35,483 nt of DNA from Ruminococcus sp. (GTDB lineage: Bacteria > Bacillota > Clostridia > Oscillospirales > Acutalibacteraceae): positions 1 through 35,483 of the forward strand of contig JAFTYK010000010.1 in the NCBI GenBank assembly GCA_017464765.1, in the 5' to 3' direction. Below, one piece after another: positions 1 through 35,483 of the stretch. Positions within the stretch are counted from its first letter, which is position 1. Each line of letters begins with the position of its first letter. Below the pieces are notes generated by a model. That model had not been told where the DNA came from and made no database searches. It saw only the letters and a program-made list of their open reading frames with translations. The position numbers and the translations under genes are program-made.

Positions 1-1
1 C

Positions 2-1696
2 GACCACTATCTTTCTTTCCAGTACTGCCCACAACCTCTCACTTTCTTCAAGGGTGTTTACTGCTTGCTCCCTGGTCATTTTATGTGGTTTAGAGATGGT
101 GTTGTTGAAACACAGCGTTACTTCGAAGCTAAGTTCAAGCCCGACCCTGAAATGACTGAGGACGAGGCTATCGACAAGATTGAAGCTGTTTTTGAAAACT
201 CTGTCAACGCTCACAAAATCGCTGATGTTGAAGTTGGTTGCTTCCTTTCTTCAGGCGTTGATAGTAGCTACGTTTCAACATACTTCAAAGACCAGAAAAC
301 TTTCACTGTTGGCTTTGACTTTGGTGAGAGATATAACGAAATCAGCTGGGCTGAAAATCTTTCAAAGGAACTCGGTGTTGAACACCACACAAAGCTCATT
401 TCAAGTGAAGAATTCTGGGCTGCTGTTCCTAAGGTTCAGTACCACATGGACCAGCCTTTAGCTGACCCAAGCTGTATTGCTCTTTACTTTGTAGCTAAAC
501 TTGCGAGCGAGTACGTTAAGGTTGTACTCTCTGGTGAGGGTGCTGACGAATTATTCGGCGGTTACACCTGCTACAACGACCCACGAGTTTTCAACTTGTA
601 CCAAAAAATCGTTCCTTACTGTATCCGTAAAGCTATCTGCGCCGTATGTAAAAAGCTCCCAGATATCAAGGGCAGAGATTACCTTATCCGCGCTACTCAT
701 CCACTTGAGAAACGCTTTATCGGTAATGCTTATATGTATGATAAAAAGGAAAAGAAAACTATCCTCAAAAACTCTGAACTTGCTACTGACCCAACAAAGC
801 TCGTAAGACGTCACTACACTCGTGCAAGACGTTATGATGATGTTACTAAGATGCAGTACCTCGACATCAATATGTGGATGGTAGGCGACATACTCTTAAA
901 GGCTGACCGTATGAGTATGGCGAACTCTCTTGAGCTGAGAGTTCCTTTCCTTGACAAGGAAGTATTTAAGGTTGCATCTACTATTCCAACTGACCTTAGA
1001 GTTAACAAGTACAACACTAAATACGCTATGCGTCAGGCAGCACTTCGTCATCTTCCACAGGCTACAGCCGAGAAACCAAAGCTTGGTTTCCCTGTACCTA
1101 CAAGAGTATGGCTCAGAGATGAGCATTACTATGGAATAGTTAAGGATATGTTCACTTCTCCAACTGCTCAGAAGTTCTTTAACACAGATATTCTGGTTGA
1201 CTATCTCGATGAGCATTTCATCGAAAAAGAGGACAATTCCCGTAAAATCTGGACAATTTACGTGTTCTTAGTATGGTATCAGATTTACTTCGGCGCTGTT
1301 GAGCCTGATGAACTCGAAGACTACGAGCCACAGCCTACTGACCCTGCTGATTCACCATTTGAGGACGGCGAGGAAACAGTAGAAAATGAAGCAGAAACTG
1401 AAGAGTTAGCCGAAACTGACGAAGCTTCAAGCGGAGCAACAAAGGTTTTCACTCCTGTTGATAACGAAACCGCTAAAAAGCTTGTTCCTGCTAATGACAG
1501 CGATGTTGAGATGGAAGAGATTTTCTCAGGCAACCAAAAAACCGCCAAGCATGTCAATATTGGCACTGAAGCTGAAGAAGAAACTGGCGAAGACACAAAA
1601 GTTAAGCCATCTTTCAAACCTGTACTTGAGGACCATAACGACTTTTTCAATAGTTTGAAAGATAAGCTCCAAAGTTTCGATGACTTCGATGAGTAA
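2..1696 (+). CDS. asnB: Asparagine synthase (glutamine-hydrolysing), 5'-truncated by window, with long acidic C-terminal tail
   Basis: The frame is open from nt 2, so the gene starts outside the window; the TTG at 65 is internal. The first ~45 codons are the end of the N-terminal glutaminase domain (FFKGVY..LPGHFMWF). The synthetase domain follows: the ATP-pyrophosphatase loop LSSGVDSS (nt ~245-268) and LSGEGADELFGGY (nt ~530-565) are both intact. The family makes asparagine from aspartate, glutamine and ATP in the cytosol. The synthetase core ends near RKIWTIYVFLVWYQIYF (nt ~1240-1292). About 130 further codons are rich in Glu, Asp, Thr and Ser and match no domain I recognise; they end in a Phe/Asp-rich stretch (DHNDFF, SFDDFDE). 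A strong terminator follows directly. Identity is secure; the role of the tail is unknown. Missing 5' part: roughly 150 codons, estimated from family architecture. Confidence 0.95.
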   Translation, partial: DHYLSFQYCPQPLTFFKGVYCLLPGHFMWFRDGVVETQRYFEAKFKPDPEMTEDEAIDKIEAVFENSVNAHKIADVEVGCFLSSGVDSSYVSTYFKDQKTFTVGFDFGERYNEISWAENLSKELGVEHHTKLISSEEFWAAVPKVQYHMDQPLADPSCIALYFVAKLASEYVKVVLSGEGADELFGGYTCYNDPRVFNLYQKIVPYCIRKAICAVCKKLPDIKGRDYLIRATHPLEKRFIGNAYMYDKKEKKTILKNSELATDPTKLVRRHYTRARRYDDVTKMQYLDINMWMVGDILLKADRMSMANSLELRVPFLDKEVFKVASTIPTDLRVNKYNTKYAMRQAALRHLPQATAEKPKLGFPVPTRVWLRDEHYYGIVKDMFTSPTAQKFFNTDILVDYLDEHFIEKEDNSRKIWTIYVFLVWYQIYFGAVEPDELEDYEPQPTDPADSPFEDGEETVENEAETEELAETDEASSGATKVFTPVDNETAKKLVPANDSDVEMEEIFSGNQKTAKHVNIGTEAEEETGEDTKVKPSFKPVLEDHNDFFNSLKDKLQSFDDFDE

Positions 1697-1709
1697 CAAA
1701 TCTAACTAA

Positions 1710-1752
1710 AATACAATAAGAGCCTGTATCATACGATACAGGCTTTTGTATT
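1710..1752 (+). terminator. Intrinsic terminator after asnB
   Basis: Perfect 10-bp stem AGCCTGTATC / GATACAGGCT (1721-1730 with 1735-1744), 4-nt loop, extended by AATACAA / TTGTATT (1710-1716 with 1746-1752). It lies 14 bases after the asnB stop. The outer A/T arms also make it a possible terminator on the other strand. Confidence 0.85.
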
Positions 1753-1778
1753 GTTGATATTAACCTTCAGGAGGCACT

Positions 1779-3791
1779 ATGAAAACTTATAAGCGTATCA
1801 TCAGTATAGCCTTAGCTCTGATAATAATGCTGTCTATTCTCCCCTTCGGGTCTATCATCACAAACGGTGCTGCGTACGAGAACACTTACATTAACACAGG
1901 TTGCCAACGACTCGATATTGTAGGGGTAGCCGAAACTCAGATAGGCTACAAAGAAGGACCTAATAACGACACAAAATACGGAACCTGGTACGGTCTTCCT
2001 AACCAACCATGGTGTGCAATGTTTGTTACCTGGTGTGCAAGACAAGCAGGTATTCCTGAAAGCATTCTGAATAAATCTGCGGTTGCTTCAGCCAACCCTT
2101 ATTATTTTAACGTACCTTATTATGACGGGAATACCTATACACCAAAAGCCGGTGACCTTTTCTTCACAAAAAGCTGGTCACACGTTGGTATCGTTTACTA
2201 CACAGACGGTGAATATTTCTACACTATAGAAGGCAATTCCAACACAAACGGTAGCAATGATGGAACCAGCGTTGTTTCTATCCGCAGAAAAATAAGCACT
2301 CACTATTTTGGTGTACCAAAATATCAGAATAATATTAAACTCATCAAATCCACTGCTTATCCTGTTCCTATTACCGCCAGAACAGAAAACACAGGCAAAG
2401 TAACCGTTTATAGCTACCCTGAAGGCAATGCTACCAAGAATATCATAACAAGCAAAAACATCTGCACAATCTCGGAAATATACACTAACGGTTGGTGCAA
2501 GGTCAGCTACACACTAAATACGGGTGCAAAAGTCACAGGCTACGTAAAATCGTCTGCATTTTTTCCTGCTGACTATAAAGTGTTCACAATTTCTGCAAGC
2601 GAGCAAATTCCTACATACTCTGACAGCACTTTAAGCACATCTGTAGCTACGATTGAAACAGAAGAGACTTTTCACGTAATAGGACACAACTCTGCTGCAA
2701 TTCAGATTCTCAGAAAAGCTGAAAACAATAGTTATTCCTCCGAATGGATTCCTGTTTCTGCTATCACCTGTACTATAAACTATGCTTGTGAAGACCCTGC
2801 ACAGCTTATGGAAAGCTCTGTTGCAGGATATCAGGAAAAGTTCACTTTAGCTCCTAATACCTTCACAAAACAAGGCCACACTTTTGAAAAATGGACATCA
2901 TACAGATGCTCCGATGAAACATGGCATATCTTCGGTGCAGGCTGGAAAAACGAAAGTGAAATTGTTTCAAACAATTACGTAAAACATACTTATATGGACG
3001 GATATTCCTCCGCATTGTCTGCGTCATGGATTCGTGGCGGCAAAACCAACGATACTATAACTTTCTATCCAACGTGGACAGCCAATACTCTGAACGTATG
3101 CTATAACGCAAACTCTGCTGACATCAGTTCAAATACATACATTTTAAACAATGACCTTATTTGTACAAAACAAGATGGCATCGGCTTTGCCCAGTCCTGG
3201 ACATACGATGAACCAAAACCAAACGGTTTATTTAACTATACTACTTTCGGTTTGTCAAAGCCAGGCTATGTATTCTTAGGATGGTCAACCACACCTGACG
3301 GCACAACTTACTTTGACCAGAACGATTCTACTGTTATCCCTACAGACCTTACATCAGAAATCAACAACTTAAGTTGCACCATTGTTTTATACGCAGTATG
3401 GGGTGATGAAAATGCTCCAAAACCTACCGAAAAGCCTACTGATATTCCGAATGAAATCCCAACTGATACAGAAACCGAAAAACCAACAGAAGTAGAAACC
3501 ATTCTTCCTACTTTGGAATCCACAACTCCTACTCTTCCTTCCGAAATACCGACACAGGAATCTACCGAAATATCTCCAACTACTCCTACAGAACCTGTAT
3601 TTATTTTGGGAGACATCGATAGCGACTTAGCACTGACAGTCATTGACTCAACTATTATTCAGTGTTTTCTAGCAGGTACTATCACAGTGGATTCATCACA
3701 ATTATCTGTTGCTGATATCGATCAGGACGGGAGTGTTTCTGTAATGGACGCAACATACATTCAACTTTTATTAGCAAATCTTCTTGATTAA
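1779..3791 (+). CDS. Secreted CHAP-domain amidase/peptidase with SH3-like, InlB-type repeats and C-terminal dockerin
   Basis: 670 residues; ATG preceded by AGGAGG (1769-1774). Residues 1-31 form a Sec signal peptide (KR, then a hydrophobic core). Residues ~45-180 are a CHAP domain: catalytic Cys79 in QPWCAMFVTWC, His135 in WSHVGIVYY, acidic/amide partner in IEGN (151-154). Residues ~195-265 look like a bacterial SH3 wall-binding segment. Residues ~335-545 hold two InlB/Flg_new-type beta repeats (GHTFEKWTS; GYVFLGWST followed by LYAVWG). A Thr/Pro/Glu linker (~548-607) leads to a dockerin: GDIDSD...VIDSTIIQ and ADIDQDGSVSVMDATYIQ. Dockerins bind cohesins of cellulosome-like assemblies. CHAP enzymes usually cut peptidoglycan peptide or amide bonds. 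The first dockerin loop departs from consensus (DLALT rather than DGxVN). No cohesin scaffold is in the window. I infer a wall-remodelling enzyme tethered to a surface complex. Confidence 0.9.
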   Translation: MKTYKRIISIALALIIMLSILPFGSIITNGAAYENTYINTGCQRLDIVGVAETQIGYKEGPNNDTKYGTWYGLPNQPWCAMFVTWCARQAGIPESILNKSAVASANPYYFNVPYYDGNTYTPKAGDLFFTKSWSHVGIVYYTDGEYFYTIEGNSNTNGSNDGTSVVSIRRKISTHYFGVPKYQNNIKLIKSTAYPVPITARTENTGKVTVYSYPEGNATKNIITSKNICTISEIYTNGWCKVSYTLNTGAKVTGYVKSSAFFPADYKVFTISASEQIPTYSDSTLSTSVATIETEETFHVIGHNSAAIQILRKAENNSYSSEWIPVSAITCTINYACEDPAQLMESSVAGYQEKFTLAPNTFTKQGHTFEKWTSYRCSDETWHIFGAGWKNESEIVSNNYVKHTYMDGYSSALSASWIRGGKTNDTITFYPTWTANTLNVCYNANSADISSNTYILNNDLICTKQDGIGFAQSWTYDEPKPNGLFNYTTFGLSKPGYVFLGWSTTPDGTTYFDQNDSTVIPTDLTSEINNLSCTIVLYAVWGDENAPKPTEKPTDIPNEIPTDTETEKPTEVETILPTLESTTPTLPSEIPTQESTEISPTTPTEPVFILGDIDSDLALTVIDSTIIQCFLAGTITVDSSQLSVADIDQDGSVSVMDATYIQLLLANLLD

Positions 3792-3804
3792 TTGATACAG
3801 GATA

Positions 3805-3840
3805 AAACAGCGATGATTTTACTCATCGCTGTTTTTTATT
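3805..3840. terminator. Shared bidirectional terminator between convergent genes
   Basis: Perfect 12-bp stem AAACAGCGATGA / TCATCGCTGTTT (3805-3816 with 3823-3834), 6-nt loop, T-run on the plus strand and A/T-rich flank on the minus strand. It overlaps the last codons and stop (3819-3821) of the minus-strand carboxypeptidase, so that gene's 3' end is itself half of the hairpin. Confidence 0.88.
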
Positions 3841-4724
3841 GCATATTCCAAGAGATAATTAAGCATTTTTGAAACAAGCGGATACTCGATATCAAATATA
3901 TCGGGCGAAAGCGGATTCTCTCCCTCTCCGATTTCGATAGTAAATGCGGGACGAGAAAATTCTTCAATAAACCAGTCCTTAAACCCGCCACCAACAGCTA
4001 TTCCCATTGGATAGGACACTTTATAACCGGAGAGTTGAGCCATATTTTTAGCTATCTGCAAACTCTCTTTTGGAGTATTTCCACCATAGTCATAGTATAT
4101 CTCTCTGCCCTGACTGTGTAATGCAACTGCAAGTTTATATTCATTCTCCCTACATAGCTCACACAAAGATGCAGTTTCTCTCTCACTTTCGGGAAATTCT
4201 CCGCCATAGCGCGTGGGTGACGGACTATAAATCCCCATTTTTCTTTCATTTTCTTTTACTTTACCAAAACCTGCGTTGAAATTATGATTAATGTCAACTC
4301 CTCTGGCATTTGCTTGCCACTTTTTATGGGGCAACTTAGCTTTCAGCAAACACTCGCTGACAAACTCCGAGCCTTCTCCCGCAGTATGTACACCGTTAGC
4401 GCCTATCTCCACCCCGTCGGGATTAACCATCGGAATAACTGTTAACCCTGTTTGTATAACTATGCGTAAAAACTGCTCATCTTTTTCCATATATCCGCAA
4501 ACTTCATCTAAAAATTTATACAACATCATAGCGGTAATTCTCTCTGCACCGTGAAACGCCCCACAGCATAAAACCCCTCCTTTACCTATAGAGTACGCAA
4601 TTATTCTGCGCTTAAGATACGTGCGACCAATTACGAATCGTCTTACAAACCTATACTTTTCTAGCAAATGCTTTTCAATCTTTTCGCACTTTTTAACATC
4701 ACACTCGCCACTATACAAATACAC
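3819..4724 (-). CDS. M14-family zinc carboxypeptidase
   Basis: 301 residues. GTG start at 4722-4724, with AAGGAG 4 bases upstream. Zinc ligands and catalytic residues of M14 are visible: His58 and Glu61 (AFHGAE), Arg141 (NARGVDINHNF), His203 (ALHSQG) and the general base Glu264 (FTIEIGEGENPL); NPDG at 101-104 is also typical. This is the compact bacterial form related to gamma-D-glutamyl-L-diamino-acid peptidases, which trim peptidoglycan stem peptides. There is no signal peptide, so it probably acts in the cytosol on recycled muropeptides; this is inference. It converges on the dockerin-CHAP gene and diverges from ribF. Confidence 0.88.
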   Translation of the reverse strand: MYLYSGECDVKKCEKIEKHLLEKYRFVRRFVIGRTYLKRRIIAYSIGKGGVLCCGAFHGAERITAMMLYKFLDEVCGYMEKDEQFLRIVIQTGLTVIPMVNPDGVEIGANGVHTAGEGSEFVSECLLKAKLPHKKWQANARGVDINHNFNAGFGKVKENERKMGIYSPSPTRYGGEFPESERETASLCELCRENEYKLAVALHSQGREIYYDYGGNTPKESLQIAKNMAQLSGYKVSYPMGIAVGGGFKDWFIEEFSRPAFTIEIGEGENPLSPDIFDIEYPLVSKMLNYLLEYAIKNSDE

Positions 4725-4732
4725 CCAACTCC

Positions 4733-4761
4733 TTGCAATAAATACTCTTTTGATTTATAAT
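4733..4761 (+). promoter_or_regulatory. Sigma-A-type promoter of ribF
   Basis: TTGCAA (4733-4738), 17-bp spacer, perfect TATAAT (4756-4761). The expected start of transcription is near 4768, which makes the ATG at 4769 too early and supports the ATG at 4790. The -35 box overlaps the ribosome binding site of the divergent carboxypeptidase. Confidence 0.75.
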
Positions 4762-4789
4762 CTAATGTATGTTAGAAAAGGGGGCTACT

Positions 4790-5701
4790 ATGCAGATTTT
4801 TAACACCATCAAAAAAACTGAATACAACACAGCCGTTGCACTCGGATTTTTCGATGGAGTGCATAAAGGCCATCAAGCTGTGATTAATACTTGCAAGACT
4901 AACAAAAAAAGCGACGAAAAGCTTGCGGTTTTTACTTTCAAAAACAGTCCTTATAATATGCTGTCTGATACCACAAAACCGCTTCTTACTACAAATGAGG
5001 AAAAATTCGAACTTTTAAAATCTCTGGGTGTAGATATAGTTTTCTGCGTTGATTTCAACGAGGTCAAAAACCTTACTGCCGAAAGTTTTGTATGTGATAT
5101 TATCCTCGATAAAATCGGCGCTAAAACTATCACAACAGGATTCAACTACCATTTTGCAAAAGGTGGCACTGCTACTTCTGATGATTTAAAGCTTCTGTGC
5201 GAATCGAGCTCGGTTAATGTTCACATCTGTGATCCTGTTATGTTCGAAAACGAGGCGATATCCTCCACCCGTATTCGTAATTGTATTCAAAACGGTGATA
5301 TCAAATCCGCAAACTCAATGCTCGGTTATAATTTTTCCATAAAATCCGAGATTCATAGTGGCAATCATATCGGCACGAAACTTAATTCTCCCACTATCAA
5401 TCAATCGCTAACCGATTCTTTAGTTCTTCCGAAATTCGGAGTATATGCAACGAAAGTTACTGTTGATAATAATACTTATCTCGGAGCTACTAACATAGGG
5501 ATTCACCCTACCGTCGGAAAAACTGTGCCTTTATGCGAAACCCATCTACTCAATTACACAGGTGCTGAGCTGTACGGCAAATATGCCGTTACTGAGCTGT
5601 TGCATTTCATCAGAGCAGAAAAAGAATTTGATAATATCGACTCATTAAAATCTCAAATAAAAGAAGATATCAAAAACATCAAATCATTATTTAAAATTTA
5701 A
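4790..5701 (+). CDS. ribF: RibF-like riboflavin kinase / FAD synthetase
   Basis: 303 residues from the ATG at 4790, which has AAAAGGGGG 6-14 bases upstream; an in-frame ATG at 4769 falls at the predicted transcription start and is rejected. N-terminal FMN adenylyltransferase: GFFDGVHKGH (19-28, HxGH nucleotidyltransferase motif) and SSTRIR near residue 160. C-terminal riboflavin kinase: IGTKLNSPTIN, GIHPTVG, ETHLLNY, YGKYAVTELLHFIRAEKEF. Together the domains convert riboflavin to FMN and then FAD. The kinase phosphate-binding segment reads LNSPTIN where family members usually have GFPTAN, so this copy is somewhat divergent. It is monocistronic, with its own promoter and terminator. Confidence 0.9.
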   Translation: MQIFNTIKKTEYNTAVALGFFDGVHKGHQAVINTCKTNKKSDEKLAVFTFKNSPYNMLSDTTKPLLTTNEEKFELLKSLGVDIVFCVDFNEVKNLTAESFVCDIILDKIGAKTITTGFNYHFAKGGTATSDDLKLLCESSSVNVHICDPVMFENEAISSTRIRNCIQNGDIKSANSMLGYNFSIKSEIHSGNHIGTKLNSPTINQSLTDSLVLPKFGVYATKVTVDNNTYLGATNIGIHPTVGKTVPLCETHLLNYTGAELYGKYAVTELLHFIRAEKEFDNIDSLKSQIKEDIKNIKSLFKI

Positions 5702-5718
5702 AACTAACATAAACACTA

Positions 5719-5755
5719 AAAGGTTGTCTCATATGAAAGAGGCAACCTTTTTTGT
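5719..5755 (+). terminator. Intrinsic terminator after ribF
   Basis: 12-bp stem AAAGGTTGTCTC / GAGGCAACCTTT (one G-U pair; 5719-5730 with 5739-5750), 8-nt loop, then T-run. Confidence 0.88.
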
Positions 5756-5789
5756 TTTGCTCTAGCTTAAAAAATATTTTTTGCAGAAA

Positions 5790-5816
5790 ATTGCGTATTC
5801 TTATGCAATTTTTTCC
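5790..5816 (+). terminator. Second terminator-like hairpin in the leader of the lysis cassette
   Basis: ATTGCGTA / TATGCAAT (5790-5797 with 5802-5809, one G-U), TTCT loop, then six T. It lies 30 bases before the first cassette start codon. A weak promoter match, TTGTTT (5752-5757), 17 bp, TATTTT (5775-5780), would start RNA just before this hairpin, so it could work as an attenuator. The hairpin is seen; its function is inferred. Confidence 0.5.
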
Positions 5817-5846
5817 ATTTTTTCGCTATAAGTGGGAGGTGTAATT

Positions 5847-7505
5847 TTGATTGTTATAAAAAACGGAATATTGTTCATCGATAGAGAAGATATGTTTATT
5901 GGGCATATCGGTGACAATCTCCACACAGTAAAACAGTTTATAGTCGAAAATGAAACTGACGAAAACTGTACTTACAGGTTATTTCTTTCTTTTGGAAAAG
6001 ATGAAAGAGGAAATGAGATAACCAACCACCTTGTACTCGACAGCAAGGTAGAAAACAGCTCGACAATTCTTAATTGGACTATTTCCACAGACCATATTTT
6101 CAAAAGCGGACTGGTAAAAGCACAGGTAAAAGCTTTCAAAAACGAATACGAGATAATGCACACTACTCATAATTATTTCTTTGTTAACGATTCTGCTGAG
6201 TTTTCCGAAGATTACTCAGAAAAAAACAATGCAGAATTCCTTGAATATGAAAAAGCACTCAACGAGATTAGGGAAAAAATAGCAGCTAATTCTTTTGATT
6301 TGGTACCCAAATCCAGAAGTATCGCAGGATTATCTCTTTCGGAAGATATCCTGAATGATGAGCTTTGTGAGTCGCTTGGTATATTTCCACCAACATACAA
6401 GAGTAAACCACCAGAATCCTTCGATGGCGATGAAAGTCGTTTCTGGGTTGATACCACAGAAAACGACTTGTATTTCTGTATTGGCAGAACGCTCTCTGGT
6501 TATAACTGGATAAAACTGTCTGGTAATGAAGATACAAACGGAAACGATACCGTCGGTATAAAATCAATAACACAGGGATCGCAGTCATCGTATGACGAAG
6601 GTGTTAATACTTTAGAAGTTGTCTTGACAGACGGAACAACAACGTCATTCATCGTCAGAAATGGTAGCAAAGGTGAACAAGGTCCTGCTGGCGAAACAGG
6701 TCCTATCGGTCCGCAAGGTCCACAGGGAGAAGCAGGAAAAGCTGGTGCTAATGGTCAAGACGGAGAAACGCCAATAGTAACTTTAACGGAAGTAACTGGC
6801 GGATATAAAATCACCATTGAAACCGAAGAGAAAACACAACAAGCTATTATCAAGAATGGTACAGATGGCAAGACTCCTGTTGTAGGCATCGACTATTTCA
6901 CAGAAAGCGACAAAGCAGACATCGTTCAAGCGGTTATCGAAAGCTTTGGCGGTAATCCTGTGTCAGGCTATGTTGATGAAGAAAACAACATTATCGTCAC
7001 AGGCAATCTCTCAAATGGTATATACAACATTAAATATGAGCTTGAAGATGGTACGACTATTGATATCGGTGAACTGACATTAACTGATGACGATACCGAA
7101 AAGCCTGCTTACACTAACCTTGCTCAACCAAACGCGGACAATACGACAGATTTTACAATTTGGTGTAATAACGCAAGAGTAGGAAGTGACGGAACTGTTT
7201 CCACCCGAGATGGATACACAGTTACAAACTTCTTTACACTTACTTCAAGAGATGTGCTTAGGGTCAAAAACTTTAAAGTGGAGCGTCTTTGCTTATATGA
7301 TGCCGAGAAAAATCCACTACCAAACGGTGTTGGTGTAGTTGCAGATGTAGCAACTAATGGTTATATCGAGAGTGATTACACATTAACAGATACAGACTTG
7401 ATTTGTACAGCTAAATCAGACACCATCGTTTACACACGTTTGTCAGGTACTTTAACCAATACTGCTAACGATGTAATCATTACAAAAAATGAAGAAATCG
7501 CTTAA
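5847..7505 (+). CDS. Phage baseplate-upper/tail-fibre-like protein with collagen-like repeat
   Basis: 552 residues. TTG start at 5847 is chosen because GGGAGG (5834-5839) sits 7 bases upstream; an in-frame GTG at 5832 would lie upstream of that site. No signal peptide. Residues ~1-130 resemble the N-terminal domain of BppU-type phage baseplate proteins (beta-rich; starts MIVIKNGILFID). A helical, charged stretch follows (~130-165). Residues ~273-308 form about twelve Gly-X-Y triplets (GEQGPAGETGPIGPQGPQ), a collagen-like trimeric stalk. Two beta-rich domains follow, the last (~430-552) possibly a carbohydrate-binding tip. First gene of a five-gene run; 11 bases to the next start. In phages such proteins form the receptor-binding fibre. 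No portal, capsid or tape-measure genes are nearby. Family call moderate; collagen repeat certain. Confidence 0.72.
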   Translation: MIVIKNGILFIDREDMFIGHIGDNLHTVKQFIVENETDENCTYRLFLSFGKDERGNEITNHLVLDSKVENSSTILNWTISTDHIFKSGLVKAQVKAFKNEYEIMHTTHNYFFVNDSAEFSEDYSEKNNAEFLEYEKALNEIREKIAANSFDLVPKSRSIAGLSLSEDILNDELCESLGIFPPTYKSKPPESFDGDESRFWVDTTENDLYFCIGRTLSGYNWIKLSGNEDTNGNDTVGIKSITQGSQSSYDEGVNTLEVVLTDGTTTSFIVRNGSKGEQGPAGETGPIGPQGPQGEAGKAGANGQDGETPIVTLTEVTGGYKITIETEEKTQQAIIKNGTDGKTPVVGIDYFTESDKADIVQAVIESFGGNPVSGYVDEENNIIVTGNLSNGIYNIKYELEDGTTIDIGELTLTDDDTEKPAYTNLAQPNADNTTDFTIWCNNARVGSDGTVSTRDGYTVTNFFTLTSRDVLRVKNFKVERLCLYDAEKNPLPNGVGVVADVATNGYIESDYTLTDTDLICTAKSDTIVYTRLSGTLTNTANDVIITKNEEIA

Positions 7506-7516
7506 GAGGTGACAAT

Positions 7517-8572
7517 ATGAGTTACCAATATAAAGGATTTATACCTGAGAATATTGCTCCAAAAGGTTCAACTAAAATAGGCGTGTATGATGAAAACGGA
7601 AATAGGATGTTTCCTATATCGCTTGGAACACTCACTCCTGTAAAAAAAGAAAAGCTGTTTTCATTCGGTTTAATCTCTGACTTACACGTTACAGCAGAAA
7701 AAACAGCTACATCAACTCACCTTGACAATGCCCTTTCGTATTTTGAAGAGCAGGGCTGTGTCTTTTGTTGTCACGCAGGAGATATGACGAATATCGGCTT
7801 TTGGTACAACAGCACAGATACTGAAATATATACTGGTCAGTTTGAAGAGTACAAGCATATTTGCGAACTGCACCCGAACTTGCCCCTTTACGGTATATGC
7901 GGAAACCACGAAAACTACAACAAGGTTATCACAGAAAACTTAACTGAGCTACATGAATATACAGGTCACAGCTTATATTATACAGTAAAACACAATGATG
8001 AATTATTCGTATTCATCGGTCAACCTAATTCATATCAGACGATAAACCTCGAAGAATTACAATGGTTGTATGAAACTTTAGAAGCTAATCGCAATATAAG
8101 ATGTCACATCTTTGTACATGTATTCCCTCCATCAGACAGTGGAAACACAAAAAACGTGTATACCGCTTATTTCGGGCAATATGCAGATAACGTTGAAAGC
8201 TTACTAAATCACTACAAAAATACGATTTTATATCACGGTCATTCCCACATCAAATTCAAATACCAAGAGCTTGATAAAAGCACGAACTACACAGACAAAA
8301 ACGGATTTTCTTCCATTCATATCCCATCTGTCGGTGCATCACACGATGTTGTGCAGAACGAAGATGGTACGTACAAGAGAGTGCCTGACAACAACTCGAG
8401 TATGGGTTATTTAGTTGATGTGTATGAAGACTGTATAGTGTACAACGGCATAGATTTCAATAAAAACGAGTTTGCCCCAACTGGTGTTTTTAAGGTTGAT
8501 AAACCTATCCAAATTGTCGATGCTGATACCTACACAGATAATACTAACATTGTCGCTTGCGGTAAGGGGTGA
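7517..8572 (+). CDS. Calcineurin-like metallophosphoesterase with phage-tail-like N-terminus
   Basis: 351 residues; GAGGTG upstream of ATG 7517. The metal site of the calcineurin superfamily is complete: Asp55/His57 (SDLH), Asp89 (AGDMTN), Asn130/His131 (GNHEN), His201 (FVHVFP) and His242/His244 (YHGHSH). Residues 1-40 (YKGFIPENIAPKGSTKIGVY) form a separate small segment; such N-termini occur on tail-associated proteins in Clostridia prophages, so I infer a docking or trimer-cap role. No signal peptide. The substrate is unknown: wall phosphodiesters (teichoic acid, phosphorylated capsule) or nucleotides are possible. It sits between the fibre protein and the holin genes, which suggests a depolymerase or phosphodiesterase associated with the tail tip. 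The next gene starts 4 bases after its stop. Confidence 0.85.
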   Translation: MSYQYKGFIPENIAPKGSTKIGVYDENGNRMFPISLGTLTPVKKEKLFSFGLISDLHVTAEKTATSTHLDNALSYFEEQGCVFCCHAGDMTNIGFWYNSTDTEIYTGQFEEYKHICELHPNLPLYGICGNHENYNKVITENLTELHEYTGHSLYYTVKHNDELFVFIGQPNSYQTINLEELQWLYETLEANRNIRCHIFVHVFPPSDSGNTKNVYTAYFGQYADNVESLLNHYKNTILYHGHSHIKFKYQELDKSTNYTDKNGFSSIHIPSVGASHDVVQNEDGTYKRVPDNNSSMGYLVDVYEDCIVYNGIDFNKNEFAPTGVFKVDKPIQIVDADTYTDNTNIVACGKG

Positions 8573-8576
8573 AATT

Positions 8577-8891
8577 ATGGATAATTACATAACCCGTGCC
8601 GAACACAATGAATATGTTAAACGTATGGAAGATGAACACAAACGCCTTAACAATCGCCTGTTAACGGTAGAAAACGCAACAAAAGATATGCAAGAGCTTG
8701 TTAAAAACGTAGGCATTATGGCGACTAATATGGAACACATGGTGGACGAGCAAAGAAGCCAGAGCGAACGACTTCAACGTCTTGAGGAATTACCTCTTAA
8801 CAGCTGGAACACGGTGAAACATGGCGTATATAATGCTATAGGGGCTACTATCGGCGGTGCGATTATTGCGGCTATACTATTCTTTTTGTAA
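8577..8891 (+). CDS. XhlA-like holin-associated coiled-coil membrane protein
   Basis: 104 residues. ATG at 8577 is chosen for the AAGGGGTG just upstream (overlapping the previous stop); a longer in-frame reading from 8472 lies inside the phosphoesterase gene. Residues ~8-75 are charged and helical, with heptad-like spacing (RMEDEHKRLNNRLLTVENAT). Residues ~86-104 form one C-terminal transmembrane helix (IGATIGGAIIAAILFFL). This architecture fits hemolysin XhlA proteins, which assist a holin in Bacillus PBSX-type prophages. The 13-base gap to the holin start contains the holin ribosome binding site. Confidence 0.7.
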   Translation: MDNYITRAEHNEYVKRMEDEHKRLNNRLLTVENATKDMQELVKNVGIMATNMEHMVDEQRSQSERLQRLEELPLNSWNTVKHGVYNAIGATIGGAIIAAILFFL

Positions 8892-8904
8892 AGGAGATTC
8901 TACT

Positions 8905-9180
8905 ATGAAAATTAACCTTAAAGTACGGCTGAAAAACCCTATGTTCTGGGTGGGGATTCTCTCAACTATAGTGCTAACCATACTCGCTGAGCTTGGATTA
9001 CAAGCTCAGGATATAACAACGTGGAAAGCGTTATCAGACGCATTGCTCGAAGCTGTGAAAAACCCTGTTATTATCGTAGCTACGATAACATCGGTGTATA
9101 ATGCTATTGTTGACCCTACTACGAAGGGTTTTTTCGACAGCAGTAATGCCCTCACCTATGAAAAACCGAAAGGAGAATGA
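8905..9180 (+). CDS. Phage holin, phiLC3 family
   Basis: 91 residues; AAGGAG (8891-8896) before ATG 8905; a longer in-frame reading from 8857 overlaps XhlA and has no site. The start MKINLKVRLKNPMFWV, a first membrane helix (~14-30), the middle TTWKALSDALLEAVKNP, a second helix (~52-66) and the ending VDPTTKGFFDSS are characteristic of phiLC3-type holins. Holins form membrane holes that let the endolysin reach peptidoglycan. The stop overlaps the endolysin's ribosome binding region. Confidence 0.92.
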   Translation: MKINLKVRLKNPMFWVGILSTIVLTILAELGLQAQDITTWKALSDALLEAVKNPVIIVATITSVYNAIVDPTTKGFFDSSNALTYEKPKGE

Positions 9181-9182
9181 AA

Positions 9183-9884
9183 TTGGCTTACAAAATTTAT
9201 CTATCGCCATCTAACCAAAGTGCTAACAAATATGCTTCAGGCTCAACAAATGAAATGTCTCAGTGCGATAAAATCGCAGTAGCAGCAGAAAGTGCGCTTA
9301 AAAGATGTGGTTTTTCAGTGAAACTCGGCAAAAGCGGTGACACTATGCAGAATCGTTGCAAAGAATCAGACGCTTTTAATGCGGATATTCACATGCCAAT
9401 CCACACAAACGCCTTCGATGGAAAAACCACAGGTGGTACACTGGTTATGCTCTATAAAAGCTCGACAGAGCATAACAAAGCCGGGAAATGCCTGCTAGAT
9501 GCAGTAGGAAAAATCTCTCCCGGAAAAGACTATACACTCAGATACAGAACTGATTTGTACGAGCTTAACACACCAAACGCAATGTCGCTATATCTTGAAG
9601 TCGAGTTTCACGATACAAAAACAGGTTCCGACTGGATCAGAAACAATATAGAAAACATCGGTGAAGCGATAGCGAAAGGTATGTGCAACTACTTCGGTGT
9701 GAATTATATCGCAAAAAAAGCCAGTACCGACACTGCGCAGACAAAACCTGTAACGCCCCCAACTACAGATAAAAAAACACTCTACTATGTGCAGGTAGGG
9801 GCATTTTCGAACAAAGCTAACGCAACAGCCTTAATTGAAAAGCTGAAAAAGTCAGGCTTTGATGCGATTATAAAAACTAAATAA
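9183..9884 (+). CDS. N-acetylmuramoyl-L-alanine amidase endolysin with partial SPOR domain
   Basis: 233 residues from a TTG at 9183. AGGAG at 9171-9175 is only 1 base from the ATG at 9177 but 7 bases from this TTG, so the TTG is preferred. Residues ~3-175 are an Amidase_3-type zinc amidase of the phage form starting YKIYLSPSNQ, with MPIHTNAF (zinc His) and YLEVEFHD (catalytic Glu) visible; the classical DPGHGG first-His motif is replaced by LSPSNQ, as in related phage lysins. After a Thr/Pro linker (~182-198), residues ~200-233 (YYVQVGAFSNKANATALIEK) match only the first half of a SPOR peptidoglycan-binding domain. The enzyme cuts the bond between muramic acid and the stem peptide. Last gene of the cassette. 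Confidence 0.9.
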   Translation: MAYKIYLSPSNQSANKYASGSTNEMSQCDKIAVAAESALKRCGFSVKLGKSGDTMQNRCKESDAFNADIHMPIHTNAFDGKTTGGTLVMLYKSSTEHNKAGKCLLDAVGKISPGKDYTLRYRTDLYELNTPNAMSLYLEVEFHDTKTGSDWIRNNIENIGEAIAKGMCNYFGVNYIAKKASTDTAQTKPVTPPTTDKKTLYYVQVGAFSNKANATALIEKLKKSGFDAIIKTK

Positions 9885-9920
9885 TTTTTACGGCATTTTA
9901 TTTCCTCTTATAATGCAATA

Positions 9921-9962
9921 AAAAACGAGGCTGTCTCACTTATTTGTGAGACAGCCTCAATT
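9921..9962. terminator. Strong bidirectional terminator
   Basis: Perfect 13-bp stem GAGGCTGTCTCAC / GTGAGACAGCCTC (9927-9939 with 9946-9958), 6-nt loop. On the minus strand it is followed by GTTTTTT, terminating the LCP gene 5 bases after its stop. On the plus strand it ends the lysis cassette. Confidence 0.92.
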
Positions 9963-9963
9963 A

Positions 9964-10944
9964 TTATTTTTCAGTATAAAACATCTTAAGTATTAATTTT
10001 TGAAGTTCAGTTTCATCTACGTAAAATTCCACATACTCTTCAGTCAGAACATTTTCGCCCACAGGAGTGACAACTTCACGCAAGGTATAATCTGCATAAC
10101 GATTAAGCATCGCGCTCATAGAGTTAACTGAACAGTCCGATACAATATATGGAGAAATCTTTTCATAGGTTTCAAGAACAAACGTGTCGCTCTCTTTTAC
10201 CTTAGTGTTAAAAGCAGAAACGAAACTCTCCATATATTCTGTCTGACGTTCCATTCTGGAAATGTTCATCTGGTCTGAAACGTCCTTACGGGTTTGCACA
10301 AACGACAGTGCCTGTTCACCATTCAAAGTAACTTCACCCATAGGAATGGTACTGTCAACTTTAGAAAAATCATCTACAACATTAACAGTAACTCCACCAA
10401 CAGCATCATTCAGAATCGCGATAGCGTCCATATTCATTGACAGGTAATAATCTACTGTAAGACCTGATAAAAAGTCTGATACTGTGCGAACAGTATTTTC
10501 GCAACTGTCTTCCATACCTGTACCATAAGTGTGCGCAAGGGCAAGCTGACCGAAAATAGTACCCGCAGGCTGACCCGCAACACCTAATGTATACACATCC
10601 ATCATTGTGTCACGATTCAAGGAGAGTACGCTATAGGTCTTATCCTGCTCATCAAACACAGCAAGTGCAACCATATCGTTCTCACCGGTGTTGTTGTATG
10701 ACTCAGATTTTTTAACCTCGCCACGCTCATCAATACCCATAAGCATAAGCACAGTAATATCCTGACGCGGGAAATAATCCACCCCGTCTACAGTAACTGT
10801 CTTTGACGTATGGTTTGAATTTTCCTGAACCTGTGGCTTCTTAAAGGCTTCGTAAATCTTAAAGCCCGAAAACGCTACTACAACAGCAAGAATAACTATC
10901 AATACTGTTGTTAAAAGCGGAGCTTTTTTCTTACCCTTAGTCAT
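9964..10944 (-). CDS. LytR-CpsA-Psr (LCP) family glycopolymer transferase
   Basis: 326 residues. Short basic cytoplasmic tail (MTKGKKKAP), one membrane helix (~9-29), then an extracellular LCP domain: LMLMGIDERG, ALAVFDEQDKTYSVLSLNRDTM (conserved Arg binding the polyprenyl pyrophosphate), GGVTVNV, LNGEQALSFVQTRKD and SRMERQ. LCP proteins move undecaprenyl-linked polymers onto peptidoglycan. It starts 3 bases after the stop of the preceding secreted protein and is the last gene of the unit led by the BY-kinase, which fits attachment of the capsule made by the locus upstream. Confidence 0.92.
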   Translation of the reverse strand: MTKGKKKAPLLTTVLIVILAVVVAFSGFKIYEAFKKPQVQENSNHTSKTVTVDGVDYFPRQDITVLMLMGIDERGEVKKSESYNNTGENDMVALAVFDEQDKTYSVLSLNRDTMMDVYTLGVAGQPAGTIFGQLALAHTYGTGMEDSCENTVRTVSDFLSGLTVDYYLSMNMDAIAILNDAVGGVTVNVVDDFSKVDSTIPMGEVTLNGEQALSFVQTRKDVSDQMNISRMERQTEYMESFVSAFNTKVKESDTFVLETYEKISPYIVSDCSVNSMSAMLNRYADYTLREVVTPVGENVLTEEYVEFYVDETELQKLILKMFYTEK

Positions 10945-10947
10945 AGC

Positions 10948-11703
10948 TTAGCCGTTGACTTTACGACGATAGATAACTAATGCAATAATAGCAGCAAGAG
11001 AAACTAACATCACAGCTCCCCAAGCGAAGATACTTGATGTATCAGCAGTGATTGGGGAAACAACGTCCATGTTCTGACCGCTACCAGGTACTAAGAAAGC
11101 TACTGGGCAAATCTCGGTAAACTTTACAGTTACAGTACCGTCGCCATTGTTGATACAATCCTTTACAGGAACCCATTTGCCATCAACATATACCATAGCT
11201 GTGATAAAAGTACCGCTTCCAATACCTAAGTCGAAAGTAAGGTCAAGAACTGTACCATCTTTTAAGTGTGTAGGAATATCCTCACAGTAGTCTGTAACAT
11301 CGAAGAGATCCTTGATTACGAGATCATCAGGAGTCTTATCTTTACTCCACTTATCTTTAACTATTTCGATAAGATCAGGACAAACCTCAGAAAGCTTAGC
11401 GCCATTCACAAACTCATCGTATACCTTTAAAAGCTGTTCTTTAACACCCTCAGGAAGCTTCTCGCCATTGAGTGCTTCTGTGATAGATGAAATAATAAGA
11501 CAATCGAGGTACTCAGTAGAAAGCTGATTGCCATCAGCGTCAGTGATATAACCTACAACCTCTTTACCATCAACAATATCGATAACAACAAGCTGTGGAG
11601 CGCCTTTATTTGTGATACTTGGTACAAACTCAGCAGCAGAAACCGATACAGTTAATGTCAACACCATAACAATTGAAAGTACGATTGCGAGCAATCTTTT
11701 CAT
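10948..11703 (-). CDS. Secreted, membrane-anchored protein of unknown function with possible sorting signal
   Basis: 251 residues; GGAGATGG upstream of the ATG. Signal peptide at 1-23 (KR, hydrophobic, VSA). The extracellular part has no domain I recognise: a VVIDIVDGKEVVGYI beta segment, a helical acidic middle (~70-130), then a beta-rich region ending VKFTEICPVAFLVPGSG. C-terminus: SPITADTSS, a ~22-residue hydrophobic helix, then YRRKVNG. This is laid out like a sortase signal with SPITA in place of [SP]PxTG; alternatively it is a plain type I membrane protein. Its place between BY-kinase and LCP suggests a capsule-related surface role. Confidence 0.8.
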   Translation of the reverse strand: MKRLLAIVLSIVMVLTLTVSVSAAEFVPSITNKGAPQLVVIDIVDGKEVVGYITDADGNQLSTEYLDCLIISSITEALNGEKLPEGVKEQLLKVYDEFVNGAKLSEVCPDLIEIVKDKWSKDKTPDDLVIKDLFDVTDYCEDIPTHLKDGTVLDLTFDLGIGSGTFITAMVYVDGKWVPVKDCINNGDGTVTVKFTEICPVAFLVPGSGQNMDVVSPITADTSSIFAWGAVMLVSLAAIIALVIYRRKVNG

Positions 11704-11747
11704 TTAAACCATCTCCATTAATATTTTTATATGAATATAATCAATTT

Positions 11748-13310
11748 TTATCTACGATTATACTGTTTACTATTTTCATTAGCCTTTTTGCTTGCTTTAG
11801 CATAAGCATTGGCATAAGACTTACTGTACTTAGAGTATTTTGAGTAATATCCCTTACCGTAACGGGAATATTTTCCTGAACTCTCACCTACACAGTTGAG
11901 GACAACACCTAAAATGCGACCCTCGATAAACTCGAACTGAGAAACTGCTGACGAGAGAGCCACACTGTTACAGTAATCCTGTCTTACCACAAGGAGAATA
12001 CCATCAGTAAGCTTAGCAGCAACCATCGCGTCACTGACTTCTCCGACAGGCGGTAAATCCAAAATAATATAATCATACGCATCTTTCAGCTTTGTAATAA
12101 CCCTTGCCATTTTTGAGCTACTCAAAAGCTCGATAGGGTTAGGAGGGTTATCACCTGACGAAATAACATCAAAGCTCTTTTCTTCATCAAGTGAACAAGG
12201 CTGAACAACTGCGCTTATGTCTTCGTGACCAGTAAGATAATTGGAAAGGCCCGGAGACTTATTTATAGTAAGCTTTGTTGATAACGAAGGACGTCTCATA
12301 TCACAATCGATAAGGAGTACTCTTTTATCAAGCTGAGCTAACGAATAAGCAAGGTTTACAGATGACAAACTCTTACCTTCGCCTGCGAGTGCAGAAGAAA
12401 CACCAATAACAGGACAAACAACTTCATCAACAAACGAGAACTGAAGCTTTGTTCTAAGCAATTTATATGCTTCGCTTGCAACGAAGCTGATGTTCTTACC
12501 GATAACAGCTTCCTTTTTAGATACATAACTCTTATGTTTTCCTGAACTTTTATTACCATATCCGTAGTATTCACCGCCGGAATGGCTCTGATTAATCATA
12601 TCAGGAACAGACGCTAATATCGGATATTCACAACATCTGTTGATATCCTCATCGTCACGAATTGTTACGTCGAAAATCTCACGTAATATAATAATCGCCA
12701 CACTGATCACAAAACCGATAATGAAACCAATGATTGCGTTGTTAACATAATTCGGTGAGCATGGTGACGGTGACTCAATAGCATAGTCAACTATATTTGC
12801 AGAAGTGCCTTCAACAATACTTGAAATTCTCTTAGGTAAGATATACGCAATAGCGTTAGCTAACTCTTTAGCTTCCTTAGGGTCCGTACTTGTAACCGTA
12901 ACCTCGAAAATCTCAGTAGAGTTTACCGCTCCCGCTGAAATCATTGACCTAAGATCTTCGTCACTCATATCTACTGATGCATAATCTATAACATCGTTAA
13001 GACAAGATCTCGATGTAAGGATAGTGATATAAGTATCAACAAGGCTCTTCGCCGCACTGATATCACCCTGTGTAATGCTGAATGAAGTATCGCCCACAGA
13101 CAGCGAACTATTATTTACATAAAACATCGCAGAAGATTCATACTTAGGCGTTATAAGGAAAAATGTTGAAACCGCTACAATAACAGAACACAGTACAGAA
13201 ACAATACCGATAAGCCAGATTCTTTTCCATATCGCCTTCCAAACACGTCCAATATCAATCTCAACAATATCTGTAGTAAAACTTTTCTTATCGTTCATTT
13301 GATCTTTCAT
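11748..13310 (-). CDS. Wzz chain-length regulator fused to BY-type tyrosine kinase
   Basis: 520 residues from ATG 13310, chosen because AGGAG lies 5 bases upstream (an upstream in-frame ATG at 13340 lacks a good site). Wzz domain: transmembrane helices ~31-53 and ~191-210 flank an extracellular region. Kinase: Walker A SALAGEGKS (~306-314), Walker A' LLIDCDM (~332-338), Walker B YIILDLPP (~414-421). The C-terminal tail (~481-517) carries nine tyrosines (YSRYGKGYYSKYSKYSKSY), the autophosphorylation cluster. In Firmicutes the two parts are often separate proteins (CpsC/CpsD); here they are one chain. It controls polymer length and export at the membrane. No cognate PHP-type phosphatase is in the window. 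Confidence 0.93.
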   Translation of the reverse strand: MKDQMNDKKSFTTDIVEIDIGRVWKAIWKRIWLIGIVSVLCSVIVAVSTFFLITPKYESSAMFYVNNSSLSVGDTSFSITQGDISAAKSLVDTYITILTSRSCLNDVIDYASVDMSDEDLRSMISAGAVNSTEIFEVTVTSTDPKEAKELANAIAYILPKRISSIVEGTSANIVDYAIESPSPCSPNYVNNAIIGFIIGFVISVAIIILREIFDVTIRDDEDINRCCEYPILASVPDMINQSHSGGEYYGYGNKSSGKHKSYVSKKEAVIGKNISFVASEAYKLLRTKLQFSFVDEVVCPVIGVSSALAGEGKSLSSVNLAYSLAQLDKRVLLIDCDMRRPSLSTKLTINKSPGLSNYLTGHEDISAVVQPCSLDEEKSFDVISSGDNPPNPIELLSSSKMARVITKLKDAYDYIILDLPPVGEVSDAMVAAKLTDGILLVVRQDYCNSVALSSAVSQFEFIEGRILGVVLNCVGESSGKYSRYGKGYYSKYSKYSKSYANAYAKASKKANENSKQYNRR

Positions 13311-13377
13311 AATCTCTCCTATTTCACCCACCATATACACAAAGACTATAAAAAACGCTAGTAACTCATACTAATAA

Positions 13378-13397
13378 CATTATAACTAGTTATAATG
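13378..13397. promoter_or_regulatory. Perfect 20-bp palindrome, candidate operator
   Basis: CATTATAACT / AGTTATAATG, perfectly self-complementary with no spacer. It overlaps the -10 box of the BY-kinase promoter and is centred at the predicted start of transcription (~13387). Symmetry and position suggest a repressor site; the regulator is unknown. Confidence 0.6.
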
Positions 13398-13422
13398 TAG
13401 CACAATTATAAGATTTAGTCAA
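13394..13422 (-). promoter_or_regulatory. Promoter of the Wzz/BY-kinase - LCP unit
   Basis: Read on the minus strand: TTGACT (13422-13417), 17-bp spacer, TACATT (13399-13394). It leaves a leader of about 77 nt before the start at 13310. Confidence 0.68.
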
Positions 13423-13475
13423 CACATAACCCGATTTTTGTGAGCAAAAAACAAACCTTTTGCACTTACGATTTT

Positions 13476-15008
13476 TTACATATCACTTTGTTTATTTCTC
13501 GTGAATTTCAGCTTACCGACAATGCTTTTAACTAATTCTTTTTCGGCGTTATTGAATCCAAAAAGCCATAAGGTCACAGCATAAACAGCCACCATAACCA
13601 CTATATTCAACGCTATTGAAAAAAAGGCCGGCAAGTCAAAAAATAAAAGCAAATAACCGCTGATGGAAGATAACATTAAACAGGGTAGAATTCCTTTTAT
13701 CAATCCAAAATAATATCCTTTCAATGAAATGCCTATCTCTTTTTTGAACACAATATTCATACACAATACGTCCCCTAGCATCAGAGAAATGAATGTACCA
13801 ATAGTTGCGCCAATCAAAGGATTCCATTTTATCAGATATATTGTAAAAACTACATTAGCTATAACAATAAAACACTTAATGACCGACTGGAGTTGATGTT
13901 TGTTTTTCGCCCACAAAATCTGTGTTCCGATACTTTCGGTTAGAATTATTAAATAAGCAAACATCAATATCAAGGCTACGTAATAGCTATTAGTATATCC
14001 GTCACCTACCCAAAGCGACAAAAACGTTTTACCATTAACAGCAAAGCCAGCAAATATTATTCCCAACAAACAAAAGGAGTATCTCCCTATTCTCACCATT
14101 TCATTCTGCAACTCTTTTGGTGTTGCTCCTTTTTCAACCAACTTAACAACACCCGGCATCAAAACACCGCCCAGCGCCTGACCGATGCTCTGGAAGTACT
14201 GAACAATCTGACTTCCAACACCGTAGACACCAATAATAACAGCTGATGATGTAACAAAGATTCCAAGTAACACTTGGTCCGCATAAGAATTTATCTGTGT
14301 AGCTATCATCTGCAACAAAATAAACGAAGAGTATGCAACAATTTCCTTTATAAAGCTGAAATCAATATTCCTAAATTTAGGTTTAAGCTTTAATACATAA
14401 AGCACATATATTATATAGTAAAATCTTACAGCAACAGTAAGTACGAGATTTATAGCAACAATTGAAATGCTCTTGAAGCCAAGTTCAAGCGCTACGATTG
14501 TCAGAACTATTCTTGCAAGAACCTGAATAATCGCAGAGCCTTTAGAAACGGTGAATCTTGAGTACGCAATAATAATGTTGTTGAACACAGACGTTCCAAG
14601 TGTCACCGCGGCATTAAGCACTGTCAAAACCAACAGCTTTTTACTCAGCTCAATTTCCGACGCGGACAAGCCTTTTGCGAAAATATCTTGAAAAAAAGCA
14701 ATAAGCAAACCGCCTAAAGCAATTACCACAAGAGAAATTATTGAATAAAAAATTATACACACACCAATGAACTTACGGTTACTGTCAGGGTCATTGGTTT
14801 CTTTGAACTTTGCAACATAGCGCACAACGGAGTTGCCCATACCCAAATCAAGCAAAAGCAAATATCCCGTCACAGACGCTATAAGCTTATATACGCCGTA
14901 CTCTGCATCTCCCAATGAACTTATGATAAGTGGAGTAAGCAACAGAGTAGACAAAACTTCAATTATCATAAATATGTAGGACAGCACGGCTCCTGTTTTT
15001 CGATTCAT
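13476..15008 (-). CDS. Wzx-like polysaccharide flippase (MOP superfamily)
   Basis: 510 residues; AGGTG upstream of ATG 15008. The sequence is almost entirely hydrophobic, with about 12-14 membrane helices. The N-terminus (LSTLLLTPLIISSLGDAEYG), the following LLDLGMGNSVVRYV and the inter-helix Arg/Lys pattern are typical of polysaccharide exporters. It moves undecaprenyl-linked repeat units across the membrane for the Wzy polymerase. Its start is 4 bases after the stop of the preceding glycosyltransferase. It is followed by a weak hairpin (GCAAAA / TTTTGC with T-run, ~13444-13465) before the next unit's promoter. Confidence 0.88.
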   Translation of the reverse strand: MNRKTGAVLSYIFMIIEVLSTLLLTPLIISSLGDAEYGVYKLIASVTGYLLLLDLGMGNSVVRYVAKFKETNDPDSNRKFIGVCIIFYSIISLVVIALGGLLIAFFQDIFAKGLSASEIELSKKLLVLTVLNAAVTLGTSVFNNIIIAYSRFTVSKGSAIIQVLARIVLTIVALELGFKSISIVAINLVLTVAVRFYYIIYVLYVLKLKPKFRNIDFSFIKEIVAYSSFILLQMIATQINSYADQVLLGIFVTSSAVIIGVYGVGSQIVQYFQSIGQALGGVLMPGVVKLVEKGATPKELQNEMVRIGRYSFCLLGIIFAGFAVNGKTFLSLWVGDGYTNSYYVALILMFAYLIILTESIGTQILWAKNKHQLQSVIKCFIVIANVVFTIYLIKWNPLIGATIGTFISLMLGDVLCMNIVFKKEIGISLKGYYFGLIKGILPCLMLSSISGYLLLFFDLPAFFSIALNIVVMVAVYAVTLWLFGFNNAEKELVKSIVGKLKFTRNKQSDM

Positions 15009-15012
15009 ATTT

Positions 15013-16143
15013 TCACCTATGCAAAAGAGCTTTTAATTGTTTTACAAAATTCTCATTGAGATCATCGAGAATCTCTCTGCTGTCATAACTATCTTCGAAA
15101 CTCACAGACTTAATAACATCTGCGATTTCTTCGGCACTCTGATTGTCGTAGTAATAGATGTATTCTGAGACATCTGAGGTTTCAATAGCAGGAATACGAA
15201 CGCTTACAACTCTCAAGCCGTTGGACATATACATAAGCACCTTTGAAGGGAACGAAGTCGCATTAAACTTCGCGTTCGACTGTTGTGTGCTGAGCCCGAC
15301 ATGACACTTCTGAATATAAGAATTAAAATCATCGCCCGACTTGAATCCAACGTAATTAACCTTACACTTAGTTTTAGTTGACACTTCTTTTATCTCTTGT
15401 TTTACTTGCTCAATTTCCTCTTCTGAGCCACTGCCCAAAATCTCAAGAACATAGTTTTCATCAAGATATTCAGCAACTGGAATTGCCGTAAAAGCTCCTC
15501 CCTTGGCTTTTCTGAAGGTTCCTGCATATACTACGTGAATTTTATCATCATCAAAACGAGTCGAAAAATCAGGTACTGATTTATAGGTTCCGTGTGAGAT
15601 AACGAAAGGTTTTTGCGTATTTATCTCATTTCTTAACAATTCGGTAATAAAAATATATCCATCCGCAATTTGAAGATACTCTATCTCTCTTTTTCTCTGT
15701 TCTTCATTTTCTGTAACATCAGAATATAATTCTTCGACTTCAACAATTAACCTGAATTTCTTTATCTTTTTCAAAAATTTAATTACATTCATAAAAACTA
15801 AAGAGTGATAAACGATTAACTCATCACCTTTATGAACATTTTTCAAAAGATAAAATATGAAACTGATCTTGGTTAACAAATGTCCGAGAACACGAATAAT
15901 CTTATTCCTGCTACTGAAAGATGGAAATGTTTTCAGAAAAACTTTTTCCTCCAACTTATGATTATTACCCTTGACAAATTTCATTGACTTTGTTTCAGCA
16001 GGAGAAACTACAACAAACTCTTCATCGATAGCCTCTTTCAGTGCGGAAATTACATATCCCATTTTATTATCAGAGGCAGGCGCTGTATGTCTGTTTTCTT
16101 CTTTTATCTGCTCATATTTGCAATATCCTAAGTAATATATCAT
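15013..16143 (-). CDS. Glycosyltransferase, GT4-like
   Basis: 376 residues from ATG 16143, with AAGGGGTG 4 bases upstream; an in-frame start 10 codons earlier lacks a site. The N-terminal half begins MIYYLGYCKYEQ. The C-terminal Rossmann half has VVYAGTFRKAKGGAF, LEILGSGSEEE and FPSKVLMYMSNGLRVVS, the nucleotide-sugar binding region. The middle is rich in aromatic and basic residues (ISFIFYLLKNVHKGDELIVYH), possibly a membrane contact. Sugar donor unknown. Followed by the flippase; preceded by a structured non-coding stretch, so it may begin a sub-unit of the operon. Confidence 0.82.
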   Translation of the reverse strand: MIYYLGYCKYEQIKEENRHTAPASDNKMGYVISALKEAIDEEFVVVSPAETKSMKFVKGNNHKLEEKVFLKTFPSFSSRNKIIRVLGHLLTKISFIFYLLKNVHKGDELIVYHSLVFMNVIKFLKKIKKFRLIVEVEELYSDVTENEEQRKREIEYLQIADGYIFITELLRNEINTQKPFVISHGTYKSVPDFSTRFDDDKIHVVYAGTFRKAKGGAFTAIPVAEYLDENYVLEILGSGSEEEIEQVKQEIKEVSTKTKCKVNYVGFKSGDDFNSYIQKCHVGLSTQQSNAKFNATSFPSKVLMYMSNGLRVVSVRIPAIETSDVSEYIYYYDNQSAEEIADVIKSVSFEDSYDSREILDDLNENFVKQLKALLHR

Positions 16144-16173
16144 TTTGCACCCCTTGTTCAATAACAAGAACAA

Positions 16174-16283
16174 TCCGAACCAATTTAGCCGACAAAATCG
16201 TTACCGCTGTGTGCCACGTGGAGGCATTGATTCATACACAGCACCCGACTCTTAAAAGAGTCGGGGAACTTTATAGAAATTAA
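16174..16283 (-). ncRNA. Structured intergenic RNA leader (two hairpins)
   Basis: Between the giant surface protein and the next glycosyltransferase. On the minus strand: hairpin 1 CCCGACTCT / AGAGTCGGG (16265-16257 with 16252-16244, TTTA loop), with no T-run, so not a standard terminator. Then hairpin 2: GCTGTG / CACAGC (16242-16237 with 16211-16206) enclosing TGCC / GGCA with a 10-nt bulge and 7-nt loop. Directly after it comes CGGTAACG, loosely like the ops core of polysaccharide operons (GGCGGTAGCG). Possible RNA-processing or antitermination element; the function is inferred. Confidence 0.5.
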
Positions 16284-19200
16284 TTAATCTACAATCATCT
16301 TACCATCAGCATCGAAATAGTGATATCCAACTTCAATCATTGAACCATCAGCATAAGTCTTGCCAACAACATATTTAGCACTGAGATAAACCTTTGTGTT
16401 TGTAGCAATCTTATGACCGTCACTAATGAAGTAGTGATCACCATTGTACTCTACTAACTGATAAGCCTTCAAACGGATACCATTGCGATAGAAGTAGCCA
16501 TTTACAGGACCACTGTTGCCAACCATCTTACCGTTAGCATCAAACTCATAGGTACCAACAGGAATTGGTGTACCGTCTGAGAATGTCTTACCACTTACAA
16601 ACTGTTCTGTAAGATAAACTTTTGTGTTTCTAGCGAGCTGATGACCATCACTTACAAAGTAATAGTCGCCTTCAAACTCAACTAACTGATAAGCTTTTAC
16701 TCTTGCATTATTCTTGTAGAAGAAGCCGTTGATTGGGCCATTCTTGATAACCATCTTTCCGTCAGCACCGAAATCATAGTAGCCAACAGGGATTGGTGTA
16801 CCATCAGAGAATGTCATACCCTTAACAAACTGTTCTGTAAGATAGAGTCTTGTGTTTTTAGCAAGCTGATGACCATCACTTACAAAGTAGTAATCGCCTT
16901 CAAACTCAACTAACTGATAAGCTCTTACTCTAGCGTTGTTCTTGTAGAAGAAGCCATTGATTGGGCCATTCTTGATAACCATCTTACCGTCAGCATCAAA
17001 ATCATAGTAGCCAACAGGGATTGGTGTGCCATCAGCGAATGTCTTACCTTTAACGAACTGTTCGCTCATATAGAGTCTTGTATTTCTAGCAAGCTGATGA
17101 CCATCATTAATAAAGTAATAATCGCCATTATGCTCAACTAACTGATAAGCTTTTACTCTTGCGTTGTTCTTGTAGAAGAATCCGTTTACAGGACCATCCT
17201 TGATAACCATCTTACCGTTAGCATCAAAATCATAATAACCAACAGGGATTGGTGTGCCATCAGCGAATGTCTTACCTGCTACAAACTGTTCGCTCATATA
17301 AAGTCTTGTGTTTCTAGCAAGCTGATGACCATCGCTTACAAAGTAATAGTCGCCTGCAGTACTCTGCTCGAGTCTGTAGTTGTTAAGACGAATACCGTCC
17401 TTGTAGAAATAGTTCTTGTAAGGACCGGTGAGAAGCTGTGACTTACCGTCTGTTCCACAGTCATAATATACAACAAGCTTAAGTAATGTATCTCTGTAAG
17501 GGATAATACCTGTCTGCATATAGCCCTGTGTATCAAAGAAGTATGTATAGCCGTCAATCTCGTATGGATCTGCATTATGAGTTGAAGATAAAGTATACTT
17601 TCTGTAGTAGCTTGGACCGTACCAGTATCTATATCCTTCTCTCATCTTAACCCATGTACCATCTAAAACTTTACCATTCTCAAATTCGAATGTAATAGCT
17701 TTATCTGTGTAATGCTCGCCGTTAAGACCTGCATAAGTTGTAGAATCGAACAAGTACCAGTCTTCGCCAACCTGCTGCCAACCACTTGTTAATTTACCGC
17801 CGATTGCGTAGTAGTTAACACCATCGATGTCAAATAAACCACTGAACTTAATCTTATCAGCACAAACTCCATCTGTACCGAAGTCATAGTAGTAACCATC
17901 AATCTTCTGGATACCTGTAACCTTTTCGCCGTTTACATAGTAGCTGTCGTTAACCCAACCATCAGTGATAAGTGCGCCATCAACATAAAGCTTGCCGTTG
18001 TACTCACCATTGAAGAGGTCGCCACATGCACACTTACGTAACCCGTCGATATCCTCATAGGTATGACCTGTTGCCTCAACAACAGTACCCCAGTCGATTA
18101 CTGATTTACATGTCTCACAGTATGTTCTGCCTTCACAACCATCAGTTGTGCAAGTAGCCTCAACACTCTTATCTGTGAGTTCTGCATCGTGGTAATGCCA
18201 TGGATTTACAGAGTCGTTTAAGTTTGTAGCAACAGATTCCTTACCGCCAAATGTTGCTAAATATCCGCTGTAAGCGTTATCTGCAAAATCAATAACACCG
18301 TTTACTACCTTATAGTCGATAGTAACGATTGGGTTATTACCTGTAGCAAACTGTGCTTCAGGAGTGATAGCCTCACCTGTAATATGGTTAATTGCATCCC
18401 ATGACCATACACGTACAGGAATGCTAACAAGTGTCTGAGCGCCTGTGAGGTTTGTATCTTTAACCTTCTTAACTGTAACTGTTACGTTGTTTGCAATTTC
18501 ATTAACCTGAGCAGTAGCCTCAAAGCCCTCGAGTACTTTTAAGCCTTCAATCTCCCAGTTATTAGCTGTCTGGAGATTAATAGTTGCTGTAATGCCGTCA
18601 ATAGCTTCAACATCTGCTGTGTTAATGTCTACATAATAAACTGAATCGTATTCAGCAGGAGCGTTTGAGTCATTGTGTCCGCCTAATGTGATTAAAGCAT
18701 CACCTGCTACAGTAAATGTTCTTGTAACCTTAGCTAAGTTTCCGAGCTTGTCTGCGATTTCAAATGCAACTGTGTGAACACCGTTTGTAAGTTTTAAATT
18801 TTCACAAGTAAGGTGTTTACCTGAAACCTTTGCGCTTTCAACAGCAACGCCATCAACATAAATCTTGCCTGTTGTGTTATCCAACTCTGCATTGTCAGTA
18901 ACAGTTGCAGAGAATGCCATTGTGTTCTGAGAAATCTCAGCTCCGTCTTCGAGAGCTACAGCTTCATCAGCAGGGATGTAGCTTACATCAGAGATTGTTG
19001 GTAATACCCTATCGTCTACAGCTGAACTGTAGTCAAGAGTGACATCGTCGATATAGAATGTATGAACAGCAGGAGTTGCTGGTTTTATATAAGTTCTGAT
19101 AACAGATGGTGAACGACTATTAGATGTATCAGCTGGATCAGGCATACAAATATAATCATATGCGGTAAGATCAATTGATGCATATACCCAACGTGATTCA

Positions 19201-21164
19201 GGAATATCAGCCTCTGTACAAGAATTCAGGTTCTTAACTGTTCCACTCTTTGTTGTGAAAGTGAAATGTGCCTGCTTGCAGGTATATGAGCCGTCAGCGT
19301 TCTTTGCATAAAGCTGTGACTGGAAAGCAAGACCTGTAGCACCCTCAGGAATGTAGAGCCACATACCAAGCTTTGTTGCATTTTTGCCGTTAGCCACGTC
19401 TCTTAATACTGTTGGTCCGCCTACGTTAAATAAAACGTTGTATGTCCATTGTGCAAATGCTGCATTTGTGTAATCTGCTCTCCAAGCAAGAGCGTACTCA
19501 CCATTTCTTACCTGTCCACCGTTTTCTTTAGTAGCAAGGAAAGTGTTACTGTCGGCTTCATCGGAATACTGACCTGCTAAAGGACTAGAGCCGACAAGAG
19601 TATTGTTTATGCCATTATCAATTGAATACTGCTTAGCTTCATCAAAGCCCATCCAGTCAGATACATCACCATCTTCAAAGTCGTAGATGATTTCTGAACC
19701 CTTACCGAAAGAAACTTTTAATGTGCTTACTTTAGTTGTATCAGGGAGATATGTAGCTGTTACGTCAACACCTGTCTTTGTTTCGTCAGTTGTTGCAGTA
19801 AGTGTAGTTCCCTCAAGTGTAGCTGCGGTTTCATCAGAAATAACAAGTGAATACTGGTCACCAAGATATACTGCTGTACCGTCAGAACCGTAAGTAGCCT
19901 TAACAACAAGGTCTACTTTCTTGCCATAAGGGATTACAGTACTTTCAGCGTCAAAACCGAATACGTCAGGATTCACAACATTGATAGTTCTTGAACCTAC
20001 AACTGCATCGTTGTAAATCATCTGAACATCAACTACACCTGTTGTACCGTTTGATGTAAATGTGCCGTTATTGATTGTACCAAATGATGAGTCTGAAAGT
20101 GTCCATGTTACATCTGCAGGAACTTCCATTTCAAAGCCGGCTGTATCAATACCAAAGGCTGTAAAATCATAAGTACTCTTTGCAGCAAAATAGTCATAAT
20201 CAGCCTCGATTACAGAGTGATCAAATACACCTGTAGCACTAGCTGTTGAAACTACCATAATGCTGTTGATTGTTGGACGCTCTGAACCATCGGAAGGAAT
20301 AGAACGCATTGTGTGAGTTTCTTCACCCTCACGCTTTGTAACGAATGTTGAAGAGCCGCCACCGTCACCGTTAACAGCGTTAACGCAACCGAGAGCGAGC
20401 ATCATTTCGCCCATTTCGTAGTTAGAAAGACCAGTAGCTGTAGGAGATACACGTCCGTCGAACTGACAGATAACAAGTGTACCGTCCGCCTTGATACCGA
20501 GCATTGATCTTGAAGCGGCTGCTGTTGTTCTTTCAGGTGTCTTTGTAACAAGCGCACCGTCTTTTACAAGCCAGCCAAAGTTAGCAGCAACAACGTTGTA
20601 GTCGTCTTCCTCGAAAGGCTCAGTTCTTCCACGCAACTCACAATCACCGTTCTGCTTAATAGCAAGGTAAGTCTGAGCGTTACCTGAGTGGTTTTTCGGA
20701 TCAGAGAGTACAACACCGTTATACATCATGAAATCGTAAGGAGCGTTGGAGTCGTAAGCAAGCGCTGTATTCATAGCACCAACTACGTTGTAACCAAGCT
20801 GATTTTCATAATATTTAACTGTTTCTGTAACTCGCGCGTCTGTCCAATGTGTGCTATCGTTGAGATTATCAGGATCTAACTTATCGATACCATAATAACC
20901 TGGAAGCACCTGGATTGTTGGATTTTTTGTGTCAATTTCCATTACATGAGCGATCTGGCGTCTTGTACCTTCAGAGTTGTTAAGAACCATCTCTGTTTCG
21001 GTTGCACCAGGTGCAAGTGTGTACTCATGTTTTGAGATGACACTGTAGTAATCATTTGTAACAGTTGTGTCGAATGATGCAGCGAAAGCTGTCAGCGGTA
21101 ACATAGTTACTACCATTACAACACAAAGCAACATAGATACTACTACTGAAATCTTTTTGTTCAT
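16284..21164 (-). CDS. Giant secreted phosphodiester glycosidase (NAGPA-type) with cell-wall-binding repeats
   Basis: 1626 residues from ATG 21164 (GGAGG 9 bases upstream; the TTG 3 codons earlier lies inside that spacing). Signal peptide ~1-29 (LPLTAFA). Residues ~90-310: NAGPA/phosphodiester glycosidase domain, with ANFGWLV, LGIKADGT, QFDGR and the signature NGDGGGSST (~265-273). Then an Ig-like region (~330-500), a jelly-roll CBM-like domain (~505-720, IIYDFEDGDVSDWMGF), an Ig domain (~740-850), a beta-sandwich somewhat like a cohesin fold (~850-1000), and paired Cys motifs (CTTDGCEGRTYCETC, then CAC; ~1045-1090). Cell-wall/choline-binding-like repeats follow (GGKLTSGWQQVGEDWYLFD), and five 76-77-residue repeats end the protein. 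NAGPA relatives cleave sugar-1-phosphodiesters, so I infer trimming of, or binding to, a phosphodiester-containing surface glycan. It sits within the capsule locus directly after licD. Confidence 0.87.
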   Translation of the reverse strand: MNKKISVVVSMLLCVVMVVTMLPLTAFAASFDTTVTNDYYSVISKHEYTLAPGATETEMVLNNSEGTRRQIAHVMEIDTKNPTIQVLPGYYGIDKLDPDNLNDSTHWTDARVTETVKYYENQLGYNVVGAMNTALAYDSNAPYDFMMYNGVVLSDPKNHSGNAQTYLAIKQNGDCELRGRTEPFEEDDYNVVAANFGWLVKDGALVTKTPERTTAAASRSMLGIKADGTLVICQFDGRVSPTATGLSNYEMGEMMLALGCVNAVNGDGGGSSTFVTKREGEETHTMRSIPSDGSERPTINSIMVVSTASATGVFDHSVIEADYDYFAAKSTYDFTAFGIDTAGFEMEVPADVTWTLSDSSFGTINNGTFTSNGTTGVVDVQMIYNDAVVGSRTINVVNPDVFGFDAESTVIPYGKKVDLVVKATYGSDGTAVYLGDQYSLVISDETAATLEGTTLTATTDETKTGVDVTATYLPDTTKVSTLKVSFGKGSEIIYDFEDGDVSDWMGFDEAKQYSIDNGINNTLVGSSPLAGQYSDEADSNTFLATKENGGQVRNGEYALAWRADYTNAAFAQWTYNVLFNVGGPTVLRDVANGKNATKLGMWLYIPEGATGLAFQSQLYAKNADGSYTCKQAHFTFTTKSGTVKNLNSCTEADIPESRWVYASIDLTAYDYICMPDPADTSNSRSPSVIRTYIKPATPAVHTFYIDDVTLDYSSAVDDRVLPTISDVSYIPADEAVALEDGAEISQNTMAFSATVTDNAELDNTTGKIYVDGVAVESAKVSGKHLTCENLKLTNGVHTVAFEIADKLGNLAKVTRTFTVAGDALITLGGHNDSNAPAEYDSVYYVDINTADVEAIDGITATINLQTANNWEIEGLKVLEGFEATAQVNEIANNVTVTVKKVKDTNLTGAQTLVSIPVRVWSWDAINHITGEAITPEAQFATGNNPIVTIDYKVVNGVIDFADNAYSGYLATFGGKESVATNLNDSVNPWHYHDAELTDKSVEATCTTDGCEGRTYCETCKSVIDWGTVVEATGHTYEDIDGLRKCACGDLFNGEYNGKLYVDGALITDGWVNDSYYVNGEKVTGIQKIDGYYYDFGTDGVCADKIKFSGLFDIDGVNYYAIGGKLTSGWQQVGEDWYLFDSTTYAGLNGEHYTDKAITFEFENGKVLDGTWVKMREGYRYWYGPSYYRKYTLSSTHNADPYEIDGYTYFFDTQGYMQTGIIPYRDTLLKLVVYYDCGTDGKSQLLTGPYKNYFYKDGIRLNNYRLEQSTAGDYYFVSDGHQLARNTRLYMSEQFVAGKTFADGTPIPVGYYDFDANGKMVIKDGPVNGFFYKNNARVKAYQLVEHNGDYYFINDGHQLARNTRLYMSEQFVKGKTFADGTPIPVGYYDFDADGKMVIKNGPINGFFYKNNARVRAYQLVEFEGDYYFVSDGHQLAKNTRLYLTEQFVKGMTFSDGTPIPVGYYDFGADGKMVIKNGPINGFFYKNNARVKAYQLVEFEGDYYFVSDGHQLARNTKVYLTEQFVSGKTFSDGTPIPVGTYEFDANGKMVGNSGPVNGYFYRNGIRLKAYQLVEYNGDHYFISDGHKIATNTKVYLSAKYVVGKTYADGSMIEVGYHYFDADGKMIVD
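16287..17426 (-). repeat. Five tandem 225-231-bp coding repeats
   Basis: Units at about 17426-17196, 17195-16968, 16967-16740, 16739-16512 and 16511-16287. Each encodes GPxNGFFYKNNARVKAYQLV, then GDYYF, DGHQLARNT, TFADGTPIPVG and DGKMV. The inner three are closest; the outer two have diverged. The near-identical DNA makes copy-number change by recombination likely. Confidence 0.92.
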
Positions 21165-21255
21165 GTTAATCAACCTCCATGAAATTTTTATTTTAGCAGA
21201 TGACCTGCATAAATACTAAATAAACTATATTCGTGTTACGAATATGTATCTTAGT
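21165..21255 (-). other. Intergenic hairpin between licD and the giant surface protein
   Basis: ATATTCGT / ACGAATAT (21227-21234 with 21238-21245), enclosed by TAAACTA / TAGTTTA (21221-21227 with 21252-21258), the latter including the licD stop. There is no clean T-run on the minus strand, so it may be a weak terminator or an RNA-stability hairpin that separates expression of the surface protein from the biosynthetic genes. Confidence 0.5.
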
Positions 21256-22059
21256 TTATATACGGTATGCATTATACTTATGGTGAGTTTTTTGCTCCTC
21301 AAGGGGAGGGTCTTTTTCATAGTCGCCATATAAACTGCGAAGATAAACATCGTATCCCGCAGGAGCTGAAAACTTGTCCCCTTCGAACTCAACTTCAATA
21401 GTATCCGCGAACACATGTTCAGGAATAATTTCCCTTTCTCCGTAAACACACCACGATTTACAACCAAGATACCCACTTTTCTCACCATCGGTTTTTTTAC
21501 AAAAACTGATGATTTGTTTTATAAAGTATTTACTTCCTAACACTTTATAAAACATCATAAAAATAGATTTTATAAAACGCTTTATGCGATTAATCGAATC
21601 AGATTTAGCCATTTTTGTCAGACCCAGTCTGAACATCGCTTTACTTATTTTTTTAACTTCGCACTTTGCTTTGCCTAAATCATCATTCCAGGAATCCAGC
21701 GGAAAGATGTCGATATCTATTCCAAGTGCAACACCGTTATCCATATTGATTTCTTCTTTTCTGGTAGTCATATCACAAAACTTTGCGAATGGATAGAAAA
21801 ACTTACTGTTTCTCTCAAACGAAAACATACGATATTGGTCACTGTCCTCAAAGTCTTCGACCATTCTATTATAGTCTTCTCTGGGTACAAGAACATCGAT
21901 ATCATCGTCCCACGGAATAAACCCTTTGTATTTCACCGCACCTAAAAGTGTTCCGTTAGATACAAAATATCTAATATCATTTTCTTCACAATAGGCCTTA
22001 AAGCGTTTGAGCAAATTTAACTCAATCTCTCGTACTTCATTAAGATTTAATTGATTCAT
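21256..22059 (-). CDS. licD: LicD family phosphotransferase
   Basis: 267 residues. LicD signature: YFVSNGTLLGAVKYKGFIPW (~31-50) followed at once by the acidic metal-binding DDDIDV, then FYPFAKFCD and GIDIDIFPLD. In pneumococcus LicD proteins move phosphocholine from CDP-choline to teichoic acid; other members transfer other phosphoalcohols to capsules. No choline-activating genes (licA, licC) are in the window, so the donor is open. Its start overlaps the preceding glycosyltransferase by 20 bases. The next gene's product carries choline-binding-like repeats, which makes a decoration/reader relation worth testing. Confidence 0.9.
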   Translation of the reverse strand: MNQLNLNEVREIELNLLKRFKAYCEENDIRYFVSNGTLLGAVKYKGFIPWDDDIDVLVPREDYNRMVEDFEDSDQYRMFSFERNSKFFYPFAKFCDMTTRKEEINMDNGVALGIDIDIFPLDSWNDDLGKAKCEVKKISKAMFRLGLTKMAKSDSINRIKRFIKSIFMMFYKVLGSKYFIKQIISFCKKTDGEKSGYLGCKSWCVYGEREIIPEHVFADTIEVEFEGDKFSAPAGYDVYLRSLYGDYEKDPPLEEQKTHHKYNAYRI

Positions 22060-23233
22060 AAAGATTTACATACTCCATATATTTTGCTTTCATATCAAAA
22101 TTTCTACTTTGATTACAGCAATCAACCATCTTATATGGTTTCTTTTCACATATACGAACGATCTGTTTTTCCAGATCATCAATGTCATCTATCTCAACCA
22201 CAGCTCCCGATAATGAATCGATACACTCCGGACTTCCTCCCGAGTTAAACGTTACAACCGGAGTTCCACACGCATTAGCCTCGATATTAGTAAGTCCTAA
22301 CACTTCTTCTCTGGTAGGATTTAAAAATACATCTGCCTGAGTGTATATTTTAGCAAGGTCTCTTTGACTTTGTGTTTTTTCTATTGAAATAATCCTGTCA
22401 GAATACTCTCCGGCAGAAATTTCTGTTGTTCCAACCAAAACAATCTGATACTTTTCCTGATCGAGTCGTTTTGCCAGTTCTATAAACACATCAAGTCCTT
22501 TACGCACTCCCCAGTCAAAAGCGACACCGAGAATGATACTTTTATCTTTACCGATTTTGTAATCTTCCCTGAAATTACTTTCAACGGGTTCAAAAACAGA
22601 AAGGTCTATACCATTGTTTATGACTTTTACAGGATAGTTGCCCAAAAAAGAATCCTTTACTATTTCTGCAAGCCACTTTGAAGGTGTCACAATAGTGAGG
22701 TCCAGTCCTTCGAACAATCTTTTCTTCCTGTTAAACAAAGACCTGCTTTTATCAAAAAACCACGTATACTCTTTCTTTTGTATACAATCATAACACTCTG
22801 TTTTCCATTTATCACACTTCATCATACTAAAATGAGTGCAATATCCTGTCAACAACCAGCAATCATGGAAAGTCCAAACTAATTTTGTTTTACTTTTCTT
22901 AAAGTATGTCAAAAGAAGGTCTAGATTACAGTCATGGCCGTGAATATTATGAAGATGTACAATATCAGGCTTGATGCGTTCAAGCTCATCAATGATTTTT
23001 TTCGTTGTATTTTGCGAATTAAAACCATAGTTACCGAGTAATCTGGATTTAACAGCCTGAAGTTTTATATATGAATTAGTCGCACACGGAATTCCCAGTT
23101 CATATCCGTCACTGTTGCAACTGTAAAGAATATAATTCTCTATACCGTTATCGGTCATCATTTCACTGATTCCGACACAAATCTTTCCGGTACTTCCGAT
23201 ACCACAGGTTGTATTTATCTGTACGACCTTCAT
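22040..23233 (-). CDS. Glycosyltransferase, GT4 family
   Basis: 397 residues from ATG 23233 (GGGAG 8 bases upstream; longer in-frame readings run into the polymerase gene). Starts MKVVQINTTCGIGSTGKIC, the glycine-rich loop of one EPS GT4 group. VHLHNIHGHDCNL, LVWTFHDCWLLTGYC and TPSKWLA follow. The C-terminal half has ILGVAFDWGVRKGLDVFIEL and the EX7E motif PTREEVLGLTNIEANACGTP. The ATG overlaps the stop of the upstream frame (ATGA), indicating translational coupling to the polymerase gene. Acceptor and donor unknown. Confidence 0.9.
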   Translation of the reverse strand: MKVVQINTTCGIGSTGKICVGISEMMTDNGIENYILYSCNSDGYELGIPCATNSYIKLQAVKSRLLGNYGFNSQNTTKKIIDELERIKPDIVHLHNIHGHDCNLDLLLTYFKKSKTKLVWTFHDCWLLTGYCTHFSMMKCDKWKTECYDCIQKKEYTWFFDKSRSLFNRKKRLFEGLDLTIVTPSKWLAEIVKDSFLGNYPVKVINNGIDLSVFEPVESNFREDYKIGKDKSIILGVAFDWGVRKGLDVFIELAKRLDQEKYQIVLVGTTEISAGEYSDRIISIEKTQSQRDLAKIYTQADVFLNPTREEVLGLTNIEANACGTPVVTFNSGGSPECIDSLSGAVVEIDDIDDLEKQIVRICEKKPYKMVDCCNQSRNFDMKAKYMEYVNLYESIKS

Positions 23234-24302
23234 ATAACATTCTCCCAGAAAAAGTGATATGGGAACACTCTGAGCGCTCCTCCGGTATAGGCGAATACGA
23301 AGAAATATGCCAAAAAGAACACAACCATAATATGTCTGCTCACAACTACAACCTGTTTCCATCTGTCTTTCCTAAGAGCTATAATTCTTGGCAATAATAG
23401 CGGTATAAATATTATGTAGTAGTAGTTCATGCGCATCGCCAATGTGTGAAGTGGTGCGAACATTTGAATAACAATAGCAAACAGCAGAAAATTTCTCAAA
23501 CCTAAAGTTTCTGAATCAATTTTCTCTTCGTCAACCACCAAAAAGGAGAACACAGCAAAAAAGACAAACAGAATCAGCATGGTGTATGAACCTGTCGATG
23601 ATATCTCACTGTCAAAACGTGAGTACTTTTCCAATAGAAAAGATAAAGACGCAAAGAATGGTCTATTAAAATAAATATAACGACCATAACAGGCACAACA
23701 AAATACAGCCATTTTTTTGTTATTTTAACATGGAATAACGGATACATAAATAAGAGCATAAATGCACTTGAGTGAAACATTATAGCGATAATAACAACAA
23801 TCAAAAAAGCGACTAGTTTCTTTCTGCGAGTCAGTTCGTATGCTATAAATCCTATTGCAACCGCAATCATCTGTCTTATACCGGAAAACATCATTACAAA
23901 TGTAGACATAGTACAAAACAGTACAATCGTAAGAGAAGCATCTAAGCACAAACGCCTATATGTCGGAATAATCATTGCACTAATCATTATCGCAGTCACA
24001 ATCAGGAAAAACTGCGGTTGCGAAGAAATCAGCGAAATAGTTTTCATCAAATACCAAAAGCCTACTTCAGACGAATAATACTCGTTCAAATCATTCCATT
24101 TTACAGAGTCAACTTGTTCAAAGGATAATAAATAACTATATGTATCTGTACCGACGCTTGCATGCCTAAACATTACAAGTACTGTAAGACCAACCAGAAA
24201 CAGTGTGATTGCAAATTCATTCTTTTTTTGATAGTCAATCCCTTTTATCCGAATATGTTGCAACAAAATCGGAGTAAGCAAGAGGACAACAAACGGCAAC
24301 AT
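23230..24302 (-). pseudogene. EpsG/Wzy-like polysaccharide polymerase, broken by a frameshift
   Basis: Two overlapping frames make one protein. Frame 1 (24302 to 23574): membrane helices and HASVGTDTYSYLLSFEQ, GIRQMIAVAIGFIAYE and HSSAFMLLF, all typical of EpsG-family polymerases; good sequence ends near VVIFILI. Frame 2 (open 23712 to 23230): the continuation NRPFFASLSFLLEKYSRFD, STGSYTMLI, MRMNYYYIIF. A single missing base (or two extra) near 23660-23690, next to AAAATAAAT, explains the break. Repaired length is about 357 residues, the usual size. Both halves keep clean coding character and the end is still ATGA-coupled to the next gene, so the damage is recent, a sequencing error, or a switchable tract. 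The enzyme would polymerise repeat units outside the membrane. Confidence 0.85.
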
Positions 24303-24357
24303 AAATATAACCTCTTTTAAAATAAAACTGTATCACATATTATCGATCTGAATTTTA

Positions 24358-25632
24358 TCACAACAACCTGTTGACTACATCAGCAAAGTCTTCTTTGAGC
24401 ATCTTATCAATATTAGCCTTCATGTGATTTTTCATACCAAGCTCGTTAGCTTTTTGAGCATACTCTTTTATAAGGCTAGGGTTGCTCACAAAAGCATCTA
24501 TAGTACTTAACAAAGACTTTGTATCATTGATACAAACAGCAGCATCGTTATCCTTCAAATAAGCAATACCTGCTTGCGACTTCGGTCCGATAGCCAATAT
24601 GGCACAACCGCTATTCATACAATCTATTATTTTTGTAGAGAAGGACAATCTCGTAATACACCTGTTTTTCAGATCAAACGATTCAACATGAACCGCAATG
24701 TCTGACTCATCATATTTTTCTTTAAGTTGAGTGTATGGCACTGCTCCGTGTAAAAACGAATTGCGACCATCATTCAACTTCTCAGACTGTTTTTCACTTA
24801 GCTTTGAAGCTGAATATATATGTAATTGCGCTTTAATATGCGACTGATTAATAACCTCTAACGCTTTAGCAACCTTTCCAAGAATCTTCCACCTGTTTAA
24901 GTACAATCCTCCGGCATATATTATTTTTATCGGAGACTGGGGTTCTTTTATTTGTTCGGAAAAATCAGCAGCCTTGCACAATACTTTCATACGAATACCA
25001 AACAGTTCTTCGTATTCTTCCTTTTGCAATTGGGTCATAGTATACACAAGAGAACACTGAGAAAAATGTCGTCTTATCCACTTTCTTGTGATTAACCTGT
25101 TAATCCAGAACGAAGGCGAAAACCGAAACTGTCTAATTGAATAGTTATCATCTGATATATAAGATATCATCGGACAGTCAGCGATGCTTTTGACATACAG
25201 CGCCAGTTTGGAAACATGGTAGTACGAATAGCACGGAGCAAATATCACATCAGGTTTAAATTCCTTGATGAAAGTCTCAAGCTCTGGTGTTCTGAAATTA
25301 AACAGCGTCCACAAAAACTCTCTTGCAAGTAGCGCAGGTTCTCTCAAAAATCCAGTAAGTCTTTCTTTCAGCTTACCCTCTATATCTGATGTTTCATCTG
25401 ATTCACTCGAAGAATAGTCTTTTTCTTCCAGTCTGCGCCCTTTTTGTTTAGTCACAAGCATAGCATCAGAAATCTGAAAATACTTTTGACACACTGAATT
25501 TTCAGGTTGTTCGCCGCTACAATATATCTGCGCTATATTGGCATCTTCGAATGAGGAAAAAATGTTTGACAACACATTTCCCCCATTATTTGTTTCACGC
25601 CAGGATTCATTTGAAACAATCAGTATATTCAT
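24358..25632 (-). CDS. Glycosyltransferase, GT4-like
   Basis: 424 residues. Starts MNILIVSNESWRETNNGGNV, the donor-independent N-terminal Rossmann loop. PDVIFAPCYSYYHVSKLAL and MISYISDDNYS follow. The C-terminal domain has KIIYAGGLYLNRWKILGKVA, LHGAVPYTQLKEKYDESDIA and STKIIDCMNSGCAILAIGP (donor binding). An acidic low-complexity patch lies at ~75-90 (YSSSESDETSDIEG). No signal or membrane helix. Its start is 3 bases after the preceding GT2 gene's stop. Specificity unknown. Confidence 0.82.
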   Translation of the reverse strand: MNILIVSNESWRETNNGGNVLSNIFSSFEDANIAQIYCSGEQPENSVCQKYFQISDAMLVTKQKGRRLEEKDYSSSESDETSDIEGKLKERLTGFLREPALLAREFLWTLFNFRTPELETFIKEFKPDVIFAPCYSYYHVSKLALYVKSIADCPMISYISDDNYSIRQFRFSPSFWINRLITRKWIRRHFSQCSLVYTMTQLQKEEYEELFGIRMKVLCKAADFSEQIKEPQSPIKIIYAGGLYLNRWKILGKVAKALEVINQSHIKAQLHIYSASKLSEKQSEKLNDGRNSFLHGAVPYTQLKEKYDESDIAVHVESFDLKNRCITRLSFSTKIIDCMNSGCAILAIGPKSQAGIAYLKDNDAAVCINDTKSLLSTIDAFVSNPSLIKEYAQKANELGMKNHMKANIDKMLKEDFADVVNRLL

Positions 25633-25635
25633 ATA

Positions 25636-26637
25636 TTAATTTGCCTTTCTGTACGCATTCACCAGCAAAGCCGTAAATCTGAGTCCGAAGACATTCGCTA
25701 AAACCGAAAGAATTTTACCCCTTAGTGTTAAAGAGTATTTCAAAGTCCATTTATATTTCTTAAGCAAACTCATAACATCTTTTTTATCATCAGAAGGGAT
25801 TAAATTATATAAATACAGTAAAATCGAATACTCGTAAGCTACACAGCTCATCATGTATTGATTAACTGCTTCATTAGTTTTTTTATTCACAGTAAGTTTA
25901 TCTGCAGATTCAACCACAAATTTTGATAAATCCAGAAAGTTTCTCACTGTTATTTTATTTGTAATCGAACCTTGTCTGTTCTGTCTGTAGTGATAATACG
26001 GGAAATCAAGATAATCAAAATCTTTTGATAATAACACACAATCCCTTATAAATCCCAAGTCTTCAGAAAGTCTGCGATCGTAAGGAAAGTGCAGGTCATT
26101 ATCAATCAGAAACTCTCTTCGAAATAATTTTGCCCACGCACTTCCCGGGTATTTAGGTCTTGATGCGATGTGGTAAATCGCGGATTCTCTGCTCTGGTTA
26201 AGTAGCTTCGCTCTTTCTAAGCACTCTCCAATGTACTCATACTCTGTATCGGAATAAAACTTGTGAGCTTTTAGAAAACACATATCCGTGCCGCCGGATT
26301 TAATCCACTTAAGTATTCCTTTTACGCTATCGCTTGCAATTTTATCATCGGAGTCCACAAAAGTCACATATCTTCCCGTTGCAATTTCAAGCCCACTATT
26401 TCGAGCTGACGATAGTCCACCGTTTTCTTTTTTAACCATTTTGATTCTTTGGTCTTTCTGCACATACTGTTCGCATATCATTCCCGATGAATCCAAAGAA
26501 CCATCATCGACCAAAATAATCTCACACTCATCTGTTATCTGAGACAAAATACTATCGATACATTCGCCCAAGTATTTCTCTACATTATATATTGGTAAAA
26601 TAAAGCTAAGTAAAATTCGGTTTTCAGTTGCTTTCAA
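25636..26637 (-). CDS. Glycosyltransferase, GT2 family
   Basis: 333 residues from a TTG at 26637, preceded by GGAGAGG with 6 bases spacing; a longer in-frame reading from 26679 lies in the upstream gene and has no such site. GT-A fold motifs are clear: SFILPIYNVEKYLGECIDSI, LVDDGSLDSSG, KENGGLSSARNSG and the metal-binding FVDSDD. Inverting sugar transfer from a nucleotide sugar to the lipid-linked repeat unit. Overlaps the preceding gene by 14 bases. Confidence 0.9.
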   Translation of the reverse strand: MKATENRILLSFILPIYNVEKYLGECIDSILSQITDECEIILVDDGSLDSSGMICEQYVQKDQRIKMVKKENGGLSSARNSGLEIATGRYVTFVDSDDKIASDSVKGILKWIKSGGTDMCFLKAHKFYSDTEYEYIGECLERAKLLNQSRESAIYHIASRPKYPGSAWAKLFRREFLIDNDLHFPYDRRLSEDLGFIRDCVLLSKDFDYLDFPYYHYRQNRQGSITNKITVRNFLDLSKFVVESADKLTVNKKTNEAVNQYMMSCVAYEYSILLYLYNLIPSDDKKDVMSLLKKYKWTLKYSLTLRGKILSVLANVFGLRFTALLVNAYRKAN

Positions 26638-27736
26638 AGTATATCCTCTCCACTTTATCAATAACAGGCAAAACACCAAAGTTCTTCGCCTTATCCGAGT
26701 TATACATTCCGATTCCTTGCATATCTGATTTCATTACTTTTGAAATTGCATTTGCACAAGATTGGTCGCTATGAGGATCAAACAACGCTCCGCCTTTATC
26801 ATCTATCAAATCAACATTTCCGCGAATATGACTTACAACGCAAGGCAATGAGCTTGCCATAGCTTCCATCAACGATGCAGATAACCCTTCCCTGAAAGAA
26901 GGAAAACAGAAAATATCAACACAACAATTAAGCTCAAAAATATCATTTCTGAATCCGAGAAAATGCACCTGCTCAGATACACCAAGTTCTTGAGCTAACT
27001 TAATCAGATACTCTTTCTTTTCACCAACACCCGCAATCGCATAATGAATAGTGGGGTCATCAAGTCTTGCTAAAGCTTTTATCATAACCTGATGGTTTTT
27101 ATTGTCATTAAGCTCGCCTACCGAAAAGAGTAACATCGCGTCTTGAGGCACACCGATTTCCTGCCTTTTTGCACCTTTGTCAACCTGAACATTTTCAAAT
27201 CTCGAAAGATCAATTCCTACACCCGGAACATAACAAACCTGTTTTGCTTTAAATTTACTTTTAGCAAGCTCGTAGTCTTCCTGGTTTATAGTTATCAACT
27301 TGTCAGTAAAACGTGAGCAGAACTTCTCAACGGGATAGTAAACCGCCCAATTAAGCTTCGGCGCACCTTTGTAAAAATGAAAACCATGCGCTGTGTAGAA
27401 AACTTTAATACCATTTTTCTTTCTGAATTTCCTACACACCAGTCTTGTTATTATCGATGCGTTTGGAGTATGACAATGAACAATATCATACTCGCCGTTC
27501 TCTATGACGGCTTTTAGTTGTCCGTAAGCTTTTATATTGTCTTTTGATAGCGGTGAACGAGAAAAATCTATCTGATAAGATTTACATCCTAACTCACTAT
27601 ATAAACCGTCAAGCTCTAAATCACTATAGTTGCACGCAATATCAACCTGACAGCCCTTTTTAACAAGCATTTCGATATGTGGCTTGAAGAAAGTATTTAT
27701 CGTTAAAGAGATTGTTGTAATATACAGTATTTTCAT
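26624..27736 (-). CDS. Glycosyltransferase, GT4 family (EpsF/CapM-like)
   Basis: 370 residues. Motifs: YDIVHCHTPNASIITRLVCR, VFYTAHGFHFYKGAP (typical of the group acting early on undecaprenyl-linked amino sugars), GVGIDLSRF, LFSVGELNDNKNHQ and the EX7E motif PSFREGLSASLMEAMASSLP. Overlaps the acetyltransferase stop by 4 bases (ATGA). By position it probably adds the second sugar; this is inference. Confidence 0.9.
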   Translation of the reverse strand: MKILYITTISLTINTFFKPHIEMLVKKGCQVDIACNYSDLELDGLYSELGCKSYQIDFSRSPLSKDNIKAYGQLKAVIENGEYDIVHCHTPNASIITRLVCRKFRKKNGIKVFYTAHGFHFYKGAPKLNWAVYYPVEKFCSRFTDKLITINQEDYELAKSKFKAKQVCYVPGVGIDLSRFENVQVDKGAKRQEIGVPQDAMLLFSVGELNDNKNHQVMIKALARLDDPTIHYAIAGVGEKKEYLIKLAQELGVSEQVHFLGFRNDIFELNCCVDIFCFPSFREGLSASLMEAMASSLPCVVSHIRGNVDLIDDKGGALFDPHSDQSCANAISKVMKSDMQGIGMYNSDKAKNFGVLPVIDKVERIYFESN

Positions 27737-28341
27737 AAAATTTCCTTTGCAGGAACACCAACATAAGTTGCACTGCGTTTAATATCTTTCACTACGACTG
27801 CGCCTGCTCCAATTGTACAATTCTTACATATACAAATGTTATTAATAACAGTTGCACCTATTCCCACATGAGTGAGCGTTTTGATACAAACTGTCCCACC
27901 TAATGCTACCTTTGGAGAAATATGCACATAATCCTCGATAATGTTATCGTGTTCTACTACAGCCCCTGAATTAATAATACAGTGCTTTCCTACCGAAGAA
28001 TGTGCATTGATTATAGCGCCAGCCATAACAACGCTACCGCAATCAATAGTTACATTTGTCGCTATCTGAGCTGACGGATGAATAAGCGTAACCCAGTTTG
28101 CATCGTATTTTTCAGCGATCATTTTACGGGTTTTATTGTTTCCGATACCGATTACAAAATCAGTCTTTGAATCGTTTAAAGAGTCGATATCTTCAGTCGT
28201 TCCTATAATCTTAAACCCCATACATTCATCGATTTTTCGGTCATCAAGAAGACTGATATCGGTATAACCGTTTTTCATCGCAATATCGGCAATCACCTTT
28301 GAGTGACCGCCAGCACCAACTATAACCAATCGATTACTCAT
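27733..28341 (-). CDS. PglD/NeuD-type sugar O/N-acetyltransferase
   Basis: 202 residues. N-terminal nucleotide-sugar binding part RLVIVGAGGHSKVIADIA; C-terminal left-handed beta-helix hexapeptides (IATNVTIDCGSVVMAGAIIN) with the catalytic His in VVEHDNIIEDYVHISP. PglD-like members acetylate the 4-amino group of UDP-4-amino-sugars using acetyl-CoA. It sits beside a PglE-like aminotransferase and a PglC-like transferase, a trio also seen as EpsN/EpsM/EpsL in Bacillus. Overlaps the preceding gene by 8 bases. Confidence 0.9.
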   Translation of the reverse strand: MSNRLVIVGAGGHSKVIADIAMKNGYTDISLLDDRKIDECMGFKIIGTTEDIDSLNDSKTDFVIGIGNNKTRKMIAEKYDANWVTLIHPSAQIATNVTIDCGSVVMAGAIINAHSSVGKHCIINSGAVVEHDNIIEDYVHISPKVALGGTVCIKTLTHVGIGATVINNICICKNCTIGAGAVVVKDIKRSATYVGVPAKEIL

Positions 28342-28975
28342 AAGCGACTATCTCCACTTCGCTACCCATAAATTCTTCCATTGTAGAACAAGTTTCACTG
28401 CTTATTCCATCTCGCTTAAGTACCGCTTTAAATGTACCCAATATTATTTTTATATCGCCCAAAAAAGTGATATTATCAACATATTCGACATCTAACTTGA
28501 ATTTTTCTTCCCAAGTGATAGCATTTCTGCCGTTTACCTGTGCAAGACCGGTAAGCCCCGGTCTTACATCGTGACGTCTTCTCTGCTCTTCTGTATATCG
28601 TGGAATATACTTCACTAATAACGGTCTTGGTCCTACCAACGCCAGATCACCTGTTAGTATATTAACAAGTTCAGGGAGTTCATCGAGAGATGTACTTCGT
28701 ATAAATCTGCCGTATTTATTAAGTCTTTCTTCGTCAGGTAGAAGATTACCGTCCTTATCCTTTTTGTTACTCATAGTGCGAAATTTTATCAGATTAAAAA
28801 TCTTTTCTTCGCCGTTTTTGTCTTTTTTACCCGGACGAGGTTGCACAAAGAACGGGTTTCCGCCCATAGCGATAGCACCTGACATCACTAATATCAAAAG
28901 AACAGGCGAAAGAAGTATGAGTGCCATCAACGCAAATATAAAATCAATAATTCTCTTGAAATACTTTGCATACAT
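28334..28975 (-). CDS. Initiating phosphosugar transferase (PglC/EpsL-type)
   Basis: 213 residues: the small monotopic form, with one N-terminal hydrophobic reentrant segment (~10-35) rather than the five-helix WbaP form. Motifs: KRIIDFIFALMALILLSPVL, PFFVQPRPG, FNLIKFRTM, STSLDELPELVNILTGDLAL, GPRPLL and RPGLTGLAQVNGRN. It moves sugar-1-phosphate from UDP-sugar to undecaprenyl phosphate, starting each repeat unit. The N-terminal PRPGKKDKNG lies at the catalytic loop. Confidence 0.93.
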   Translation of the reverse strand: MYAKYFKRIIDFIFALMALILLSPVLLILVMSGAIAMGGNPFFVQPRPGKKDKNGEEKIFNLIKFRTMSNKKDKDGNLLPDEERLNKYGRFIRSTSLDELPELVNILTGDLALVGPRPLLVKYIPRYTEEQRRRHDVRPGLTGLAQVNGRNAITWEEKFKLDVEYVDNITFLGDIKIILGTFKAVLKRDGISSETCSTMEEFMGSEVEIVAYE

Positions 28976-28995
28976 TATGTAAACCTCACCAAAAC

Positions 28996-30183
28996 CTATT
29001 CAAAACAACTTCTCACTATCTCAATAATCTTATCCTGCTCTTCTAACGTCATCTTGTTGTCACTAGGTAAGCACAAACCTCTGTTGAAAATATCTGCTCC
29101 TACATCTGTTTTTCCATCTTTTGTAATAAAGGTGTATTCTTTATTAACAGGCTGCAGATGCATAGGTTTCCAGATTGGTCTTCCTTCTGCATTGTACTTT
29201 TCGAGTGTCTCTAAAATCTCATCAGGGCAAGTTTTTCCCGACTCAGCAACATAACTTGTCTGTGTATCAGTTCTCACTTGCTCGCACATTGCATTTTCAT
29301 CAATCAACATACAAGAAAGCCAGAAATTAGGCTCCATTGTATTGGCGTCATAAGGATTCATAGTAACAGGTAAGTCCTTGAAACCTTCCCTGTATCTGTT
29401 ATAAATCTCCTTTTTACGATCTATATGTTTTTCAAGATAAGGTAACTGTCCTCTAACAATGCCAGCAATTATATTACTCATACGATAGTTGTAACCAATC
29501 TCGTTATGCTGATACCAAGGAGCTATTTCACGGCTCTGTGTTGACCACTTGCGAGCCTTATTTATTCCTTCTTCATCATCAGTAAGAATCATTCCTCCTG
29601 ATGAACCTGTAATAATTTTATTGCCGTTGAACGAGAGAACATTATATTTACCAAATCTACCGGTCTGTCTTCCTTTATATTTAGCACCAAAAGATTCAGC
29701 CGCATCTTCGATAACTATGGCGTTGTGTTTATGAGCAATAGCACAAATCTCGTCATATTTTGCAGGTGTTCCGTATAGATTAACGACAAGAACAACCTTT
29801 GTATCCGGGTAAAGTTCGAACGCCTTTTCAAGCGCAACAGGATCCATATTCCATGTATCGTACTCAGTGTCAATAAAAATAGGATTAGCTTTTTCATAAA
29901 CAATTGAATTAACTGTTGCCGCGAATGTCATATCACTACAAAAGACATTATCACCCTGCTTAATTCCCGCAAGCTTTATTGCAAGATGAAGAGCGGCAGT
30001 TCCACAAGAAAGAGGAACAGCATATCTGCTTCCCACTTTTTCACAGATAAGGCGTTCAATCTCCGAAAGATTTTCCCCTTCTGTGGAAACCCAGTTGGCC
30101 TCATAGGCTTCCTTAATATATTTCATCTCGTCGCCGTGCATGGTGGGTGATGAAAGCCAGACTCTTTTTTCAAAAGGTTCCAT
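28996..30183 (-). CDS. DegT/DnrJ/EryC1/StrS aminotransferase (PglE/EpsN-like)
   Basis: 395 residues from ATG 30183 (GAGGGGGG just upstream; the TTG at 30198 overlaps that site). PLP fold: LSCGTAALHLAIKLAGIKQG, VFCSDMTFAATVN, VIEDAAESFGAKYKGR and the Schiff-base lysine in SFNGNKIITGSSGG. It would aminate a UDP-4-keto sugar, preparing the substrate of the adjacent acetyltransferase. The matching 4,6-dehydratase (PglF/EpsC) is not in the window and must be supplied elsewhere. First gene of the locus, about 160 nt downstream of its promoter. Confidence 0.93.
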   Translation of the reverse strand: MEPFEKRVWLSSPTMHGDEMKYIKEAYEANWVSTEGENLSEIERLICEKVGSRYAVPLSCGTAALHLAIKLAGIKQGDNVFCSDMTFAATVNSIVYEKANPIFIDTEYDTWNMDPVALEKAFELYPDTKVVLVVNLYGTPAKYDEICAIAHKHNAIVIEDAAESFGAKYKGRQTGRFGKYNVLSFNGNKIITGSSGGMILTDDEEGINKARKWSTQSREIAPWYQHNEIGYNYRMSNIIAGIVRGQLPYLEKHIDRKKEIYNRYREGFKDLPVTMNPYDANTMEPNFWLSCMLIDENAMCEQVRTDTQTSYVAESGKTCPDEILETLEKYNAEGRPIWKPMHLQPVNKEYTFITKDGKTDVGADIFNRGLCLPSDNKMTLEEQDKIIEIVRSCFE

Positions 30184-30347
30184 AATGACCCCCCTCAAAT
30201 TCTAAAAGCATATACATAGACATCAGACACATAACATCAAAAAGTGCCTTTCTTGTGATATAGCTTTTCTCTTTTGAAACTTAGTTTCAATCATTTGTCA
30301 TACTGAGTGCCACAAAGACACACTTATAATTATAGTTATACACATAC
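30184..30347 (-). promoter_or_regulatory. Leader of the polysaccharide operon
   Basis: About 160 nt, non-coding. Contains the hairpin TTGAAAC / GTTTCAA (30274-30280 with 30284-30290), the near-palindrome TATAATTATAGTTATA (30325-30340, one mismatch between halves) at the predicted transcription start, and GTGGCACTCAG (minus strand, 30313-30303), which matches GTGGCACACAG of the second leader at 16217-16207 in 10 of 11 positions. Confidence 0.5.
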
Positions 30348-30376
30348 ATTATACTACGTTAGTTCTGAGTTTTCAA
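30348..30376 (-). promoter_or_regulatory. Main promoter of the polysaccharide biosynthesis operon
   Basis: On the minus strand: TTGAAA (30376-30371), 17-bp spacer, perfect TATAAT (30353-30348). Expected start near 30341. Confidence 0.78.
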
Positions 30377-30420
30377 TAGTTTTTACTTCATCATTTTAAC
30401 TTGTTAAAAAATAACAATCA

Positions 30421-30460
30421 AAAAACAAAAAGGTGCTATGAACAATTCACAGCACCTCTT
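30421..30460 (-). terminator. Terminator of the cobalamin operon
   Basis: AGGTGCT / AGCACCT (30431-30437 with 30451-30457), with an inner TGAA/TTCA helix, followed on the minus strand by TTTTTGTTTTTT. It isolates this operon from the polysaccharide promoter. Confidence 0.88.
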
Positions 30461-30467
30461 AATTACA

Positions 30468-31013
30468 TCAAATCTTTGCAATTTTTTTGTTCAATTGTTT
30501 CAAAAGATTTGATAATGGATATATAAACATACCCAGAATCAGATTCCCCACCGCATGAATAATATCGAACGGAAATCCTGCTACTATCCACGCAATAGTT
30601 TGCTCAAACGAAAGCGAAAACATCACCGCCTGAGCGGGTGCGTAAAGTGTTCCGAAACACAAACCGTGGACAGCACAAACCAAGGGATACACAATCATCT
30701 GTGTTTTTCTTCCCATATTCTTTGGAAGCAACATCACAACAGCCCACAATATAGTCCATATATACGTGTACGGCACCCACCACATATTAAATCCCGAATA
30801 AACACCATTCAAAAGCACATAGATATATATAGGCACTAACGCTTTTTTACGATAAACTACCGTAAGAAGTACTGTTAACATTCCTAGCAAATGAATATTC
30901 GGCAGAAACTCCATCATAATCTTTGAGATAAACATCATAGCACCGAACATAGCAAATAACGTCATCTCAAATATCGTAAGTTTCAATCTCTTTTGCTTTT
31001 TATTTTCGCACAT
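30468..31013 (-). CDS. ECF transporter S component, probably for cobalamin or a precursor
   Basis: 181 residues, about six membrane helices, basic N-terminus (KKQKRLKLTIFEMTLFAMFG), AMMFISKIMMEFLPNIHLLG, a conserved-looking YSGFNMWWVPYTYIW, and FGTLYAPAQAV. Size and pattern fit substrate-binding S components, which work with a shared EcfAA'T module (absent here). Substrate is inferred from the cobalamin riboswitch upstream and the DUF4430 lipoprotein in the same transcript; sequence alone would not decide it. Starts 1 base after the lipoprotein stop. Confidence 0.82.
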   Translation of the reverse strand: MCENKKQKRLKLTIFEMTLFAMFGAMMFISKIMMEFLPNIHLLGMLTVLLTVVYRKKALVPIYIYVLLNGVYSGFNMWWVPYTYIWTILWAVVMLLPKNMGRKTQMIVYPLVCAVHGLCFGTLYAPAQAVMFSLSFEQTIAWIVAGFPFDIIHAVGNLILGMFIYPLSNLLKQLNKKIAKI

Positions 31014-31014
31014 A

Positions 31015-31485
31015 TTACTTAGTGTAAACTAATTCGAACTTATCTCCTGATGAGATCGCCGTTTCATTAGCGCCTGCTGTCAGATACTCCCCGTCTTTAT
31101 ACATAGCCCAGTAAGACTGATCCACGTCATAATCAGCTAAGATGCCGTTGACTGTCTTGACATAAAGACCATAAGCGCCCTGTTCACCCTCTACAAGCTC
31201 TACACCTAATAGTGCATCTTCGAGGTTTTTGGCATCTGTGTTGATAGTGAGAGTAACCGCCTTTTCGCCTGCTTCAACTTTTACATCGATAGATGTGGCA
31301 CCTTCACCGAGTGTAGTGTCTTCGAGATATGTAGCACCCTCCCATAATGGGTCGATAGCCTCTGTCTGGTCTACAGTCGCTACTTTTTCTGTCGGCTTTT
31401 CGCTTTCGTTTTTATCACACGCACAAAGCGTAAGTGTCATACAAAAAACGAGTACCAGCATAGCGGATAAAATTTTTGTTTTCAT
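31015..31485 (-). CDS. DUF4430 lipoprotein, candidate surface corrinoid-binding protein
   Basis: 156 residues from ATG 31485, chosen for AAGGA 6 bases upstream; a longer in-frame reading up to 31569 would cross the terminator hairpin. Lipoprotein signal with lipobox LCAC (Cys ~20). After a Lys/Glu linker, residues ~55-156 are a DUF4430 domain: TSIDVKVEAGEKAVTLTINT, YGLYVKTVNGI, YWAMYKDGEYLTAGANETAI, DKFELVYTK. This domain is related to the C-terminal domain of transcobalamin/intrinsic factor. Riboswitch control supports binding of cobalamin at the outer membrane face and handing it to the S component; this is inference from context. Confidence 0.85.
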   Translation of the reverse strand: MKTKILSAMLVLVFCMTLTLCACDKNESEKPTEKVATVDQTEAIDPLWEGATYLEDTTLGEGATSIDVKVEAGEKAVTLTINTDAKNLEDALLGVELVEGEQGAYGLYVKTVNGILADYDVDQSYWAMYKDGEYLTAGANETAISSGDKFELVYTK

Positions 31486-31530
31486 TTTTAGTCCTTCTTT
31501 CATTGAAAAATTTATATTCTCAATGAATAA

Positions 31531-31560
31531 AACAAACGCGCCCTCCAAAGAGGACGCGAA
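31531..31560 (-). terminator. Riboswitch expression-platform terminator
   Basis: CGCGCCCT / AGGACGCG (31537-31544 with 31551-31558, one G-U), then GTTTGTTTTATT on the minus strand. The 5' arm GTCCTC (minus 31555-31550) is also complementary to GAGGAC at minus 31584-31579 at the 3' end of the aptamer, giving a visible antiterminator alternative. Confidence 0.83.
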
Positions 31561-31768
31561 TAAACCCAATCACCCGCAGTCCTCCGTTGCCCGAAGACTG
31601 TTTGCTAAAACAGATATGCCGAGCATTCCGACTCATTAAAGGAAACTAATGTCACTTCAAAACACGGTAATGGCTGTTGCGGTGGATTCTCACCACGCTT
31701 CCCTCGACCTCTCCTACTCATTCAAGCTGAGTATTCAAGCAAAAAGATACCTGCCTATTCATTTTTGA
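31561..31768 (-). promoter_or_regulatory. Cobalamin riboswitch
   Basis: On the minus strand the aptamer core reads GAGGGAA, GGTGAGAATCCACC, then GCCATTACCGTG (B12-box region), and later GAGTCGGAATGC, in the order and spacing of cobalamin riboswitches. A 5' GGCAGGTATC and the 3' GGGCAACGG...GACTGCGGGT complete it. It lies between a consensus promoter and a terminator, ahead of the DUF4430 lipoprotein. Exact ends are approximate. Expected to shut transcription when cobalamin is plentiful. Confidence 0.88.
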
Positions 31769-31776
31769 ACACAGCT

Positions 31777-31805
31777 ATTATACAGTGATACAAAAACTAT
31801 GTCAA
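31777..31805 (-). promoter_or_regulatory. Consensus promoter of the cobalamin operon
   Basis: Minus strand: perfect TTGACA (31805-31800), 17-bp spacer, perfect TATAAT (31782-31777). Start expected near 31770, just before the aptamer. Confidence 0.88.
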
Positions 31806-31816
31806 GAAAACATAAA

Positions 31817-32059
31817 TCATTTTATTTCCTGCTCTAAGTTGTCGAATTCAGGTGTAGAAAAAAATTCACCCAGTGTAATATCAAGTCCATCGCAAAACTT
31901 CTTTATTGTGATAATTGATATATCGCGTCTGCTTTCGTCCATCATACTATACGCCGTTGACGGGGTAACTCCTGAAATGTTAGCTAACTCGTTGATTTTC
32001 ATATTTCTTTCGGTACACAACTTTTGAAAACGCTTTACAACAACATCCTTGACACTCAT
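31817..32059 (-). CDS. XRE-family HTH transcriptional regulator
   Basis: 80 residues; GAGGTG 5 bases before ATG 32059. A single helix-turn-helix domain fills the protein: MKINELANISGVTPSTAYSM (~20-39), then ISIITIKKFCDGLDITLGEFF (read as two helices, ~47-67). No sensor domain. Divergent from the SLOG-like gene with a palindrome between them, so it may regulate that gene or itself. Confidence 0.9.
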   Translation of the reverse strand: MSVKDVVVKRFQKLCTERNMKINELANISGVTPSTAYSMMDESRRDISIITIKKFCDGLDITLGEFFSTPEFDNLEQEIK

Positions 32060-32099
32060 TTTATCACCTCAAGAATATTGTATGGTCAATTTCGCACCC

Positions 32100-32120
32100 G
32101 CGTATACGCTCTTGCGTATA
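32100..32120. promoter_or_regulatory. Palindrome and half-site between divergent genes, candidate operator
   Basis: GCGTATACGC (32100-32109) is a perfect 10-bp palindrome. GCGTATA recurs at 32114-32120 as a half-site overlapping the -35 of the plus-strand promoter. Position fits binding by the neighbouring XRE protein; not proven. Confidence 0.5.
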
Positions 32121-32140
32121 TTTTGAAATTATGTTATCCT
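32112..32140 (+). promoter_or_regulatory. Promoter of the SLOG-like gene
   Basis: TTGCGT (32112-32117), 17-bp spacer, TATCCT (32135-32140). AAGGAG follows at 32151-32156. Confidence 0.6.
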
Positions 32141-32163
32141 TTTATATGTAAAGGAGACTTATT

Positions 32164-32586
32164 ATGACTTGTACTTTTTTCGGACATCGTGATTGTCCTG
32201 ATGATATTATCAATAGCCTGAAAGCTACTATTATTGACTTGATAGAAAACAAAGGAGTCAGTACCTTTCTTGTCGGCAATAACGGGAATTTTGATAGGTT
32301 AGTTATAAAAGCTCTGACCAAATGTAAGGATACTTTTCCTCATATAGATTACTGTGTTGTACTCGCTTACCTTCCTAAAAACAAGCGTTTTGACTACCAT
32401 ACTGTATACCCCGAGGGTTTGGAAAATGTTCCTAAGAAATACGCTATCCTTAAAAGAAACGAGTGGATAATAAAAAACAGCGATTTTGTAGTAGCGTATA
32501 TCACCCACCCAACAGGTGGAGCATATAAAGCCTTAAAATACGCTGAAAAGCTCGACAAAACCTATATAAACTTATATATAACATAA
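32164..32586 (+). CDS. Small SLOG-superfamily (YpsA-like) nucleotide-binding protein
   Basis: 140 residues; AAAGGAG 7 bases before the ATG. Starts MTCTFFGHRDCPDD; the phosphate-binding loop is FLVGNNGNFDRLVIKAL (~35-51), and a C-terminal HPTGGAYKALKYAEK matches the second conserved Gly loop. These are the marks of SLOG/DprA-like Rossmann proteins, which bind nucleotide-derived ligands. It is shorter than YpsA (about 180 residues). Biological role not known. Own promoter and terminator. Confidence 0.75.
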   Translation: MTCTFFGHRDCPDDIINSLKATIIDLIENKGVSTFLVGNNGNFDRLVIKALTKCKDTFPHIDYCVVLAYLPKNKRFDYHTVYPEGLENVPKKYAILKRNEWIIKNSDFVVAYITHPTGGAYKALKYAEKLDKTYINLYIT

Positions 32587-32618
32587 GGCGGTGTACCGTG
32601 TGGTACACCGCCCTTTAA
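32587..32618 (+). terminator. Terminator after the SLOG-like gene
   Basis: Perfect 11-bp stem GGCGGTGTACC / GGTACACCGCC (32587-32597 with 32602-32612), GTGT loop, short T-rich tail CTTTAATT. It starts right after the stop codon; its symmetry may also serve the convergent nifJ. Confidence 0.85.
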
Positions 32619-32644
32619 TTAAAGCGTATTTACTTTAATGCTGA

Positions 32645-35483
32645 TTATTTCTCAGCACGCTTTGCGAGTTCTTCGTATCTAGCCATAGCTGTAGCTTCAG
32701 CCTTCTCGAAGAGTTCGTTTGCTCTCTCTGGGAATGAACGTGTGAGTGAGCTGTAACGAGCCTCGTTAAGGATGAAGTCACGGTAAGAAGCTGATGGAGC
32801 CTTAGAATCTAAGATGAATGGATTCTTGCCCTCTGCCTTAAGCTCTGGGTTGAAACGGAAGTTGTTCCAGTAACCGCAAGCGATAGCTCTTTCCATTTCC
32901 TTCTGACAGTTGATCATACCGCCCTTGATTGAGTGCATCTCACATGGAGCGTAAGCGATGATGATTGATGGACCCTTGTAAGCTTCAGCTTCTCTGATAG
33001 CCTTAAGTGTCTGGTTCATATCAGCGCCCATAGCAATCTGAGCAACGTAGATGTAACCGTAAGACATAGCGATGTCAGCGAGTGACTTCTTCTGGATAGC
33101 CTTACCTGCAGCAGCAAACTGTGCAACCTGACCGATGTTAGAAGCTTTTGAAGCCTGACCACCTGTGTTAGAGTAAACCTCAGTATCGAATACCATGATG
33201 TTTACATCTTCGCCAGTAGCAAGAACGTGGTCAACACCTCCGAAGCCGATGTCATAAGCCCAACCGTCGCCACCGAAGATCCAAACTGACTTCTTAGATA
33301 AGAATTCTTTCTGCTCGTAGATAGACTTGCAGTTGTCACAGTTGTCCTTGATTGGCTCAAGCGCCTTAACAAGTGCTTTTGTAGCCTTAGCGTTCTTCTC
33401 ACCGTCGTCTACTGTATTGAGGTATTCTACAGCAGCAGCCTTAGCTTCTTCTGTAGCGCAATCAGCAGTAGAAAGAACCTTAACCTGCTCGATGAGTCTG
33501 TCTCTGATAGCTTTCTGACCGAGGTACATACCAAGACCATGCTCAGCATTATCCTCGAAGAGTGAGTTAGCCCATGCAGGACCGTGACCGTCTTTGTTTG
33601 TTGTGTATGGTGATGTAGCAGCAGGACCACCCCAGATTGATGAACAACCTGTAGCGTTAGAAACGTACATTCTGTCACCGAAGAGCTGAGTGATAAGTCT
33701 TGCGTATGATGTTTCAGCACAACCTGCACATGAACCTGAGAACTCAAGAAGTGGCTGTTTGTACTGTGAAGAAATTACGTTGATGTTAGCTGTTGTTTCT
33801 TCCTTCTCTGTAACGTTAGCTACACAGTAATCGAATACTGCCTGCTCAGCGTCCTGAGACTCTCTTGGTACCATTGTGAGTGAGTTTGTAGGACAAACGC
33901 CGATACAAACACCACAACCCATACAGTCGAATGGAGAAACAGCGAGTGTGTACTTATAGTCAGTCTTAACGATTGGTTTCTCGCAAGTTCTGAGGTTTTC
34001 TGGAGCATTAGCAAGCTCTTCCTCGTTTAATGCAAATGGACGGATAGTAGCGTGTGGACATACAAATGCACACTTGTTACATTTTGCACAAGTAGCCTCG
34101 TTCCACTTTGGAACCATAACAGCTACGCCGCGCTTCTCGTAAGCAGAAGCACCCTGCTCAAATGTACCGTCAGCATGATCCATAAATGCTGATACTGGGA
34201 GTGAGTCACCCTCCATCTTACCAACTGGGAGCATGATGTTGTCTACCATCTTAACAAGTTTCTCTGCGCCAACAGAAGCTGTAGCTTCCTTATCGTCAGT
34301 AGCATTAGCCCAAGAGCTAGGAACGTCAATCTTTGTGAATGCTGATACACCAGCGTCGATAGCCTTGTGGTTCATATCAACGATGTCCTGACCCTTCTTG
34401 AGGTAAGACTTAGTAGCAGCGTCCTTCATATACTGAACAGCCTCTTCGATTGGCATAACCTTAGCAAGTGCGAAGAAAGCAGCCTGAAGGATTGTGTTAG
34501 TACGCTTGCCCATACCGATTTCTACAGCAAGGTCAATAGCGTTAACTGTGTAAAGCTGAATGTTGTTTTCAGCGATGTATTTCTTTGTAGCAGCGTCAAG
34601 GTGCTTGTCGAGTTCTTCTGCGTTCCACTGGCAGTTGATGAGATAAACACCGCCTGGTTTAACGTCCTGAACCATCTTGTAGCCCTTAAGAACGTATGAT
34701 GGGTTATGACAAGCAACAAAGTCAGCCTTGTTTACGTAGTATGGACTCTTGATTGGGCTGTCACCAAATCTTAAGTGAGAAATTGTGATACCGCCTGTCT
34801 TCTTTGAGTCATACTGGAAGTAAGCCTGAACGTATTTATCAGTGTGGTCACCGATAATCTTGATAGAGTTCTTGTTAGCACCAACAGTACCGTCACCGCC
34901 AAGACCCCAGAATTTGCACTCGATTGTGCCTTCTGCAGCTGTGTTTGGTGATGGCTTCTCAGGCAGTGAGAGCTCTGTTACGTCGTCTACGATACCAAGT
35001 GTGAACTGTGGCTTTGGAGCGTCTTTAGCGAGCTCCTCGTATACTGCGAAGATTGATGATGGTGGTGTGTCCTTAGAACCAAGACCGTATCTACCACCGC
35101 AAACTGTAGCCTGACGACCGCACTTTGCAAGAGCAGCAACAACATCGAGGTAGAGTGGCTCACCAAGAGCACCAGGCTCTTTAGTTCTGTCAAGAACTGC
35201 AATCTTCTTAGCAGTAGCTGGGATAGCCTCAACGAGCTTCTCAGCGCTGAAAGGTCTGTAAAGTCTAACCTTAACGAGACCAACCTTCTCGCCAGCAGCG
35301 TTCATATAGTCGATAACTTCCTCAGCAACGTCACAGATAGAACCCATAGCAACGATAACGCGCTCTGCGTCTTCTGCACCATAGTAGTTGAAGAGCTTGT
35401 AGTCTGTGCCAAGTTTCTGGTTAACCTTGTCCATGTACTCCTCAACGATAGCAGGAACTGCGTCGTAGTACTTGTTACAAGCC
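32645..35483 (-). CDS. nifJ: Pyruvate:ferredoxin (flavodoxin) oxidoreductase, 5'-truncated by window
   Basis: The frame stays open past the ATG at 35434 to the window edge, so the start lies outside; about 945 of an expected ~1180 residues are present. Missing is most of the N-terminal pyruvate-binding domain. Present: the gamma-type domain with FWGLGGDGTVGANKNSIKII, the 8Fe ferredoxin domain with two clusters (CAKCNKCAFVCPHA near 34040-34085 and CMGCGVCIGVCP near 33895-33930), GSCAGCAETSYARL, the TPP-binding GGDGWAYDIGFGGVDH (~33230-33280), and TEVYSNTGGQASKAS. It converts pyruvate and CoA to acetyl-CoA and CO2, reducing ferredoxin: the central step of anaerobic sugar fermentation. Confidence 0.96.
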   Translation of the reverse strand, partial: ACNKYYDAVPAIVEEYMDKVNQKLGTDYKLFNYYGAEDAERVIVAMGSICDVAEEVIDYMNAAGEKVGLVKVRLYRPFSAEKLVEAIPATAKKIAVLDRTKEPGALGEPLYLDVVAALAKCGRQATVCGGRYGLGSKDTPPSSIFAVYEELAKDAPKPQFTLGIVDDVTELSLPEKPSPNTAAEGTIECKFWGLGGDGTVGANKNSIKIIGDHTDKYVQAYFQYDSKKTGGITISHLRFGDSPIKSPYYVNKADFVACHNPSYVLKGYKMVQDVKPGGVYLINCQWNAEELDKHLDAATKKYIAENNIQLYTVNAIDLAVEIGMGKRTNTILQAAFFALAKVMPIEEAVQYMKDAATKSYLKKGQDIVDMNHKAIDAGVSAFTKIDVPSSWANATDDKEATASVGAEKLVKMVDNIMLPVGKMEGDSLPVSAFMDHADGTFEQGASAYEKRGVAVMVPKWNEATCAKCNKCAFVCPHATIRPFALNEEELANAPENLRTCEKPIVKTDYKYTLAVSPFDCMGCGVCIGVCPTNSLTMVPRESQDAEQAVFDYCVANVTEKEETTANINVISSQYKQPLLEFSGSCAGCAETSYARLITQLFGDRMYVSNATGCSSIWGGPAATSPYTTNKDGHGPAWANSLFEDNAEHGLGMYLGQKAIRDRLIEQVKVLSTADCATEEAKAAAVEYLNTVDDGEKNAKATKALVKALEPIKDNCDNCKSIYEQKEFLSKKSVWIFGGDGWAYDIGFGGVDHVLATGEDVNIMVFDTEVYSNTGGQASKASNIGQVAQFAAAGKAIQKKSLADIAMSYGYIYVAQIAMGADMNQTLKAIREAEAYKGPSIIIAYAPCEMHSIKGGMINCQKEMERAIACGYWNNFRFNPELKAEGKNPFILDSKAPSASYRDFILNEARYSSLTRSFPERANELFEKAEATAMARYEELAKRAEK

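Follow-up and report, generated by a model that had tools for sequence, protein, structure and literature searches.

The cassette and its surroundings

Why is a block of phage genes for fibre and lysis, all of them intact, found between ribF and an LCP gene? This question is raised by the 35,483-nucleotide stretch of a Ruminococcus sp. genome analysed here (the window), for which a sequence-only reading had offered two answers, a maintained, domesticated and stand-alone export device or the tail end of a decayed prophage. Its description of the locus was confirmed: all five packed frames are open, the neighbours were identified by family search as ribF and LCP, and other phage genes are absent alongside (Table 1). 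Structural genes are indeed lacking from the window, as that reading stated, but the genome has them: another contig of the assembly, C38, carries head and baseplate genes. Rather than standing alone, the cassette is one of several scattered parts of a system, and we consider it probable that this operon supplies the fibre and lysis functions of a phage-derived particle that is encoded at dispersed loci, inherited vertically and most likely a gene transfer agent (GTA).

Table 1. Features of the cassette and its borders (window positions)
Feature	Position	Strand	Evidence or remark
Terminator-like hairpin after ribF	5718..5751	+	
Leader hairpin	5785..5814	+	core TTGCGTA-N4-TATGCAA at 5791-5808, then U-runs
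U-rich strand	5821..5839	+	predicted pairing with ribosome-binding site (GGGAGG, 5834-5839)
Tail-fibre-like protein	5847..7505	+	BppU-like N-terminus, short collagen stalk, phage-like C-terminus
Calcineurin-type metallophosphoesterase	7517..8572	+	PF00149, E 1e-6 (above cut-off); phrog_1649, E 1e-10
XhlA-like protein	8577..8891	+	sole match phrog_937, E 7e-8; none above a Pfam cut-off
phiLC3-type holin (Phage_holin_1)	8905..9180	+	PF04531, E 2e-25
Endolysin: N-acetylmuramoyl-L-alanine amidase (Amidase_3) with SPOR	9177..9884	+	PF01520, E 9e-14; SPOR, E 2e-8
Terminator-like hairpin in cassette/LCP gap	9926..9959	.	

The fibre gene starts with TTG, preceded by GGGAGG, and its product matched the phage tail fibre family phrog_5073 (E 4e-10) as well as collagen (E 5.5e-5) and BppU_N (E 0.0026), the latter two below the Pfam cut-off. 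A phosphoesterase gene adjoining a similar fibre C-terminus is also present in one clade relative (G055) and in two viral contigs of IMG/VR, which encode a relative of the phosphoesterase with 46-48% identity beside a fibre. Searches of 50,697 phage records returned no match to either the phosphoesterase or the cassette DNA.

No integrase, repressor or attachment repeats of an active prophage were found among the ORFs and repeats of the window, and a tRNA search of the window detected none. The attachment sites for which the cassette ends had been proposed as candidates were not seen, and no direct repeat joins these ends. In two relatives, the ribF-LCP gap is about 87 and 75 bp. A prophage at this position in close relatives, which would have argued against a maintained cassette, was present in none of the eight clade genomes having ribF and LCP on one contig.

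A fibre homologue was found in all nine clade genomes and Phage_holin_1 in only six of the nine. In near relatives, these genes are mostly located at the uvrA–Mbeg1 site, which is empty in the genome studied here, and several relatives also have fibre and lysis genes without head genes alongside. The fibre tips are enzymatic and differ between relatives (phosphoesterase, GDSL lipase). Premature stops in sister strains, the other sign that would have counted against maintenance, were encountered in part: the ribF-site holin gene of G099 contains a stop, but the holin and amidase genes at the uvrA site of this genome are intact.

Head and baseplate genes elsewhere in the genome

The complete head-and-baseplate cluster on C38 consists of 17 genes, including those for TerS, TerL, portal, capsid and baseplate J, and adjoins a spore-germination gene (gerA type, identified by eye). 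A lone phage replication gene of the Phg_2220_C family is present on C33. The loci of this genome, whose assembly is 67% complete, thus lie on separate contigs (C36, C38 and C33). Cluster genes were on one strand and in one order in all 28 genus genomes fetched, with 2-17 cluster genes seen in each (at least 14 in 22 genomes); gerA adjoins the cluster in 19 of the 28, and at just 24 of the 80 named loci. Cultured organisms that carry the cluster include Ruminococcus sp. FMBCY1 and Caproiciproducens faecalis.

The product of a 123-aa gene matched the known structure of a tail tube protein (8q01_A, E 0.00019). A 327-aa protein is read as a putative prohead protease from an invariant His and Ser, which we take to be the prohead protease motif, and from a weak PHROG match (E 0.0067); a PDB search with its alignment gave no match. 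The sheath and tape-measure genes of a contractile tail were not found in the cluster or in the stretches examined downstream of terL: no cluster gene matched a sheath family, and of the 72 named chromosomal loci with a capsid gene, 71 had no ORF of >600 aa downstream of terL on the same strand, the stretch examined being incomplete in many. With neither tape measure nor sheath found in the cluster, a working injection tail is uncertain.

The baseplate genes are of the Mu/PBSX type (J, Gp48 and hub), and the terminase is presumably related to that of PBSX, a single Bacillus subtilis cluster with sheath and tape measure. The lysis type (XhlA, holin and amidase) is also shared with PBSX; the loci described here differ from it in being scattered and in that sheath and tape measure were not seen. 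These baseplate genes, together with the variable enzymatic fibre tips, would suit a PBSX-like killing particle, in which the dispersed genes would yield a DNA-filled head and a contact device that kills relatives without delivering DNA. A GTA-like or tailocin role has been discussed for PBSX, and the authors of the Faecalibacterium study described below raise the option of a killing particle for their own elements, in the part of that report available to us (PMC12946183). We nevertheless regard a killing particle as rather unlikely here, given that no sheath gene was seen in the cluster and that the terminase and capsid, the best-kept particle proteins among those compared, are not obviously needed by a pure killing device.

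Distribution, divergence and selection

TerL was detected in 151 of 161 genus genomes, with a single match in 141; 79 of the 81 good genomes contain it, and the ten lacking it include two good ones. At the family level, the capsid was found in 229 of 398 genomes (single match in 226), representing 82 of 135 genera, and was not found in the remaining 169. The particle system is widespread in this family of gut Firmicutes.

Distances of the cluster proteins followed those of the housekeeping protein RibF, with correlations of r 0.86 for TerL (n 27) and 0.82 for the capsid (MCP; n 25), neither reached in any of 5000 permutations, and of 0.88 for both the portal (n 26) and baseplate J (n 21). The neighbouring GerA gave r 0.90 (n 17). 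Median pN/pS was 0.22 for TerL, 0.19 for MCP, 0.22 for the amidase and 0.25 for XhlA, values that are rough, given the near-saturated synonymous sites. With a pN/pS of 0.64 the fibre is fast-evolving, and the lysis genes look to be under purifying selection.

These data bear on the proposal of decayed prophages, in which the cassette would be what is left of the tail end of one and the other loci remnants of others. The gene content is phage-like, some copies decay, as the G099 holin does, and one relative (L178) carries an apparent true prophage with a related TerL. However, the remaining phage genes are intact at other chromosomal places that are conserved in relatives, with a single gene order, RibF-like divergence and mostly single copies; the frames in the window are open, pN/pS points to purifying selection, and the eight clade genomes show no prophage at the site. 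We therefore consider this proposal very improbable. The other half of the sequence-only reading, that the block is maintained and domesticated, is supported by the constant presence of the fibre in the clade, the selection on the lysis genes and the prophage-free site.

A common leader

The cassette is preceded by a leader composed of a terminator-like hairpin, a U-run and a ribosome site. In the same genome, this leader also stands before terS on C38 and the Phg_2220_C replication gene on C33, and elsewhere it is found ahead of genes of the system for packaging, fibre, lysis and replication. The core pattern TTGCRTANNNNTATGCAA occurs in 119 of 161 genus genomes and is missing in 42 (0-10 forward sites per genome); the reversed pattern, used as a control, gave four matches in total across the 161. 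Among 30 core-pattern sites fetched with flanks, 27 lead to genes of phage families. By pattern search, the leader was located at terS in G000 and in 18 of the 28 genus genomes, and near terL at 17 of 80 named loci; it is not universal among the loci of the system.

All 41 leaders keep the stem pair adjoining the core, using four pair types (37 or fewer in shuffles). A plain DNA operator, acting through DNA binding, would be compatible with several observations: the core is fixed by the search pattern itself, pairing at leader positions 3 and 5-10 does not exceed that in shuffles, and among four leaders that were folded, one did no better than its own shuffles (z -0.62). We consider an operator less likely because the core-adjoining base pair changes in a paired way, G-U included.

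Clostridial holin-dependent toxin export of the TcdE type uses a holin and a wall-lytic gene without an adjacent virion cluster. An analogous stand-alone device, releasing or displaying the fibre and phosphoesterase without a particle, might be suspected from the relatives in which fibre and lysis genes have no head genes beside them. Here, however, such a device would export a virion fibre, proteins of the BppU family are baseplate components (albeit the match is weak), TerL is present in most genus genomes, and the control element of the operon is common to the capsid/packaging/baseplate cluster and the replication gene of the same genome. The stand-alone export device is thus not upheld, and we judge it extremely unlikely.

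Comparison with known gene transfer agents

The closest published system, compared by organisation only, is FpGTA I and II of Faecalibacterium (2026; PMC12946183). According to the part of that report available, the hosts are likewise related gut Clostridia, and a head operon (TerS, TerL, portal and capsid) is separate from an operon for fibre, baseplate, holin and endolysin; operon I was present in 12 of 12 Faecalibacterium genomes examined. In contrast to the genes described here, FpGTA I has ten ORFs, is podovirus-like and includes a scaffold protein, its baseplate belongs to operon II, where here it lies in the 17-gene cluster, and no replication gene was found for it. The common hairpin leader is a further difference.

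RcGTA, BaGTA and BhGTA, which are viriforms, also have caudoviricete-derived genes, often at several loci, and are vertically inherited (PMC9662315, PMC11841831). Their hosts and gene sets differ, and the available parts of these two sources describe no terminator-like leader common to all loci. GTA particles are further characterised in PMC9662315 as carrying mostly random host DNA, as unable to take up the whole of their own gene set, and as delivering DNA to other cells. Of the GTA features listed in the part of PMC9662315 available, derivation from caudoviricete proteins is indicated here by sequence similarity, endogenised genes, often at multiple loci, are seen on C36, C38 and C33 and in relatives, and vertical inheritance with co-diversification is reflected in the correlations with RibF (r 0.82-0.88), the gene order and the neighbouring gene.

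The GTA interpretation is supported by the dispersed loci, the common leader, conservation, RibF-paced divergence and purifying selection. The leader-sharing parts comprise the head/baseplate cluster, the fibre (here with the phosphoesterase), the lysis genes and the lone replication gene. We infer that they would be co-induced, with one common signal allowing transcription to proceed beyond the leader hairpin at every site. The terminase would then fill small heads with DNA, the baseplate would be equipped for receptor binding and cell-surface processing with BppU-like fibres and the phosphoesterase, XhlA, holin and amidase would lyse the producing cell, and the particles would deliver host DNA to relatives.

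For a GTA, the replication gene is an unusual component. A run-off replication origin derived from a phage is coupled to BaGTA (PMC9662315, PMC11841831, as far as available), and by analogy with this run-off replication of the Bartonella GTA, the replication gene here might amplify chromosomal DNA before packaging. This belongs to a more specific and tentative model of an ancient GTA that extends through this family of gut Clostridia as a scattered regulon, with the hairpin leader at its loci answering to one putative anti-terminator, and with a fibre/lysis operon that moves between fixed sites, one working set being kept.

GTA-like packaging of host DNA, into virus-like particles, has been published for related Ruminococcaceae and Oscillospiraceae, and the available part of that report names candidate genes for Faecalibacterium alone (PMC12946183). 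Our results add a set of candidate genes for another large group of gut Firmicutes, and a sequence tag by which the scattered parts can be located. They also make explicable the intactness of a seemingly stand-alone phage fibre/lysis cassette, which would serve a particle encoded elsewhere.

The fibre and lysis cassette and its chromosomal sites

A check of the reading frames confirmed that the five-gene cassette is present and intact in the window. Family matches support assigning its products, in gene order, to a tail fibre (short collagen stalk, weak BppU-type match at the N-terminus), a phosphoesterase of the calcineurin type, an XhlA-like protein, a holin of the phiLC3 type and an amidase that also has a SPOR domain. 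As the sequence-only reading had described, the cassette is bounded by terminator-like hairpins, one towards ribF and one towards the LCP gene, and the window ORFs (Pfam searches for ten proteins, inspection by eye for the others) showed no recognisable integrase, repressor, capsid or terminase. A search for attachment sites detected no repeat linking the cassette ends, and no tRNA gene is present in the window. The window also encodes a CHAP-domain protein with a dockerin and a Listeria-Bacteroides repeat (just below the cut-off), which suggests a wall hydrolase that docks onto a scaffold resembling a cellulosome.

The genome containing the window (G000) is a 1.5 Mb assembly that is 67% complete. 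Among 161 genomes of the genus, nine, including G000, possess a close LCP orthologue (E <= 1e-100) and are hereafter called the clade. One of these (G011) was left out of the comparison of the ribF-LCP interval, its two flanks being on different contigs. None of the other eight carries a prophage there, the arrangement that would have spoken for prophage decay. The interval is empty in G055 (~87 bp) and G025 (~75 bp), contains cassette genes in G000, G099 and G115, and contains other genes in G016, G014 and G110. A sugar-transferase-like gene of 230-250 aa (by eye) lies in this gap at the loci of five clade relatives (L075, L076, L077, L087 and L088) and is absent there in the window.

The main site of fibre and lysis genes in the relatives is between uvrA and an Mbeg1-like gene, and the fibres of G055 and G025 are located at a third chromosomal place. 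A fibre homologue was found in all nine clade genomes and Phage_holin_1 in six. Premature stops in sister strains, the other sign of decay considered by the sequence-only reading, were encountered in part: the holin at the ribF site of G099 has a stop and is accompanied by a retained XhlA gene whose product is 92% identical to that of the window, and a holin and an amidase are kept at the uvrA site of the same genome. This split looks like reciprocal loss after duplication, with one working set remaining. The fibre tip also differs within the clade, with a phosphoesterase gene in G000 and G055 and a GDSL lipase in G110, G099 and G011 (contig fragment). Because the phosphoesterase and a similar fibre C-terminus occur together in two viral contigs, this module has probably been exchanged with phages.

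Features of the window and of other loci (G, genomes of the genus; C, contigs; L, fetched loci)
Feature	Location	Strand	Match or content
Cassette	window 5847..9884		five genes
CHAP-domain protein	window 1779-3791
G099 lysis locus, ribF-LCP	L075:7011-7564
G099 lysis locus, uvrA	L115:10012-10842
uvrA-Mbeg1, G016 and G110			fibre, XhlA, CHAP protein
uvrA-Mbeg1, G055, G025 and G115			XhlA, holin, amidase
uvrA-Mbeg1, G099			holin, amidase, XhlA relic (by eye)
uvrA, G014			then fibre, at contig end
uvrA-Mbeg1, G011			apparently same order, split over two contigs
uvrA-Mbeg1, G000			no gene between
Portal	C38 cluster		phrog_30703, E 7e-125
Probable protease-scaffold protein	C38 cluster
Small virion protein	C38 cluster		phrog_4588
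Capsid protein	C38 cluster		phrog_3922, E 4e-96
Three connector-sized genes	C38 cluster		no firm match
Tail-tube-like gene	C38 cluster
Weak LysM-match protein	C38 cluster
Hub	C38 cluster		phrog_177
Wedge	C38 cluster		phrog_120
Baseplate J	C38 cluster		E 1e-56
Mu Gp48 and a few small genes	C38 cluster
Leader to small-terminase genes	7/30 loci
Leader to replication-type genes	9/30 loci		two DUF6291 + Phg_2220_C, three DUF6291 alone, three DnaD-like helicase loaders, one by eye
Leader to fibres	6/30 loci		by BLAST or N-terminus likeness
Leader to holins	2/30 loci
Leader to small phage proteins of unknown function	2/30 loci		phrog_4105
Leader to 157-aa ERCC4-type nuclease	L141:981-1451 (1/30 loci)	minus	phage family
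Leader copies (L157, L182)	G000:C8:43-60 and G000:C38:28754-28771		no phage gene behind
Second TerL	L178 (G101:C1:2035000-2054999)		54% identical to query

A leader shared by the dispersed genes

Alignment of the regions upstream of the fibre and lysis pieces revealed a common element: TTGCATA-N4-TATGCAA forms the centre of a hairpin, which is followed by two U-runs in succession and then by the ribosome site. Sites of its core are present in 119 of the 161 genomes (0-10 forward sites each), compared with four matches in total to the reversed pattern; this control is generous to the claim because it is not palindromic itself, and gene content is the better test. When all 30 loci returned by the core search (L132-L161) were read for downstream genes, 27 sites were found to lead into genes of phage type, among which the ERCC4-type nuclease is a possible further regulon member. 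The exceptions are L157, in G000, which lacks a phage gene, and L135 and L136, which lie inside unrelated genes.

Across 41 leaders, which include non-independent ones from related genomes, the base pair directly adjoining the core is retained without exception, in four pair types (AT 21, GC 15, GU 3, CG 2; shuffled mean 29.5, maximum 37). Pairing occurs at stem position 2 in 40 leaders and at position 4 in 39, values reached in 4 and 2 of 2000 shuffles, respectively, and at positions 3 and 5-10 it is no better than in shuffles. Three of four folded leaders clearly beat shuffles, with z between -2.6 and -4.6; the fourth, at z -0.62, did not. In the predicted single-strand fold of the window leader, a U-run lies opposite the ribosome site. 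The near-identical leader copies on C8 and C38, both at contig ends and followed by the same unrelated hairpin, possibly represent one place divided by the assembly. A sixth core match in G000, on C48, is within a gene.

The head cluster and its conservation

On contig C38 of G000, the leader stands before terS, terL, portal and the rest of a head cluster; the terS family scan was made on the G016 sequence. The residues of the ATPase and nuclease motifs of TerL are invariant across four aligned sequences. Family searches of the cluster genes detected neither a sheath nor a tape measure. The lone gene under the leader on C33 encodes a phage replication protein (Phg_2220_C, E 6e-29; phrog_428, E 3e-35).

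TerL is present in 151 of the 161 genus genomes (79 of the 81 good ones), with a single match in 141 of the 151. The capsid occurs in 229 of 398 genomes and 82 of 135 genera of the family, and in 189 of its 287 good genomes; 226 of the 229 have a single match. Named genomes contain at least 521 TerL relatives, the carriers including Ruminococcus sp. FMBCY1, Pseudoruminococcus, Anaeromassilibacillus, Faecalispora and Caproiciproducens; at the best 80 of these loci, many of which end at contig edges, portal was found at 80, capsid at 72, the spore-germination gene gerA at 24 and the leader core near terL at 17. In all 28 fetched genus genomes, the cluster genes found share a strand and follow a single order (2-17 genes seen, at least 14 on one stretch in 22; five stretches stop early at a contig edge). 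gerA adjoins the cluster in 19 of the 28, contig edges being near in four of the other nine, and the leader core precedes terS in 18 and, on the neighbouring stretch, also in G000.

Divergence of TerL (r 0.86), portal (0.88), capsid (0.82) and baseplate J (0.88) follows that of RibF, a housekeeping protein encoded elsewhere, as does that of the chromosomal neighbour GerA (0.90); none of these correlations was reached in 5000 permutations. Median pN/pS values in the clade, which are rough because synonymous sites are near saturation, are 0.19 for capsid, 0.22 for TerL and amidase, 0.25 for XhlA, 0.30 for portal, 0.39 for baseplate J, 0.41 for holin and 0.64 for fibre, compared with 0.15 for GerA and 0.39 for RibF.

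Relation to phages

Among the best 80 of at least 584 TerL relatives in IMG/VR (L264-L343), no long virus genome with the head cluster was found. The capsid of the present system is on 41 of these contigs, every one of which is at most 17,066 bases long, and these are probably mis-called proviruses; one carries a 651-aa ORF downstream. The other 39 share TerL alone (32) or two to five genes (7), and the leader is near terL in two of the 80. Nine GenBank phage records match the capsid, namely five faecal scaffolds named 'Bacteriophage sp.' (59-70% identity) and four phages (25-27%). Three of the scaffolds were read: in a 46.7 kb record a shortened cluster is accompanied by genes for ribosomal proteins, another has a gerA-like gene adjoining the cluster, and in the third the cluster lies at the end of the contig, with surrounding ORFs that look chromosomal by eye. 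Because of the ribosomal protein genes and the gerA-like gene, MT835508.1 (L364) and MT835952.1 (L365) look like bacterial chromosome, either misfiled as phage or host DNA in a virome. In G101, a second TerL lies in what seems to be a genuine prophage, which has an ORF of tape-measure size (1151 aa), and this phage cousin looks to coexist with the domesticated cluster.

A candidate gene transfer agent

We found no paper in the open-licence literature on gene transfer agents (GTAs) together with Acutalibacteraceae or Ruminococcus bromii. The available part of a January 2026 report (PMC12946183) describes a Faecalibacterium GTA with particles of ~40 nm containing 8.4-8.9 kb of DNA, and 4.6 kb packaging in Ruminococcus callidus, for which that part names no gene set that we could find. 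The Faecalibacterium GTA has its head genes in one operon and its fibre and lysis genes in another, a division also seen in the present candidate system. Three of the six features listed in a published GTA definition (PMC9662315) are found here. The simplest reading is that these loci would constitute a domesticated, dispersed particle system with strongly constrained packaging genes, a GTA or something close to it, in which the cassette of the window would serve as the adsorption and lysis operon.
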